Shown here piece by piece: positions 1-64,000 of a DNA stretch of 64,000 bases. The stretch's first letter is position 1; every line of letters starts with the position of its first letter. Origin of the DNA: Clostridia bacterium (GTDB lineage: Bacteria; Bacillota; Peptococcia; DRI-13; SM3-B62); the NCBI GenBank assembly GCA_018432615.1, contig JAHDSQ010000003.1, positions 1-64,000 on the forward strand. The letters are read 5' to 3'. The notes under the pieces are model-generated. The model made no database searches and was not told the DNA's origin. It saw only the letters and a program-made list of their open reading frames with translations. Both the position numbers and the translations under genes were made by a program.

Positions 1-215
1 CTAACACCATTATTATATCACTCAGAAATTATTTTTGCAAGCTTTTTTCACATCAAAAAAAGCCCTATTTTAAGGGCTCTGCACGAGTTTTGTACTAAAT
101 TTGCTCCTAAAGATTTATGGTGCTAGCTTCGAAAGACGGGTATTTTTTCTTTATTCAACTGTCAAAGACCCGGGTGACAATATCACAAGATAAACACAAA
201 CAGCATTTTATGTTG
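1..215. other. Gene-free left edge with one hairpin
   Basis: No coding region is supported here. The arms AGCCCT (61-66) and AGGGCT (73-78) form a short hairpin. Read on the minus strand it is followed by a T run (positions 60-54), so it resembles a rho-independent terminator for leftward transcription, although no leftward gene is visible to its right. An imperfect dyad TGTCA-N10-TGACA lies at about 160-179. I see nothing else. Confidence 0.4.
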
Positions 216-244
216 TTGACTGATGTTTGTATTTTTTATACAAT
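216..244 (+). promoter_or_regulatory. Sigma-A promoter of the sigma-54 activator gene
   Basis: TTGACT (216-221), a 17-base spacer and TACAAT (239-244) form a near-consensus housekeeping promoter about 100 bases upstream of the activator gene. The activator would thus be made constitutively and be controlled by its own sensory domain. Confidence 0.7.
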
Positions 245-344
245 ATAAATGATAATCAGTTTTGGGGGATAATATATCAGAAAAAACAGATATAGAAGTA
301 AATTACAAATAATACAATATGAATGTTTTAGGGAGGTGTGAATC

Positions 345-1730
345 TTGAGATTAAACTCGGCTAAAGAGGAAATGATTGATGCCATCTTTGAAACCCTTTC
401 CTGTCTTGTGGTTGTTGATGCAGAAGGAAGGATCATACACTTGAATAACAAATACGCAGATATTTTGGGGGTTAGTTTGGAAAAAGCTATAGGTGAATCG
501 GTAGACGATATTATACCTAATACAAGGATGAGTCTTATACTAACAACGGGCAAAGAAGAAATAGGTTCGGTTTTTAGAATGAAAAATGGTGAAACTGTCG
601 TTTGCAATCGTTTTCCCATTAAAAAGAACGGTAAGATTATCGGAGCATTTGCTCATACCACTTTTACAAATAATGATGAAGTAAAGGTTTTTATTAAACA
701 AATCAATGATTTAAACAATGAGCTTAATCAATACCGTTGTATTCTAGGTAAACTGCAGGAAGCCAAATATTCACTTAAAAACATCATCGGAAATACACCA
801 AGCATTAATAGGGTTACTGCCATGATCAAGAAGGTGGCTCAAACAAAATCCACAGTTTTAATTATCGGAGCGACGGGGACCGGAAAAGAGTTGGTTGCTC
901 ATGCCATTCATCAGGAAGGGAAACGCCGATACAAACCTTTTATACGTTTAAATTGCGCTGCTATACCAAAGGAATTATTGGAATCTGAATTATTTGGTTA
1001 TGAGGAAGGTGCATTTACAGGAGCTAAAAAAGGTGGAAAACCGGGAAAGTTTGAATTAGCGGAAGGTGGTTCCCTATTATTAGATGAAATCAATCAATTG
1101 CCGCTTAATATGCAAGCCAAGCTATTGCGTGTGATTCAAGAAAAAGAGATAGAAAGAGTAGGGGGAACAAAAACCAAAGACATCGATGTTCGTTTAATCT
1201 GTATAAGTAATATTGATCTTGCTGAATTGGTAAGGAAGGGTGAATTCAGAGAGGACTTGTATTATAGGATAAATGTTGTACAAATAAACCTTCCGACTTT
1301 ACGTGAGAGGTTAGGCGATATCGAAGAACTCACTAATTATTTTATTGCAAAGATTAATAGAAATCTTGGGATAAGCATTACCGGAATATCAAAAGATGCC
1401 TTGAACTTATTTAAATCTTATGATTGGCCCGGAAACATCAGAGAATTAGAATTTGCTTTGGAAAGAGCAGCAAATTGTGTTTTATCGGGTCCTTTAGAAG
1501 TCGAACATTTTGATTTCCTTTACCAAAGATTGAATAGGCCTAATAAACAAGTTGATGAGGGGGACAAAGAGGTGCAAACCCTCAATTATATAAGAAGTGA
1601 GGCTGAGAAAGAAGCAATAATCAATGCCATGATCAAGACTAATGGTAACAAGCGTTTAGCAGCACAATATTTAAAAATTGACCGTAGCATTTTGTATGAC
1701 AAGCTAAAAAAATATAATATTACTTTATAG
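345..1730 (+). CDS. Sigma-54-dependent transcriptional activator (PAS, AAA+, Fis-type HTH)
   Basis: Enhancer-binding protein of 461 residues that would remodel sigma-54 RNA polymerase. An N-terminal PAS-like sensor (about 8-110) is followed by a short linker with coiled-coil character (about 115-145). The AAA+ domain carries Walker A GATGTGKE (175-182), the sigma-54 contact loop GAFTGA (222-227), a Walker B LLLDE and the WPGNIREL box. A Fis-type helix-turn-helix occupies about 430-457. The TTG start is chosen because GGGAGGTG lies just upstream and no ATG fits. The gene ends at a hairpin terminator (1831). It precedes three units with sigma-54 promoters, so it is very likely their activator. 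The ligand of the PAS domain cannot be read from sequence. Confidence 0.93.
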   Translation: MRLNSAKEEMIDAIFETLSCLVVVDAEGRIIHLNNKYADILGVSLEKAIGESVDDIIPNTRMSLILTTGKEEIGSVFRMKNGETVVCNRFPIKKNGKIIGAFAHTTFTNNDEVKVFIKQINDLNNELNQYRCILGKLQEAKYSLKNIIGNTPSINRVTAMIKKVAQTKSTVLIIGATGTGKELVAHAIHQEGKRRYKPFIRLNCAAIPKELLESELFGYEEGAFTGAKKGGKPGKFELAEGGSLLLDEINQLPLNMQAKLLRVIQEKEIERVGGTKTKDIDVRLICISNIDLAELVRKGEFREDLYYRINVVQINLPTLRERLGDIEELTNYFIAKINRNLGISITGISKDALNLFKSYDWPGNIRELEFALERAANCVLSGPLEVEHFDFLYQRLNRPNKQVDEGDKEVQTLNYIRSEAEKEAIINAMIKTNGNKRLAAQYLKIDRSILYDKLKKYNITL

Positions 1731-1804
1731 CTATAAGACAAGTTCAATAATGATTTCATCGTAAGTATTGTTATGTAGTATTTTCCTGAAACATAGAGCG
1801 TAGT

Positions 1805-1822
1805 TGTAGGCATATACCTACA
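1805..1822. promoter_or_regulatory. Candidate enhancer (UAS) of the sigma-54 activator
   Basis: Dyad TGTAG-N8-CTACA inside a longer palindrome (TTGTAGG/CCTACAA, 1804-1823). Its centre is about 60 bases upstream of the -24 element at 1874. The same layout, TGTMG-N8-CKACA, recurs at 9399 and 46410 beside other sigma-54 promoters. Binding by the activator is inferred. Confidence 0.6.
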
Positions 1823-1830
1823 AAACAGCA

Positions 1831-1870
1831 AGCTCGGCTTGGCTAATTTAAGCTATGCCGGGCTTTTTTG
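1831..1870 (+). terminator. Rho-independent terminator of the activator gene
   Basis: AGCTCGGC (1831-1838) pairs with GCCGGGCT (1857-1864) with one G-T wobble. An inner TGGCT/AGCTA stem extends the pairing and six T residues follow. It lies between the candidate UAS and the sigma-54 promoter. Confidence 0.75.
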
Positions 1871-1873
1871 TTT

Positions 1874-1889
1874 TGGCATGATAATTGCT
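1874..1889 (+). promoter_or_regulatory. Sigma-54 (-24/-12) promoter
   Basis: TGGCATG-N4-TTGCT matches the consensus TGGCACG-N4-TTGCW at all fixed positions except C to T at the sixth. It is 43 bases upstream of the ketopantoate-reductase-like start and drives the 1933-4622 operon. Confidence 0.85.
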
Positions 1890-1932
1890 TATATATTACA
1901 TAAGAATATTTATGCAAAAAAGGAGGTAAAAA

Positions 1933-2958
1933 ATGAAAACAGCTGTTTTAGGAGCAGGTTCACTGGGTACGATCATAGGTGGAATGATTACAAAAAATGG
2001 TGGAGATGTAGTACTCGTAGACGGTTATAAAGAGCATGTGGAAGCGTTAAAACAAAACGGAGCAACGATAAAGGGAGCAATAGAAGACAATATCCCTGTC
2101 AAAGCGTTCTTGCTTGATGAAATCGAAGGTATGTTTGATTTGGTACTATATGTAGCAAAGGCAACATATAACGATTCATATCTACCGGCAATCCTTCCTC
2201 ATTTACACGAAAACAGCGTTGTATGTACTCTTCAGAATGGACTCCCGGAAGAGGTTGTGGTGGAATATGTAGGAAGGGAAAGGGTGGTCGGGGCTACTGT
2301 TGGTTGGGGAGCCAGTCTGCAGGGGCCTGGAGTATCGTTATTAACTTCTCATCCGTCCAGGCAAATATATGACTTGGGAGAGTTGAACGGAGAAATAACG
2401 CCAAGGCTTCAGGAAGTTAAGAAGGTACTTGATTTAGCGGGATCGTGTAAGATAATTGAAAACTTAAGGGGTGTGCGTTGGTCAAAACTGTTGATGAATG
2501 CTGCCTTTAGCGGAATGTCTGCGGCATTGGGGTATAATTATGGCGAAATACTTAATGACAGCAAGGCTCTATTTTGTTCTGCTTTTATAGCGGATGAGCT
2601 CATAAAGGTTGCTCATGCTCAAGGCATTCGCATGGTAACCATGCAGGGTGAGGACTTTGAAGGGTTTGAATTAAAAAATGGCAAGGCAGATTTGCCTAGT
2701 AAGATGTCGCTTTACGAAAGGGTATTCGGTCCTCATGAAAAAGTGATCGCCAGCATGCTTTTTGATTTAAGGTTGGGCAAAAAAACAGAAATTGATGCTA
2801 TTAATGGCTCAGTGGTATCAAGAGGGAAAAAAGTCGGTATAGCAACTCCCTTCAATGAAAAAGTGGTTTTTTTAATTAAAAAAGCAGAAGCGGAGAAAAG
2901 TGTGCCTGACAAATCAAATCTAAGCATGTTTGAAGATATTATTGAAAAAACAAAGTAA
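1933..2958 (+). CDS. Ketopantoate reductase (PanE/ApbA) family oxidoreductase
   Basis: Protein of 341 residues with an N-terminal Rossmann fold, GAGSLG at about 7-12, and a C-terminal all-helical dehydrogenase domain, as in 2-dehydropantoate 2-reductases. ATG is preceded by AAAGGAGG. It is the first gene of a sigma-54-driven unit with 3-hydroxybutyryl-CoA dehydrogenase (30-base gap) and crotonase. In that context it is more likely a catabolic NAD(P)-dependent hydroxy-acid/keto-acid reductase or dehydrogenase than a pantothenate-synthesis enzyme, as the family includes many members of other specificity. The fold assignment is firm, the substrate is not known. Confidence 0.85.
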   Translation: MKTAVLGAGSLGTIIGGMITKNGGDVVLVDGYKEHVEALKQNGATIKGAIEDNIPVKAFLLDEIEGMFDLVLYVAKATYNDSYLPAILPHLHENSVVCTLQNGLPEEVVVEYVGRERVVGATVGWGASLQGPGVSLLTSHPSRQIYDLGELNGEITPRLQEVKKVLDLAGSCKIIENLRGVRWSKLLMNAAFSGMSAALGYNYGEILNDSKALFCSAFIADELIKVAHAQGIRMVTMQGEDFEGFELKNGKADLPSKMSLYERVFGPHEKVIASMLFDLRLGKKTEIDAINGSVVSRGKKVGIATPFNEKVVFLIKKAEAEKSVPDKSNLSMFEDIIEKTK

Positions 2959-2988
2959 AATTGGCAAAAGTACAAGGGAGGAAGGAAA

Positions 2989-3831
2989 ATGAAAAAAGTA
3001 ATGGTTGTTGGAGCAGGTACAATGGGGGGCGGTATAACCCAAGTTTTGGTGCAAGCCGGCTATGATGTGGTACTGCGCGATGTGAAGGAGGAATTTGTTA
3101 ATAAGGGTATTGACGCAATCAAAAAGAACTTAGAAAGAATGGTGAGTAAAGGGAAACTCGATCAGGAAAAGGCCAAAGAGGCTTTAGGAAGAATTAGCGG
3201 TACGGTCGACATTGCTGCTGGTAAGGATGTTGACTTGGTAATAGAGGCTATTACGGAAAATATGGAAATCAAGAAAAAACTATTCATGGAATTGGACAGT
3301 ATTGTGCAAGAAGAGGCAATTTTAGCCAGTAACACATCTAGTCTAAGCATAACCGAAATGGGAGCGGTGACAAAAAGGCCGGATAAGGTCATTGGAATGC
3401 ACTTCTTCAACCCAGTGCCTGTTATGAAATTGGTAGAAATCACAAAAGGCGCGGCCACATCTGAAGAAACTTCAGAAAAGTTAGTACAGCTAGCCAAAGA
3501 TTTATCCAAGAACCCTGTAAGAGTTACGGAAGCGCCAGGATTTGTTGTTAACCGTATCCTTATACCGATGATCAATGAAGCTGTTTATTTGTTAGCGGAA
3601 GGTGTTGCCAGTACCGAAGATATTGATGATGCTATGAAGTTCGGCTCTAATCATCCTATCGGTCCCTTGGCTCTGGCGGATTTAATTGGTATTGATGTTT
3701 GCCTTGCGGTAATGGAAGTGCTTTATCAGGAATTCAGTGATAGTAAATATAGACCGTGTCCTCTAATGCGCAAAATGGTGAGAGCAGGACATTTGGGACG
3801 TAAAAGCGGGAAAGGGTTTTACACGTATTAG
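2989..3831 (+). CDS. 3-hydroxybutyryl-CoA dehydrogenase
   Basis: NAD-dependent interconversion of acetoacetyl-CoA and (S)-3-hydroxybutyryl-CoA. The 280 residues match the short single-function family. The Rossmann motif GAGTMG is at 8-13, the catalytic His is in HFFNP (H138), Glu follows at 150, and the C-terminal helical domain ends with the [11 protein letters not shown] signature. ATG follows GGGAGGAAGG. It sits between the PanE-like gene and crotonase in one operon and would link the acetoacetyl-CoA pool made by the 9618-15974 operon to crotonyl-CoA. The direction (butyrate formation or 3-hydroxyacyl oxidation) cannot be told here. Confidence 0.93.
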
Positions 3832-3860
3832 AATAATATGAATTGAAGGGAGGATAATCA

Positions 3861-4622
3861 GTGGCTAACGTGGATTTTGTTAAGGAGGGTGCGGTTGCTA
3901 TCATTACCGTCAACCGGCCCCAAGCGTTGAATGCTTTAAATGAAGAGGTTATTAATGAGCTGGACGAATTGATAACGAAAGTATCTTGCGATCCCGAAAT
4001 AAAGAGTGTAATAATTACCGGTGCCGGTGAAAAGGCATTTGTGGCTGGTGCGGACATCAAGGAAATGTCAGAGCTTACACCTGAAGAGGGGATGGCCTTA
4101 TCTGAACGGGGACAAGCATTATTCTATAAGGTTGAAAATATGAAAAAGGTGACTATTGCAGCTGTTAACGGGTTTGCTTTAGGCGGCGGATGCGAACTTG
4201 CCATGGCTTGTGATATTCGTTATGCCAGTGCAAAGGCTAAATTTGGACAGCCGGAAATAAATTTAGGGATTATACCGGGATATGGCGGGACACAAAGGCT
4301 TCCTCGCTTGATTGGAATGGGCAGAGCGAAAGAATTAATATTTTCAGGTGATATGATAGGGGCCGAAGAAGCTTATAGGGTCGGTCTGGTTAACCAGATT
4401 TATGCTCCCGAAGAACTTATGGCCAAGGTAAAGGAAAAAGCCGAAAAGCTTGCCGGCAAAAGCTCTGAAATAATCGGACAGGCTAAATCCGCTATCCATA
4501 ATGGAATTGACATGGATTTAGCTTCTGGTTGTAATTATGAGGCCAGAGCCTTTGGCCTTTGCTTTGCTAACAAGGCTCAGAAGGAGGGCATGAAAGCCTT
4601 CTTAGAAAAGAAAAAGGGTTAA
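3861..4622 (+). CDS. Enoyl-CoA hydratase/crotonase
   Basis: Reversible hydration of crotonyl-CoA to 3-hydroxybutyryl-CoA. The 253 residues are typical of the crotonase family. GADIKEM (63-69) forms part of the oxyanion hole. The two catalytic glutamates are present in GGGCEL (E112) and PEINLGIIPG (E132), which supports a hydratase over other crotonase-fold activities. The GTG start at 3861 has GGGAGG about 8 bases upstream. It is the last gene of the unit, followed at 4650 by a strong terminator. No acyl-CoA dehydrogenase or Etf gene accompanies it, so a complete butyryl-CoA route would need genes elsewhere. Confidence 0.92.
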   Translation: MANVDFVKEGAVAIITVNRPQALNALNEEVINELDELITKVSCDPEIKSVIITGAGEKAFVAGADIKEMSELTPEEGMALSERGQALFYKVENMKKVTIAAVNGFALGGGCELAMACDIRYASAKAKFGQPEINLGIIPGYGGTQRLPRLIGMGRAKELIFSGDMIGAEEAYRVGLVNQIYAPEELMAKVKEKAEKLAGKSSEIIGQAKSAIHNGIDMDLASGCNYEARAFGLCFANKAQKEGMKAFLEKKKG

Positions 4623-4649
4623 AAATGTATCCCTTGTTGTTATAATAAG

Positions 4650-4701
4650 AAAACCTCTGCAGGTACAAGCATTTATGTATCTGCAGAGGTTTTTTCTTTT
4701 T
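4650..4701 (+). terminator. Terminator after crotonase
   Basis: The 13-base arms at 4650-4662 and 4681-4693 (AAAACCTCTGCAG and its complement) are followed by a long T-rich run. Confidence 0.88.
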
Positions 4702-4743
4702 AAAAGGCTCGGCCACAAGAAGAAGTTTCTTGCAGACCGAGCC
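4701..4743 (-). terminator. Terminator of the leftward symporter operon
   Basis: GGCTCGG (4706-4712) pairs with CCGAGCC (4737-4743), with an inner AAGAA/TTCTT stem. On the minus strand the hairpin is followed by TTTT. It lies just beyond the stop of the DUF1097 gene, back to back with the crotonase terminator. Confidence 0.7.
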
Positions 4744-4763
4744 AAAGGGGTGTTGAGTAATTC

Positions 4764-5267
4764 TTAGTTACTATTTCCGGAAGCCTTCTGTATTAATTTG
4801 CCACCTTCGGAAATCGCTATTCCTAGAATCATACCACCTACTAGTGTACCAAAAACAGCGATCGGATGTTGACCTCCATCGGCGAATGTACTGGCCAATC
4901 CACCAAAAATCATGGGGACAGTTCCAAACCAAGTGCTGCCTAAGACGATCATGTGTAGTCCTACGCAGAGGAAGGTACAGACAGCCACTACAACTAATAA
5001 GGCTACTGGAGCAGCGAAGCCTGCCACTACCATTTTGTTGATAAGGAAAAGATAAAATAATCCCCATAGAACACCGGAAAGGCCACTGAAAAAGAAATTA
5101 GGGAAGAGATTAAGAGGAGCACCTACTCCGAAAAATATGGGCAATGCGATGAAGGCCATAAACATAATATTGAGATTGGCAACGGGTAAATAGCTGTATA
5201 TAAAGGCAAACAATCCACTTGCGATACCTATCCATACGGTCCATTTCCACAAATAACTTTTATCCAT
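4764..5267 (-). CDS. DUF1097-like integral membrane protein
   Basis: A 167-residue protein made almost wholly of hydrophobic helices, about five segments. The C-terminal glycine-rich stretch around ASTFADGG-...-GMILGIAISEGG resembles DUF1097 proteins such as E. coli YcdZ, recalled from memory and not searched. It is the last gene of the leftward operon, 20 bases after the lactonase-like gene. A GGGAGA site precedes the ATG. Its position after a symporter and hydrolases suggests a role in uptake or export of the same substrate, but this is inference and the function is unknown. Confidence 0.65.
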   Translation of the reverse strand: MDKSYLWKWTVWIGIASGLFAFIYSYLPVANLNIMFMAFIALPIFFGVGAPLNLFPNFFFSGLSGVLWGLFYLFLINKMVVAGFAAPVALLVVVAVCTFLCVGLHMIVLGSTWFGTVPMIFGGLASTFADGGQHPIAVFGTLVGGMILGIAISEGGKLIQKASGNSN

Positions 5268-5287
5268 ATTTATCTCCCTTCCCTAGA

Positions 5288-6115
5288 CTAATATTTTGGC
5301 CATTTTGAACTGGGGCATACGCCGCGTTCAAAGGTTTTAAGATCATGGAGTGTAATGATATAATCGGCCTCTTTTTTGACCCTCAGAGCACTTTCATAGG
5401 CATCTTCGTTATTGACATGCAATCCGGGGACCAAAACATCCGGCCATATTGCTTTGAGGTCATCAGGAGGATTAAAATTGTCCTCGTCACAACAAAAGCC
5501 ACAAATAATGACCCGGCCTTCCTCTGCGTCAACTACAACAGACTGACCACCCGGAGTATGGCCCGGAGTGTAAAGGAGGTGAATACCGGGGAAAACGTTG
5601 AAGACATCACCGTCAACAAAAGTAGGTTCTAAACCTTCAAGGTATTCAGGGTTGTAAAGGAAGCGATAACAAGCAGGTTTGTTATGAACGGCATTCCATT
5701 CATCCTGTTGGACAATGATTTTAGCGTGCTTGAACATACCTGCCAAGGGACAGTGGTCATGATGCAGTTGAGTGAGGATGAGCACATCAATATCGGCTGG
5801 GGTCAACCCGGTAGCATCTTTTAAAGCTTCTGGCATTGGTTTTATGCCTTCACAAGGATAACCGTGGGCAACAAAGTCTTCCACTGTTGGGCCCGTGTCT
5901 ACCAAGATGTTGTGTCCTTCCACACCTTTAATAAAAAAGCATCCTCCAGCTATGGTCATTGTCTGGTCGTAATTAAGGATGTAGGTAAAAATACCTTTGG
6001 TAATTCCTTCTGATTTCATAACCAGAATTGGTACTACCGAATAAGGGTGTGGTTGCCAGTCGGGAAGAACAGGCCTCTGTTTTGCTTTGACATCAGGCAT
6101 TCCATAAACACTCAT
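5288..6115 (-). CDS. Metallo-beta-lactamase-fold hydrolase, N-acyl-homoserine-lactonase-like
   Basis: A 275-residue MBL-fold protein resembling the AiiA/AttM lactonase family. Visible elements are LVDTG (71-75), the metal motif, LYTPGHTPGG with the next metal His, an Asp in GFCCDED, and a late His in ITLHD. The metal motif, normally HxHxDH, here reads QLHHDH (116-121), so the first histidine is Gln (codon CAA). This may mean a changed or mononuclear metal site. It lies between the symporter and the DUF1097 gene in a sigma-54 operon, so it may open a lactone or hydrolyse an ester of the transported compound rather than act in quorum quenching. GGAGG precedes the ATG. Confidence 0.82.
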   Translation of the reverse strand: MSVYGMPDVKAKQRPVLPDWQPHPYSVVPILVMKSEGITKGIFTYILNYDQTMTIAGGCFFIKGVEGHNILVDTGPTVEDFVAHGYPCEGIKPMPEALKDATGLTPADIDVLILTQLHHDHCPLAGMFKHAKIIVQQDEWNAVHNKPACYRFLYNPEYLEGLEPTFVDGDVFNVFPGIHLLYTPGHTPGGQSVVVDAEEGRVIICGFCCDEDNFNPPDDLKAIWPDVLVPGLHVNNEDAYESALRVKKEADYIITLHDLKTFERGVCPSSKWPKY

Positions 6116-6162
6116 TATAAAACCTCCTTTAGTTTATTTTATCGCATAACCTCTATTTAGGG

Positions 6163-6195
6163 GAAGTATAATGCCTTAATAAGGCATTATACTTC
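6163..6195. repeat. Perfect intercistronic inverted repeat
   Basis: Arms GAAGTATAATGCCTT (6163-6177) and the exact complement (6181-6195) around the loop AAT. It lies in the gap between the symporter and the lactonase-like gene. No T run follows on either strand, so an mRNA-processing or stabilising hairpin is more likely than a terminator. Confidence 0.65.
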
Positions 6196-6233
6196 TCTAA
6201 ATATCGGAATGCAAAATTGTGGCTTATACCGTT

Positions 6234-8207
6234 TTAAAGTGCATCGGCATATTTGTTGATCATGCTGTAACCCTTATCCGTTACTTGCAATACGCGCTTC
6301 CAAAGGCCTTTCTCAAGGATGTAACCTTTTTTAACCATATGTGAGATGATACTGGCGACTTCAAGTGAGGCAAGGTTTTCCTCTTTGGCGAATTCGGGAA
6401 GCTTTTCGGGGTCCTTGGCGGCCATTTGTAGAACCTTTACGTACAAAGGTTTCAAGGAATCAGCAGCCATAGTGGCTTCTTTTTCGGGGAGTTTTGGCAA
6501 TAGAGACAATCCTTTAGGAGTGATTTCAAAGCTGTAGAAGTTTGCTCCGCTGAGGGCATGTCTCTTAATATATCCGCCTCTATCTAATCTTTCTACGGAC
6601 TCGTTACTGTACCTGGAATCCACTTTTAAAGCATCGGTCAATTCTGACATAGAATCGTGTCCATAACGAAGCATTTCAAGTACTTTCAAATCAATTGGCT
6701 GTGTTTCAATATTTTCCCTATTGTTTGCACCTGGCTCTTTATCCCAAGAGGGAGCACCAAAATATTTAGGTGCCGTTGACAGGGAGATAATTACAGAAAG
6801 CACCAAAGTTACGATGAAACCTGCAACGCCAACGTGCATATATTTGCTGATAACAAAAGAACCGGATAACTCTAAGAACGTTAAAACAGCCATTGTAATC
6901 ATCCCGAAGATTGCACCCCAAAGGGCTCCGGGGGCATTGAACCTTCTCCAGGTCATTCCTAAGAGAACGAGGATCGACGGAGGTCCAAGCCAGGAATTAG
7001 CGAAGGCAAAGAGGTAAACGGGACCGCCGGGGTAGAAGCAGAGAAGCCAAGTAACGGCGCCTATAAGGAGAAGAATTACTTTTGAAGGGATTAATAGTTC
7101 TTTGGCGGAAGCGTTGGGACGGAAAACACGTTGGTAAATATCCCTGACCGCCGTGGAGGTTGCGCCGATATGGGCTGTAGCTGCCGTAGAAATGGAAGCT
7201 GCCAATGCGCCTATCAAGAGAAAAGAGGCTACGGCCGGAGGTAGGATCTTAAGCACGACCCCATAAGCTCCTGCGGCTGAAACTTTGCCGATGGGTGCGA
7301 ACATATCCGGATAGGCAGATGCCGCATAAATACCTAACAGAGTGAGGGGTAGAAAGACGATCGGGACTAAAGCGAGCCCTGTCCAGAAGTATGATTGCTT
7401 TGCAACCCTTTCACTGCGGCAAGAGGCAACTCTCAACCAGTAGTAGTTATTGCCCCATACCAAAAAGCATGCAAACAGCAACATCATCGAAAGAACACTG
7501 GGATATTTTAAAGATAGAATCGGCATTTGAGCTCCCGTAATACCAGCAGTCCAGAAGTTTTCTCCCGGCCAGGATGAATGCAGGAAGCTGGAACCGCCAA
7601 ATTTGGTAACCAGGCTGAAGATGAGTAAAGGAATAGCCACAAAGCCGATGAGCATTTGTATAAAGTCTGTAAGTGTAACAGCCCAGAGACCACTGAAAAA
7701 TGAGAACATCAGGATAACAAAGAAACATCCGCTAATAGAAACCCATAAGGGCCAACCTACGTAACCGGTAATAATAGCAGCCATAGATACGATGTTATTG
7801 GCCATAATCCCGGTAAGACCCAAAACAGTCGTTACGGTAACAATCAGGCGAACTTTTGATGAAAATCTCATTTCCAACCATTCAGGCAAGGTCTGCGCTC
7901 CGCATTTGCGGATAAAGTCAGAGAAAAACAGACCATAAAAGGCCAAGCCACCGATGGAATAAATTAACCCCCAGGCTAACGAACCCCAAAAACCGAAGCT
8001 TACAGCCAGGCTTGGTGAAAGGGCTAAGACAGTACCGGCAAAACCGATAGCCATTACACCAAAGACGTTAAGCATCAAGCTTACTTCACGACCGGCTAGG
8101 ATAAAGTCGGACGTGTCGGATATCCATTTCTTACTGTAATAGCCAGCAAAGATAAGAACTCCTGCGAAGATAATGAAGTATATCAGGAATATTTGATTAG
8201 CTCCCAT
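6234..8207 (-). CDS. Sodium:solute symporter with C-terminal tandem winged-helix domains
   Basis: A 657-residue protein. Residues 1 to about 490 form the multi-helix core of the sodium/solute symporter (SSS, SLC5-like) family. The final 152 residues (about 506-657, bases 6234-6692) are soluble. They look like two consecutive winged-helix units, each with a helical DNA-recognition-like part and a hairpin ending in ITPKGLSLL or VTDKGYSMI, as in MarR/PadR-type wings. An in-frame ATG 14 codons upstream exists, but the ATG at 8207 is preferred because AAAGGTGG lies 8 bases upstream. The frame is continuous, so the fusion is real. The transport substrate is probably an organic acid handled by the neighbouring enzymes. 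The role of the extension is unknown. Confidence 0.88.
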   Translation of the reverse strand: MGANQIFLIYFIIFAGVLIFAGYYSKKWISDTSDFILAGREVSLMLNVFGVMAIGFAGTVLALSPSLAVSFGFWGSLAWGLIYSIGGLAFYGLFFSDFIRKCGAQTLPEWLEMRFSSKVRLIVTVTTVLGLTGIMANNIVSMAAIITGYVGWPLWVSISGCFFVILMFSFFSGLWAVTLTDFIQMLIGFVAIPLLIFSLVTKFGGSSFLHSSWPGENFWTAGITGAQMPILSLKYPSVLSMMLLFACFLVWGNNYYWLRVASCRSERVAKQSYFWTGLALVPIVFLPLTLLGIYAASAYPDMFAPIGKVSAAGAYGVVLKILPPAVASFLLIGALAASISTAATAHIGATSTAVRDIYQRVFRPNASAKELLIPSKVILLLIGAVTWLLCFYPGGPVYLFAFANSWLGPPSILVLLGMTWRRFNAPGALWGAIFGMITMAVLTFLELSGSFVISKYMHVGVAGFIVTLVLSVIISLSTAPKYFGAPSWDKEPGANNRENIETQPIDLKVLEMLRYGHDSMSELTDALKVDSRYSNESVERLDRGGYIKRHALSGANFYSFEITPKGLSLLPKLPEKEATMAADSLKPLYVKVLQMAAKDPEKLPEFAKEENLASLEVASIISHMVKKGYILEKGLWKRVLQVTDKGYSMINKYADAL

Positions 8208-8286
8208 TAAAAAACCACCTTTCATTATTAGTATTAGAGCAATAGACAAGACTTAATAAATGTTGTATCACCTCCTGATTTCTTTA

Positions 8287-9051
8287 TTAAGGAAGTATAG
8301 CCACGGCTCTTACCCAACCGCCACTGGCAGCTTTGATCTTGACCGGGAAACAGATAACCTTGAACCCAAAGGAGGGTAATTTATCAAGGTTGGCCATTTT
8401 TTCCATATGGCAATACTCCTGTTCTATACCCGCAAAATGGCCTTCCCAAACAACGCTGGAATCTCCTGTTGCCTCAAAGTCTTTCGCTTGGAAGGGTAAA
8501 GGACGATCCCAACTCCAGGCATCGGTACCTACGACTCTGACACCTTGTTTGGTCAGCCATAAAGTGGCTTCTTTACTCATGCCGCAACCTCTGACAAGAT
8601 ACTCTTGCTTCCCGTAATAGGGGGCAGCACCGGAACGAACTAAAACAATATCCGAGGGCTTGAGTTTATAATTTATTTTATTAAAAGCATCTTCCATGTC
8701 TTTTGCTGTCACATTATAACCGTCGGGTTTGTCGCTAAAATCCAAGACTACTCCGTCGGAATAACACCACTCAAGAGGAACTTCGTCGATGCCTTTAGCT
8801 GGTTTTCCCATAGAAGTAGAGTGGTAATGAATAGGGGCATCCAGGTGTGTGCCGCTATGAGTTGTGACAGAAAGGAACTCTATCTGCCATCCCTCGCCTT
8901 CAGGTAAATCCTTGGGGGTTAATCCCGGGTAAAACTTCTTCATTGTTTCTGCGCCCTCATCATGTTTGGCATACCTTATTTCAGGTGTCATAAAATCAGG
9001 GTCGCCGGGCAGTTTGTGTTCAATAGCTACACTTAAGTCAACGATTCTCAT
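8287..9051 (-). CDS. Cyclase family protein (kynurenine-formamidase-like metal hydrolase)
   Basis: A 254-residue protein of the cyclase/arylformamidase family (PF04199). The diagnostic metal motif HxGTHxDxPxH is complete: H65, G67, T68, H69, D71, P73, H75. Family members hydrolyse amides, lactones or cyclic compounds, kynurenine formamidase being the best known. No kynurenine pathway gene is near. As first gene of a sigma-54 unit with a symporter and a lactonase-like protein, it probably processes the imported compound. ATG is preceded by GGAGGTATTAGC. The leader of about 260 bases is long and structured. Confidence 0.85.
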   Translation of the reverse strand: MRIVDLSVAIEHKLPGDPDFMTPEIRYAKHDEGAETMKKFYPGLTPKDLPEGEGWQIEFLSVTTHSGTHLDAPIHYHSTSMGKPAKGIDEVPLEWCYSDGVVLDFSDKPDGYNVTAKDMEDAFNKINYKLKPSDIVLVRSGAAPYYGKQEYLVRGCGMSKEATLWLTKQGVRVVGTDAWSWDRPLPFQAKDFEATGDSSVVWEGHFAGIEQEYCHMEKMANLDKLPSFGFKVICFPVKIKAASGGWVRAVAILP

Positions 9052-9190
9052 TTTGCTAATACCTCCGTTAAATTTTTAATTGATGGTTTGACTAATTCTA
9101 GTTGATATATTGACTGAGGATATTGCTGCTGAATGAGCGCTGAAAATATAACATAAATTGTTAAAATATTTAAACTTCGTTTCAGCACAT

Positions 9191-9239
9191 GCTCTGGGAC
9201 CATTTGTTTGTGACTCAAACAAAAAGAAATAACCAGAGC
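9191..9239 (-). other. Two-tier hairpin in the leader of the cyclase-symporter mRNA
   Basis: The outer arms GCTCTGG (9191-9197) and CCAGAGC (9233-9239) enclose the inner arms TTTGTTTG (9203-9210) and CAAACAAA (9216-9223). A strong GGAGG-like sequence lies just upstream in the mRNA (about 9250). The structure is in the 5' untranslated leader. No known riboswitch class is recognised. Confidence 0.5.
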
Positions 9240-9321
9240 CTAATCTTGTACCTCCTTTCATTTGTTCTATATTTGGTTTTAGCTGTTGTGTGATTTTTGT
9301 GGCTTACAACATATTTGAAGA

Positions 9322-9337
9322 TGCAAGTATTATGCCA
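9322..9337 (-). promoter_or_regulatory. Sigma-54 promoter of the leftward cyclase-symporter operon
   Basis: Read on the minus strand, TGGCATA-N4-TTGCA matches the -24/-12 consensus with two deviations in the less conserved bases. The candidate UAS at 9399-9416 is about 72 bases upstream. Confidence 0.8.
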
Positions 9338-9398
9338 GGGGAGAAAACCTTGAATTTACGGATTAAAAGAAATTTCGTGTAGGAAAAACCAACAATAA

Positions 9399-9416
9399 CG
9401 TCGAGAAAAAACGACA
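9399..9416. promoter_or_regulatory. Shared candidate enhancer between divergent sigma-54 promoters
   Basis: CGTCG-N8-CGACA, one base off the TGTMG-N8-CKACA dyad seen at 1805 and 46410. It lies between the leftward promoter (about 72 bases away) and the rightward promoter (about 130 bases away) and could serve both. Confidence 0.5.
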
Positions 9417-9535
9417 CATTTTTCTGTTTATTTTTTATTGAGGTAAAGAGAATGGCCATGTAAAAAATAAAAAGGCACTTTTATCTGTGTATTAGAGAAA
9501 CTTTATTTATTCAGATAGAAACAAACGGTTAATAA

Positions 9536-9551
9536 TGGCATGGTTTTTGCT
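9536..9551 (+). promoter_or_regulatory. Sigma-54 promoter of the CoA-transferase operon
   Basis: TGGCATG-N4-TTGCT, the same sequence class as at 1874, lies 67 bases before the CoA-transferase start. An ATG at 9540 lies inside this promoter and so cannot be the translation start. Confidence 0.85.
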
Positions 9552-9617
9552 ACGTTAATAAGATGTGAAGCTGTGGTGTTGGTGCTGTTTGTGTGCAGTT
9601 GTAAAAGGAGGAGGTCT

Positions 9618-10271
9618 ATGTCTATGCAAAAAGTGATTACCAGAGAAAAAGCTTTAGAGGTTTTTAAAGACAACCAAGTATTTATGATCGGTGGCTTTTT
9701 GAATGTAGGAACACCGGAGAGTCTGGTTGATGGTCTCATTGAGAAAGGTATTAAGGATATTACATTTATTGCAAATGACACCGCATTTCCCGAGATTGGA
9801 GTCGGGAAGCTGGTCGTAAACAGGCAAGTAAAGAAGACGATTGTATCGCATATCGGAACAAACCCTGAAACGGGAAAGCAGATGAATGCAGGGGAATTAG
9901 ATTGTGAACTTGTACCTCAAGGAACCCTGGCTGAGAGAATCCGCTGTGGCGGAGCGGGCCTGGGAGGGGTGTTGACACCAACAGGGGTAGGTACTGTCGT
10001 AGAAGAGGGAAAACAAAAAATTGTATTGAATGGACAAGAATACCTGCTTGAAGAAGCGTTAAAAGCAGACATTGCACTGATTAAGGCTGCAAAAGCGGAT
10101 ACTTTTGGAAACCTGGTTTATCGTCGCTCCGCCCGTAATTTTAATCCCTTAATGGCAACGGCAGCTGAGTTGGTAATAGTTGAAGCCGAAGAGATTGTTG
10201 AAGTAGGGGAACTGGATCCCGATGAGGTTATGACGCCGGGTATATTTGTTAATTTCATTATTAAAGGGTAG
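9618..10271 (+). CDS. CoA-transferase subunit A (acetate/acetoacetate type)
   Basis: Alpha subunit of a class I CoA-transferase of the AtoD/ScoA/CtfA type, 217 residues from the chosen start. The N-terminal glycine-rich [10 protein letters not shown] and central [11 protein letters not shown] segments are family hallmarks. The ATG at 9618 is chosen because AAAGGAGGAGG lies just upstream and an earlier in-frame ATG falls inside the sigma-54 promoter. It is paired with subunit B 12 bases downstream. With BKACE and thiolase in the same operon, its likely job is to move CoA from an acyl-CoA to acetoacetate. Butyrate or acetate as partner acid is also possible. Confidence 0.9.
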
Positions 10272-10283
10272 GAGGCGATATGG

Positions 10284-10937
10284 ATGTCAAATGTGAGAGA
10301 AATAGTAGGTAGGAGGATTGCAAAATACTTTAACGACGGAGACGTGGTGAACTTAGGTATCGGTATGCCTACCGGCGTCGGCAATTATCTTCCTGAAGAT
10401 AAAAACATTATTCTACAGTCCGAAAATGGTTTCACAGGGTTAGGAGCAAGTCCGGCAGAGGGCTGTGAGGACAAAGATGTAACAAATGCGGGAGGTCAGT
10501 TGGTAACAATCCTTCCGGGGGGGGCTTGTTTTGACAGCGCTGCTTCTTTTGGCATTATCAGGGGCGGACATTTGGCCGCCACTGTTTTAGGAGCCTTAGA
10601 AGTAGACGAGAAGGGTAATTTGGCTAACTGGATGGTTCCTGGAAAGATAGTCCCAGGAATGGGAGGGGCTATGGATTTAGTAACAGGAGCAAGAAAAGTG
10701 ATCATAGCCATGGAGCATGCGACAAAGAAAGGTGCTCCCAAAATTCTGAAGGAATGTACTTTACCGCTGACAGCAGTGGGAAAGGTAAGTATTATTGTCA
10801 CAGAAATGGGTTTCATGGAGGTTACAAAAGAAGGGATTGTATTGAAGGAAATAGCACCGGGAGTAACGGTTGAAGAAATACAGTCTAAAACAGAGGCAAA
10901 ACTGATCATTTCACCTGATTTAAAACCAATGTATTAG
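10284..10937 (+). CDS. CoA-transferase subunit B
   Basis: Beta subunit, 217 residues, AtoA/ScoB/CtfB type. It carries the catalytic glutamate in the SENG motif (E47), which forms the glutamyl-CoA thioester. The downstream glycine-rich GGAMDLVTGA segment is also typical. GGAGG is 8 bases before the ATG. An out-of-frame ATG four bases earlier is not used. The usual start-stop spacing to subunit A supports co-translation as a heteromer. Confidence 0.92.
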   Translation: MSNVREIVGRRIAKYFNDGDVVNLGIGMPTGVGNYLPEDKNIILQSENGFTGLGASPAEGCEDKDVTNAGGQLVTILPGGACFDSAASFGIIRGGHLAATVLGALEVDEKGNLANWMVPGKIVPGMGGAMDLVTGARKVIIAMEHATKKGAPKILKECTLPLTAVGKVSIIVTEMGFMEVTKEGIVLKEIAPGVTVEEIQSKTEAKLIISPDLKPMY

Positions 10938-10976
10938 AAGGAAAAAAGACAGTTCACAAAAAAAGGGGGAAATAAC

Positions 10977-12152
10977 ATGAAGGAAGTTGTTATAATCAGT
11001 GCGGTTAGGACGGCTGTCGGTAGTTATGGCGGTTCTCTAGCCAATATTCCGGCCGCCGATTTAGGAGCCATTGTTATAAAGGAGGCAGTAAAACGTGCCG
11101 GTATAGAAGTTGAGATGGTTGATGAAGTCATAATGGGGTGTGTTTTACAGGCGGGGCTCGGACAAAGTGTAGCCAGACAGTCCTCAATAAAGGCAGGGAT
11201 TCCGGTAAGTGTTCCTTCAACTACAGTAAACAAGGTATGCGGTTCCGGTCTTAAATCAGTGATGATGGCCGCTCAGGCTATAGCCCTAGGAGATGCCGAA
11301 GTAGTTGTAGCAGGAGGCACCGAAAACATGAGCTTGGCGCCCCACTTGGTTACAAAGGGTCGTTTCGGTTACAGAATGGGTGATGGCGTACTGGTGGATG
11401 AGATGATAAAAGATGGGTTGTGGTGCGCCTTTAACGATTATCACATGGGTATAACCGCCGAAAATATCGCAGAACGCTTCAAAATCAGTCGTGAAGATCA
11501 GGACGCGTTTGCCGCTTTAAGTCAGCAAAAGGCAGAACAAGCCATTAAAAGCAATCGGTTTGCGGATGAAATCGTGCCGGTAGAAATAAAAGTCAAAAAA
11601 GAAACAACGGAATTCAAGACTGACGAGTTTGTGAGATTCGGAGTAACAGCTGAGTCTTTGGCTAAACTGAGACCGGCCTTTAAAAAAGAAGGAACAGTGA
11701 CCGCCGGTAATGCTTCAGGTATTAACGACGGGGCTGCTGCCTTAATACTGACTAGCGCAGAGAAGGCCAAAGAGCTGGGAATCGAACCACTAGCAAGATT
11801 CGTGAATGGGGCTGCGGCAGGAGTTGATCCCTCTATTATGGGGATGGGTCCGGTTGAAGCTACTCGTAAAGTCTTGGCTAAAACCGGTTGGAAAATAGCG
11901 GATCTGGATTTGATTGAAGCAAATGAAGCCTTTGCTTCACAATCTTTAGCTGTTGCACGGGAATTGGAATTTGATTTTGAAAAAGTCAACCTTAATGGCG
12001 GTGCCATAGCAATAGGCCACCCAATTGGAGCCAGCGGTGCCCGTATACTTGTTACTCTTTTGTACGAAATGCAAAAACGTCAAAGCAAAAAGGGACTTGC
12101 AACTCTGTGCATTGGAGGAGGACAGGGAGCGGCGGTTCTGGTAGAAATGTAA
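10977..12152 (+). CDS. Acetyl-CoA acetyltransferase (thiolase)
   Basis: Thiolase II of 391 residues. The nucleophilic Cys is in KVCGSG (C88), the active-site His in GHPIGASG, and the second Cys in CIGGGQG near the C-terminus. It would split acetoacetyl-CoA, made by the adjacent CoA-transferase, into two acetyl-CoA, or run in reverse. A GGGGGA site precedes the ATG. A run of 14 A residues separates its stop from the next gene. Confidence 0.94.
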
Positions 12153-12179
12153 AAAAAAAAAAAAGAAAGGGAGATGAAA

Positions 12180-13109
12180 ATGGCAAAAAAAATCTGGATA
12201 ACGGCAGCTGTCACTGGTGCAGTGCACACCCCGTCTTTATCACCTTATTTACCGATAACCCCGGAAGAAATAATTGAAGATGCGGTAAAAGCTTATGAGG
12301 CGGGGGCGGCAGTAGTTCATGTGCATGCAAGAGACCCTAAAACCGGCAAACCTATTTCCGATGTAAAAGTAATGGAGAAGATTGTGTCAGGCATTAAAAA
12401 AAGGTGTAATGTGATTATTTGCGTGACCACCGGCGGTGCGATAGGGATGAGTCTGGCAGACAGATTAGCACCGATTCCTGCCTTAAAACCGGAGTTGGCT
12501 TCCTTGAATGCAGGTTCGATCAATTTCGTTTTATCGCCAATGGCCAGTACCGTACAGAAAAACGGAGCCAAACATGATTGGGAGATTCCTTATCTTGAAG
12601 GTACTTACGATATGATTTTTCCGAATACCTTTTATACCTTTGAGAATTATTGCACCACAATGAATGAATATCAAACCAGGCCGGAACTGGAGGTTTATGA
12701 TGTTGCCATGATTAATAACATCGCGTACTTCTTGAACAAGGGAGTATTGAAGAAACCTCCTTATATTCAATTTGTTTTAGGTATCCTGGGCGGATTGCCG
12801 GCTACTGTTGAACACCTGAGCTACATGGTGAAATATGCTAAAGAACAAATAGGTGATTTTTTCTGGTCGTGTGCCGCTGCAGGGCGATATCAGTTCCCTC
12901 TCACTGCCACTGCCTTGGCTATGGGAGGCAATGTGCGTGTGGGTTTGGAGGATAATCTCTATTTAGGCCCTGGGGTCTTAGCTAAATCGAGCGGAGAACA
13001 GGTTACAAGAATTAAGGAGATTGCGGAAAGAATGGGCTTTGAATCTGCTTCGCCAGATGAGGTAAGAGATGAGATGGGATTAAAGGGCAAAGATAATACC
13101 GGATTTTAA
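12180..13109 (+). CDS. Beta-keto acid cleavage enzyme (BKACE, DUF849)
   Basis: A 309-residue TIM-barrel protein of the 3-keto-5-aminohexanoate cleavage (Kce) family. The family takes a beta-keto acid and acetyl-CoA to acetoacetate and a new acyl-CoA. The metal-binding HVHARD (H47, H49) follows the family N-terminus ITAAVTG and PITPEEI. Specificities in the family vary (3-keto-5-aminohexanoate, dehydrocarnitine, beta-ketoadipate-like acids). Its neighbours lack the other lysine-fermentation genes but include a carnitine-dehydrogenase-like enzyme, so another 3-keto acid is more likely. ATG 12180 is preferred over 12174, as the latter abuts GGGAG. Confidence 0.9.
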   Translation: MAKKIWITAAVTGAVHTPSLSPYLPITPEEIIEDAVKAYEAGAAVVHVHARDPKTGKPISDVKVMEKIVSGIKKRCNVIICVTTGGAIGMSLADRLAPIPALKPELASLNAGSINFVLSPMASTVQKNGAKHDWEIPYLEGTYDMIFPNTFYTFENYCTTMNEYQTRPELEVYDVAMINNIAYFLNKGVLKKPPYIQFVLGILGGLPATVEHLSYMVKYAKEQIGDFFWSCAAAGRYQFPLTATALAMGGNVRVGLEDNLYLGPGVLAKSSGEQVTRIKEIAERMGFESASPDEVRDEMGLKGKDNTGF

Positions 13110-13130
13110 ACGAAGGAGGTAGGCCTTGTA

Positions 13131-13652
13131 ATGGAAAAATTTCAAAAGCTGTCTGACGAGCAGAAAAAAGAGCTGATTGAGAAAGCTTATTCCTTAGGTT
13201 ATGAATACGAACAAAAGTATGGAAATTGTCCACAGTGTGCTGTTGCGGCTATTCAGGATACCTTTGGGATTCTTGACGACAACATCTTTAAGGCAGTTTA
13301 TGGTCTGGGTGCAGGTATCGGTCTAAGTGCTAAAGGAAGTTGCGGGGCTATGACGGCTGCTATATTGACCGTTGGTATGTTGAAAGGAAGAGAACGGAAA
13401 GATTTTCATAAAGGCCGAAACCATGAATGTTATGAGCTTTCGTTAAAAATAATGCGAAAGTTTGAAGAAAAGTATGGAAGCAATATATGCGGCGGTATTC
13501 AAAAAAGCAAATTCGGGAAATCTTTTGACCTGACCGATCCGGTTCAGTTTGCTGAGTTTGAAAAGGCGGGAGGACATGAGGATAAATGTCCTGAGGTTGT
13601 AGGAAGTGCCGCACGTTGGGTTGCAGAAATGATAGTTAACGGCGAAATCTAA
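13131..13652 (+). CDS. C_GCAxxG_C_C family putative redox protein
   Basis: A 173-residue protein matching the C_GCAxxG_C_C family, named for its conserved cysteines: C33 and C36 (CPQCA), C71 (GSCGAM), and later cysteines in HECYE, NICGG and DKCPEV. Such proteins are thought to bind a metal or Fe-S centre, but no reaction is established. It lies between BKACE and the carnitine-dehydrogenase-like gene with GGAGG before its ATG, so it may serve as a redox partner for this pathway. That is inference from position only. Confidence 0.82.
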   Translation: MEKFQKLSDEQKKELIEKAYSLGYEYEQKYGNCPQCAVAAIQDTFGILDDNIFKAVYGLGAGIGLSAKGSCGAMTAAILTVGMLKGRERKDFHKGRNHECYELSLKIMRKFEEKYGSNICGGIQKSKFGKSFDLTDPVQFAEFEKAGGHEDKCPEVVGSAARWVAEMIVNGEI

Positions 13653-13668
13653 ATTGACAGACTTAAAT

Positions 13669-13697
13669 GAGTCTCCTGCTTAAAAAGCAGGAGACTC
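13669..13697. repeat. Perfect 13-bp inverted repeat with 3-base loop
   Basis: GAGTCTCCTGCTT (13669-13681) and its exact complement (13685-13697) flank AAA. No T run follows, so full termination is unlikely. It may stabilise the upstream message or act as a partial terminator within the operon. It has the same form (3-base loop, no T run) as the repeat at 6163-6195. Confidence 0.65.
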
Positions 13698-13777
13698 ACG
13701 CCGAATAAGGCTTGAATTTGCAGTTGTGGCATCCGGTAGAAGATAAAAAGCAATAAAATTTTAAAGGAGGTAGAAAA

Positions 13778-14722
13778 ATGAAAGCAAAAGAAATCCGCAA
13801 GGTAGCCTGTATAGGGGCAGGAACAATTGGTTCAAGTTGGGCTGCATACTTTCTTGTCAAGGGGTTAAATGTTACGATCCAGGATGTCAACGGAGAACTG
13901 ATTGGGAATTCCGAAAAAAGGATATTGGGATTTTTAAAGAGCATGGCAGAAAAGGGCATCATCCCGATGGAATCGATTGCTTCTTTGCAAAATAATCTAA
14001 CCTCTACCACCAGTATTGCCGAAGCCGTAAAAGATGTGGATTTTATTCAGGAATCAACCCTGGAGAAATATGAAATTAAAAAAGGGGTCATTGAAGAAAT
14101 TGACTCAAGTGCCAGAAATGACATTGTCCTTTCCAGTAGCAGTTCCGGATTGTTGGCATCCAAACTTCAGGAATATTCCCGTTACCCCGGCAGATTAGTT
14201 GTCGGGCATCCTTTTAATCCGCCTCATATCATTCCTTTGGTGGAAATTATCAAGGGGAACGCAGATGAAGATGCGGTCCAATGTGCCTATGACTTTTATA
14301 AAGAAATAGGGAAAGTTCCAATCATTATTAATAAAGAAGTTCCGGGCCATGTGGCAAATAGGATCCAAGCGGCACTTTGGCGTGAGAGTATTGATCTTGT
14401 CATGAATGGTGTATGCTCCGTAAAAGATGTGGATGCGGCGGTTGCTTTCGGCCCAGGACTTCGTTGGGCTTTAATGGGTCCAAATATGATTTTCAATTTG
14501 GGTGGCGGACCCGGCGGAATTGAAGCATTCTTTGGCCAATTCAAACCGGCTTTTGAATCATGGTGGAAAGACATGGCAACATGGAATGAATTTCCTGAAG
14601 GTTCCAAAGAAGCTCTCAAGGAGGGGCTGAAAGAGGAAATGGGTGATAGAGACATGCAAGAAATTGCTGAATGGCGTGACGATAAATTAATTAATCTTTT
14701 AAAAATATTGAAATACGTATAA
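13778..14722 (+). CDS. 3-hydroxyacyl-CoA dehydrogenase family, L-carnitine-dehydrogenase/lambda-crystallin-like
   Basis: A 314-residue NAD-dependent dehydrogenase: Rossmann motif GAGTIG (13-18), catalytic His in GHPFNPPH (H144), then a C-terminal helical domain. The HPFNPPHIIPLVE form is seen in L-carnitine dehydrogenases and lambda-crystallin/L-gulonate dehydrogenases, which act on free hydroxy acids and not CoA esters. It may therefore oxidise a 3-hydroxy acid to the 3-keto acid used by BKACE four genes into the same island. Carnitine itself is possible but unproven, as no carnitine transporter of the BCCT type is present. AAAGGAGG precedes the ATG. Confidence 0.85.
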   Translation: MKAKEIRKVACIGAGTIGSSWAAYFLVKGLNVTIQDVNGELIGNSEKRILGFLKSMAEKGIIPMESIASLQNNLTSTTSIAEAVKDVDFIQESTLEKYEIKKGVIEEIDSSARNDIVLSSSSSGLLASKLQEYSRYPGRLVVGHPFNPPHIIPLVEIIKGNADEDAVQCAYDFYKEIGKVPIIINKEVPGHVANRIQAALWRESIDLVMNGVCSVKDVDAAVAFGPGLRWALMGPNMIFNLGGGPGGIEAFFGQFKPAFESWWKDMATWNEFPEGSKEALKEGLKEEMGDRDMQEIAEWRDDKLINLLKILKYV

Positions 14723-14774
14723 ATCCAAGTATGATCAAAAAGCATGTCTATTGATGATACAAGGGGGGATGGAA

Positions 14775-15974
14775 GTGAACAACAAAGAAGTAGTTCTGGT
14801 GGGAGCGTGTCGTACTGCCATTGGAAAATTTATGGGTGGTTTAAAAGATGTGCAAGCACGTGAATTAGCTATTACCGCCGGTAAGGAAGCAATAAACAGA
14901 GCTGGGATCAAGCCGGAGATGGTCGATGAAGTTGTTATGGGTCAGTTATACACTGCCATGCAAGGCTCACTTCCCGCCAGGCAGGTTGGAATGAGGATAG
15001 GGTTGCCGCATAGAAGCGGTGCGGTCAGTGTGAACCAGAATTGCGCATCCGGTATGCGGGCTTTAGAAATCGCTTGTCAGAATATTATGCTGGGTAAAAC
15101 CGATATCGGTCTGGTAATTGGAGTAGAAAGCATGACGAATGCACCCTATCTGTTATCGAAGGCCCGTATGGGTTACCGAATGGGTGACGGTACGATAGAG
15201 GATTCCATGATATGTGACGGACTCCATGATGAATTAGTGCCGGGTCATATGGGCTTGACGGCTGAGAACGTCGCTGAAAGGTATTCCATAACAAGAGAAG
15301 AATGTGATGAACTGGCCTTGATAAGCCACAACAGAGCGGTGAAGGCCATCGAAGAAGGCAGATTTAAAAGAGAGATCGTACCTGTCGAAATAGCCTCCAG
15401 AAAAGGAACAGATATATTCGATACCGACGAACACCCGATAAGGGGAGCGGACAAGGAATCTATGGGTAAATTGCGTCCTGCCTTTAAAAAGGATGGGGTA
15501 GTAACAGCCGCCAACGCTTCAGGTATAAATGATGGTGCGGCTGCGGTTGTTGTGATGTCTGAGGATAAAGCAAAAGAGTTGGGGATAAAGCCCCTTATGA
15601 AATTGATCGAGATTTGTACTGCAGGTGTAGATCCAAAGTATATGGGGCTGGGACCGGCCGAAGCAATTCCAAAGTGTTTGGAGAGGGCTGGTCTAAAGTA
15701 TGAGGATGTGGAGTATTGGGAAATAAATGAAGCTTTTGCTGCTCAGTGGTTAGGGGTAGGGCGAAAACTGAAAGAGGAGTACGGTTATGAAATAGACATG
15801 AAAAAGATCAACCATAACGGTTCGGGGATAGCATTGGGTCATCCCGTGGGATGTACAGGCTTAAGGATTATAGTTACCTTATATTATGAAATGGAAAGAC
15901 TTAATCTGAACATGGGAGGGGCTTCGTTGTGTGTAGGCGGCGGACCTGCCATGGCCTCGTTATGGAAGAGATAG
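14775..15974 (+). CDS. Second thiolase (acetyl-CoA acyltransferase)
   Basis: Thiolase of 399 residues from the GTG at 14775, with AAGGGGGG about 6 bases upstream. The ATG at 14769 abuts that site, and the ATG at 14751 lies before it. Nucleophile C90 (QNCASG), GHPVGCTG His motif and CVGGGPA near the end are present. It differs clearly from the first thiolase in the operon, so the two probably handle different beta-ketoacyl-CoAs. It closes the catabolic island. Confidence 0.9.
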   Translation: MNNKEVVLVGACRTAIGKFMGGLKDVQARELAITAGKEAINRAGIKPEMVDEVVMGQLYTAMQGSLPARQVGMRIGLPHRSGAVSVNQNCASGMRALEIACQNIMLGKTDIGLVIGVESMTNAPYLLSKARMGYRMGDGTIEDSMICDGLHDELVPGHMGLTAENVAERYSITREECDELALISHNRAVKAIEEGRFKREIVPVEIASRKGTDIFDTDEHPIRGADKESMGKLRPAFKKDGVVTAANASGINDGAAAVVVMSEDKAKELGIKPLMKLIEICTAGVDPKYMGLGPAEAIPKCLERAGLKYEDVEYWEINEAFAAQWLGVGRKLKEEYGYEIDMKKINHNGSGIALGHPVGCTGLRIIVTLYYEMERLNLNMGGASLCVGGGPAMASLWKR

Positions 15975-15991
15975 ACTCGGGGGAGACGCAA

Positions 15992-16020
15992 TTGACTTAC
16001 GGTCATATTTTATATATAAT
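15992..16020 (+). promoter_or_regulatory. Sigma-A promoter of leuS
   Basis: TTGACT (15992-15997), a 17-base spacer and TATAAT (16015-16020) lie just after the second thiolase and upstream of the T-box leader. Confidence 0.8.
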
Positions 16021-16047
16021 CGGATTTGTCAGCGGCTATATATAAAA

Positions 16048-16290
16048 ATGGCTGTGAGAGGAAATAGTAGGCTGCAAAGTATCTTACAGAGAGTTGCCGG
16101 CAGGTGCGAGGCAGCGAATACAGGCAGTCGAACTCATCCTTGAGTTGCAGGGCAAAAGCTTGTCCTGCCGGGTGGGCCCGTTATCGTCTTGAAAGGTGGA
16201 CGGTTTGGCAAGGTTTGTTGTAACCGTCAATTAGGGTGGTACCGCGAGTAGGCTCTCGTCCCTTAGAGGATGAGAGCATTTTTTTTATTG
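16048..16290 (+). promoter_or_regulatory. T-box leader (leucine) with terminator
   Basis: The conserved T-box AGGGTGGTACCGCG is at 16233-16246. Stem I features AGAGAG (16089 on) and GGTGCGA are visible. The candidate specifier codon is CTC (16133-16135) in the context GAACTCAT, fitting leucine. The terminator hairpin pairs 16252-16261 with 16268-16277, followed by eight T residues. Uncharged tRNA-Leu would favour the antiterminator and leuS expression. Confidence 0.92.
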
Positions 16291-16312
16291 TTTCTTAATA
16301 TTTACTAGGAGG

Positions 16313-18793
16313 ATGAAGAGATTGAAGGAACGGTATTGTTTTGAGGAGATCGAAAAGAAGTGGCAGGATAAATGGAAAGAGGAAGGCTTGTACAGGGTAA
16401 AAGAAGAACCTGACAAGGAGAAATATTACTGCTTGGAGATGTTTCCCTATCCCTCCGGAAACCTGCATATGGGTCATGTCAGAAATTATTCCATCGGTGA
16501 TGTTGTGGCCCGCTTCAAAACGATGAGGGGTTTTAATGTTCTCCACCCCATGGGCTGGGATGCCTTTGGCCTTCCGGCGGAGAACGCGGCTATTAAAAAC
16601 AAGATCCCGCCCTCTGAATGGACATTATCGAATATAGATAATATGCGCAGTCAGTTGCAGTCGATGGGTATCAGCTATGACTGGGAACGGGAGGTAGCCA
16701 CTTGTCTGCCCGATTATTATAAATGGACCCAGTGGTTGTTCCTGCAGTTATATCATAACGGCCTCGCCTATAAGAAAAAGTCGCACGTCAATTGGTGTCC
16801 CAGTTGCGCCACTGTTTTAGCCAATGAACAGGTAGTCGAAGGTGCGTGTGAACGGTGCGGTACGGCCGTTGATAAAAAAGCCCTTGAGCAGTGGTTTTTT
16901 AAGATTACCGATTACGCCCAGGAACTTTTAGACAGTCTCGAAGAGATACCCGGTTGGCCTGAGAAGGTCAAGATCATGCAGAAAAACTGGATTGGACGTA
17001 GCGAGGGAGCGGAAATCATCTTTACCGTTGAAAAGACCCAAAAAAAGATGCCTGTTTTCACTACCAGGCCGGACACGGTGTATGGTGTGACCTATATGGT
17101 ATTGGCTCCTGAGCATCCCATGGTGGAGGAACTTATTGCCGGAACCGAATATGAAGGCGCGGTGAGGGAATTTATTAAAAAGGTACAGCAGATGTCGGAT
17201 ATAGACCGCACCTCGACGGAAACGGAGAAGGAAGGTATTTTCACAGGAGCCTATGTGATAAATCCCCTCAATCAGGAAAGGGTACCCATCTGGGTAGCAA
17301 ATTATGTTCTGTATGAATACGGAACGGGTGCGGTCATGGGTGTGCCGGCCCATGACGAAAGGGACTTTGCTTTCGCCAAAAAGTATGACCTGCCCATTCG
17401 TGTAGTAATTCAACCCGAGAACGAAGAGTTAAAGGTAGAAGAAATGACTGACGCCTATACTGAGGAAGGGGTAATGGTCAATTCAGGGCCTTTTGACGGA
17501 ACTCCAAATAAGGAAGGAATAAAGAAAGTAGCGGACTACCTTGCAAAAATAGGCAGCGGTGGACCGAGAATTACTTATCGTTTGAGGGATTGGCTTATCT
17601 CAAGGCAGCGTTATTGGGGGGCGCCTATTCCTATCGTTTACTGTGAAAAATGCGGAGCGGTGCCTGTTCCGGAAGAGGAGCTGCCAATCAGGTTACCCCT
17701 TGATGTGGAATTTCAGCCGACGGGGGAATCACCCCTGAACCATATCCCCGACTTTTTGCATACCACTTGTCCTAAATGCAAAGGCCCGGCTCGCCGGGAA
17801 ACCGATACGATGGATACTTTTGTTTGTTCCTCCTGGTATTTCTTGCGCTACACGGATCCTAAGAACGATAAGGAGGCTTTCGGTAAAGGCCCGGTAAACT
17901 ATTGGATGAATGTTGATCAATATATCGGTGGTGTAGAGCACGCTATTTTACACCTGATGTATGCTCGTTTCTTTATGAAGGCCTTGTCTGATTTCGGTTT
18001 GGTTGACAAACGCGAACCATTCCAAAACCTCTTGACTCAAGGCATGGTTTTGAAGGATGGTACTAAAATGTCAAAATCCAAGGGAAATGTTGTCAGCCCC
18101 GAGGAAATCATCAAAAAATACGGGGCCGATACTGCCAGACTCTTTATTCTTTTTGCCGCTCCGCCGGAGCGTGACTTGGAGTGGAGCGACCAGGGAGTGG
18201 AGGGATGCTACCGCTTCTTGAACAGGGTTTGGCGTCTCGTTTACAGCTATGGGGAAGAACTAAAAAATCCCGGACAACAGGGATATGAGACTCTTGCCGG
18301 TGAAGATAAAGAACTGCGTCGCCTTGTTCATACAACGATAAAAAGAGTCACGGATGATATTGAACAGCGTTTTAATTTCAACACCGCTATCAGTGCGATC
18401 ATGGAGCTGGTCAATGGTTTGTACCATTACCGGGAAAAGGAAGAACAGAACATTTCCCTTGTCAAGGAGGCCGTTGAGACTTTGATCGTTCTGCTGGCTC
18501 CGTTTGCACCGCATTTTGCCGAAGAAATGTGGGAAGCAACAAATCATCAGGGAAGCGTTCATCTCCTGTTGTGGCCGAAATATGATGAGGAAGCCCTGGC
18601 GGCGGATGAGGTGGAAATCGTTTTGCAGATTAACGGAAAGGTTCGTGACAGAGTAAAGGTACCGGCAAATCTCAGCCGTCAGGAACTGGAAAAGGTAGCC
18701 TTGTCCCTGGAAAAGGCCCAGGCTGCCGTGGCGGGTAAAAAAATCAAAAAGGTTATTTGTGTGCCGGATAAACTTGTTAATATCGTTGTTTAG
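16313..18793 (+). CDS. leuS: Leucyl-tRNA synthetase
   Basis: Class I aminoacyl-tRNA synthetase of about 826 residues, charging tRNA-Leu. The HIGH-type motif is in PSGNLHMGH (about 46-54). A zinc-type CxxC pair (NWCPSC, CERCG), the CP1 editing insertion and KMSKS (in [11 protein letters not shown]) follow. The anticodon-binding and C-terminal domains are complete. The ATG at 16313 abuts the AGGAGG site, so the in-frame TTG at 16322 (spacing about 9) is a serious alternative start. It is controlled by the T-box leader. Confidence 0.97.
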
Positions 18794-18854
18794 TATCTTA
18801 CCGCAGTGCGGGTATAATATAGGTAATTAAATGGTTTAGCGGGAGTGTAAAGAT

Positions 18855-20171
18855 TTGACTGTGGGATATGGGAGGTTCCAAGATCTGAAAAGTGAGTTGG
18901 AAGTCGACCTTGAAGAAATGAAGAGGATTGCCGCTTCTTTTCAGCGGGAGATGGAACTGGGACTGGAAGGGCGTCCCGGTTCCTTACGGATGCTGTCCTC
19001 CCATTTAGGGAGTCCGACGGGAGATGAGCGAGGTGATTACCTCGCTTTAGACTTTGGAGGAACAAATGTGCGGGTTCTTCTGGTGGAATTGAGAGGGCAG
19101 GGGGTATATAGGGAGAAGCAGAGGCTGTCATTTCCGCTTAAGGATAAGAAGGCGGACTATGATTTGACCTGCGGTGAGGCTGACGGTGAGCAATTGTTTG
19201 ACTTTATTGCCGAAAAAATCGGCTTAATAGCGATGGAAAAGACTTTATACCGCTTGGGTTATACCTTTTCTTTTCCTTGTTGTCTGATGGATACCGGTAA
19301 AACCGTTTTGCTACGCTGGACAAAGGAATTCAGCACAAGGGATGTTGTAGGCCGGGACGTGGGGGAATTACTGCAAAACGCTTTACGGCGGAATGGTATC
19401 AACAATGTTCAGCTTGAGGCTATACTCAATGATACGGTAGGAACACTGTTGGCGGCGGCCTATCAGGATAAGAGCTGTGATATCGCTAGTATTCTGGGGA
19501 CCGGTCACAATACCAGTTATCTGGAGAAAAATAAGCGTTGGTGTGATCGTCCGGTTATCATTAACATTGAAGCGGGTAATTTCGATAAGCTCAAAGGTTC
19601 CAGGTACGACCGCATCCTGGATGAGAATTCTGAAAATCCGGGAAGACAGCTTCTGGAGAAGATGGTGAGCGGCAGATATCTCGGGGAATTGGTGAGGATC
19701 GTGCTGAACTCTTTTAACAAAGAGGGGTTGATATTTGGAGGCAATTGGGGTGAGGCTTTCGTCGCAAAGGATATTTTTACCGCAAAACATATCTGCAGGA
19801 TCCTGGGGGACGGTTCCCGTGGTTTAAATGTGATTGATGAGGTTTTGCAAAAGGATTTTTCTCTTATCGATACTGGTTTAGAGGAACGCAGATTGCTGCG
19901 GGAAATTTGCGGTTTGCTGGTTGAACGATCCGCGAAACTTGCCGCGGCTACGTATCATGGGGTAATATGCCATCAAAGGTTTTCCTGTGGTACAGAGCGT
20001 ACTATTGCTTTTGACGGCTCGCTTTTTGAAAAGATACCTGCCTATGCCGACGTACTTGAGTCATGTCTGCAAGAATTAGCGGGGCATAACGGGATACCGG
20101 CGCGGATGAGGCTGGTCAAAGACGGTTCAGGAATAGGTGCGGCTGTGGCAGCCGCTTTGGCCAAAAATTAA
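18855..20171 (+). CDS. Hexokinase of the eukaryotic sequence family
   Basis: A 438-residue sugar kinase. Instead of the ROK glucokinase motifs it has the two-lobed hexokinase signatures: LALDFGGTNVR (64-73, phosphate loop), FSFPC (139-142 region), WTKEF and the catalytic Asp in NDTVGT (D193), then LGTGHNTSYLE. These match the PF00349/PF03727 family typical of eukaryotes and reported from some anaerobic bacteria. It presumably phosphorylates glucose or a related hexose with ATP. The TTG start has a GGGAGTG site upstream. It stands alone between leuS and comEA. Confidence 0.88.
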   Translation: MTVGYGRFQDLKSELEVDLEEMKRIAASFQREMELGLEGRPGSLRMLSSHLGSPTGDERGDYLALDFGGTNVRVLLVELRGQGVYREKQRLSFPLKDKKADYDLTCGEADGEQLFDFIAEKIGLIAMEKTLYRLGYTFSFPCCLMDTGKTVLLRWTKEFSTRDVVGRDVGELLQNALRRNGINNVQLEAILNDTVGTLLAAAYQDKSCDIASILGTGHNTSYLEKNKRWCDRPVIINIEAGNFDKLKGSRYDRILDENSENPGRQLLEKMVSGRYLGELVRIVLNSFNKEGLIFGGNWGEAFVAKDIFTAKHICRILGDGSRGLNVIDEVLQKDFSLIDTGLEERRLLREICGLLVERSAKLAAATYHGVICHQRFSCGTERTIAFDGSLFEKIPAYADVLESCLQELAGHNGIPARMRLVKDGSGIGAAVAAALAKN

Positions 20172-20217
20172 TAGTTTTTACAAAAAATCACAACGCTAAG
20201 CAGGAAAAAGAGAAATT

Positions 20218-20880
20218 ATGACGAAATATGAAAAATATTACATATTCTTAGCGGGGTGGGTTATGCTGAATAAACTTTCTCACAGGGCGCAAATCATCGT
20301 GGTGGCGGTGTTGGGCGTGCTGCTTTTTTTTGGTGGCGTAAAATATCATCAGATGAGGCTGGATGATATTCGTATTGAGACGACTGTTAAGGTACAGGGA
20401 GATATTACTGAAGGAGAAGAGAAGGAGGCAGGAATACAGAGAGAGGAAGAGCCAGAGACCGTTACGGTCCACGTGGCAGGAGAGGTTGTCAATCCCGGCG
20501 TTTATACTTTAGAAAAGGGCAGTAGGGTCAATGATGCGGTAGAGTTGGCGGAGCCGACAGAGAAAGCTGATTTAAGCCTGTTGAATCTGGCCATGGTGCT
20601 GGCGGATGGTAAGCAGATATATGTGGCGGGACAAGGGGAAAGGGAGAAAAGTGACGGGGGTTATGCTCGGATAGCGGCAGAAGCAGGGGAAATCAATATT
20701 AATACGGCGGGGAGCTCTGAATTACAGAAGTTGTCCGGAATAGGACCGGCGCTGGCTCAAAGGATTATTGATTATAGGAAAAGCAACGGCGATTTCAGGA
20801 GTGTGGAGGACCTGCTGAATGTCAAAGGTATAGGACCAGCCACGTTGGAGGAAATACGGAACAGGATTGCTGCGGAGTAG
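20218..20880 (+). CDS. comEA: Competence protein ComEA (DNA receptor)
   Basis: Membrane-anchored DNA-binding protein of the transformation machinery, 220 residues. A single transmembrane helix (about 24-41) precedes an acidic linker, an SLBB-type domain (HVAGEVVNPGVYTL) and a C-terminal helix-hairpin-helix domain with ININTAGSSELQKLSGIGP and KGIGPATLEEI. The start may instead be the ATG at 20263, 15 codons downstream, which has a GGGGTGGG site. comEC follows after 6 bases. Confidence 0.9.
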   Translation: MTKYEKYYIFLAGWVMLNKLSHRAQIIVVAVLGVLLFFGGVKYHQMRLDDIRIETTVKVQGDITEGEEKEAGIQREEEPETVTVHVAGEVVNPGVYTLEKGSRVNDAVELAEPTEKADLSLLNLAMVLADGKQIYVAGQGEREKSDGGYARIAAEAGEININTAGSSELQKLSGIGPALAQRIIDYRKSNGDFRSVEDLLNVKGIGPATLEEIRNRIAAE

Positions 20881-20886
20881 GACGGG

Positions 20887-23202
20887 ATGAGGCCGAAGCG
20901 GTATTTAGTCATGATCGTTAGCTTTTTTATCTTCGGAATTGCTGTTGGAAATATTACAAGTCTGGGGACAAAGTGGTGGTTGTATTTGGCTTGTGGGGCT
21001 GCGCTTGTTAATGCGTTTTTGCTTCTGTGTTGCGGCAGGCTGAATAGTGTGGCTTTGCCGGTGTTTTTGGTTTTGCTGGGAGCCCTTTGGTGCTCCTTGA
21101 GTTTGCTGCCGGCGGGATATTATGATGATTATTTGGAAGGCTTTATCCGAGGAGAAGGTATTGTTGTTTCCTATCCTCGAAGGGGGGAGTACTATACTAC
21201 ATTTACTTTAAAGACGGAAAGGATTTTTGCCGACGGGCGAGAACTGCCGGTTTATGGGAAACTAAAGCTTAAGGTATCACCTGCTGAGGGTTTTAAGCCT
21301 GTTTTTGGCACAAGAATAGTTTTTGCGGGAAAGCTGCTTAAACCGGAGGGCAAAAGGAATCCCAGTGAATTCGATTATTATGGCTATCTCATCAAAAAGG
21401 GAATATTCTATGAGGCGAAATGCGCTGCAGAGGAATGTACGGTGCTGGAACAGAGTGGGGGTATGAGAAGATTTGCGGCTGCCGGCAGGGAGAAGGTGGA
21501 ATCTTATCTTTCTACCCTTTTGCCGCCGGAGGAAAGAAATCTCATGCTGGCCTTGCTTTTTGGCGACGTTGGAGGCATGTCAAAGGAGGAATGGGAAGGC
21601 TATCGACGGGCGGGGGTACTGCATCTGTTTGCTGTTTCCGGCTTTAATGTAGCTTTTGTTTTAGGGTTGGTCTGGTTTTTTCTTTTAGGTTTTACGACTA
21701 ACAGGATTGTTCGCCTTATCTGGGGAAGTGCCGTTTTGCTTTTTTTCTACTTTATGATAGGTTGGTCGGCTTCGATCGTGCGGGCCTCTTTGACGGCTTT
21801 TGTGGGGCTCTTGGCTCTCGCGGTCGGAAGGAAGCCGGATATTTATACCGGTTTGGCCGTGGCGGCACTGGTGATTTTATTAGCCAATCCGGGGGAGTTG
21901 TTTTTATCCGGTTTCCAGCTGTCCTTTGCCGCCACCATAGGTATTGTTTATTTAACGCCCTGGGTTAAAAGTCTGAATATCGGTAAAAAGCTTTCCGTAC
22001 CCTTGGCGGCGTATTTGGCAACACTGCCTTTGATAGCCTATCATTACAATATGCTTTCGCTGATTGCCCCTTTTCTCAATGCTATAGCCGTGGTAATCAG
22101 CGGGCTTGTTATTGTTCTCGGTTTTATCGCCTCAATACTGACCTGGACTTTTTCTGTTCTAGCCGAACCGGTATTTCTTGCGGCAGGAGCCTTGATATAT
22201 GTTTTCAGCAGGTTTGTACTATGGTGTGCCAAATGGGAAGGGGTAAGCCTGGTTGTTATTTCTCCTTCTCTGATTTTCATATTGATGTACTATTCTTTGC
22301 TTCTGGTGCTCCCCCATATTTCACGTCTTTGGCCTTGGTGGAGAAAACAATCGCCCAGGTTAAGATTAACCTCTTACTTATTAGCTTTTTTGCTTGTTGC
22401 CTTCGTATTTTGGCCGTTTTACGGCAAAATGGAGGTGATATTCCTGGATGTAGGACAGGGGGATAGCATTTTTATCAGAACACCTTCAGGACGTACGATG
22501 CTGGTTGACGGCGGAGGCACGCCCTCTTCCGATTATTCCGTAGGGCTTAACGTAGTCCGGCCCTTTTTGCTGTCTAAAGGGGTTGGAAGGATTGATGCCA
22601 TGCTGATGACCCACAATGACTATGACCACAGCGAGGGGTTATTGGAAATATTGCCGTATTTTCAGGTAGGGAAGTTTTTAATGCCGCCGGCAGAGGATAA
22701 TAACGAAATGGAGGGAGAAATCTTGGCCCTTTGTCAGGAAAAGAAAATTCCAATCGTCGAACTGACGGCAGGAGGGAAAATTGTCTTAGATGAGGAGGTT
22801 TTTGCGGAGGTGTTGCATCCGGACGCTTGCGATAAATCCAAAGGCAATGAGCATTCTCTTGTTTTACGGCTTATCTATCGGCAGACGGAGTGGTTGTTAA
22901 CGGGGGATGTGGGGAATGAGGCTATAGAGAGGATGCTTTCCACAGGTTGTGATGTAGAGGCAGACGTTTTAAAGATACCCCATCACGGCGGTCTTACCTC
23001 TTTTAATGAAGATTTCTATCAGGCGGTCAGACCGGAGGCCGTTGTCATTTCCGTAGGTGTCAATAATTATAACCATCCTCACAGTGCGGTGACGGAATAT
23101 TTTTCGCAAGCCGGGATACCCTGCTATATCACAAAAGAAAAAGGTGCGGTAATGACGGAAAGCGATGGTGTAAGGATAGTAGTACGTACTATGCTGGAGT
23201 GA
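20887..23202 (+). CDS. comEC: ComEC/Rec2 DNA-uptake channel
   Basis: A 771-residue protein thought to form the DNA channel. It has two N-terminal membrane segments, a DUF4131-like soluble region, the multi-helix Competence domain (about 210-500) and a C-terminal MBL domain (about 515-771) beginning DVGQGDSIFI and containing THNDYDH. The MBL domain is considered a nuclease that degrades the non-transported strand. Together with comEA it implies at least an ancestral capacity for natural transformation. Confidence 0.93.
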   Translation: MRPKRYLVMIVSFFIFGIAVGNITSLGTKWWLYLACGAALVNAFLLLCCGRLNSVALPVFLVLLGALWCSLSLLPAGYYDDYLEGFIRGEGIVVSYPRRGEYYTTFTLKTERIFADGRELPVYGKLKLKVSPAEGFKPVFGTRIVFAGKLLKPEGKRNPSEFDYYGYLIKKGIFYEAKCAAEECTVLEQSGGMRRFAAAGREKVESYLSTLLPPEERNLMLALLFGDVGGMSKEEWEGYRRAGVLHLFAVSGFNVAFVLGLVWFFLLGFTTNRIVRLIWGSAVLLFFYFMIGWSASIVRASLTAFVGLLALAVGRKPDIYTGLAVAALVILLANPGELFLSGFQLSFAATIGIVYLTPWVKSLNIGKKLSVPLAAYLATLPLIAYHYNMLSLIAPFLNAIAVVISGLVIVLGFIASILTWTFSVLAEPVFLAAGALIYVFSRFVLWCAKWEGVSLVVISPSLIFILMYYSLLLVLPHISRLWPWWRKQSPRLRLTSYLLAFLLVAFVFWPFYGKMEVIFLDVGQGDSIFIRTPSGRTMLVDGGGTPSSDYSVGLNVVRPFLLSKGVGRIDAMLMTHNDYDHSEGLLEILPYFQVGKFLMPPAEDNNEMEGEILALCQEKKIPIVELTAGGKIVLDEEVFAEVLHPDACDKSKGNEHSLVLRLIYRQTEWLLTGDVGNEAIERMLSTGCDVEADVLKIPHHGGLTSFNEDFYQAVRPEAVVISVGVNNYNHPHSAVTEYFSQAGIPCYITKEKGAVMTESDGVRIVVRTMLE

Positions 23203-23278
23203 AGAAAAAAACATCTTAATCTGTTATAATGATGAAGAAGAAATACAATAGCAACAATTGATCCGGAGGTAAAAAAAC

Positions 23279-24283
23279 GTGCGGTATCAGGCAATTATCA
23301 ATAGTATCGACCGTGGGACGCTGGCACCCGTTTATCTTATCTATGGGGAAGAGGAATACCTGCAGGAAATGCTGGTGAAGGCTCTACAAGAGAAACTGGT
23401 CGGTTCCGGGATAGGAGCCTTTAATTACGATGAAATAGACGGTTCCAAGGTGGAAACAGAAGAAATAGCGGAACGGGCAGCAACTTTTCCCCTTTGTGCG
23501 GAGAAAAGGCTGGTTGTTGTTAAGGAACCGGTGTTTTTAGCGGCAGGGAAAAGGGAAGCAGGAAAACAGGATAAGCTGCTGTGCGAATACCTGGAGAATC
23601 CGTCTATTTCCACTTGCCTTGTTTTTTGGATGAAGGGCTCTATTGACAAGAGAAGAAAAATTGTTAAATTAGCAGAGAAGGCAGGCGCCCTGGTCGAGAT
23701 ATCTTCGTTAAAGGGAAAGAGTCTCAGCGATTGGATTCAGCAAGAGGCTAAGCTTTTGGGTAAACGCTTGGAACCAAAGGCATTGGAACATTTAATACTG
23801 AATTCGGGTTATGGATTGCGTTTTTTGAAAAACGAACTGGAAAAGCTAGCCCTTTTCATGGGAAACGAGAGAACAATAACTTATACTGCAGCCGAACAGG
23901 TTATGACAAGAACGAGTGAGTCCAATATTTTCAACTTGGTTGACAATATTGGGCAAAAAAAAATCGAGAAAGCCTTGCTTGAGCTGAGAAGGATCTTGGA
24001 CAACGGGGAGCCTGCGGTAAAGGTGTTATTCATGATAACCAGGCAGTTCAGACTGATTCTGCAGGCTAAAGAGCAAAAGATGAAGGGTTTAAGCGAAAAA
24101 CAGATAACAGCAGAGCTTGGTTTGCACCCCTTTGTCACCGGAAAGGTATTGCGGCAGGCAGAGAATTTCTCTTTTACCGAACTGGAGGAAATCATGGAGT
24201 TGCTTTTAAAGAAAGATGTGGATTTAAAAAGTGGGATAAATGCCGCGGTAGCAATTGAAGGTTTCATCGTAGACAGAAGATAG
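23279..24283 (+). CDS. holA: DNA polymerase III delta subunit
   Basis: Clamp-loader delta subunit of 334 residues, which opens the beta clamp. The N-terminal LIYGEEEYL segment and overall length match HolA/YqeN, and gene order comEA-comEC-holA-rpsT is the Bacillus/Clostridium order. GTG is used as start, with CCGGAGGT upstream. It is followed by a palindromic terminator and then the group II intron. Confidence 0.92.
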   Translation: MRYQAIINSIDRGTLAPVYLIYGEEEYLQEMLVKALQEKLVGSGIGAFNYDEIDGSKVETEEIAERAATFPLCAEKRLVVVKEPVFLAAGKREAGKQDKLLCEYLENPSISTCLVFWMKGSIDKRRKIVKLAEKAGALVEISSLKGKSLSDWIQQEAKLLGKRLEPKALEHLILNSGYGLRFLKNELEKLALFMGNERTITYTAAEQVMTRTSESNIFNLVDNIGQKKIEKALLELRRILDNGEPAVKVLFMITRQFRLILQAKEQKMKGLSEKQITAELGLHPFVTGKVLRQAENFSFTELEEIMELLLKKDVDLKSGINAAVAIEGFIVDRR

Positions 24284-24293
24284 CTGTGCAAGA

Positions 24294-24330
24294 ATGAAAA
24301 AAAGCTGTTGACCGTACGGTCAACAGCTTT
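24294..24330. terminator. Palindromic terminator hairpin, target of the group II intron
   Basis: The 30-base palindrome at 24301-24330 (arms AAAGCTGTTGACCGT) has no unpaired loop. On the minus strand it is followed by seven T residues, so it is a good terminator for the leftward rpsT. On the plus strand it ends holA with a weaker T-rich tail. The intron starts six bases after it. Confidence 0.75.
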
Positions 24331-24335
24331 CGCTT

Positions 24336-26253
24336 GTGCGCCCGGCATGGGCGCAGTCTAACGGGTGAAAGTCCCGAGTGCGGGTTGATAGTGCCAAGCA
24401 CATAGCCAAGGGCAAGGGTGTCCATCGTGAGATGGAATCTGAAGGAAGCCGGAGGCAAACTTCTGGTCTGACGAACAGAAATCACATAAGGCATATGTAG
24501 GCTGGGTAAGGTTGCAAGACAAACTGAAGCCCTAAACTATCCGGAAGCCTACGGTGTAAATGTGGCAGATAGATGGAAGGAAAGACTGCGTTCTTACCCG
24601 GGGAGGTCTCATGGACGTGCGGAAACACAGTGTATGAAGCACGGTTGAAACAAGATTTATCATGAGAAGTCAGCAGAGACCATAGTACCCGAGGAAGTCG
24701 ACGTCATCGGGGAAGGGTTGAACCTTAGGAGGTGAAAGTTAATGAATGTTACCAAAACAGAAGCGAAGTGCAGCCAACTTCCAACAGACGAAGATCAAAA
24801 GGAAAGCTCACTCCAAAAGAATAGTGCGGAACACAAAGGATATGGAGGAGTGCACAGTTCTGTGAGGATCACTGAAAACAACATCACCGACGCAGACCAG
24901 TCGAAGGAGAGATTGCTTGAGGGAGTAGTAGACAGAGACAACATGAATCACGCGTTCAAAAGGGTCAAGTCGAATAAAGGCTCTCACGGAGTTGATGGGA
25001 TGGGAGTGGATGAGCTTCTACAATATCTCAAAGAAAACGGAAGCCAACTCAGGCAGTCAATCTTGGACGGAAAATACCGTCCTAATCCCGTCAGAAGGGT
25101 AGAAATACCGAAGGAAGACGGAAAGAAAAGAAATCTTGGAATCCCTACAGTAGTAGACCGAGTGGTGCAGCAAGCGATAGCCCAACAGTTCACACCGATC
25201 TTCGAGAAGCAGTTCTCCGACAATAGCTACGGGTTTAGACCCGGACGAAGCGCTCATGATGCCATCAGAAAATGTCAAACGAACATAGATGAAGGATACA
25301 AATATGTGGTAGATATGGATTTGGAAAAGTACTTCGATACGGTGAATCAAAGCAAACTGGTAGAAGTACTATCAAGAACCATCAAAGATGGGAGAGTCAT
25401 ATCGCTGGTTCATAAATACCTTAGAGCAGGAGTAGTGATCAGAAAACGCTTTGAAGAAACAGAAGTCGGCGTACCTCAGGGAGGCCCATTAAGTCCAATT
25501 CTTAGTAACATCATGTTGAATGAACTGGACAAGGAACTTGAAAGAAGGGGTCACAGATTTGTCCGGTACGCGGACGATATGATGATCTTCTGCAAGAGTA
25601 GAAGAAGCGCTGAACGTACACTAAGCAACATCTTACCCTTCATCGAGAAGAAACTATTTCTTAAAGTGAATCGGGAGAAAACAGTGGTCGACTACGTAGG
25701 AAAGGTGAAATTTCTTGGATTCTCGTTTTACCAAATGAAAGGCAAAACGAGAATCAGAATACATCCAAAATCGGTGAGGAAGATGCGCGGCAAGGTTAAA
25801 GAATTCACCTCCAGAAGCAACGGAATGGGAAACGAACTCAGAATCACAAAACTTAGACGCTACATCATGGGGTGGATAAATTACTTCAAGTTAGCAGACA
25901 TGAAGACGTTGCTATTGCAAACTGATGAATGGATGAGAAGACGAATCCGCATGATTTACTGGAAGCAGTGGAAACGAGTGAGGACAAAGCTGAAAATGCT
26001 TAAATCGCTGGGAATCCATGAGCAGAAAGCATGGGAATACGCAAATACAAGAAAGAGCTACTGGAGAACATCCAATAGCCCAATCCTATCCAAATCACTA
26101 ACTAACGACGTAATAAAAGGATTTGGATTCCTATTCTTTTCAGAATATTATCGACAAGTTACTGTGTAAACTGAGGAACCGCCGTGTACCGAACGGTAGG
26201 CACGGTGGTGTGGGAGGTCGGCCACTCAAATAATGGGTGGCCTCCTACCCGAT
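24336..26253 (+). mobile_element. Group IIC intron with maturase gene
   Basis: The 5' boundary GTGCGCCC is the group II 5' splice consensus. The 5' domain I region (24336-24741) is non-coding ribozyme sequence. Domain V, with CCGCCGTG...CACGGTGG arms, lies at about 26178-26209. Domain VI, with GGGAGG...CCTCCTAC arms, follows up to about 26250. Location directly after a terminator hairpin is the known preference of class C introns, and the maturase resembles class C enzymes. The 3' end (CCGAT) is set to within 1-2 bases and touches the rpsT stop. The element appears intact. Confidence 0.9.
24742..26169 (+). CDS. ltrA: Group II intron reverse transcriptase/maturase
   Basis: A 475-residue intron-encoded protein that helps splicing and reverse transcription during retrohoming. 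The RT domain includes SYGFRPGRSAHDA, VPQGGPLSP and the catalytic YADD box. The maturase X domain ends in the ANTRKSYWRTS segment shared with class C proteins such as GsI-IIC. No HNH endonuclease domain is visible at the C-terminus, as usual for class C. GGAGGTGA precedes the ATG. Reading frame and motifs are complete, so the element could be active. Confidence 0.95.
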   Translation: MNVTKTEAKCSQLPTDEDQKESSLQKNSAEHKGYGGVHSSVRITENNITDADQSKERLLEGVVDRDNMNHAFKRVKSNKGSHGVDGMGVDELLQYLKENGSQLRQSILDGKYRPNPVRRVEIPKEDGKKRNLGIPTVVDRVVQQAIAQQFTPIFEKQFSDNSYGFRPGRSAHDAIRKCQTNIDEGYKYVVDMDLEKYFDTVNQSKLVEVLSRTIKDGRVISLVHKYLRAGVVIRKRFEETEVGVPQGGPLSPILSNIMLNELDKELERRGHRFVRYADDMMIFCKSRRSAERTLSNILPFIEKKLFLKVNREKTVVDYVGKVKFLGFSFYQMKGKTRIRIHPKSVRKMRGKVKEFTSRSNGMGNELRITKLRRYIMGWINYFKLADMKTLLLQTDEWMRRRIRMIYWKQWKRVRTKLKMLKSLGIHEQKAWEYANTRKSYWRTSNSPILSKSLTNDVIKGFGFLFFSEYYRQVTV

Positions 26254-26519
26254 TAACTGGCTATTGAATTCAGTTTTTTCGACAAACGTGATTTTTTGCG
26301 GGCAGCAGTGTTCTTGTGAATAATTCCTCTGCTGGCGAGCTTGTCGATAATCTTTAAAGTCTTTTGCAGGTTTACTTTCGCGCTTTCAGGGTCTTCACCC
26401 TGCAGGGAGGTCTCAAAACGGCGGATCGAAGTCTTCACCATCGATTTATATGCAGCATTCTTTGTAGTGCGAATGCGGGCTATCTGCGCTCTTTTTAAAG
26501 CTGATTTGATGTTTGCCAT
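26253..26519 (-). CDS. rpsT: 30S ribosomal protein S20
   Basis: Small-subunit protein of 88 residues binding 16S rRNA, with the typical basic N-terminus MANIKSALKRA and C-terminal KKSRLSKKLN. GGAGGTGG lies before the ATG. It is transcribed opposite to holA and spoIIP, as in Bacillus. Its stop codon abuts the 3' end of the intron, so its probable terminator (24294-24330) now lies 1.9 kb away across the intron. Confidence 0.96.
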   Translation of the reverse strand: MANIKSALKRAQIARIRTTKNAAYKSMVKTSIRRFETSLQGEDPESAKVNLQKTLKIIDKLASRGIIHKNTAARKKSRLSKKLNSIAS

Positions 26520-26580
26520 ACCAATAATCCACCTCCTTCTATGTAAAAAAAACTAGATATGATAAATTTTCACGAACTAA

Positions 26581-26609
26581 ATAATATCATTCTTATGAAT
26601 AAAAGGCAA
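26581..26609 (-). promoter_or_regulatory. Sigma-A promoter of rpsT
   Basis: On the minus strand TTGCCT, a 17-base spacer and TATTAT. It lies 60 bases upstream of the rpsT ATG. Confidence 0.6.
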
Positions 26610-26707
26610 GAGAATATTGGTGTCAAGAAAAAAATTTGTAGAATAAAATATTTAAGATAAGACTATCATAAGCAAAGAAAGCCGGATTAGTAAAGGAGAG
26701 AAAAAAT

Positions 26708-27037
26708 TTGTTAAGGACTGTGATTAGGTTTTTGGTTTCCGCCATTGTCTTACTGGTTGTTGGTTGGCTTGTACCGGGAGTTTCCGTATCGGGCTTTGGG
26801 GGGGCGTTAGTAGCCGCAATTATCATTGCCATCTTAGGCTATGTCGCGCAAGCGCTTTTGGGCAAAAAGGCTACACCTCAAGCCAGGGGTCTTGCAGGCT
26901 TTTTGGCGGCAGCAGTAGTAATATACTTGGCCCAATTTATAGTGCCGGGCAGCATAAAGGTTTCCGTGATTGGGGCGTTGCTGGCCTCGTTGGTAATAGG
27001 GGTGATCGATGCTGTGGTGCCGACGGAAATAAGATAG
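26708..27037 (+). CDS. Phage-holin-4/YvlD-like small membrane protein
   Basis: A 109-residue protein with about four hydrophobic segments and glycine-rich turns. It resembles the PF04020 family (YvlD), whose function is unknown and is not a true lysis holin in most chromosomes. TTG start with AAAGGAGAG upstream. It occupies the place taken by the spore protease gene gpr in Bacillus. Confidence 0.75.
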   Translation: MLRTVIRFLVSAIVLLVVGWLVPGVSVSGFGGALVAAIIIAILGYVAQALLGKKATPQARGLAGFLAAAVVIYLAQFIVPGSIKVSVIGALLASLVIGVIDAVVPTEIR

Positions 27038-27099
27038 TAGACTGCTAAGTTATATTGCTTTTCTCCCGTTCATATAAATTAGAGAAAGGACGGGAGATT

Positions 27100-28188
27100 A
27101 TGTTTTTTAGGCGACAAAGTAAGGTATATTTATTCACCGGGGGACGGGCTAAGACGCGGAGGTTTATCAAAAAAGCTTTTTACTGTGCTTTGCTCCTGGT
27201 CTTTTTATTGTTGTTATATAAAAATTCCGGAGGCGTTTATGCGTCTGCAAAAAACATGCTCAACGATGAAGACAGGCTCAAGACAGCATTTTTTCAGGTT
27301 CTGCCATTGAGTTCCATAGACGGAAGCGGTTCCGGCATAAATCAGGGTTCTGGATTGGAAAGTCTCGTTTATGCAGTAACCGGGGTCAGGACCGGTGAGC
27401 CCCGAGCTATTCTGGGAGCTGAGTTGAACCTGAGTACGGCGGAGTTTGCAGCCGGAGCTGTCTTTCGCACCGCGCTGACAATTGAGGAGGAAGGCGGAGA
27501 AGAAGACTTTTTCCTGCCGGAACAGGAAGAGGATATTGAGAATTGGCTTGTTCTTCCGGAGGATGGTTTTCCGCCTGTCCAGTTGAATGGAGAGCCGATG
27601 ATCCTTGTTTACAATACTCATAATGCGGAAACCTATAAGCCAAGTGACGGCACATCCCGCGTAGAAGGGAAAAATGGCGGCGTGGCCGACGTGGCCCAGG
27701 CTTTAAGTTCTGCTATGGAAAGAAAACACTCTATTAAAACCTTGTACAGCAGTGTGATTCATGATTACCCGGATTGGGCAAAATCTTATGTAAATTCCAT
27801 GCAGACTGTGAAAAGGATGTTGGAAGAATACCCTTCAATACAAATGGTGGTAGATATCCACCGGGATGCCGGCCTGGCTTTACGGTCCGACACGCTGGTC
27901 AAAATAGGGGATAAGAGCTGTGCCAAGGTGATGATTGTCATTGGGAAAGAGCACCCGCGGTGGAAGGAAAACCTTGCCTTTGCCGAAAGGATCGAAAAGC
28001 ATGCCAACAAGATGTATCCGGGACTTATTAAGTGTATTCGGGTCTGCAAGGATAGGCGATACAATCAACAATTTCATTCCCGGGCTCTCTTGTTTGAGTT
28101 TGGGAGTGATTTAAATACCCGGGAGGATGCCTTGAATTCGGCAGAGATGATGGCGGATGTTTTTGCCGCGGTCTTAAAAGAGAAGTAG
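27100..28188 (+). CDS. spoIIP: Stage II sporulation protein P
   Basis: Peptidoglycan amidase/endopeptidase of the engulfment machinery (SpoIIDMP), 362 residues. One N-terminal membrane anchor (about 22-42) is followed by the SpoIIP domain: VYNTHNAETY, DIHRDAG and a late LFEFGSDLNT that matches the metal-binding EVG-N region of the family. The ATG at 27100 is chosen for GGGAG 5 bases upstream. Synteny with rpsT and lepA agrees. Confidence 0.88.
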   Translation: MFFRRQSKVYLFTGGRAKTRRFIKKAFYCALLLVFLLLLYKNSGGVYASAKNMLNDEDRLKTAFFQVLPLSSIDGSGSGINQGSGLESLVYAVTGVRTGEPRAILGAELNLSTAEFAAGAVFRTALTIEEEGGEEDFFLPEQEEDIENWLVLPEDGFPPVQLNGEPMILVYNTHNAETYKPSDGTSRVEGKNGGVADVAQALSSAMERKHSIKTLYSSVIHDYPDWAKSYVNSMQTVKRMLEEYPSIQMVVDIHRDAGLALRSDTLVKIGDKSCAKVMIVIGKEHPRWKENLAFAERIEKHANKMYPGLIKCIRVCKDRRYNQQFHSRALLFEFGSDLNTREDALNSAEMMADVFAAVLKEK

Positions 28189-28239
28189 TTTACTAACCCT
28201 GATTTACGGTTAGCTTATTATCAAGGGGGGTAGACTGCT

Positions 28240-28527
28240 ATGACAACATACCGAAAACAGGTCACTTTGATTTTATTGTTTGTGTTTATATTAACACTCG
28301 GCGGATTGTATGGAACAAATCATGTTATGAAGAGAAACACCATGTATGCCAACGACGATTTTTTTTATTATGCGGCCGACAGCGAAACATTGGCTGTTAA
28401 GGTATTGGGGTTAAACTTTACGGTGCAAACAAAGCAGGGAAAAGATAAGTTTCTGGAGACGGTTGACAGGCTGAAAAGTGTCTTGGGCAGAATAAAAAAC
28501 ATAGACAAGAGTGAGTACTTTCGTTAG
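28240..28527 (+). CDS. Small membrane-anchored protein at the yqxA position
   Basis: A 95-residue protein with one N-terminal transmembrane helix (about 8-26) and a soluble, lysine-rich tail. It sits between spoIIP and lepA, where Bacillus has yqxA (DUF3679), but I do not see clear sequence similarity. GGGGGG precedes the ATG. Function unknown; a sporulation role is suggested by position only. Confidence 0.65.
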   Translation: MTTYRKQVTLILLFVFILTLGGLYGTNHVMKRNTMYANDDFFYYAADSETLAVKVLGLNFTVQTKQGKDKFLETVDRLKSVLGRIKNIDKSEYFR

Positions 28528-28564
28528 AATTATCTTGACCTGTCAAATAAAGGTGTGACCATAA

Positions 28565-30148
28565 ATGACTGCAGGCAGAAAAGTTGCCAAAGCAGCGGGT
28601 ATTCTAATGATTGCTATGACTCTATCACGTGTTTTAGGCTATGTGCGGGATATGGTTATTTACGCCCAATTTGGACAAAACAATCTGACCGACGCCTATA
28701 ACGCTGCTTTTTCCATACCGGATTTTCTCTATTCTTTATTAATAGGTGGGGCTTTGAGCTCAGCCTTTATTCCTGTTTTTTCAAGCTACCTGGCTGTGGA
28801 AAAAGAAAAAGACGCTTGGCGCGTTGCCAGTACGGTTTTTAATGTTATTATCATTCTGATGCTGACGGGAATAACCTTTGGCTTTATCTTTACCCCGTCT
28901 CTGATTCGTATGCTCGTTCCCGGTTTTAGTCCGGAGAATGTCGCTCTGACGGTGAAGATGACCAGGATTATGTTTATTCAGACCTTTTTTATGGCGTTAA
29001 ACGGTATATCTATGGGGATACTTCATTCTTATCAAAACTTTTTGGCTCCGGCTGTCGGTTCGGTTTTGTATAACTTGGGTATTATCATCGTCGGTCTTCT
29101 GCTGATGCCTTATTTTGGTCCTGATTTTGGTATTATAGGTTTTGCGGTCGGGGTAGTAGGTGGTTCGATTCTTTATTTTGCCATGCAGTTCCCCGCTTTG
29201 CTCAAGATCGGGCTTCGCTACAGTCCGGTCATCGATTTGTCGCATCCCGGGGTCAGAAAGATAGGTAAGCTGATTTTGCCTGTTTTAATTGGGCTTTCCG
29301 TGACCCAATTCAATCTATTTGTCAACCAGAATTTAGGGTCAATGCTTCCCCAGGGGATGATCTCGGCCTTGAGAGCGGCACAAAGGATAATGCAGTTGCC
29401 CATCGGCATTTTTGCGATCGCCATCGCTGCCGCCATGTTTCCAACCTTGACGGGCTATGCGGCCCGTGAAGAAAAAGAGGACTTTAAAAAAACAATGTCC
29501 ATGGGCGTGCGCACCATTATTTTTATTACCCTTCCGTCGGCGGTAGGTTTGATCGTGTTGAGGGAACCGATTGTTAGATTGTTGTTTCAACAGGGACAGT
29601 TTACGGCTGAGGATACGGCTGCCACTGCCTATGCCCTGCTTTTTTATTGTTTCGGGTTGTTTGCTTATTCTGCCATCCAACTGTTGCTTCGGGTTTTTTA
29701 TGCTTTGCAGGATACGAAAACGCCCGTTACAATAGGCATTTTAACCATTGTGGTTAATATCATCTTGAATTTTGTCCTTATTAAGCCGATGGGACATGGA
29801 GGTTTGGCGTTGGCTTATTCCTTGGCCGGCCTTTTGAATATGGTAATGCTGCTTCTTATTTTAAGGATGCGGATCGGGTCTATTGACGGGAGAAGGATGC
29901 TGGCCTCATTTGTACGAACCTTGGGGATTTCCGTTGTGATGGGGATGGCTGCCTACTACTCCGCTCTTGGGATGGAAAAGGTGGTTGATACCGGGACAAA
30001 GCTGGGACAATTTTTGCAGGTAGATGTGGGGGTTTTCATAGGTGCCTTGGTCTTTTTTGCCCTGGTGTACCTGATGAAAATGGAAGAAGGACAATTGGCC
30101 TTTTCGCTTTTTTCAAAAAGGTTCAAGCGCAAGGCAAGGCTTGATTAA
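28565..30148 (+). CDS. murJ: Lipid II flippase MurJ/MviN
   Basis: A 527-residue polytopic membrane protein of the MOP superfamily with about 14 helices. The start GILMIAMTLSRVLGYVRDMVIYAQFG and QRIMQLPIGIFAIAIAAAMFP segments are typical of MurJ, which flips the peptidoglycan precursor lipid II. It is 37 bases after the preceding small gene. Whether it is the only MurJ of the cell cannot be judged. Confidence 0.92.
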   Translation: MTAGRKVAKAAGILMIAMTLSRVLGYVRDMVIYAQFGQNNLTDAYNAAFSIPDFLYSLLIGGALSSAFIPVFSSYLAVEKEKDAWRVASTVFNVIIILMLTGITFGFIFTPSLIRMLVPGFSPENVALTVKMTRIMFIQTFFMALNGISMGILHSYQNFLAPAVGSVLYNLGIIIVGLLLMPYFGPDFGIIGFAVGVVGGSILYFAMQFPALLKIGLRYSPVIDLSHPGVRKIGKLILPVLIGLSVTQFNLFVNQNLGSMLPQGMISALRAAQRIMQLPIGIFAIAIAAAMFPTLTGYAAREEKEDFKKTMSMGVRTIIFITLPSAVGLIVLREPIVRLLFQQGQFTAEDTAATAYALLFYCFGLFAYSAIQLLLRVFYALQDTKTPVTIGILTIVVNIILNFVLIKPMGHGGLALAYSLAGLLNMVMLLLILRMRIGSIDGRRMLASFVRTLGISVVMGMAAYYSALGMEKVVDTGTKLGQFLQVDVGVFIGALVFFALVYLMKMEEGQLAFSLFSKRFKRKARLD

Positions 30149-30170
30149 GAGACTCGATTAAGAGCTTAAC

Positions 30171-30199
30171 TTGCAGCTGCTATTTAGAGTTGATATAAT
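30171..30199 (+). promoter_or_regulatory. Candidate sigma-A promoter of lepA
   Basis: TTGCAG (30171-30176), a 17-base spacer and TATAAT (30194-30199), 25 bases before the lepA ATG. Confidence 0.6.
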
Positions 30200-30223
30200 G
30201 GTTTGCATGCTAAAGGAGGAAAT

Positions 30224-32026
30224 ATGGACCAAAAACGAATTCGCAACTTTTGTATAATAGCTCATATAGACCACGGTAAGTCTACTCTGGCCGATCGCTT
30301 GCTGGAGTATACCGGTGCCTTGACGGAACGGGAAATGACCGAGCAGGTCCTCGATAAGATGGATTTGGAGAGGGAACGTGGCATCACCATAAAATTGCAG
30401 GCTGTTCGTATGAACTACCAGGCGCAAGACGGACAGGAGTACTTGTTAAATCTTATCGATACCCCGGGCCATGTGGATTTTACTTACGAGGTTTCACGGA
30501 GCCTGGCGGCTTGCGAAGGGGCCATTCTTGTGGTTGACGCTTCTCAGGGCATTGAGGCGCAAACCTTGGCTAATGTTTATCTGGCCTTGGAACATGACCT
30601 GGAGATAATTCCGGTGATAAATAAGATAGATTTACCCGGGGCTGAACCGGAAAGGGTTAAGCAGGAACTGGAGGAAGTTATCGGGCTGGACTGCAGTGAA
30701 GCCATTCTGGCCTCGGCCAAGGAGGGAACGGGGATTGCCGAAATATTGGAGTCCGTTGTCACCAAGGTGCCGTCGCCTGTGGGGGACAAGAAAGAGCCTT
30801 TGAAGGCGCTGATTTTTGATTCCCATTTTGATCCGTATAAAGGGGCCATTTCATACCTCAGGATTTTTGACGGTACGGTCAAAAAGGGAGATTACATCAA
30901 GATGATGTCCACCGGTCGTACTTTTGAGGTGGCAGAGGTGGGCATTTTTACTCCGGCTATGAAGATTATCGATGAACTGCCTGCCGGGACGGTAGGCTTT
31001 TTGGCGGCAGGAATAAAAAATGTTAAAGATACCCAAGTGGGGGATACGGTGACCTCCGCAGAAAATCCCACAAAGGCTGCTTTACCCGGTTATCGCAAGG
31101 TTACATCGATGGTTTATTGTGGCCTTTACCCCTTAGAGACAAGTGATTATGCTAATCTGCGGGATGCTTTGGAAAAGCTGAGACTTAACGATGCTTCCCT
31201 GCTTTACGAGCCGGAAACATCGTTGGCCCTTGGGTTTGGTTTCCGTTGTGGGTTTTTAGGCCTTTTGCATATGGAAATAGTTCAGGAACGTCTCGAGCGG
31301 GAGTACGATTTGGAGTTATTAACAACGGCACCCAGCGTTGTTTACCGGGTCAAAAAGACAGACGGCGAGATTATCCAGATAGACAACCCCACCAAGCTGC
31401 CGCCGGTGCAGCAGGTGGAGACGATTTCGGAACCATATGTTCAGGCTACAATCATGGTTCCCAGCGATTATATCGGACCGGTGATGGAACTGGCTCAGGA
31501 TAGAAGAGGTACGTTCATCAACATGGAGTACCTTTCTGTCGGCAGGGTGATGATTAAATATGACCTGCCATTGAGCGAGATAGTATTTGACTTCTTCGAT
31601 CAGTTGAAGTCGCGTACCCGGGGTTATGCCTCCCTTGACTACGAGATCAGTGGTTACAAGGAGTCCAAGCTGTGCAAATTAGATGTTTTGGTGAACGGGG
31701 AAAACGTGGATGCCCTTTCCTTAATCGTGCATAGTGATAAGGCCTATCTGAGAGGCAGGGCTTTGGTGGAAAAACTCAGGAGAATGATACCACGGCATAT
31801 GTTCGAGATTCCCATCCAGGCTGCGATAGGCAATAAAGTTATTGCCCGGGAAACAATCAAGGCCCTGAGAAAAAGCGTTTTGGATAAGTGTTACGGCGGA
31901 GATATTACCCGCAAAAGGAAATTGTTGGAGAAACAGAAGGAAGGTAAAAAGAGGATGAAAATGGTGGGGAGTGTTGAGATTCCCCAGGAGGCTTTTATGG
32001 CTGTTTTAAGTCTTGATGAGAAATAG
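30224..32026 (+). CDS. lepA: Elongation factor 4 (LepA) GTPase
   Basis: Ribosome-associated GTPase of 600 residues. P-loop AHIDHGKST, switch DTPGHVD and NKIDLP are present, followed by domains II, III, V and the LepA-specific C-terminal domain. The ATG at 30224 is preceded by AAAGGAGG. An upstream TTG lies before this site and is not used. hemW follows after 11 bases. Confidence 0.97.
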
Positions 32027-32037
32027 GTGAGGCGGCT

Positions 32038-33213
32038 ATGTCCATGGCTTTATATGTGCATATTCCTTTTTGTGTGGCCAAATGCTATTACTGTAGCTTC
32101 CATTCTTATGCCATCGGTCGGGAAAATTGTGTCCTAAGAGGGTTGGGCCAGCGTAATTCCTTGATGGAACGCTATGTAAAGGCGCTGCTGAAAGAAGGAG
32201 AAAAATACAGCCGCAGTGAGTATTTAGCGGGGAAATCATTTGACAGTTTATATATTGGAGGAGGGACGCCCACCTGTCTTACGGGTGGGCAGTTGTATCT
32301 TTTGCTCGCTTCTTTGCGGGAGTTGTTTGGAATCCCCCCAGAGGCTGAAATAACGGTCGAGGCCAATCCCGGGACCTTGGATAGCGGCATGCTACGTAAG
32401 TTAAGGGAAGGTGGTTGTAATCGTCTCTCCCTCGGTGTGCAGAGTTTTGATTCGAGGGAACTCAAGGCCTTGGGGCGCATACATCAAGTCTCGGACGTAT
32501 ATAATACTTTCAATGAGGCCCGAAGGGAGGGCTTTGCCAACATTAATATCGATTTGATGTATGGCTTACCCGGACAGGATTTGCGGCAGTGGGCTGCAAA
32601 CCTTAAGGAGGGCGTGGAACTTAGGCCGGAGCATATTTCCTTGTACCAGTTGAGCCTCGAAGAAAACACTCCTTTCTATGACCTTTTACAAAAGGGGCTG
32701 TTGGCCGAATTCGCCGAAGATACTGCCGCCGAAATGTATAGCCTGGCCCAAGGGTATTTGGCTGCCAATGGATACGGGCATTATGAAATCAGCAATTATG
32801 CCAAGTCCGGCTGGGAAAGTGTTCATAACAAGAAATACTGGAAATATAAAGAGTATCTAGGGCTGGGCTCTGGGGCTACAGGCTTTTTGGACGGGAACCG
32901 TTATACAAATTATGGCGATATACATGCCTATTGTGACGCGGTTATTGCCGACAAAAGGCCGGTTGAAGCTGAGGAGATAATTGACACAAGGACAGCGATG
33001 GCGGAGATGATCTTTATGGGCTTGAGGCTCAAGCAAGGGGTAAGCAAGAAGGATTTTGCGGAGAGATTTACGGAAAGAATTGAGGATATTTTTGGTGAGA
33101 CAATCCAAAGACTTAAAGCAAAGGGACTTTTGGAGGAGTCTACCTCTCACGTATTCCTTTCTGAAAAGGCCATACCTCTCGCGAGTATAGTTTTTATAGA
33201 ATTTTTGCCTTAA
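32038..33213 (+). CDS. hemW: Radical SAM HemW-like protein (oxygen-independent coproporphyrinogen oxidase family)
   Basis: A 391-residue radical SAM protein with the iron-sulfur motif CVAKCYYC (CxxxCxxC) near residue 12, GGGTPT, and a HemN C-terminal domain. HemW proteins are haem chaperones, and the lepA-hemW-hrcA order is the standard Firmicutes one. True coproporphyrinogen III dehydrogenase activity is not implied. GTGAGG site upstream. Confidence 0.93.
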   Translation: MSMALYVHIPFCVAKCYYCSFHSYAIGRENCVLRGLGQRNSLMERYVKALLKEGEKYSRSEYLAGKSFDSLYIGGGTPTCLTGGQLYLLLASLRELFGIPPEAEITVEANPGTLDSGMLRKLREGGCNRLSLGVQSFDSRELKALGRIHQVSDVYNTFNEARREGFANINIDLMYGLPGQDLRQWAANLKEGVELRPEHISLYQLSLEENTPFYDLLQKGLLAEFAEDTAAEMYSLAQGYLAANGYGHYEISNYAKSGWESVHNKKYWKYKEYLGLGSGATGFLDGNRYTNYGDIHAYCDAVIADKRPVEAEEIIDTRTAMAEMIFMGLRLKQGVSKKDFAERFTERIEDIFGETIQRLKAKGLLEESTSHVFLSEKAIPLASIVFIEFLP

Positions 33214-33226
33214 TTGGCAGTAAACG

Positions 33227-33255
33227 TTGACAAAAAAATGAGCAAGTGGTATTTT
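33227..33255 (+). promoter_or_regulatory. Sigma-A promoter of the hrcA-dnaK operon
   Basis: TTGACA (33227-33232), a 17-base spacer and TATTTT (33250-33255), immediately upstream of the CIRCE element. Confidence 0.75.
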
Positions 33256-33268
33256 TAAAGGGATAGAT

Positions 33269-33295
33269 TTAGCACTCAAAGAAGGAGAGTGCTAA
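33269..33295. promoter_or_regulatory. CIRCE operator for HrcA
   Basis: TTAGCACTC-N9-GAGTGCTAA, a perfect match to the CIRCE inverted repeat. It lies at the expected transcription start of the operon encoding HrcA itself, so the operon is autoregulated and heat-induced. Confidence 0.97.
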
Positions 33296-33311
33296 CAAGA
33301 GGTGGAGCGAT

Positions 33312-34340
33312 ATGAAAATGGATGAGAGAAAACAACGTGTTCTTTTGGCTACCATCCTAGACTACATTGCTACCGCAGATCCCGTCGGGTCGAGGACAAT
33401 AGCGCGCAAGTACAATTTGGGAGTAAGCCCTGCGACTGTGCGTAATGAAATGTCCGATTTGGAAGAAATGGGCTATCTTGAACAGCCTCATACATCTGCA
33501 GGCAGGATTCCTTCACAATTAGGTTACCGTTACTATGTTGACTTTTTGATGAAAAAAGAACCTATTGAAGGTGAAATCAGGGATATTATTTATCAGACCT
33601 TGTTAAATCGTATCAGAGAAACCGATGAGCTCATTAGCTTGACGAGTAAGCTTTTATCGCAGTTAACGAACTATACAGCCTTTATTCTGGCACCTTTCTG
33701 TGGAGAAAATACCCTCAGGCACATTAAATTGCTTCCTATCGAAGAAGGCAAAGCCGTCGTTATCATCGTACTGGACAGCGGGCATGTGGAGCACCGAATA
33801 GTGGAAGTTCCGGGGTATTTGAATGAAGGCGATTATGCGGCTATCTCTGCTATTCTCAACGGGCATCTTCAAGGCTTAACCCTGGAACAGTGGCATCCGG
33901 GGATTATCCAGGCGGTATACCGTGACCTTGATAGGCAGCGAGAGACGTTGAAGCAGATTATTGAGGTGATTGAACAGTCTCTTGATTATGAGCATGAGCA
34001 AAAGGTCTTTCTCAAGGGCACTTTGAATATTCTTGATCAGCCGGAATTTAAGCAGATAGAGAGGGTAAAAGCGCTTTTTGAACTCTTTGAGGAAGAAGAA
34101 ACGATTAAGAATCTGCTACATTCCGACCAAGAAAACGGTATTGTCATCAAGATAGGTACGGAAAATCGTCATGAGTCCATGAAGGGTTGTAGTCTCGTCA
34201 CAGCTACTTACCACCGACAAGGAAAGGTGATTGGCAATATCGGTCTGCTTGGCCCCACTAGGATGGAGTATTCCAGGGCGGTAAGTATTGTAGAGCTAGT
34301 TACTTACGCCTTGACGGATATGTTGGAGAAAATGAGATAA
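33312..34340 (+). CDS. hrcA: Heat-inducible transcription repressor HrcA
   Basis: Repressor of 342 residues that binds CIRCE. An N-terminal winged helix ([34 protein letters not shown]) is followed by the GAF-like and inserted dimerisation domains. In most Firmicutes GroEL keeps HrcA active. Here a group III chaperonin is the next gene, which raises the question of which chaperonin does so. GGTGGAG precedes the ATG. Confidence 0.96.
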
Positions 34341-34368
34341 AACGGAAACATGTTCAAACGGAGGATAA

Positions 34369-35940
34369 ATGATGAGTGTTAAGGACAGAGGTGCGCAGAA
34401 TTCCGAGGTTGATGAAAAGATAGCAGCCCTATTAACTAATTCCAATGCCATCAAAGCCCTGGCCCGGGCCGTAGAGGGAACGATAGGGCCTAAGGGTCTG
34501 GATACCATGCTGGTAGACCAGATTGGAGATGTGGTTATTACCAATGATGGCGTAACGATTTTAGATATGATGGATATTAGTCACCCGGCTGCCAGACTGC
34601 TGATTAAAACGGCAAAAGCTCAGCAGGAAGAGATAGGGGATGGAACCACGACGGCTACCATTATGGCCGGGACTTTGGTGGAGGAGGGCGTCGTTCAGGT
34701 AATGAAGGGAGTGCCGGTCATCAAGGTAATTGAAGGAATGAGACTTGCTTTGAAAACGGCACTGGATGTTTTGGATAAGAAAACAATCCAGATTAAAGAC
34801 ACTACTGATGATGTCCTGGAGAATGTGGCGCAAATAGCCGGCAGAGGTCATAAGGATATTGCCCGCTTGGTGTACGAAGCACTTGGAATTATCGGCAGAG
34901 AAAAACTGCTGGAGCCTTCTTTCAAACTGGCTGATACCATCCGCGCTTATGAGGGCGCGGAGAATCAAGTGATTTCCGGAGTGGTTTTGGATAAACCGCC
35001 TATGAATATGGAGATGCCTAAAAAATTGAAGGGTGTCAAGCTGTTAGTGATAGATGATGCCCTGGAACCTGAAGAAATTGATGATGAAGCGTTGGCAACA
35101 GAGGTAGGTGTAAATAGATACATACAATTCCAGGAAGAGTTTAAAGAAAACATCAGAAAAATTGTTGGTCTGGGTGTGAATATGATTCTGGTCGACAGGG
35201 GTGTGCACGATGCGGCGGAAGAGATTCTGACGGATGCTCATGTTATGGTGGTGCAGCGTGTTTCCAATAAGGAGTTGTACCGGGCTGCCGAACACTGCGG
35301 TGCAAAGATGCTAAAAAGGACAGGCTTAAAGAAAAAAGAAGAAGAATTGCTTGCCGGTTGCGGTAACGCCGAGGAAGCTTTTTACGATGAGAAGTTAAAG
35401 CATGTCCGTCTCTTGGGAGGCGGGGCAAAAACACAGGCTACTATTCTTGTTGGCGCCTCTACACAGGAAGTTGTGGGTGAACGGGAAAGGATAGCTAAGG
35501 ACGCTGCCTCCGCCGTGCAGGCCGCGGTAAAAGGCGGCATTATGGCGGGCGGCGGAACTGTTGAACTTGCCGTTTCCCGGGAGGTGGAAAAAGCCCGCAG
35601 AGAAATCAAGGGCATGGCTGTTTATGGTATGGATTGTGTGATTGCCGCCCTGAAAAGGCCTTTTTCCCAAATTGTGATGAATGCCGGTTTTAACCCGTTG
35701 GAAAAAATTGGTGACGTTACCGCGGCTCAGGTCGAGTGTGGGAAAGACTCCCTCGGTATCGATTGTGATACCGGAGAAATTTCCGATATGGCCCAAAAGG
35801 GTGTTTATGACCCGGCACCGGTAAAAAGATACGCTTTGTCGGCAGCAGGAGAAATTGCGGAGGCCATTTTAAGGATTGATACCATTATTAAAAAAAAGGA
35901 AGAAGGCGGTTCGGGTTTACCCAGAGCCGAGAAAATATGA
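34369..35940 (+). CDS. Archaeal-like (group III) chaperonin, TCP-1/thermosome family
   Basis: A 523-residue ATP-driven folding chamber subunit. It resembles thermosome/CCT and not Gro[21 protein letters not shown] (59 on), GDGTTT (90-95, ATP site), and a protrusion region in place of a GroES-binding surface. Bacterial group III chaperonins of this type are known from Carboxydothermus and related Clostridia, where they also sit in the dnaK operon. They have a built-in lid and need no GroES, and no groES lies beside it. GGAGGATAA precedes the ATG. It is under CIRCE control with hrcA. Confidence 0.94.
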
Positions 35941-35956
35941 ATAGGTGGTGAGCAGT

Positions 35957-36556
35957 GTGAAGAAAAAGAAAACAGAAGGAGAAGTGGTCGAAGATACTTT
36001 ACCGGAGGAAGAGGGAGTAGATACAAAAGAGCAATCTGAGAATGATAGTGAGGCTGCAGAAGCGGCTCCCGAGACCGAACAGGTAGAGGAACAGGAAAGA
36101 ATAATGTTGGAAACCAAAGAGGCAGAGATCAAGGAACTAAATGAAAAGATATTAAGGATTCATGCTGATTTTGACAATTATAGAAAGAGGGCACAAAGAG
36201 AAAAAGAGGAATGGGTTAAGTATTCTTCGCTGGATTTAATCGATAAATTGCTCCCAGTAATCGATAATCTGGAAAGGGCTGCAGAATCCCTTGAACAGCA
36301 GGACGAGAATATTAAAAAAATCTTTGCGGGCATCGAAATGATTTATCGGCAGCTGATGGAGGTGCTGGGAGAGGAAGGACTGAAGAAAATCGAATGTCTT
36401 GGCAAGGTATTTGATCCTCAATTCCATGAGGCCATGATGCAGGTTGAGGCTGAGGAAGGCCAAGAGGACAATGAGATAGTAGAAGAATTACGTAAAGGAT
36501 ACTGCTTTAAAGACAGGGTAGTACGTCCTACCATGGTGAAGGTAGCAAAAAAATAA
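35957..36556 (+). CDS. grpE: Nucleotide exchange factor GrpE
   Basis: DnaK nucleotide-exchange factor of about 199 residues. An acidic disordered N-terminus is followed by a long coiled coil (about 50-100, with the FDNYRKRAQREKEE segment) and a beta-rich head. The GTG at 35957 is chosen because AGGTGGTG lies 6 bases upstream; GTG at 35945 overlaps that site. It is 16 bases after the chaperonin. Confidence 0.94.
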   Translation: MKKKKTEGEVVEDTLPEEEGVDTKEQSENDSEAAEAAPETEQVEEQERIMLETKEAEIKELNEKILRIHADFDNYRKRAQREKEEWVKYSSLDLIDKLLPVIDNLERAAESLEQQDENIKKIFAGIEMIYRQLMEVLGEEGLKKIECLGKVFDPQFHEAMMQVEAEEGQEDNEIVEELRKGYCFKDRVVRPTMVKVAKK

Positions 36557-36583
36557 ACCTAGTTTTATTAATTTTGAACATAG

Positions 36584-38440
<1,857 letters not shown>

Positions 38441-38448
38441 AAGCCGGG

Positions 38449-38467
38449 GGCTGACTTCCTGTCAGCC
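38449..38467 (+). other. Intercistronic hairpin between dnaK and dnaJ
   Basis: GGCTGAC (38449-38455) pairs with GTCAGCC (38461-38467) around TTCCT, followed by a pyrimidine-rich but not T-only stretch. It may act as a partial terminator or 3' stabiliser that keeps DnaK above DnaJ. Confidence 0.5.
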
Positions 38468-38509
38468 TCTCTCTTTAGATGTTTGTCGGCGGAGTAAAGG
38501 AGGTGGACC

Positions 38510-39655
38510 ATGGCCAAAAGGGACTATTACGAGGTTTTGGGAATAGAAAAGAATGCGTCGGAAACAGAGATAAAAAAGGCGTATCGCAAATTAGCCAGGC
38601 AATATCACCCGGATGTTAATCCGGGTGATAAACAGGCGGAAGATAAATTTAAGGAAATTGGCGAAGCATACGAGGTCTTAAACGACCCGGAGAAAAGAAA
38701 ACGCTATGACCAGTTTGGCCATGCAGGTACCGATCCCAACGGATTCGGTGGATATGGCGGAGGTTTTGGTAATGCCGGGGATTTTGGCGGATTCGGCGAT
38801 ATTTTTGATATGTTTTTCGGAGGGAATGCCCAGCAGCAAACCCGGGGGCCGCAAAGGGGCTCGGATTTAAGGCTGGATTTGGAGCTGACATTTAAAGAGG
38901 CCGCCTTTGGGGTTGAAAAGGACATCAACCTGCCTCGTTATGAAACCTGTGAAACCTGTCACGGCAGCGGAGCGAAACCGGGAACAAGCCCGACAAAGTG
39001 TTCTCGTTGTAATGGAACAGGTCAGGTACGGACGACACAAAAAACTGTTTTCGGTCATTTTCAAACAGTTACCACTTGTCCCGAATGCGGTGGTGTCGGG
39101 CAGAAGATAACCAATCCCTGCCCCGATTGTCGGGGATCAGGCCGGGTGAGAAGAACGAAGAAGCTTCATATCAAGGTTCCTGCCGGGGTCGATTCGGGCT
39201 CCAGAATTCGTTTGGCGGGAGAAGGAGAGCCGGGAGAAAGAGGTGCACCGAACGGAGATCTTTATGTATATATAGAAGTTAAACCCCACGAAATATTTGA
39301 ACGAAGCGGCGAGGACATTTATATGGAAATGCCCATAACCTTTGTTCAGGCAGCGTTGGGAGCTACGATAAAAGTACCTTCGCTGGAAGGGAAGGTTGAA
39401 TTAAAAATACCGGCGGGTACGCAAACCAATACCGTTTTTCGGATGAGAGGTTTGGGTATTCCTCGGTTGCGCGGCAGCGGGCGAGGAGATCAGCACGTTA
39501 AGGCAATAGTGGTAACGCCTACCAAGCTTACCGAAGAGCAGCAGAAGGTGCTGGAACAGTTTGCTAAAATCAGCGGTCAGGATAATTATCGCCCGCCTGC
39601 TAAGGGAAAGAATAAAGGGATACTGGAAAGGCTCTGGGACAGCTTAAGAGGCTAG
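38510..39655 (+). CDS. dnaJ: Co-chaperone DnaJ (Hsp40)
   Basis: A 381-residue class A J-protein. J-domain with HPD (in YHPDVNPG), Gly/Phe-rich region, four CxxCxGxG zinc repeats ([32 protein letters not shown]) and C-terminal substrate domains are all present. AAAGGAGG precedes the ATG. It is the last classical chaperone gene in the operon. prmA follows after 11 bases. Confidence 0.97.
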
Positions 39656-39666
39656 GAGAGGATATC

Positions 39667-40605
39667 ATGGATTGGCAGGAAGTCGTGATACAAACGGAAA
39701 AGGAAGCAGTAGAGGCTGTGGCCGAAGCTTTTCATCTGTTAGGCTCCGGGGGTGTTGTTATTGAAGACCCGGAGTTGATACAGTTTATGACAAAATCCGG
39801 ACAGTGGGATGCCTATGAACTCCCGGAGGAATTAATCGAGTCTACCGTTTATTCAGTTAAGGGCTATTTCCCCCTTGATCAGAGATTGCCTGCAAGATTG
39901 GAAGGTCTAAAGAATGAGCTTGACGCAATAAGGATGCGGTTGGGTCATACACCATATGGGGCAGCTTTTGCGGTCATTAACGAAGAAGACTGGGCGAACT
40001 CTTGGAAGGCTTATTTTAAGCCGATTAAAATCGGAGAGAGAATCGTGGTGCGGCCTACTTGGGAAGAATACATACCTGATGAGGGCGAGATAGTGCTGGA
40101 CATTGATCCGGGAATGGCTTTTGGTATTGGGAGTCACGCCTCGACGGCGATGTGCGTTCGCTTGCTGGAAAAATATGTCATAGATGGAAGCTGTGTAATT
40201 GATGTGGGAACGGGAACGGGAATTCTGGCCATGTCTGCTGCTCGTCTGGGTGCAAAGGGTGTGCTGGCTCTTGATTACGATGATACTGCTGTTAAAGTGG
40301 CTCGGGAAAACGTTTGTTTGAATCAATTGGACGGTATAATAGATGTGAGACGTAATGATTTGTTGAATGGACTGACAAAGAAGGTTGATTTGATAACAGC
40401 GAACATTACTGCCGACATTATTAAAAGACTCATGCCCCAGGTCAAAGGTTGTCTAAAGCCGGGCGGTAAGTTTATCACCTCGGGGATCATTGTTGAGCGG
40501 GAACCGGAAATTAAAAAGGCTGGTACAGACTTAGGCTTTGTATTGTTGGAGGAATCGTTCCAGGAAGGTTGGACAGCTTGTGTCTGGCAGCTTAAGGAGT
40601 ATTAA
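39667..40605 (+). CDS. prmA: Ribosomal protein L11 methyltransferase
   Basis: SAM-dependent methyltransferase of 312 residues. The PrmA N-terminal domain is followed by the catalytic domain with DPGMAFGIGSHAST and the SAM-binding VIDVGTGTGILAM, then NITADI. It trimethylates L11. It follows dnaJ as in Bacillus (yqeT). Confidence 0.95.
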   Translation: MDWQEVVIQTEKEAVEAVAEAFHLLGSGGVVIEDPELIQFMTKSGQWDAYELPEELIESTVYSVKGYFPLDQRLPARLEGLKNELDAIRMRLGHTPYGAAFAVINEEDWANSWKAYFKPIKIGERIVVRPTWEEYIPDEGEIVLDIDPGMAFGIGSHASTAMCVRLLEKYVIDGSCVIDVGTGTGILAMSAARLGAKGVLALDYDDTAVKVARENVCLNQLDGIIDVRRNDLLNGLTKKVDLITANITADIIKRLMPQVKGCLKPGGKFITSGIIVEREPEIKKAGTDLGFVLLEESFQEGWTACVWQLKEY

Positions 40606-40606
40606 G

Positions 40607-41347
40607 ATGCACAGATTTTACGTGCCGCCGGAGGATATAAGGGAAAAAAAAGCTTATATCAAAGGAGAGGAAATGAAGCATTTATCCAGGGTGCTGCGTT
40701 TAGTTACCGGCGACCCTGTTGTAATATTTGACGGTCTCGGCTGGGAATATGAGGGTGTAATTGAAGGCTGCGGAAAGGATGAGGCTTGTATAAGTCTCAA
40801 ACCGGGCAGTTACATGACGGGGGAGAGCTCCTTGAATGTAGTGCTGGTACAGGGTTTACCCAAAGGCGAAAAAATGGAGTTGATAATTCAAAAGGCAACG
40901 GAGCTGGGTGTGAAAAAAATCATGCCGTTAATGTTACAGCGTAGTATCGTAAAGCTTAACGAGAAAAAAAAGGCGGAAAGGCTGCTGCGCTGGCAGAAGG
41001 TAGCGACGGAAGCTGCTAAACAGTGCAGAAGAACAGTGGTGCCGAAGGTAACATCTGTTCTTGAACTCAGGGAATTTCTGGCTGATTTGCCTTTTGAGAG
41101 GGTCTTACTAACTCCTTGGGAGGGGGGAGGAAAGCCTCTGAAAGATGCATTGGAAGAAATAACTCCCGGTAAAAAGCCTGTTTATGTTCTCATTGGGCCG
41201 GAGGGCGGTCTGGCCGGTGAAGAAGTACAAGCAATTAGGGAAAGCGGAGGAATGACGGTTGATTTAGGGCCGCGGATCTTGCGCACGGAAACGGCAGGAT
41301 TGGCTGTTCTGGCGAATATTATGTGCCGGTGGGGAGACCTGGGCTGA
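40607..41347 (+). CDS. rsmE: 16S rRNA m3U1498 methyltransferase
   Basis: SPOUT-type methyltransferase of 246 residues with N-terminal PUA-like domain (MHRFYVPPED) and the knot motif IGPEGGL plus LGPRILRTETA. The ATG at 40607 follows the prmA stop by one base with AAGGAG upstream. An earlier ATG would overlap prmA by 68 bases and is rejected. Confidence 0.95.
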   Translation: MHRFYVPPEDIREKKAYIKGEEMKHLSRVLRLVTGDPVVIFDGLGWEYEGVIEGCGKDEACISLKPGSYMTGESSLNVVLVQGLPKGEKMELIIQKATELGVKKIMPLMLQRSIVKLNEKKKAERLLRWQKVATEAAKQCRRTVVPKVTSVLELREFLADLPFERVLLTPWEGGGKPLKDALEEITPGKKPVYVLIGPEGGLAGEEVQAIRESGGMTVDLGPRILRTETAGLAVLANIMCRWGDLG

Positions 41348-42660
41348 TGGAAAAAAGAAAAAAAGTAGCCTTTTATACTTTAGGTTGCAAGGTAAATCAA
41401 TATGAGACAGAAGCTTTGAAAGCGCTTTTGAGGGAGAAGGGTTATGAAATAGCTAGGCCCCAAGAGCCGGCAGATATCTATATTATCAATACGTGTACGG
41501 TAACAAATCTTGCCGAGAGGAAGTCACGTCAGATCATTCGCCGCTGCAGTAAGGAGAACCCCCAGGCAAGGGTCGTAGTGATGGGTTGCTACGCTCAGAT
41601 TTCGCCTGGACAAGTAAGGGAAATAGCAGGGGTGGATCTTGTCGTAGGGGTTGATGGTCGTAAAGAGATCCCTGCCTGGCTTGAAGAGACGGAAAACAGT
41701 AAAGGTGTCATGGTAAAGGTAACTAAAAACGAAAACGTAAGGGAATTTGAAGAGATCGGAGCGGCACCTTATCTGTCTAAAAGGGTCAGGGCGTACCTTA
41801 AGGTGCAGGAAGGCTGCGATCAGTTTTGTTCCTACTGCATTATTCCTTATGCCAGGGGTCCCCTGCGGAGCAGGCCTGTTGAGAAGGTGTTGGCTGAAGC
41901 CGGTGAGTTGATTGCTAAGGGATACCGAGAAATAGTACTGGTGGGGATTCATTTAGGGGCATATGGCCGAGATTTTGGTAAGGAATTGCTATTGGAGACC
42001 TTACTGGAAAAACTCCTGAACCTAACAACCTCAGTTCGCTGGAGGTTGAGTTCCTTGGAACCCGTAGAGGTTAATGGGGAATTGATCAGACTTATGGAGG
42101 ATTATGATAATTTCTGTCCTCATCTTCATTTACCACTGCAGAGTGCACATGATGATATCCTTAAATCTATGAACAGACCCTATACAACCGAACAATATCG
42201 TAATATAGTAGAGGGTGTAAGGAAGAGGATTCCTGATATTTGTATTACCACGGATATTATGGTCGGTTTTCCCGGTGAAACCCAAGAACATTTTCGTACT
42301 TATGTTGAGTTTGTGAAGGAAATGGGTTTCGGGGGCATCCATGTTTTTCAGTATTCGCCCAGAAAGGGGACGCTTGCGGCAGACTTTCCCAAACAGGTGC
42401 CGGCCGCGGTGAAGGCTGAACGCAGCAGTTTGTTGATTGATACGGCCGGAGAGCTTGCTTTTCAATATGCTGCCCGGTTTGCCGGAAAAAAGCTACAGGT
42501 GCTGCTTGAAAACCCTGTAGGGCAGAACATCTGGGAGGGACACAGTGAAAACTATTTGCCTGTTAGGTGCTATGCAAAAAGACAGCAGAGAGGCCAAATC
42601 GTGCCTGTTAAAATAACCAAAAACGAAGGCAAGATATGTTTTGGTGTAAAGGAGGTGTAG
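41347..42660 (+). CDS. mtaB: tRNA t6A37 methylthiotransferase MtaB
   Basis: Radical SAM methylthiotransferase of 437 residues converting t6A37 to ms2t6A37. The UPF0004 domain supplies three cysteines for the auxiliary cluster (TLGCKVNQYE, NTCTVT, GCYAQ). The radical SAM motif CDQFCSYC follows, then a TRAM domain. Its ATG overlaps the rsmE stop (ATGA-type overlap), which indicates translational coupling. Confidence 0.94.
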   Translation: MEKRKKVAFYTLGCKVNQYETEALKALLREKGYEIARPQEPADIYIINTCTVTNLAERKSRQIIRRCSKENPQARVVVMGCYAQISPGQVREIAGVDLVVGVDGRKEIPAWLEETENSKGVMVKVTKNENVREFEEIGAAPYLSKRVRAYLKVQEGCDQFCSYCIIPYARGPLRSRPVEKVLAEAGELIAKGYREIVLVGIHLGAYGRDFGKELLLETLLEKLLNLTTSVRWRLSSLEPVEVNGELIRLMEDYDNFCPHLHLPLQSAHDDILKSMNRPYTTEQYRNIVEGVRKRIPDICITTDIMVGFPGETQEHFRTYVEFVKEMGFGGIHVFQYSPRKGTLAADFPKQVPAAVKAERSSLLIDTAGELAFQYAARFAGKKLQVLLENPVGQNIWEGHSENYLPVRCYAKRQQRGQIVPVKITKNEGKICFGVKEV

Positions 42661-42663
42661 GTT

Positions 42664-43005
42664 GTGTCTGATTGTATCTTTTGCAAGATTATTGCCGGTG
42701 AAATTCCCAGCAAGAAGGTTTATGAAGATGACCGGGTCATAGCAATACATGATATCAATCCGGCGGCGCCGGTGCATATTCTTGTGATGCCGAAGGAACA
42801 TATTGCCAGTATGGAAGACGTCTTGGATGAACATTTGCCCTTGCTCGGACATATCCATGGGGTAATACGCAATGTAGCAAGAGAACTGAAACTTGATAAG
42901 GGTTATCGCATAGTCAATAATTGCGGTGAGCAGGGCGGGCAGGAAGTGCCGCACATACATTTCCATTTATTGGGAGGAAGAAGTTTAACTTGGCCTCCCG
43001 GTTAA
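42664..43005 (+). CDS. HIT family nucleotide hydrolase (HinT-like)
   Basis: A 113-residue histidine-triad protein with HIHFHLLGG near the C-terminus and CKIIAGEIPS at the start. HinT proteins hydrolyse purine nucleoside phosphoramidates. The GTG start lies directly after mtaB, with AAAGGAGG overlapping its end. Confidence 0.94.
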   Translation: MSDCIFCKIIAGEIPSKKVYEDDRVIAIHDINPAAPVHILVMPKEHIASMEDVLDEHLPLLGHIHGVIRNVARELKLDKGYRIVNNCGEQGGQEVPHIHFHLLGGRSLTWPPG

Positions 43006-43008
43006 TTC

Positions 43009-43037
43009 TTGACCCTCATCTTGTGTTGCAGTATAAT
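43009..43037 (+). promoter_or_regulatory. Sigma-A promoter of rpsU-yqeY
   Basis: TTGACC (43009-43014), a 17-base spacer and TATAAT (43032-43037), 100 bases upstream of rpsU. Confidence 0.75.
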
Positions 43038-43136
43038 ATAACATGTGCATTTTCAGGCTAAATCTCATTTTTCCTGGTGCGAGATAATGCAGCACATCTA
43101 CGGCAAGATGGTCTTAGTGGAGGGAGGGAAAAATGC

Positions 43137-43313
43137 ATGAGTGAAATAAAGGTTGGTAAAAATGAAACCCTTGACAGCGCATTGCGGCGCTTTAAACGGA
43201 CTTGCCAAAAGGCAGGTGTATTGTCTGAGGTTAGGAAGCGGGAGCATTATGAAAAACCAAGCGTCAAAAGAAAAAAGAAATCAGAGGCAGCAAGAAAGCG
43301 TAAATTTAAATAG
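43137..43313 (+). CDS. rpsU: 30S ribosomal protein S21
   Basis: A 58-residue basic protein with the S21 signature [18 protein letters not shown] and [10 protein letters not shown] tail. The ATG at 43137 follows GGAGGGA. An upstream in-frame start lacks a ribosome site. Confidence 0.95.
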
Positions 43314-43325
43314 GGGGTCCCTTAA

Positions 43326-43784
43326 ATGAGCCTCAAAGAAAGACTTACAGCGGACATGAAGGACGCCATGAAGGCCAAGGAAGAAGGAAAGCTTAGGCTT
43401 TCTGTTATCCGGATGACGAGGGCAGCTGTTAAAAACCAGGAAATTCAGGTAGGGCGTGAATTGAACGAAGAAGAGATTCTTCAAGTTTTAACAAAAGAAG
43501 TGAAGCTGCGCCGGGATGCCATTCCGGAATACGAGAAATCAAATCGTCCCCAAGCCGTTGAAGATCTTAAACGCGAAATTGCGGTGCTAATGGAATATCT
43601 CCCTCAACAAATGACTGAAGAAGAAGTCGTTGAACTTGTCAAAAGGGTGATTAACGAAGTTAAAGCCCAGTCGCCTAAGGATATAGGGAAGGTTATGGGG
43701 AAGGTGGTTCCTCAGACCAAAGGAAAAGCCGATGGTCGGCTGGTCAGTGAAATAGTCAAGAGCGTGTTGAACGGCGAAAGATAG
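43326..43784 (+). CDS. yqeY: YqeY/GatB-domain protein
   Basis: A 152-residue helical protein of the YqeY family, related to the tail domain of GatB that contacts tRNA. It starts SLKERLTADMKDAMKAKE and ends with the K-x-DGRLVSEIVKSVL segment typical of the family. It follows rpsU by 12 bases, as in Bacillus. The exact role is not established. Confidence 0.9.
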   Translation: MSLKERLTADMKDAMKAKEEGKLRLSVIRMTRAAVKNQEIQVGRELNEEEILQVLTKEVKLRRDAIPEYEKSNRPQAVEDLKREIAVLMEYLPQQMTEEEVVELVKRVINEVKAQSPKDIGKVMGKVVPQTKGKADGRLVSEIVKSVLNGER

Positions 43785-43824
43785 GCAATTGTGTTTGGGA
43801 AAAGGTCAAATATGTAAAGAAAAA

Positions 43825-43844
43825 AGAGGTCATTAATGACCTCT
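43825..43844. terminator. Left copy of a duplicated palindromic terminator (IS target duplication)
   Basis: The 20-base palindrome with AGAGGTCATT arms is preceded by A residues and occurs identically at 45429-45448. With the IS removed, the sequence is a bidirectional terminator between yqeY and the convergent DUF169 gene. Confidence 0.75.
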
Positions 43845-45428
43845 CAGGCTGTTGAAAAACCCGGCTGATTTTGGTGAAATTATCACTAAAAAAAGCCGGG
43901 TTTTTCCCTAAATCAAGTATCTAAATTGATAGCTGGAACAATAAGTAAATATAAATTGTATTGAGACCTCCTATGCGGTCTTAGTTGCAACCTTAGCCAG
44001 GTGATTGGCTATTTTTTTAATGTTTTGGCAGGCTGCAGTCATTAAAGCTTGCTCCTGTGCGCCTTTTATTCCTCTATAACGGCAATAGCGGTAGCCATGC
44101 AGCTGTTTAGCATCTGCAAAGCTTCTTTCTATTGTTTCCTTTCTCTTTTTATAGAGCATCTTTCCGGAAGCTGTCAGAGTATTATTATGGACCCATTCTT
44201 TACTGTCTTCCAAGATGTGTCGGGTTAGTATTTTTTTATGATTTTGAGAACGTGTACATTGAGTCAATAGGGGACATTCCGAGTATATTTTAGGATCAGA
44301 TGTATATTCACGGTATCCTTCACGTGTGGTTGTTCGATATTTTAGAACTTGTTTGTTAGGGCAAAGATACTCATTTTCCTCGGGGTCATATTTAAACTTG
44401 AATTTTGAGAATAAGCCTTTTGTAGGATGGAATCTCCGATGTCCTATCAAAGCGAATATTTCCTGTTTTTTTAGTTCATGACAAATAGGATTTGTTAAAT
44501 AACCTGAATCCAGGGCTACTGCTTCTACATTAAATTCGAATTTATCAATTTGTCTTTGAAGTCTTGCCAGGTAAGGAAGAGAGTCATGAACATTGCCGGG
44601 GGTTACATGTACATCGGTGATGATGTTGTATTTAAAATCGACTGTCCGATGGTCTAGATAACAGAATTGTTCCGGTTTCCCCGTTCTGTACAGGTATCCG
44701 TTTTCTGGATCTGTAGTACTTTGTTTTATCTGCTTGACTTTATATTTTTTCTTCTGTCCTCCTTGATCGCCTGGTCTAATGTTTCCAGGTATTTGCGGGC
44801 ATTTTCTGTAGCTTGTATCTTTATGAATTTTTTCTTATTGGCATTAGCTTTAATATGGGTGGAGTCCGTAAACAATACCCTTCCGGCCACCATTCTGTGT
44901 TTCAAGGCTTGAAACACGATTTCGTCAAAGATTTCTTGAAACACTTCCGAGTTTTTGAACCTCTTATGTCGGTTAAAGCTGATAGTCGAATGGTCGGGGA
45001 CGGGGTCTTTTAGGGCTAGTCTTAAAAACCAGCGATAGGCGTTATTTGTTTTTATTTCTTGTTCTAGCTGGCGTTCCGATCTGATACCATATAGATAACC
45101 AAGAAGCATCATTTTAAATAATACTACCGGATCTATTGAGGGACGGCCATTATCTTCGCAGTAGAACGGGCGTACTTTTTCTTTGATAAATGAGAAGTCA
45201 ATGTATTTATCAATTTTTCTAAGCAGGTGATCCTCTGGAACCAGCTCTTCAATACAAACAAACTCATATGTATTTTGGGTCTGGTTTTTATCTGTTAACA
45301 TAATATCACCTTCTATCTATTTACTACCTATAACTTCGACAAAAGAGGCCTTAAACCCTTTTCCCCCAGGGCTTAAAGCCTCTATTTTTTATTATTTTTG
45401 TTAAAAAGATGACTTTCTCAACAGCCTG
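43845..45428 (-). mobile_element. IS1182-like insertion sequence
   Basis: The 1584-bp element is bounded by terminal inverted repeats CAGGCTGTTGA (43845 on) and TCAACAGCCTG (to 45428). It is flanked by identical 20-bp palindromes as target duplications (43825-43844, 45429-45448). It carries one transposase gene split by a frameshift. Inside each end there is a hairpin (about 43857-43905, and 45344-45384) that would shield it from outside transcription. Confidence 0.9.
43971..45301 (-). pseudogene. IS1182-family transposase, frameshifted
   Basis: The N-terminal part (45301 down to about 44727; 191 residues, DUF772-type start with EELVPEDHLLRKID and DSTHIKAN) and the C-terminal part (reading open from about 44750 to 43971, with CPLLTQC and KRRKETIERSFADAKQLHG) join into one full-length DDE transposase. 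The change of frame is -1 at a run of six A residues (44745-44750 on the plus strand). Between the parts the second frame stays open and gives the expected middle, including DHRTVDFKYN and DVHVTPGNVHDS. It is therefore a recent indel, a sequencing error, or a programmed -1 slip at A-AAA-AAT. Confidence 0.85.
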
Positions 45429-45455
45429 AGAGGTCATTAATGACCTCTTTTTTTA
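45429..45455 (-). terminator. Right copy of the duplicated palindromic terminator
   Basis: The same 20-base palindrome (45429-45448) is followed on the plus strand by seven T residues. On the minus strand it ends the DUF169 gene. The IS thus left a hairpin on each side. Confidence 0.7.
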
Positions 45456-45462
45456 GCAAGAG

Positions 45463-46242
45463 CTACTTTACGTCGCAGTATTCTTGGAGCTTATCGTATT
45501 TTTCAGGAAAGATGGGTTGAGATCTCAGCCCGAATAAAGGAGTAGGAAATCTTGAGGCTCCTTCTTTGTGTGTAGAAACAATCCCTTCAATCAGGTTGGG
45601 GATTTCCTTCTTAGGCACAGAAAATACTATTTCGTCATCACCGGTTAAAGCAAAAGCTTTTTCTCCGCCTCCTGGAATGGTTACGTTGCATTTTTGTTCA
45701 ACAAAAGTAGAAACGATTTCCGAGGTGCAAGCTGCACGGCCCATGGAACGTGACTCCAGCACACCGCCGCTATTGTAGAGAGAGCCTTGGATTAATCTTA
45801 CTACTTGTGCGGGGTTGCCGTATATCAAGACTACGTCCGGCTCGAAATTTGCCTTATGCAAAGGACTTAAGATGATGCTGTTTGCTGTGCCGACCTTTAA
45901 TGCGGGCATAGCACTTTGTGTTTTTGCTCCGGCTTCTAGAGTCTTGGTATAAAGAGGGTAAACAATGCTGCCGTCTTTTATAAAATCAGGTTCTTCTACT
46001 AAGCCAAAAGAAGGCATCGATGGACCACAAGCGTGGTCTTCTTTGAGAAAACCGATAGTCCAACCATAACGGCGTGCAATCGCTATTCCTTGACAGATTG
46101 TAAGGGGATGACCAAAGACTTTACTTGGGCGTCTGATGTCCTCCGGAAGCTCATTATCTTCCTGAAGCTTTACGGCCACGGGAAAACTGGTGGGGCGAAT
46201 GTAGGTTTGTAGAGTTTGATGCAGTTCTTCTAAGTATTTCAT
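45463..46242 (-). CDS. DUF169 family protein under sigma-54 control
   Basis: A 259-residue protein resembling the DUF169 family (PF02596). It has a conserved VAVKL segment near the start, GHPLTICQGIAIARRYGWT with a cysteine, DHACGPS, and later ACTSEIV and CNVTIPGGGEK segments. No enzymatic role is established; conserved cysteines suggest cofactor or metal binding. The ATG at 46242 is chosen for GGAAAGGATGG upstream. It has its own sigma-54 promoter and the same enhancer-like dyad as the catabolic island near the left end, so it is probably part of that regulon. Confidence 0.78.
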   Translation of the reverse strand: MKYLEELHQTLQTYIRPTSFPVAVKLQEDNELPEDIRRPSKVFGHPLTICQGIAIARRYGWTIGFLKEDHACGPSMPSFGLVEEPDFIKDGSIVYPLYTKTLEAGAKTQSAMPALKVGTANSIILSPLHKANFEPDVVLIYGNPAQVVRLIQGSLYNSGGVLESRSMGRAACTSEIVSTFVEQKCNVTIPGGGEKAFALTGDDEIVFSVPKKEIPNLIEGIVSTHKEGASRFPTPLFGLRSQPIFPEKYDKLQEYCDVK

Positions 46243-46341
46243 AAATAACCATCCTTTCCAAAAAAATAATTTAAACCTCATAAATTGCTTTTTGGTGAAG
46301 CGGTGTTATGAGGCCACATAGTTTATCTATATTTTCATTAA

Positions 46342-46357
46342 TGCAATTATTGTGCCA
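46342..46357 (-). promoter_or_regulatory. Sigma-54 promoter of the DUF169 gene
   Basis: On the minus strand TGGCACA-N4-TTGCA, with GG and GC at the exact -24/-12 spacing. It lies 100 bases upstream of the start codon. Confidence 0.8.
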
Positions 46358-46409
46358 GAGAAGGAGAAGGCTTATATAGAAGGGTTTTTGGTGTAACGAA
46401 GGGAAAAAG

Positions 46410-46427
46410 TGTCGTATAAAACCGACA
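46410..46427. promoter_or_regulatory. Candidate enhancer (UAS) for the DUF169 promoter
   Basis: Perfect dyad TGTCG-N8-CGACA, centred about 63 bases upstream of the -24 element. Same architecture as at 1805-1822 and 9399-9416. Confidence 0.6.
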
Positions 46428-46472
46428 AAAAAGAAAAAAACCTACATAAAAAGCTAAAAGTAATAACATCTT

Positions 46473-46542
46473 AGGACATCTGTTGTAAGCAGTAAGGGCC
46501 AGGTGGTAATCGTGATCATGCATTTTAAGCAATTTGGCAATT
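46473..46542 (-). pseudogene. Decayed fragment of a lytic transglycosylase gene
   Basis: This stretch is closely similar in DNA to 47884-47957 of the intact transglycosylase gene, including the shared run around CATGCATTTTAAGCAATTTG. Its translation, LKMHDHDYHLALTAYNRC, parallels LKMHDFDYHMALTAYNRG of the intact protein. No start, no complete domain and no longer similarity on either side are seen, so it is a remnant of a second copy. Confidence 0.75.
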
Positions 46543-46638
46543 AAAAATCAAGCACAAACTGATTGTCGGCATAAAATCACTTCCACATAAACATTAATAA
46601 AATCATTTATTTTAGGCACTAAACAATATGACCATATA

Positions 46639-46680
46639 TTAAGAAGGTTGTCGGTAAAACCTTGCCAACAACCTTCTTAA
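46639..46680. other. Hairpin downstream of the collagen-like gene
   Basis: TTAAGAAGGTTGT (46639-46651) pairs with its complement (46668-46680). It lies just after the collagen-like gene on its coding strand. A T run is lacking, so it is an imperfect terminator at best. The rest of 46543-46733 shows nothing else. Confidence 0.5.
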
Positions 46681-46733
46681 GTAGAGCCTCTATAACCTAG
46701 TCAGAACGGAACTTATGGCTATTTATAGTCCAG

Positions 46734-47381
46734 TTATGCAATTTGCATGATAACAAGGTGTGCCGACACAGGCTCTGCTCCTCCAGCTGAAGGAGTGATG
46801 GTTAGTGCCGCTGGATTTGCAGCAGGGTTTCGCACAGTAAGTATTGAACCGGCGGCTGTCGTTGTCACAAGAGCCATTCCTACTATCTGAGAAGTACCCG
46901 TTGCTCGCCCGACCACCGTAGAGGCTAGCTCAGTGTTGTTGAGAGTTAAAACTAGTTGGCCCGCTTCGTCCACACTCACCTGAAACAAGACCTGATAAGT
47001 GCCAATTTCAGCTAAGCTAAATGTGTCCGGACCAGTACGGGTAATAGTAGTAGCACTAGTAGGTCCATCTTGTGGAAAGTCAACGTCTCCACCGATAGCA
47101 ACAGTTGCGGCATTATCCGGAGGCATCAACGCATAAAAATCTGCATAGTTTGCTATTCCACCAGCAGGACCAGCAGGACCAGCAGGACCAGGATCACCAG
47201 GGACGCCCCTGGGGCCGGGCGGTCCTGCTGGACCAGTAGCACCGGTAGCTCCTCTTTGACATAGAATTTTGTAATTCTGTGGGGGACAACAACAATCACA
47301 ACCTACACCATATTGATTGCAATTAAGATGACTGGGCATAGTGTAACCACATGGGATAGGTTTATTATCATCACAACTCAT
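46734..47381 (-). CDS. Collagen-like spore-surface protein (BclA-like)
   Basis: A 215-residue protein in three parts. A Cys-rich N-terminal region (about 1-43, with DCCCPP) is followed by about ten Gly-X-Y triplets (about 44-75, GATGATGPAGPPGPRG on). The C-terminal beta-rich domain (about 76-215) resembles the trimerising TNF-like domain of BclA. Such proteins form exosporium filaments on Clostridium and Bacillus spores. AAGGAGGATT precedes the ATG. The Cys-rich start suggests disulfide anchoring in the spore coat. No secretion signal is seen, which fits a mother-cell product. Confidence 0.85.
   Translation of the reverse strand: MSCDDNKPIPCGYTMPSHLNCNQYGVGCDCCCPPQNYKILCQRGATGATGPAGPPGPRGVPGDPGPAGPAGPAGGIANYADFYALMPPDNAATVAIGGDVDFPQDGPTSATTITRTGPDTFSLAEIGTYQVLFQVSVDEAGQLVLTLNNTELASTVVGRATGTSQIVGMALVTTTAAGSILTVRNPAANPAALTITPSAGGAEPVSAHLVIMQIA
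47160..47190. repeat. Tandem 9-bp repeat in the collagen-like gene
   Basis: Three near-identical copies of CCAGCAGGA encode consecutive Gly-Pro-Ala triplets. Such tracts change length by slippage. Confidence 0.75.
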
Positions 47382-47714
47382 TTTTAATCCTCCTTGTATT
47401 TATTTGATTTAGTAACACCAAAAAAGTTGATTGAATTAATTGTAAGAACGCTACTTAACCCAAATTGTAAATATTGTTTGATGATGCAATTTCTTTAGTA
47501 TCAAAATGTAATGATACCTGAGAGATAGCTTTTTCTCTTTATCGTATGTAGGAAAAGATAAAAAGGTTCAAGCCTTCCTAGATACCCATTTTAGTTTGTT
47601 TTGTTTGGTGCCGCGGTAGTGTTATTAGTAAGCTGTTTTATGTAACAAGAAGCATATAATGCCAAGGTTTTGCACTAAATTCTTTATAATCCTGTAAAGG
47701 TATTCCGGTTTTCC
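47382..47714. other. Gene-free stretch
   Basis: Between the collagen-like gene and the transglycosylase terminator I see no supported gene. The right part presumably carries the (mother-cell) promoter of the collagen-like gene, but no clear sigma-E or sigma-K element could be fixed. Confidence 0.4.
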
Positions 47715-47716
47715 AA

Positions 47717-47751
47717 GAAAAAAATAAAGTGCCACAAAAACTTGTGGCACT
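47717..47751 (-). terminator. Terminator of the lytic transglycosylase gene
   Basis: AGTGCCACAA (47728-47737) and TTGTGGCACT (47742-47751), followed on the minus strand by a T-rich tail. Confidence 0.8.
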
Positions 47752-47803
47752 CATAAATCAGGGGATGCAACTTGAAATTTTCAAGATACATCCCTTTTTT
47801 GCT

Positions 47804-48436
47804 TTAAATATTTCCGCTGTTTTCACTGATTTTGCTGGAAAAAGTACTTACTGCCGTACCTGTTCTCTCGATATACCGTTTGAGCCCTTCCGGACCTCTG
47901 TTGTAAGCGGTAAGGGCCATGTGGTAGTCAAAGTCATGCATTTTAAGCAATTTGGCAAGGTAGTATGCCCCTAACTTGATGTTGGAAAGCGGTTCGTTAA
48001 GCAGCTCGTTGTGGTAATCTATCTCCAGTTCTCGACACAATGCCTTGGCGGTGTTCGGTATGAGTTGGCAAAGTCCTTCGGCTCCTTCACTGCTGACGGC
48101 TTGTGAATCATAATCACTTTCTGTTTTAATGAGTTCCAACATAATAGCGGGATCTATCCCATTGTTTTCACTTTCATAAAAAACCGCACCGATGATTTCA
48201 GGTGAGGTGCCGTATTGTTCGGCATACCTGTTAAGTTTCTGCAGCTCATTTTCCAGCTTGATTTTTTCCTGCCGTTCATAAAGCAATTTTTGTTCTATGG
48301 CAAGCAGTTCTTGCTTTATGGCATTTTTTTCGGAATAAAGCATTAAAATGCATAAGAAGGCCATAATAACAATAGTTATGTAGACAAACAGCAGGTATGG
48401 CAATCTAATGTTTTTTCCAATACTTTGTGATAACAT
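47804..48436 (-). CDS. Membrane-anchored lytic transglycosylase (SLT domain)
   Basis: A 210-residue protein. One N-terminal membrane helix (about 12-32) is followed by a coiled coil (about 38-68) and the SLT domain: ELIKTESDYDSQAVSSEGAEGLCQL with the catalytic Glu in KTES, and ALTAYNRGP near the end. It cleaves peptidoglycan glycan strands with anhydro-ring formation. A closely similar fragment lies at 46473. GAGGAAAAG precedes the ATG. Confidence 0.9.
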   Translation of the reverse strand: MLSQSIGKNIRLPYLLFVYITIVIMAFLCILMLYSEKNAIKQELLAIEQKLLYERQEKIKLENELQKLNRYAEQYGTSPEIIGAVFYESENNGIDPAIMLELIKTESDYDSQAVSSEGAEGLCQLIPNTAKALCRELEIDYHNELLNEPLSNIKLGAYYLAKLLKMHDFDYHMALTAYNRGPEGLKRYIERTGTAVSTFSSKISENSGNI

Positions 48437-48557
48437 AACTTTTCCTCCATTATCTTACGAAATAATATCAGATGTAAAAATAAGGGATGGGTTTTTACAC
48501 AGTGGTTGAAATTATATTCGAGAAAAAGACACATGACAACAGAACATATTGTTAATT

Positions 48558-48586
48558 TTGACAAAGAAAATTCTGATAAGTATAAT
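48558..48586 (+). promoter_or_regulatory. Sigma-A promoter of the nfeD-floA operon
   Basis: TTGACA (48558-48563), a 17-base spacer and TATAAT (48581-48586). Both boxes are perfect consensus. It lies 139 bases before the nfeD start; the rest of 48437-48724 holds no gene. Confidence 0.85.
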
Positions 48587-48724
48587 ATTAAGAAGCGAAA
48601 AAGGATAAAGCTTATTGGCTTCAAGGAAATGTTTAACATCCGGGTAGTTATTCGAGTGGTTAATGTGGTAGAATGAGTTAGGAAGAAATTTCTATATTCT
48701 GATTCAGAGAAGGCAGGTGAAATA

Positions 48725-50041
48725 GTGAAAAGGAAAGGAATAGCTTGTCTGTTGTTTGTTATTATCTTTATGTGTTTTGCTTTCGGCAACCTGACGGCTT
48801 CTCCGGATAAACTCGTGTATGTGATTCCGATTGACGATACAATCGATGCGGGCTTAGCAGGTTTTGTAGAGAGGGGTTATCGGGAAGCAGAGGAAAATGG
48901 GGCAGAGCTTGTTGTATTAGAGATTGACACCCCCGGCGGAGTCGTTGAAGCTGCTGTGGATATTCGTGATACGATTATTAACAGTCTGGTGCCTTCGTCT
49001 GCCTATGTTAAGGGAAGGGCCATATCGGCGGGCACCCTGATTACCGTGGCATGCAAAACAATAGCCATGAAACCCGGGAGTACTATTGGCGCGGCAGAGC
49101 CACGCATAGGGCTGGAAAAGGCAGATGAAAAATATGTCTCGTATTTTGCTCAGGAAATGGTATCCACCGCGGAGATTTATGGCCGGGATCCTGAGATTGC
49201 GGCTGCCATGGTTGATAGTGACAGAGTCGTGCCGGGTTTGTCGGAAAAAGGGAAACTTTTGACCATGAGCTATAAAAAAGCAGAAGAGTACGGTTATGCG
49301 GATCATATTGTTAATAGCAGAGAGGAGCTTCTGACCTTGTTGGATTTGGGTGAGGCGGAAGTAGTTCAGGCAACACCTACCGTTTCCGAGGGTCTGATAA
49401 GATTGGTAACTAACCCGTACATTGCACCGCTGCTGCTGACACTTGGTATTGCCGGGGTAGTAATCGAGGTCTTTACGATGGGCTTTGGTATTCCCGGGAT
49501 TTTAGGTATAGCCTTTTTAAGCTTGTATTTTGGAGGGCATCTATTAGCCGGTTTTACCTCTTGGGGAATTATACTGTTGTTCTTATTGGGTATAATTCTA
49601 TTAGGAGTGGAAGTAATTGTTCCCGGTTTTGGGTTGCCGGGTATTTCCGGAATAACCTGTATGGTTGTCAGTATTGTTTTGGCTGCTCCCAGTTGGGAGG
49701 CGGGACTTGTGTCTTTAGTGCTGGCCATTGTAGGTACGATTATTCTACTTTTGCTCAGCTTTAAGATACTGAAACGTCGTAATCTCTTGCAGCGACTGGT
49801 TCTTGGATTAAAATATGATAAACAGAGCGGATATGTTCCCGGGAGCAAGGACCTCAGTGTTTATATCGGCGCTTTGGGTGTTGCCTACACGGTGTTAAGG
49901 CCCGCGGGGGGCATGCTCTTAGAAGACGGGACCCGTTTGGACGTTGTAACAAATGGAGAGTACATTAATAAAAACGAGAAAGTAAAGGTTGTTAACGTTG
50001 AGGGAATGCGGGTCATTGTGGAAAGAATAAGCGAGACTTAG
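48725..50041 (+). CDS. NfeD family membrane serine protease
   Basis: Long-form NfeD of 438 residues. A signal peptide is followed by a ClpP-like periplasmic domain (EIDTPGGVVEAA, GRAISAGTLI with the catalytic Ser, and MKPGSTIGAAEP). Several transmembrane helices (about 230-345) and a C-terminal OB-fold domain (about 365-438) complete it. It is paired with a flotillin gene, the usual arrangement; the pair works in membrane microdomains. GTG start after AGGTGA. Confidence 0.92.
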   Translation: MKRKGIACLLFVIIFMCFAFGNLTASPDKLVYVIPIDDTIDAGLAGFVERGYREAEENGAELVVLEIDTPGGVVEAAVDIRDTIINSLVPSSAYVKGRAISAGTLITVACKTIAMKPGSTIGAAEPRIGLEKADEKYVSYFAQEMVSTAEIYGRDPEIAAAMVDSDRVVPGLSEKGKLLTMSYKKAEEYGYADHIVNSREELLTLLDLGEAEVVQATPTVSEGLIRLVTNPYIAPLLLTLGIAGVVIEVFTMGFGIPGILGIAFLSLYFGGHLLAGFTSWGIILLFLLGIILLGVEVIVPGFGLPGISGITCMVVSIVLAAPSWEAGLVSLVLAIVGTIILLLLSFKILKRRNLLQRLVLGLKYDKQSGYVPGSKDLSVYIGALGVAYTVLRPAGGMLLEDGTRLDVVTNGEYINKNEKVKVVNVEGMRVIVERISET

Positions 50042-50100
50042 GGAAAGAAAGCTCATAGCAAGAGAGCTTTGCAATAAAAAATAAAAAGGGGGAATTTGTT

Positions 50101-51093
50101 TTGTCGCCATTTATTTCTTTTGTTATTATGGTTGTTATGATCTTAATAGCCGTGGTGATTTTATTCAGCTTTATTCCGGTTGGACTGTGGATTTCAGCTA
50201 TGGCTGCCGGAGTGCGTGTCGGCATATTTACACTGGTAGGGATGCGGCTGAGGCGCGTGCCGCCTAGTCTGATTGTCAACAGTCTTATTAAGTCCAGCAA
50301 AGCAGGTATCAAAGTCACTATCAATCAGTTGGAAGCCCACTATTTGGCAGGGGGGAATGTTGACCGCGTTGTAAACTCTCTTATTGCGGCAGAAAGAGCT
50401 AACATTCCGTTGCCTTTTGAAAGAACGGCCGCCATCGATTTGGCAGGGCGTAATGTTTTGGAAGCCGTTCAAATGAGCGTCAATCCTCGGGTCATTGAGA
50501 CGCCCGTCATAGCCGCAATGGCTAAGGATGGGATCGAGGTAAGGGCCCGGGCCAGAGTAACGGTACGTGCCAACATTGATCGCCTGGTAGGGGGTGCCGG
50601 AGAAGAAACCATCATTGCCCGTGTAGGTGAGGGGATTGTTACGACAGTGGGTAGTTCCGGAACACACAAGGGAGTGCTGGAAAATCCTGATTTAATTTCT
50701 CGCACCGTTCTTGATAAAGGGCTCGATGCCGGAACAGCATTTGAAATACTTTCTATCGACATTGCTGATGTCGATGTGGGACGGAACATTGGTGCTCAAT
50801 TGCAGACCGACCAGGCTGAAGCCGATAAGCGGATCGCACAGGCTAAAGCTGAAGAACGGCGTGCGCTTGCCGTAGCAAGAGAACAGGAAATGAAGGCTGC
50901 TGTTCAGGAAATGCGTGCTAAGGTTGTGGAAGCAGAAGCCGAAGTTCCCAAGGCTATGGCTGCTGCCTTGCGTGAAGGAAAGCTGGGTGTCATGGATTAT
51001 TACAATATGCAGAATGTAATTGCTGATACCGGCATGAGGGAATCAATCGCCAAACCGAACCAGGATAAGGGCCAATCCGGACCGTTAGGTTAA
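50101..51093 (+). CDS. floA: Flotillin-like protein FloA
   Basis: A 330-residue membrane scaffold of the UPF0365/FloA family. An N-terminal hydrophobic hairpin (about 5-45) precedes an SPFH-like domain, followed by an Ala/Glu-rich coiled coil (about 235-295, [26 protein letters not shown]). It organises functional membrane microdomains. TTG start with AAAGGGGG upstream. It follows nfeD by 59 bases. Confidence 0.94.
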
Positions 51094-51132
51094 AAATCAA
51101 CAGAGACTTTTATATGATTGGGGTGATCCCCT

Positions 51133-51639
51133 TTGGACAATATATTTGGGATAATACTGCTGATACTTTTCATTGTTTTCCGCAGCAGCAGGGACAGGAA
51201 AAGAGGCATGAAAAAAGAACCGGCCCGAAAAACCCCCGCACGTAGCGGTATGGAACGGCAAACGGTTCAACAAAAGAAAGTTTTCGAAACCAACACCGCA
51301 AGGCGTGATGAAGCAATTCGCAAACAGCCTGCCACAGTTTTTCAAAAGTCTGCCGAGCAAGTCGGCAAGGCAAAAACAAAAGACAAGGTGGCTGCAAAAC
51401 CTTTGGCTGAGGGTGAGAGTAAATACGCGTGGGTAGAAAAAAATGCTGAAAAACAACAGAACACTGATGTAATAACGTTTCCGGAGAGTAATGAGGTAAG
51501 ACCAATTACTGTAGATGACCTGGAAATTACCGGCCAAGAATTAAGGAAGGCGGTCATCTGGAGCGAGATTTTACAGAGACCGGCTCATCGAAGGTCGCGC
51601 CGACATTATCCGATTGCCAAGAACCCCTGCCGTTTTTAA
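51133..51639 (+). CDS. Hypothetical membrane-anchored basic protein
   Basis: A 168-residue protein with one short N-terminal hydrophobic helix (about 4-16), then a long lysine/alanine/glutamine-rich, probably disordered stretch, and a C-terminal patch LEITGQELRKAVIWSEILQRPAHR that looks conserved. Start TTG with GGGGTGA upstream. The stop codon lies inside the following terminator hairpin. I do not recognise a family; it sits between floA and the sporulation genes yqfC-yqfD. Confidence 0.65.
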   Translation: MDNIFGIILLILFIVFRSSRDRKRGMKKEPARKTPARSGMERQTVQQKKVFETNTARRDEAIRKQPATVFQKSAEQVGKAKTKDKVAAKPLAEGESKYAWVEKNAEKQQNTDVITFPESNEVRPITVDDLEITGQELRKAVIWSEILQRPAHRRSRRHYPIAKNPCRF

Positions 51640-51660
51640 CGGCAGGGGTTCTTTGTTCTG
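51619..51660 (+). terminator. Strong hairpin terminator overlapping the end of the preceding gene
   Basis: A 16-base perfect stem (51619-51634 with 51638-51653) around TTT, then a T-rich tail. It separates the floA region from yqfC. Confidence 0.8.
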
Positions 51661-51707
51661 TTTAGGTGCTAAAGGGCATAGAATTATTGGGGAGTGGGGG
51701 AGATGGG

Positions 51708-51992
51708 GTGAATACGAAAACAAGCAGTAAGGGAATACAAAACAAAATGGCCGGTTGGTTGGATTTGCCCAAAGATATTGTCCTTAATTTGCCGAAAATC
51801 AGCATGATCGGTAATATGCAGCTATATATTGAAAACCATCATGGGTTAATAGAGCTGGGTGCCGAAAAGGTCCGAATTTCTGTCAGCACCGGAGAAGTAG
51901 TAATAAATGGTGATGGATTGACAGTGCGTGCCATCACAAGGGATGAGATATACCTGGATGGGAACATTCAATCGATTCGGTATAATCGCTAG
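51708..51992 (+). CDS. yqfC: Sporulation protein YqfC
   Basis: A 94-residue protein, close to the usual length of YqfC, with LPKDIVLNLPKISMIGNMQLYIENH typical of the family. The GTG at 51708 is chosen because GGGGGAGATG lies upstream. yqfD follows after 11 bases, the invariant partner in spore formers. It belongs to the mother-cell sporulation set; its biochemical role is not known. Confidence 0.88.
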   Translation: MNTKTSSKGIQNKMAGWLDLPKDIVLNLPKISMIGNMQLYIENHHGLIELGAEKVRISVSTGEVVINGDGLTVRAITRDEIYLDGNIQSIRYNR

Positions 51993-52003
51993 GAGGAGCC
52001 AAT

Positions 52004-53203
52004 ATGAACTGGCATACCGGAATCACCGGTTACCTCATAGTATATTTGTGGGGGGATGACCCGGAAAGGGTCATCAACATGGCTATAAGCAGGGGAATAA
52101 GAATATGGGATATAGAGCAGAGGGATGATGGGCGCTATCTCCTTAAGGTGCGGCCAAGGGAGTATAGGGCCTTGCGCGTTTTGAGCAGACGATCATCCTG
52201 TCGCGTGAAGGTGGCGGGCAAGCGAGGTTTGCCCTTTGTTGCACTGCGTGTGAGACGAAGAAAAATATTGACTGCGGGGTTGTTGTTTTTTTGTCTTGCA
52301 CTCTATACCTTGGGTTGCTTTGTTTGGTCCATAGAAATAGAAGGTAACGAAAGAGTCACGGTTGAGGAAATAACGTTGGCGGCGGAGAAATCCGGGTTAA
52401 AAATAGGGGCCTTAAAATATAATCTTGAACAGGATGAATTGGGTGAAAAACTTCTGGCAACACTTCCTGAACTGGTCTGGGTAGGGATAAGATTGGAAGG
52501 AACAAAAGCGATAATTAAGGTTGCGGAGAAAATACCATCGCCTTGTGCAGAAGAAACCGCACCGGCTCACCTTTTAGCAGGCTGCGACGGAAGGATTGAG
52601 GAGATGCTTGTTCTAACGGGGACACCCCTTGTGAAAGAGGGGGATGTGGTACAAAAAGGGCAGGTCTTGATTGCCGGGTTTGCTTATCCCGAACTTGTCT
52701 ATGACCAAAACGGAGAGCCGGTAGCAAAAGGGCAGCCGGAAAAGGTGAGGGCCCGTGGTTTGGTGCGGGCTTATATAAAAAGAAGCTGCGAAAAGGAGTG
52801 CCCGATAAAAGAAGAGAGAACTTGTGACAGTGGTAATATGGCTAAGAGAGTTTTGCTAAAATTCGCAGGAAGGGAGATCGTGATCAAAGGCCCCGGCGAG
52901 GTTCCTTATGAGACGTATCGTACTGTCCAGCAGGTAAAAACACTGTATGGCGGGAGGAATAAACAGGGTGTTGTCGAAATTATCACTATAGAATATTTGG
53001 AACAATTACGTGAAGTGCATTACTGGGGATTAAAGGGAGCCTACCAAGAGGCTCTCAACAAGGCAAAAGAAGAGATATTTGCTTTGTTGCCAAAGGATTG
53101 TCGGGTTGTAGCGGAAGAGAATGAGCCGGTGGATGAGGAATTGAAAGATGTCGTGAGAGTACGATATATACTTGAAACAATTGAGAATATTGGCGTTTAC
53201 TGA
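52004..53203 (+). CDS. yqfD: Sporulation protein YqfD
   Basis: A 399-residue membrane protein: N-terminal soluble domain, one transmembrane helix (about 88-108), then a large extracytoplasmic part with a POTRA-like beginning (IEIEGNERVTVEEI). It is needed for sporulation in Bacillus with unknown mechanism. AGGAGG precedes the ATG, and it is followed by phoH as in Bacillus. Confidence 0.9.
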   Translation: MNWHTGITGYLIVYLWGDDPERVINMAISRGIRIWDIEQRDDGRYLLKVRPREYRALRVLSRRSSCRVKVAGKRGLPFVALRVRRRKILTAGLLFFCLALYTLGCFVWSIEIEGNERVTVEEITLAAEKSGLKIGALKYNLEQDELGEKLLATLPELVWVGIRLEGTKAIIKVAEKIPSPCAEETAPAHLLAGCDGRIEEMLVLTGTPLVKEGDVVQKGQVLIAGFAYPELVYDQNGEPVAKGQPEKVRARGLVRAYIKRSCEKECPIKEERTCDSGNMAKRVLLKFAGREIVIKGPGEVPYETYRTVQQVKTLYGGRNKQGVVEIITIEYLEQLREVHYWGLKGAYQEALNKAKEEIFALLPKDCRVVAEENEPVDEELKDVVRVRYILETIENIGVY

Positions 53204-53308
53204 TTCGTCATGGCATTATCCGTTTAAATGGTATATAATTAGGCTTTAAGAACGATAGAATCCGTAGTGTTGATCCGTACAAACGGACAAAAGGAGGAAA
53301 AAACCGAA

Positions 53309-54295
53309 TTGAATGCCAATCGTGAGGCACATCTGCATCTTAGTAATCAGGAAGCTGCTGTTTTATACGGTCAAAGTGACGAGAATCTCAAGTTTATCGA
53401 AAACAATCTGAGTGCTAAAGTGATTGCTCGCGGCGGCGAAGTCCGGATAGAAGGGAATCCCGGTGAGGTTGAAACCGCAAAGGATGTATTTACTCAGCTT
53501 TTGGGACTGGTTAGAGCGGGGTCTGCTGTTTCGATTCCTGATATAAATTACTGTATACAGGCTGTTGCCGCAGGTAAAGGCAATCAGCTCGCGGAATCAT
53601 TAAAACAAGTTCTGCAGGTAACGGCACGAGGCAGGCAAATCAAACCCAAAACCATTGGTCAATATCAATATGTACAAGCCATCAAAGGAAATGATTTGGT
53701 GTTTGGGATAGGGCCTGCGGGTACGGGCAAAACCTATCTTGCGGTGGTTATGGCCGTATCTGCTTTGAAAAACAAAGAAGTTAACAGGATCATCCTGACC
53801 AGGCCTGCTGTGGAAGCAGGAGAAAAACTGGGATTTTTGCCCGGCGATTTACAGGAAAAAGTCAATCCGTATTTAAGGCCACTTTACGATGGCTTATACG
53901 ACGTACTGGGGATTGATACCGCTCAACGTTATGTGGATAAGTCAATCATTGAAATTGCTCCCTTGGCCTATATGCGCGGCAGGACACTAGATGATTCCTT
54001 TATCATTCTCGATGAGGCCCAAAATACTACTCCTGAACAGATGAAAATGTTTCTTACGAGGATAGGATTTGGTTCGAAGGCTGTGATAACGGGAGATATT
54101 ACCCAGGTTGATCTGCCAAAAAATTCGAATTCCGGATTAGTAGTGGTACAGAGGATATTAAAGGGTATCAAAGGCATCAGTTTTCAGTATCTGACCCAAG
54201 CCGATGTGGTGAGACATCCGGTGGTACAGAAAATTATTCTGGCTTACGAAGAATATCAGCGCCAGGAGGATAAAGAAAATGGGAAAACTCTCTAA
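53309..54295 (+). CDS. PhoH family ATPase
   Basis: PhoH-like P-loop protein of about 328 residues. A KH-like N-terminal domain precedes the PhoH domain with Walker A GPAGTGKTY and Walker B FIILDEAQNTTPEQ. The TTG at 53309 is preferred because AAAGGAGG lies about 12 bases upstream. A TTG at 53267 would add 14 residues but has no ribosome site. Thought to act on RNA. It sits in the phoH-pgpH-ybeY order. Confidence 0.9.
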   Translation: MNANREAHLHLSNQEAAVLYGQSDENLKFIENNLSAKVIARGGEVRIEGNPGEVETAKDVFTQLLGLVRAGSAVSIPDINYCIQAVAAGKGNQLAESLKQVLQVTARGRQIKPKTIGQYQYVQAIKGNDLVFGIGPAGTGKTYLAVVMAVSALKNKEVNRIILTRPAVEAGEKLGFLPGDLQEKVNPYLRPLYDGLYDVLGIDTAQRYVDKSIIEIAPLAYMRGRTLDDSFIILDEAQNTTPEQMKMFLTRIGFGSKAVITGDITQVDLPKNSNSGLVVVQRILKGIKGISFQYLTQADVVRHPVVQKIILAYEEYQRQEDKENGKTL

Positions 54296-56519
54296 AGGGG
54301 AATCCGCGACAAAAAAACAAAAAAGCCTTTTCCCTTTTAAGAAAGAGGGAAAGCTGCGAAAAAACAGGAAATTATGGCTAAATCTCTGGTTGTTCCTATT
54401 TTTTATAGGGCTTATAGGGGTGTTCGTGATACACTTTATGTCGGAAGAGTATTCTTTAAAGGTTGATACGGTTTCTCCTAATACTATTAAGGCTACGCGA
54501 ACAATAACCTTTGAAGATGAGAAACAAACGGAAGAAATGAAACAGCAAGCCGCCGAGGGTGTTGGCGAGGTGTATGTTCTTGATACTGCGGCGCTGCTGG
54601 AGATGGAAGAAGAGATAGGAAATGTCTTTCTTGATTTCAAGAGCATTTTGCGAAGAAGCAGTAATACTGATAAATTAAACATTCTTAAGAGCCAATACGG
54701 TTTAAGCGACATGACGGCGAATGTTTTGCTTTATATGGAGTCGGACACCATTGAGGCTTTGCAATCGGAGACCTTGAATTTATTAAGAACCAATTGGAGA
54801 AACGGTGTCAGGGATATTGAGGTTGAGGAGAAAACAGAAAAAATATTCAACCAGATTGAACTCTTAAACTATAACGCTCCCTATCGGGAGCTTATCAAGG
54901 CTGTTTTCAACGAGATTGAACTGCAAGGAAACTATAATTATGATGAAAGGGCTACGCAAATGGCTATGGAAGAGGCCGTAGAAAGTGTGGGGCCGGCCAT
55001 GGTCACAATTCGCAAGGGCCAGAAGATTATTGATGAGGGAGAAGTCGTAACCGAAGAGCAGCTGGAGATTTTGCGAGTGCTCGGTTTGCAAAGGGAAGTA
55101 TCTCCTCTTACCGCCATGGCAGGGATCATCATTTTCTTGGTCTTGATTATTATTTTGACTTATCTTTTTGTCAGGCAATACAGAAGGGAGCTTTTTGAAA
55201 AAGGAAATAACCTTATTCTTTTTAGTTTGTTGCTCTTCGTTGTTACTCTGATGATTAAACTCGTGTCCTCCGTTGAAATAAGTTCTCAATCAGACATAGC
55301 GGGGCTTATCGGCTATTTGGTCCCAGTGGCCACCGGTTCTATGCTGATTGCTATTTTGCTTGACACGAAGCTGGCTATCTTTATGACGATAATCTTCAGT
55401 TTCTTTTTGGGAATATTTTGCGACAATCAGTTGCCTTATGCAATTAACGCCTTTGCAGGAGGAGTAGTCGGAGTTTACAGCGTTTCAAGGTTTAGTCAGA
55501 GAATGGATTGGGCTAAGGCAGGCCTATTTATTGCTTGCGCCAATATAGGGTGTATTCTTGCTTTTGCCTTGATAAACTCCAGTCCCTGGAATATAACAAT
55601 GTATGGTCTGATGTTGGGTACTATTAACGGTTTTTTTGCTGCTATCATGGCTTATGGCAGTTTGCCGTTTTTGGAATCAGGGTTTAAGGTGACGACTAGC
55701 GTGAGATTGTTGGAATTATCAAATCCCAATCAACCTTTATTAAAGAGATTACTCCTGGAGGCGCCCGGAACCTATCATCACAGTGTTTTAGTCGGCAACC
55801 TGGGTGAGGCGGCTGCCGATGCGGTCAGTGCCGATTCCCTTTTAGTCCGTGTTGGCGCATATTACCACGATATCGGCAAGCTAAAAAGACCGTACTTTTT
55901 TATTGAGAATCAGCTTGGCGAGGAGAACCCTCATAACAGGCTTACACCGCAGCTAAGCACGCTGATAATCACGTCACATATCAAGGATGGCCTGGAACTG
56001 GCCAAAGAGCATGGTATTCCTCCTATTGTTGCGGATATGATAGAGCAGCATCATGGAACGAGTCTGGTTACCTATTTTTATCATAAAGCAGTAGAAATGG
56101 GGAACGCTGATAGTATCAAAGAGGAAGAATACCGTTACAATGCCCAAAAACCCCAGACCAAGGAAGCGGCAATACTCATGCTAGCCGATAATGTTGAGGC
56201 GGCCGTAAGATCGATGCCGAATGTGACAACGGAAAAGATAGAGGTTCTGGTTCGCAAGATAATCAACGAGAAACTGCAGGACGGTCAGTTAAACGAGTCG
56301 GAATTAAAGTTTAAGGATTTGGAAAAGATCGCCGAAACCTTCACCAGGATACTCAACGGTATTTTCCATACACGGATCGAGTACCCCGAGGGTGTACTGG
56401 AAAAAATGAAGGAAGGGGTTCTGCCGGATGAGAATAGCGATAAGCAACAGGCAGAAGCTGATGCCGGTGACAAGCAAGATAAGAGCAATCAGCCGGAAGG
56501 TGATAAAGCAGGCGGCTAA
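54279..56519 (+). CDS. pgpH: 7TM-HD family cyclic di-AMP phosphodiesterase (PgpH type)
   Basis: A 746-residue membrane protein. One N-terminal helix, a large extracytoplasmic 7TMR-HDED domain (about 60-270), seven transmembrane helices (about 280-475), then a cytoplasmic HD domain with HHSVLVGNLGEAAA and the metal motif YHDIGK. PgpH of Listeria hydrolyses c-di-AMP. GGAGG precedes the ATG, which overlaps the end of phoH by 17 bases. Confidence 0.93.
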   Translation: MGKLSKGESATKKQKSLFPFKKEGKLRKNRKLWLNLWLFLFFIGLIGVFVIHFMSEEYSLKVDTVSPNTIKATRTITFEDEKQTEEMKQQAAEGVGEVYVLDTAALLEMEEEIGNVFLDFKSILRRSSNTDKLNILKSQYGLSDMTANVLLYMESDTIEALQSETLNLLRTNWRNGVRDIEVEEKTEKIFNQIELLNYNAPYRELIKAVFNEIELQGNYNYDERATQMAMEEAVESVGPAMVTIRKGQKIIDEGEVVTEEQLEILRVLGLQREVSPLTAMAGIIIFLVLIIILTYLFVRQYRRELFEKGNNLILFSLLLFVVTLMIKLVSSVEISSQSDIAGLIGYLVPVATGSMLIAILLDTKLAIFMTIIFSFFLGIFCDNQLPYAINAFAGGVVGVYSVSRFSQRMDWAKAGLFIACANIGCILAFALINSSPWNITMYGLMLGTINGFFAAIMAYGSLPFLESGFKVTTSVRLLELSNPNQPLLKRLLLEAPGTYHHSVLVGNLGEAAADAVSADSLLVRVGAYYHDIGKLKRPYFFIENQLGEENPHNRLTPQLSTLIITSHIKDGLELAKEHGIPPIVADMIEQHHGTSLVTYFYHKAVEMGNADSIKEEEYRYNAQKPQTKEAAILMLADNVEAAVRSMPNVTTEKIEVLVRKIINEKLQDGQLNESELKFKDLEKIAETFTRILNGIFHTRIEYPEGVLEKMKEGVLPDENSDKQQAEADAGDKQDKSNQPEGDKAGG

Positions 56520-56916
56520 GGAGTTTTCATTGCCGGATAATGTTGAGGTTAGCGTGACATTTGTTAATGACGAGGAAATGAGGAGCCTGAACAAAGAGTA
56601 TAGAGGTGTTGATAGTTCTACGGACGTCTTGTCATTTGCCTTTAACGAAGGGGAGTGTCCGGCAGAAGAGTTATGTATTGAGGATGTTACGGGCCTTGAT
56701 CTTTTAGGGGATATCGTTATATCTGTGGAAAGAGCTATCTTGCAAGCTAAAGAATATAATCATGGTGTGGACAGGGAAATAGGTTTTCTTACCGTTCACG
56801 GGATGTTGCATTTATTAGGGTTTGACCATAATGATGAAAAAGAAAGAAACAGGATGAGGGAAATGGAAGAGAAAATCCTAAGGTTTGTGGGCTTAACTAG
56901 AGATAAATCGGTTTAA
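56428..56916 (+). CDS. ybeY: Endoribonuclease YbeY (rRNA maturation factor)
   Basis: A 162-residue zinc protein with the H3 motif HGMLHLLGFDH. It begins MRIAISNRQ, the usual YbeY N-terminus, so the start at 56428 is well supported. This makes a 92-base out-of-frame overlap with the end of pgpH, with GGAAGGGG upstream. It processes 16S rRNA 3' ends and takes part in ribosome quality control. Confidence 0.93.
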   Translation: MRIAISNRQKLMPVTSKIRAISRKVIKQAAKEFSLPDNVEVSVTFVNDEEMRSLNKEYRGVDSSTDVLSFAFNEGECPAEELCIEDVTGLDLLGDIVISVERAILQAKEYNHGVDREIGFLTVHGMLHLLGFDHNDEKERNRMREMEEKILRFVGLTRDKSV

Positions 56917-56942
56917 TTTTGTTACTATAGGAGGGTTAAGTT

Positions 56943-58190
56943 TTGTCGGGGCATTTGCTTATTCAGTTTGCGGTTTTGTTTCTTCTGCTTTTGGTCTCGG
57001 CTTTTTTTTCAGCCTCGGAGACAGCTGTGTTTTCAGCCAATAAGATGAGGATCAGGCATATGGCGGAAGAAGGCGAACGCAAGGCAATATTGACTAGGAG
57101 CTTGCTGGAACAGCCCAGTCGTCTTATTTCAACTATTCTGGTTGGTAATAACATCGTTAACATTGCCGCTACTGCCTTGGCAACCAGTATTGCCATCGGT
57201 ATATTCGGTGATGCCGGTACGGGAATAGCAACAGGAGTGATGACTTTATTGGTTCTTGTTTTTGGGGAGATAACCCCTAAGACATTTGCCGCAAAAAGGG
57301 CAGAATTCGTTGCCTTGAGAGTGAGCAGAGCTATAGGTCTTTTCGGAAAGTTGTTTTATCCCGTTGTTCTTATCCTGAATTTTATCACCGGCATCATAGT
57401 AAAACTGCTGGGAGGATCATATCCGGAGCGCTCAATTGTCACGGAGGAAGAGATTCGTATGTTGGTGGGTGTTGGGCAGGAGGAAGGTCTGCTCGATGAG
57501 GATGAGAAGGAAATGATCGAGAGTATTTTCGAGTTTGACGACACGGTGGTACGTGAAGTAATGGTGCCTCGAATTGATATAATTGCTGCCGATGAGAAAG
57601 AGGATATTGAGTATGTTATCAATTTAGTTGTTGCCGTCGGGCATTCGCGGATTCCCGTTTATGGACAGACTATTGATAATATAGTCGGGGTTATTTATGT
57701 CAAGGATCTGCTGCAACCCTTATTGGAGCGAGGGGAAGAACGCGAAATAGCTGAACTGATGCGACCGGCGTATTACGTGCCGGAAAGCAAAAAGGTGAGG
57801 GATTTGTTTGCGGAGATGCGTAAGGAAAAGATCCACATGGCAATTGTCTTGGATGAATATGGGGGAACAGCCGGGATTGTGACAATCGAGGATCTTATTG
57901 AGGAAATTGTCGGCGAAATCCAGGATGAGTTTGACAATGAGGAAATACCGGTTGAAGTTCAGGATGACGGCTCATATCTCGTTGATGCGAGAATGCCGAT
58001 AGATGATATCAATGATTTGCTGGATTTTGATTTGCCCGATGAAGAATTCGACACGATAAGCGGACTTGTTTTCAATAGTCTCGGAAGGATTCCTGTTGAG
58101 GGTGAAAGCGTAGAAATAGACGGACTGAAAATTGTTGTTGAAAAGGTAGTGGGACGTCGTATTACTAAGTTGCGTTTAATTAAACAGTAA
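56943..58190 (+). CDS. CNNM/CorC (HlyC) family transport protein
   Basis: A 415-residue protein: DUF21/CNNM transmembrane domain (about 1-190), a pair of CBS domains (about 205-325, MVPRIDI start) and a CorC_HlyC C-terminal domain. Family members are linked to magnesium or cobalt export. The TTG start follows AGGAGGG. A second magnesium gene, mgtE, begins at 63674. Confidence 0.92.
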
Positions 58191-58215
58191 GAACTTGCTT
58201 CAAAGGGGTACGCTG

Positions 58216-59250
58216 ATGAGAAGAAGAATTGTGAAATGGACAATTATCGCCCTTATAGCCAGCGTTATTTCGGGAACGGCGGCCTTTTACTATATGCGGG
58301 TGTATGCTCCTGAAAAAATCAATTTTGATTTGTTGACCAATCAAAAGGAGAAGGAACAGGTTGAGGAAGAGGAGGTTCCTTATCCCGATTGGCAAGAGAG
58401 GGAGCGCGTGCGCGCCCTTGCCGTGGTGATGGACAATACGGAGAGTGCGCGGCCGCAGTCGGGATTGGAGTACGCGGAGACTGTTTTAGAATTACCGGTT
58501 GAGGGTGGCTTAACGCGGCTTTTGGCCATCATAGCTACCGACGATATTATCACGGTCGGACCGATAAGGAGTATCAGGCCTTATATCGTTGATTTGGCCA
58601 AGGAATACAATGGTGTGATTGTGCATGCGGGCGGTTCACAACAAGCCCTTGAACAGGTAGAGGATAACAAGGTGGAACATCTGGACGAGATATATGGCAA
58701 AAATCTTGTCAGTGCCGCTTTTTGGCGTTTGCCGGACAGACAAAAACCCCACAATCTTTATGCCAGTATCGATAGTCTGCGCAAGGTATGTGGAGAACTG
58801 AAGTATAACTTAACTGAGCCGCCCCGTCAGCGTCCAACACTTTTGTCTGATGAGGAGGTTAACGGTGAGGATGCGGAAGACATTACGATTTATTATCCCA
58901 ACAGAAAAAGCGTAGTTCAGTATTTGTACGATAAGGAAGAGAAGATATTTATAAGGCATATGGCGGATAAACCTCATGAGAGCGAACAGGGTAAGCATTT
59001 AACAACACCGAACATTATTATTCAATATGTTTCGTACCGTTATCTCGATGGTGACGGGCGTATACAGTTGATTATGCACGGAAAAGGGGAGGCTTTGATA
59101 TTTAGAGAAGGCAAGGTAGTCAGCGGGGTTTGGCAGAAAGAACCGGGGGGATTCACAAAATTTGTGGACAGGCAAGGAAAAGAAATACCGTTATTAGACG
59201 GCCCGGTTTGGATCCAGGTGGTATTAAAGGGCATGAGAGTAGATTATTGA
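58216..59250 (+). CDS. DUF3048 (YerB-like) lipoprotein/membrane protein
   Basis: A 344-residue protein with an N-terminal membrane helix (about 6-26) and the DUF3048 domain: AVVMDNTESARPQSGL and GPIRSIRPYIVDLA are diagnostic, as is the C-terminal GPVWIQVV segment. The ATG at 58216 has AAAGGGG 8 bases upstream. The function of the family is unknown. Confidence 0.87.
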   Translation: MRRRIVKWTIIALIASVISGTAAFYYMRVYAPEKINFDLLTNQKEKEQVEEEEVPYPDWQERERVRALAVVMDNTESARPQSGLEYAETVLELPVEGGLTRLLAIIATDDIITVGPIRSIRPYIVDLAKEYNGVIVHAGGSQQALEQVEDNKVEHLDEIYGKNLVSAAFWRLPDRQKPHNLYASIDSLRKVCGELKYNLTEPPRQRPTLLSDEEVNGEDAEDITIYYPNRKSVVQYLYDKEEKIFIRHMADKPHESEQGKHLTTPNIIIQYVSYRYLDGDGRIQLIMHGKGEALIFREGKVVSGVWQKEPGGFTKFVDRQGKEIPLLDGPVWIQVVLKGMRVDY

Positions 59251-59260
59251 GGTGAAGCTA

Positions 59261-59674
59261 TTGAAGAAGGAATTATTGATAGAAGCTGCTGTATGTGCAA
59301 GAGAAAGGGCGTACGCTCCGTATTCAGGCTTTAAGGTAGGAGCGGCTTTGCTGACGTGTGAGGGGAAAATATATCAAGGCTGTAATGTGGAAAACGCATC
59401 ATATGGTCTCACTGTTTGTGCGGAAAGGGTCGCTCTTCTTAAAGCGGTTTCCGAGGGTGAAAAGGACTTTAAGGCCTTGGCGTTAGTGACGGATAGTGCC
59501 GAACCGGTTTCACCTTGCGGAGCTTGCAGACAGGTGATGGCCGAATTTGCGCCTGAGATGGCGGTAATAGTGGCAAATCTTCAGGGTAAGCATTATCAAA
59601 CTACAGTGAAAGAGCTTTTGCCGCAGTATTTTTCTGCGAAAGCATTTGAAGGAGGCGGAGAAAATAGAGAATGA
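59261..59674 (+). CDS. cdd: Cytidine deaminase
   Basis: Zinc-dependent deaminase of 137 residues converting cytidine to uridine. NVENASYGLTVCAERVAL supplies the CAE motif (Cys ligand and catalytic Glu), and PCGACRQ the other two Cys ligands. The TTG at 59261 is preferred (GAGGTGA 5 bases upstream) over the GTG at 59252, which overlaps that site. The gene order cdd-era is that of Bacillus. Confidence 0.93.
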   Translation: MKKELLIEAAVCARERAYAPYSGFKVGAALLTCEGKIYQGCNVENASYGLTVCAERVALLKAVSEGEKDFKALALVTDSAEPVSPCGACRQVMAEFAPEMAVIVANLQGKHYQTTVKELLPQYFSAKAFEGGGENRE

Positions 59675-60560
59675 CTTTAAATCCGGATTTGTATCTATCA
59701 TAGGGCGTCCCAATGCGGGAAAATCCACGTTGATGAATAAGCTGATTGGCAAAAAAATCGTTATTACCTCCGATAAGCCTCAAACCACGAGGAACAAAAT
59801 TGTTGGGATTCTGACGGGAAGCGATTGGCAGATGATTTTTTTGGATACGCCGGGGATACATAAACCCCAAGACAGGTTAGGGCAAAAGATGGTAAAGGCG
59901 GCGTTAAATACTCTGAATGAAGTGGAAGTGATTTACTACCTGATAGATGTGAGTGTGCCTTTTGGAGGCGGAGATGAGTTTATTATACGACGACTGGCAG
60001 AAATAAAGACGCCGGTTTTTTTGCTGCTCAATAAAATAGACCTTATCGATAAGGTCGAATTGCTTCCCTTGATCGAGTTTTATCGAAAAAAAGGCAACTG
60101 GCAGGAGATAATACCGGTATCGGCTGTCAGGGGCGACAATACTGATTCTTTGCTTGATTCCACAGTCGGGTTTCTAACTTCAGGACCACAATACTACCCC
60201 TCCGATTCCGTTACCGATCGCCCCGAGAGTTTTATTGTAACTGAATTTATCCGGGAAAAAGCGATCATGTTAACACGGGAGGAAATACCACATTCTGTTG
60301 CCGTCGGCATTGATCTGTTTGAAAAGCGTGAGAATGGGATTTTGCATATTGTTGCTACCATTTACATCGAGAGGAACTCCCAAAAGGGAATACTGATTGG
60401 CAAAAAGGGTGAAATGCTAAAAAAAATCGGCAGCATGGCGCGCCGAGATATTGAAACTCTGTTGGGAGATAAAGTTTTTTTGGAATTGTGGGTTAAGGTA
60501 AAAGATGATTGGAGAAACAGAGAAAATTGTTTAAACGAATTTGGCTACGGCACTCAATAA
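59646..60560 (+). CDS. era: GTPase Era
   Basis: Ribosome-assembly GTPase of about 304 residues. G domain with GRPNAGKST, DTPGIH and NKIDLID, then a KH domain (GILIGKKGEMLKKIG) binding 16S rRNA. The start is unusual: TTG at 59646 overlaps cdd by 29 bases with no good ribosome site, while a strong AAGGAGG (59648-59654) lies just inside, followed by no in-frame ATG, GTG or TTG before the G domain. It ends 7 bases past the convergent feoB stop. Confidence 0.93.
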   Translation: MKEAEKIENDFKSGFVSIIGRPNAGKSTLMNKLIGKKIVITSDKPQTTRNKIVGILTGSDWQMIFLDTPGIHKPQDRLGQKMVKAALNTLNEVEVIYYLIDVSVPFGGGDEFIIRRLAEIKTPVFLLLNKIDLIDKVELLPLIEFYRKKGNWQEIIPVSAVRGDNTDSLLDSTVGFLTSGPQYYPSDSVTDRPESFIVTEFIREKAIMLTREEIPHSVAVGIDLFEKRENGILHIVATIYIERNSQKGILIGKKGEMLKKIGSMARRDIETLLGDKVFLELWVKVKDDWRNRENCLNEFGYGTQ

Positions 60561-62659
60561 AAGCCCAACAAAAGCCCGACTCTATAGGCGATAAAGCTTA
60601 CTATCCAAGCCAAAAGCGTTGTATAAGCGATAGAAAAGCCGGCCCATCCCCAACTGTTGGTTTCCTTGTAAATGATGGCAACGGTTGCGATACAGGGAAC
60701 ATAGATCAAAACAAACAGCATGAACACGTATGCGGTTAGAGGGGTAAAACCAGACTGAGATTTGATGCGCTCCGCTATGCTGCCGAATTCATCTGTGGAA
60801 TCGCCTGTCGTTGAGGAAGCGGAGGCTCTGTCTGATTCCTCAATACTATAGAGGGTTCCCAGTGTGCTGACGACTATTTCCTTGCCGGAAAAACCGGCCA
60901 GCAGAGCTATACCTGCCTTCCAGTCGAAACCTAGAGGCTTTATCAGGGGTTCGACGAAATGTCCGACCTTACCGGCATAACTAGCTTCCATGGTGGCAGG
61001 GCTAAGAGCATTTTCCGGTCCGTCCGGTGTGAGCGGGAGGGTAAAGAGTGCCCAAACAATCATAGAGGCTACAAGAATAACCGTGCCGGCCTTTTTAAGG
61101 TATAATAGGGCACGGAATTTTATTTGCAAAAGTACGCTTTTTACTGTAGGAAGCCTGTATGCCGGCAGTTCCATAACAAATGGTTCGGAATCCCCCGGTA
61201 AAACCCAGGTGCGGAAAATCTTCGCCATGACGAGAGCGAGCAGGATGCCGATAATGTAGATAGAAAACAGTACATTTCCTGCGACTTTCTGACTGAAAAA
61301 TGCGGCAGAAAAAAGCGTATAGACGGGCAACTTCGCTCCACAGCTCATTAAAGGAATTATTAGGATGGTCACAAAACGATCACGGGTGTTTTCCAGGGTT
61401 CGTGTTGACATGATGGCAGGAACTGAACAACCAAAACCTAAAACCATGGGAATAAAAGACTTTCCGTGCAAGCCAACTGCGTGCATCATCCTGTCGGTAA
61501 CAAAGGCGGCTCTGGCCATATAGCCGGTACCCTCCAGAAATGAGATGCCTAAGAAAAGAAGTAGGATGTTGGGCAAAAATATCAGTACACCGCCTACCCC
61601 GGCAATTATTCCGTCAATAAGCAGGGATTTAAAGAGACCGTCAGGCAGAACGATATCCAGTAAAGAAGCAAACCAGGCGATACCGGCATCAAGCAGTTCC
61701 ATCAGCGGTGTGCCAAGGGCAAAGGTGAACTGGAACAAGGCCCACATTAAGACGAGAAAAATCGGAAGACCTAACACCCGGTTGAGCAGGATAGAATCTA
61801 TCCGATCGGTCAGTGAGGCGTGCTCCCGGATATCATATTTTATAGTTTCACGACAAGTGCCGCGAATGAAGGCGTAACGGCCTTCAACAATGGTGATTTC
61901 CGGATCTTGTTTGAAATGTTTTCTCATAGCTTCTTGACTTTTTTTGACAGCAACCATGATGCTTTCTGCTTGGGGCTGTTTTTTTATATATGAGATTATT
62001 TCCTCATCATTTTCCAAGAGTTTGATTGCCAGCCAACGGCGGATATTTCGATTATTATCGGCGGTCTTCATAATAGTTAGGGGCAGAACTCTTTCAAGAG
62101 AGACGATTTGTTCCTCAATAACCTTGGCGTAGCGAGGTGTTTTATCTTGCAGGGTATTCTGACCGTCAGCCGTCGAAAGGACCATTTCCAGTAGCTCGGC
62201 AGTACCTTTGTTTTTACTTCCTACAACCGGAACGATGGGACAGCCTAGGAGTTGAGAAAGGAGCTCCTGATTGATTTTAATGCCTTGTGAATGAGCCATG
62301 TCACTCATATTGAGGGCAATCACAAGGGGAAGGTCCAATTCTATTAATTGGACTGTTAGATTTAAATTCCTTTCAAGATTTGTTGCGTCCACTATATTGA
62401 CGATAACGTCAATGTTTTCCTCTATCAGGAAATTTCTGGATACAACCTCCTCGGGAGAATAAGCAGAAAGACTGTAGGTACCGGGAAGGTCTATGACGTG
62501 TATTTTTGTATCTTTATATACAAGCGTGCCCTCGGCTTTTTCGACGGTAACTCCCGGATAGTTTCCCACGTGTTGATTAGAACCGGTTAAATTATTGAAA
62601 ATAGTTGTTTTGCCGGCATTTGGGTTGCCGGCCAGTGCAATGGTAAGTTTTCTTTTCAT
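60554..62659 (-). CDS. feoB: Ferrous iron transport protein FeoB
   Basis: A 701-residue ferrous iron transporter. The N-terminal G domain carries GNPNAGKTT and DLPGTYSL, followed by a GDI-like helical domain and the membrane domain with two Gate segments (GFGCSVPAIMSTR is one). It overlaps the convergent era by 7 bases at the stop. feoA lies 6 bases upstream. Regulation is probably by the adjacent DtxR-type repressor. Confidence 0.96.
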   Translation of the reverse strand: MKRKLTIALAGNPNAGKTTIFNNLTGSNQHVGNYPGVTVEKAEGTLVYKDTKIHVIDLPGTYSLSAYSPEEVVSRNFLIEENIDVIVNIVDATNLERNLNLTVQLIELDLPLVIALNMSDMAHSQGIKINQELLSQLLGCPIVPVVGSKNKGTAELLEMVLSTADGQNTLQDKTPRYAKVIEEQIVSLERVLPLTIMKTADNNRNIRRWLAIKLLENDEEIISYIKKQPQAESIMVAVKKSQEAMRKHFKQDPEITIVEGRYAFIRGTCRETIKYDIREHASLTDRIDSILLNRVLGLPIFLVLMWALFQFTFALGTPLMELLDAGIAWFASLLDIVLPDGLFKSLLIDGIIAGVGGVLIFLPNILLLFLGISFLEGTGYMARAAFVTDRMMHAVGLHGKSFIPMVLGFGCSVPAIMSTRTLENTRDRFVTILIIPLMSCGAKLPVYTLFSAAFFSQKVAGNVLFSIYIIGILLALVMAKIFRTWVLPGDSEPFVMELPAYRLPTVKSVLLQIKFRALLYLKKAGTVILVASMIVWALFTLPLTPDGPENALSPATMEASYAGKVGHFVEPLIKPLGFDWKAGIALLAGFSGKEIVVSTLGTLYSIEESDRASASSTTGDSTDEFGSIAERIKSQSGFTPLTAYVFMLFVLIYVPCIATVAIIYKETNSWGWAGFSIAYTTLLAWIVSFIAYRVGLLLGFY

Positions 62660-62665
62660 TTTATG

Positions 62666-62944
62666 CTATTCCTTTTCTAGTGGCTGTATTTCTACCGTAT
62701 CGGCTTCTTCTCGACGCAAGGACAGATAACAATTCCTTATTCTGATCTCAATAGGGTCACCCATTGGGGCACAACGCTCCATTGTGACATCCTCTCCCGG
62801 GACTACACCCATTTCAAGCAACCTCCGCCTGATAGGACCGTTGGCGCGAATGGCACAAATCCTTCCTCTTTTACCGGGTGCCAAATCGCTCAGTGTTCTT
62901 TCGCATGAGTGAAAACACTTTCTGGCTCTCCTGCGCATACGCAT
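62666..62944 (-). CDS. feoA: Ferrous iron transport protein FeoA
   Basis: A 92-residue SH3-like protein that helps FeoB. The RRRLLEMGVVPGEDVTME segment is typical. The ATG at 62944 is chosen for AAAGGAAG upstream. The N-terminus has a basic, Cys-containing extension (about 1-20) before the FeoA core. Confidence 0.9.
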   Translation of the reverse strand: MRMRRRARKCFHSCERTLSDLAPGKRGRICAIRANGPIRRRLLEMGVVPGEDVTMERCAPMGDPIEIRIRNCYLSLRREEADTVEIQPLEKE

Positions 62945-62983
62945 AATAATACTTCCTTTCAGCATTAGAAATATAATAAGGGG

Positions 62984-63373
62984 TCATTTAGTGAGATTTT
63001 CTCGCAAAAAAAGATATAATCTTTCTGAAGTATCCATGCTAATTGAGTGCTCCATAAGGCAGGCTTCTTTTTCAGCAGTTTTGTGGGGTACGCCGAGAAT
63101 GTGCACTAAAAAATCCTTTAATGCCCTGTGCCTTTGGCGTACCAGATGGGCTTGCTTTGCGCCCTCTTCAGTCAATTGGATCGGGCCGTATTTGTCATGT
63201 TGCAATAAACCCTGTTTGGACATGACTTTAACCATACCCGTAGCGCTTGGCTTTGTAACCTGTAAGTGGTTAGCCAAGTCTGTTATGCGAACGTTTTGTT
63301 CTCGTTCCGACAAATTGAGGATTGCTTCCAGATAGTCCTGAGACGATCTGGTCAGCGGTTCTTCTCTTCTCAT
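62984..63373 (-). CDS. DtxR/MntR family metal-dependent repressor
   Basis: A 129-residue regulator with an N-terminal winged helix (QDYLEAIL, ITDLANHLQVTKPSATGMVKVM) and the metal-binding dimerisation domain (EKEACLMEHSIS, with Cys-Glu-His metal ligand candidates). The SH3 domain of DtxR is absent, as in MntR. First gene of the feoAB unit. Iron or manganese specificity cannot be decided from sequence. Confidence 0.9.
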   Translation of the reverse strand: MRREEPLTRSSQDYLEAILNLSEREQNVRITDLANHLQVTKPSATGMVKVMSKQGLLQHDKYGPIQLTEEGAKQAHLVRQRHRALKDFLVHILGVPHKTAEKEACLMEHSISMDTSERLYLFLRENLTK

Positions 63374-63392
63374 TTGACAGCACCTACAATTA

Positions 63393-63410
63393 TGTTAGGA
63401 TTGACTAACA
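63393..63410. promoter_or_regulatory. Operator of the DtxR-type repressor
   Basis: TGTTAG-N6-CTAACA, centred at the expected transcription start of the leftward unit. It resembles TTAG-type operators of the DtxR/MntR family. Confidence 0.65.
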
Positions 63411-63418
63411 TCAGAAAC

Positions 63419-63447
63419 ATCGTAATACTTTTAAAACTACTTGTCAA
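63419..63447 (-). promoter_or_regulatory. Sigma-A promoter of the repressor-feoA-feoB unit
   Basis: On the minus strand TTGACA, a 17-base spacer and TACGAT. The operator lies just downstream. Confidence 0.7.
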
Positions 63448-63487
63448 GGCGATTATAGCTAATGGTGTGTTATCGTTAATAGGATTA

Positions 63488-63516
63488 TTGACACGGCGGT
63501 TAATAATTGTTAGAGT
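63488..63516 (+). promoter_or_regulatory. Candidate promoter of mgtE
   Basis: TTGACA (63488-63493), a 17-base spacer and a weak -10 TAGAGT (63511-63516), 158 bases before the mgtE start. Confidence 0.4.
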
Positions 63517-63610
63517 AAATTTGGCTTTTAATCATGTTTGGAGGTGGTTTTGGTGGATTCGTACCCTCCCGGTTGTAAGATGAAAGAATTTGATAGGAAA
63601 TATTTTAACA

Positions 63611-63656
63611 GCGGGGAGCAGAATCGCCAAATCGTTTGATTGTGCTTGCTTCCCGC
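63611..63656 (+). other. Hairpin in the mgtE leader
   Basis: GCGGGGAGCA (63611-63620) pairs with TGCTTCCCGC (63647-63656), allowing one G-T pair. It ends 18 bases before the start codon and close to the ribosome site AGAGGGGG. No M-box consensus is visible. Confidence 0.5.
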
Positions 63657-63673
63657 CAAGAGGGGGAAGCGTC

Positions 63674-64000
63674 TTGATAAAAGATAAAAAAATAGCGCCG
63701 AAGATGTTAAGAACGTACTATTTACAGCAGGATGAAGCTAAAGGCAAGGAGTTCCTTGCGATGTTTCAACCTGCGGATATTGCAGAAATCTTGGAAGATA
63801 TGGAGGCCGAGGTACAAAAATGGGTTATAGCTCTTTTAGATGATGAGAGGGCTGCCGATGTAGTCAATGAGTTGGAACCCGATGTGAGCAGGGAATTGTT
63901 AGGCCTTTTAAGCCCGGAAAGGGCTTCCAGGATTTTTGATGAGATGTCGCCCGACGATGTTGCTGATTTGTTGGGTGAGTTCTCAGACCAGGATCAGGAT
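63674..64000 (+). CDS. mgtE: Magnesium transporter MgtE, N-terminal part (cut by window end)
   Basis: The first 109 codons of an MgtE channel; the frame runs open to the last base. The visible part is the cytosolic N domain of helical repeats (FQPADIAEILEDMEAE, ELEPDVSRELLGLLSPE, MSPDDVADLLGEF), which senses magnesium in the family. CBS and membrane domains lie outside. TTG start with AGGGGG about 8 bases upstream. Preceded by a hairpin leader. Confidence 0.88.
   Translation, partial: MIKDKKIAPKMLRTYYLQQDEAKGKEFLAMFQPADIAEILEDMEAEVQKWVIALLDDERAADVVNELEPDVSRELLGLLSPERASRIFDEMSPDDVADLLGEFSDQDQD

Follow-up and report, generated by a model that had tools for sequence, protein, structure and literature searches.

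The window analysed here, a stretch of 64,000 nucleotides from a contig of a Clostridia bacterium (JAHDSQ010000003.1), contains a gene for a sodium:solute symporter (SSS) whose transport core is followed by a cytoplasmic tail of 152 residues. The gene starts with the ATG at 8205–8207 and ends with the stop at 6234–6236 on the minus strand, and no internal stop is present; a TTG at 8249 is a possible alternative start, and the start of the homologues is the ATG. The initial annotation had placed the symporter and the tail in one frame, which is borne out by 657 uninterrupted codons on the minus strand. The genes for the cyclase-family hydrolase, the symporter, the metallo-beta-lactamase-fold enzyme and the DUF1097 membrane protein are located on one strand in that order (Table 1). 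Elsewhere in the window, inspection by eye revealed a 523-aa ORF (34369–35940, plus strand) that, in this bacterium, resembles a chaperonin of the archaeal type (group II/III, thermosome-like), flanked by hrcA-like (33312–34340) and dnaK (36596) genes, and an ORF of the group II intron-type reverse transcriptase/maturase kind (24742–26169, plus strand) in a housekeeping region, right after a holA-like gene.

Table 1. Features of the symporter gene, its operon and related genes in the window
Feature	Position	Strand	Basis
PAS-AAA-Fis sigma-54 activator	345..1730	+	profile; homology
DUF1097 membrane protein, downstream of symporter	4764..5267	-	profile
Metallo-beta-lactamase-fold (lactonase-like) enzyme, downstream of symporter	5288..6115	-	profile, neighbourhood
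SSS symporter with tandem winged-helix tail, single ORF, 657 aa	6234..8207	-	ORF and homologues
SSS (LeuT-fold) transport core, residues 1-477	6777..8207	-	Pfam SSF; AF2 and Foldseek; positive-inside
S340-T341, invariant in the family	7185..7190	-	alignment columns
Linker, ordered but not helical, residues 478-503, with KYYG...W..P...NR conserved	6699..6776	-	alignment; pLDDT 85-96, full-length model
WH1, winged helix 1, residues 504-567, MarR-like	6507..6698	-	profiles, AF2, Foldseek
WH1 'recognition' helix, residues 530-543	6579..6620	-	net charge over 50 homologues
WH2, winged helix 2, residues 587-653, HTH_45-like, basic	6249..6449	-	profiles, AF2
WH2 helix 3, residues 614-627, mean charge +2.0	6327..6368	-	charge count
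WH2 wing, residues 630-642	6282..6320	-	conserved motif
PF04199 cyclase-family hydrolase, directly upstream of symporter, conserved neighbour of the family	8287..9051	-	profile, neighbourhood
Sigma-54 promoter, perfect match to the consensus (TGGCATAATACTTGCA), ahead of the cyclase-symporter operon	9322..9337	-	motif search
Beta-keto acid cleavage enzyme (BKACE); homologous genes recur as neighbours in the family	12174..13109	+	homology

The protein belongs to the SSS family (TC 2.A.21, PF00474) by both profile and structure. The SSF profile is covered in full by residues 35–435 (Pfam, E = 6.7e-32), and the full-length AlphaFold2 model, made with 47 natural homologues, contains what we count as 13 transmembrane helices and matches the LeuT-fold proteins SGLT2, SiaT, NIS and CHT1 in Foldseek (E about 1e-14). 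The family mean of lysine and arginine residues per protein is 12.3 in the presumed cytoplasmic loops versus 2.9 outside, and this positive-inside bias places the C-terminus in the cytoplasm. A336, S340 and T341 of the core are invariant columns across the family, and the last two would be expected to be Na2-site residues from what is known of PutP and vSGLT. The symporter is probably coupled to Na+.

For the isolated tail, AlphaFold2 with 50 natural tails predicted two complete winged helices (mean pLDDT 93.2, pTM 0.87), so that the proposal of two winged-helix-like units made in the initial annotation is borne out. The ITPKG and VTDKG segments, previously described as wing ends, turned out to be the places where beta-3 passes into the next helix in WH1 and WH2, respectively. 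In a Foldseek search of the PDB, the tail matches MarR proteins, ScoC and ScpB with probabilities of 0.8–1.0 and none of them with E < 1e-3, as expected for small winged-helix units newly arranged relative to each other. In sequence comparison, WH1 matches MarR (PDB 9qdr, E = 2.4e-4) and, in family members, MarR_2 (up to 1.7e-7), and is on these grounds homologous to MarR, while WH2 is not MarR-like and matches HTH_45 (up to 7.4e-12 in family members); HTH_27 (1.5e-8) and HTH_24 (4e-8) are found in the tails of other members. The tail of the window copy alone gives sub-threshold HTH matches only, namely HTH_45 with 25.3 bits (cut-off 25.5) and HTH_27, and since it falls just below the Pfam cut-offs it would be missed by routine annotation. 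The WH2 wing carries the motif E-x-G-hydrophobic-aromatic-K/R-R, in which E632 and G634 are invariant and R638 nearly so. In addition, no profile match to the STAC four-helix bundle was found in the window symporter or the family tails, and no Pfam or NCBIfam match to PAS, DHp or CA kinase domains in the symporter, and a STAC or kinase tail was rejected on this basis. Membership in the FeoC family was also rejected, because PF09012 is not among the 25 of 29 families listed for the 50 tails (E ≤ 0.01).

A scan of GTDB contigs via exact peptide words with the window symporter (P0001) as query, which distant or tail-less relatives may escape, identified 51 related loci, which belong to Bacillota and Spirochaetota, and the full-length fusion recurs in about 50 genomes of these phyla at 44–66% identity; a homologue is also present in Brevibacillus panacihumi. 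The search for SSS proteins with the same C-terminus, suggested when the tail was first noticed, was thus rewarded, and these homologues, together with purifying selection, rule out an artefact of assembly or frame fusion. Both winged helices are present in every homologue on a long enough contig, and a partial tail occurs only in L049 and L050, both truncated at contig ends. In L148, a spirochaete member found later (1441–3396, minus strand), the WH2 wing is eroded and the conserved Arg is gone. A divergent member, L135 (6759–8786, minus strand), with a core identity of 33%, keeps both winged helices, and its context consists of xanthine-dehydrogenase, UbiD and ABC-transporter genes without the cyclase. 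In six of the 398 Bacillota genomes surveyed the tail is present, each time attached to an SSS core with at least 33–35% identity to that of the window; the tail-less SSS proteins listed from them are all at most 30% identical to the window core. No tail-less relative above 30% identity was found there, the next SSS proteins being about 22–30% identical and all without the tail. Among 296 Spirochaetota-centred genomes, the tail was found in two, one of them the centre genome, beside one weak standalone match. At E < 1e-5 the tail is restricted to these SSS proteins in the 398 and 296 genomes, and otherwise only weak matches to short standalone proteins appeared; both of the two that were scanned are MarR proteins, the nearest standalone matches found to the tail. 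No plasmid-borne copy was found.

A tree of the cores of 74 SSS proteins is split by a single branch (SH-aLRT 100) into those with and those without the tail, which amounts to one change in total, and no loss of the tail is seen within the tail-bearing clade. For closely related pairs, the pairwise omega of WH1 and of WH2 falls mostly within 0.01–0.2 (0.5 in one noisy WH2 pair), and the distances of the core are correlated with those of the tail (r = 0.77–0.83). Taken together, the tree, the low omega and the correlation indicate that the tail was gained once, kept and selected. Residues D525, D530, L541, R549, S614, E632 and G634 are invariant in it. Its mean identity is 0.45/0.37 versus 0.53 for the core, i.e., the tail evolves faster.

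The neighbours of the family encode cyclase, BKACE, thiolase, CoA-transferase or FAH enzymes, and 34 loci contain the PF04199 cyclase cluster, mostly adjoining the symporter directly. The cyclase is absent beside the symporter in the spirochaete/Halanaerobiaceae clade with LuxR-type regulators and in G249, where xanthine-dehydrogenase-type, UbiD and ABC-transporter genes were recognised by eye around the symporter. These neighbours resemble the cyclohydrolase and the triacetate acetoacetate-lyase of the phloroglucinol pathway (PMC10470551). The phloroglucinol degradation cluster of Clostridium scatologenes has in common with the loci described here a cyclase-family C-C hydrolase, a BKACE-type cleavage enzyme and a thiolase, and the guilds of the organisms are the same, as this symporter is found in two degraders of flavonoids, Flavonifractor plautii and E. 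ramulus. However, the transporter reported for that cluster is a major-family one, and none of the genes next to the symporter in the family loci was identified as a phloroglucinol reductase. Thus, phloroglucinol is not asserted as the substrate despite the suggestive neighbours, and the transported compound is likely related to phloroglucinol without being identical to it, probably of the cyclic diketone/beta-keto-acid type.

The transcription of the operon can be explained by the sigma-54 site and the activator without the tail. The activator encoded in the window is 40–44% identical to those adjoining the symporter in other genomes, and four perfect sigma-54 sites (TGGCAYRN4TTGCW) are present in the window at 1874–1889 (plus), 9322–9337 (minus), 9536–9551 (plus) and 46342–46357 (minus), versus 0.06 expected by base composition; three of the four lie within the beta-keto-acid/CoA catabolic region. 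Among 52 loci, a regulator gene beside the symporter encodes a sigma-54 activator (23), TrmB (10) or a MalT-like LuxR protein (8), and the loci without an assigned regulator are mostly cut by contig ends. Of the 23 loci of the sigma-54 type, 17 have a perfect sigma-54 site ahead of the symporter operon, versus 0 of the 18 of the TrmB or LuxR type (Fisher p = 7e-7). No convincing operator was found upstream of the operon in the window, where the inverted repeats are short and AT-rich only. As the regulator changes by clade and the tail is constant, the regulator has been swapped at least twice while the tail stayed, which argues against the tail both as the operon's own transcription factor and as a fixed partner of any single regulator.

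Only the core and the tail are constant in every genomic context, while the regulator and the enzymes vary. In the full-length model, the linker between them is ordered, and the pTM is 0.85. By our own estimate, a free tail (27% of residues) on a perfect core would give a pTM of about 0.76, so the higher value indicates that the model holds the tail in a set position against the core and suggests, from the pTM, that it docks there. Considering that the core is the only constant partner, together with the pTM, we favour, with a probability of roughly one half, the reading that the protein is a Na+-coupled SSS transporter with a once-acquired, docked tandem winged-helix module which senses or controls the state of the transporter and is not primarily the transcription factor of the operon. 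The core would import a substrate or intermediate of anaerobic cyclic-ketone/beta-keto-acid catabolism together with Na+, and the tandem module would dock on its cytoplasmic face. There it might sense or control the conformation of the transporter, either for autoregulation of uptake or for reporting transport to a cytosolic partner, and would thus make the protein a 'transceptor-like' SSS in which the tail acts in the way of STAC in CbrA or of FeoC on FeoB.

Alternatively, the tail could hold or release a co-encoded regulator depending on the state of transport, in the manner of MalK with MalT. It is consistent with this that 41 of the 52 loci have one of the three dedicated regulators adjoining the symporter, and that in spirochaetes and Halanaerobiaceae (L007, L009, L035, L037, L039, L043, L044, L045) the gene for the MalT-like LuxR protein comes next after the symporter. 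The symporter stop overlaps the start of the MalT-like gene by about 4 nt in L039, L043, L044, L045 and L148, which suggests translational coupling and would also suit a dedicated partnership of symporter and regulator. However, one conserved tail would then need to bind three unrelated families of regulators, and the core tail motifs are common to homologues across the regulator types, so we regard sequestration as possible but unlikely.

Rather unlikely, in our view, is a membrane-tethered one-component regulator in which the symporter core would be the sensor and DNA would be contacted by WH2, possibly together with WH1. In its favour are the predicted winged-helix fold, which appears genuine, the homology of WH1 to MarR and the cytoplasmic placement of the winged helices on a membrane protein. 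Moreover, helix 3 of WH2 has a net charge above zero in 96% of the homologues and the wing is positive in 98%; with the nearly invariant Arg638, these basic elements are typical of nucleic-acid contact, and WH2 could, as far as its sequence tells, bind DNA. On the other hand, the recognition helix of WH1 has a net charge of -4 to 0 in all 50 homologues (mean -1.56), compared with a mean of +1.5 for 14 wHTH control proteins, most of which come from the same genome (Mann-Whitney p = 6.5e-8, which is only indicative since the sequences are related and not independent). Helix 2 of WH1 is also negative in all homologues, and wing 1 of WH1 averages +2.0. Thus WH1 has the fold and the homology of a MarR-type wHTH and lacks the positive recognition helix. 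The lack of such a helix in all homologues had been named in the initial annotation as evidence against its proposal, and this was found for WH1 and not for WH2. The operon, in addition, is already under sigma-54, TrmB or LuxR control, the WH2 wing is eroded in one divergent spirochaete member, and the tail looks fixed to the core in the model. Of the earlier suggestion of a membrane-tethered one-component regulator, the fold and the fusion therefore stand, while a role as regulator of its own operon is disfavoured by the acidic to neutral WH1, the sigma-54 promoter with its activator and the swapped regulators; the protein-binding alternative offered with it fits better than the DNA-binding one. 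Somewhat more doubtful still is the bolder idea that one polypeptide combines a functional secondary transporter with a transcription factor, such that the transport state of the core frees or aligns the basic WH2 for binding of DNA or RNA at the membrane. If true, uptake would feed gene expression directly, without a kinase or second messenger.

It is also conceivable, though improbable, that the tail is a scaffold which docks the first catabolic enzyme, i.e., the cyclase, or other cytosolic partners and channels the imported substrate to them. The usual position of the cyclase genes next to the symporter would agree with this, but the tail persists without them in the spirochaete/Halanaerobiaceae clade and in G249, so that its conservation is, as partly seen there, independent of the presence of the cyclase. 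A functionless relic, left when a once independent MarR-like protein was fused by chance to the symporter, for which the faster evolution of the tail might speak, is highly improbable and largely refuted by the purifying selection on the tail, its invariant residues and the single clade without losses.

The docked regulatory module favoured here has its closest analogy in the SLC5/STAC histidine kinases (CbrA, CrbS/MxtR, RpuS), which likewise consist of a 13-TM SSS core with a C-terminal cytoplasmic signalling extension. In CbrA, cryo-EM revealed a pocket at the base of the SLC5 core that is occupied by STAC (PMC13022988), and in the window symporter the tail would be docked under the core in a similar way. 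The difference is that a STAC four-helix bundle with PAS, DHp and CA domains is present in the kinases and two winged helices here. SSS/SLC5 transporters have been described as recruited for sensing only with kinase or PP2C/GAF modules, and no SSS-HisKA proteins were found in Gram-positives (PMC7918813), whereas the winged-helix-tailed SSS proteins occur in Bacillota and Spirochaetota. FeoC, a small transporter-linked winged-helix domain, was once predicted to be a repressor, and its DNA binding has never been demonstrated (PMC7762939); a complex of FeoC with NFeoB is described in a work cited there (reference 121 in PMC7762939). However, FeoC is a single winged helix, usually a separate protein, and FeoB is an unrelated, GTPase-linked transporter. 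By analogy, our best reading is that the tail may work like STAC in CbrA or FeoC on FeoB and is a member of neither. WH1 aligns with the wHTH of the MarR regulators, but differs from them in its neutral to acidic helix, the membrane fusion, the appended second winged helix and the absence of the long MarR dimerisation helices. The membrane-tethered one-component regulators ToxR, CadC and TcpP have an N-terminal DNA-binding domain, one TM helix and a periplasmic sensor; the window protein resembles them in having a cytoplasmic winged helix on an integral membrane protein, but its winged helices are C-terminal, in tandem and on a 13-TM transporter. No prior description of an SSS-winged-helix fusion was found in a full-text search of open-licence papers, in agreement with the initial annotation, to which such a fusion was unfamiliar.

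The tail of this symporter is a caution that a winged helix should not default to DNA binding. The conserved, single-origin clade of SSS proteins with a tandem winged helix would represent a second, compact architecture for communication from a LeuT-fold transporter to the cytoplasm, and the family comes with well-defined operons that are amenable to direct functional tests.
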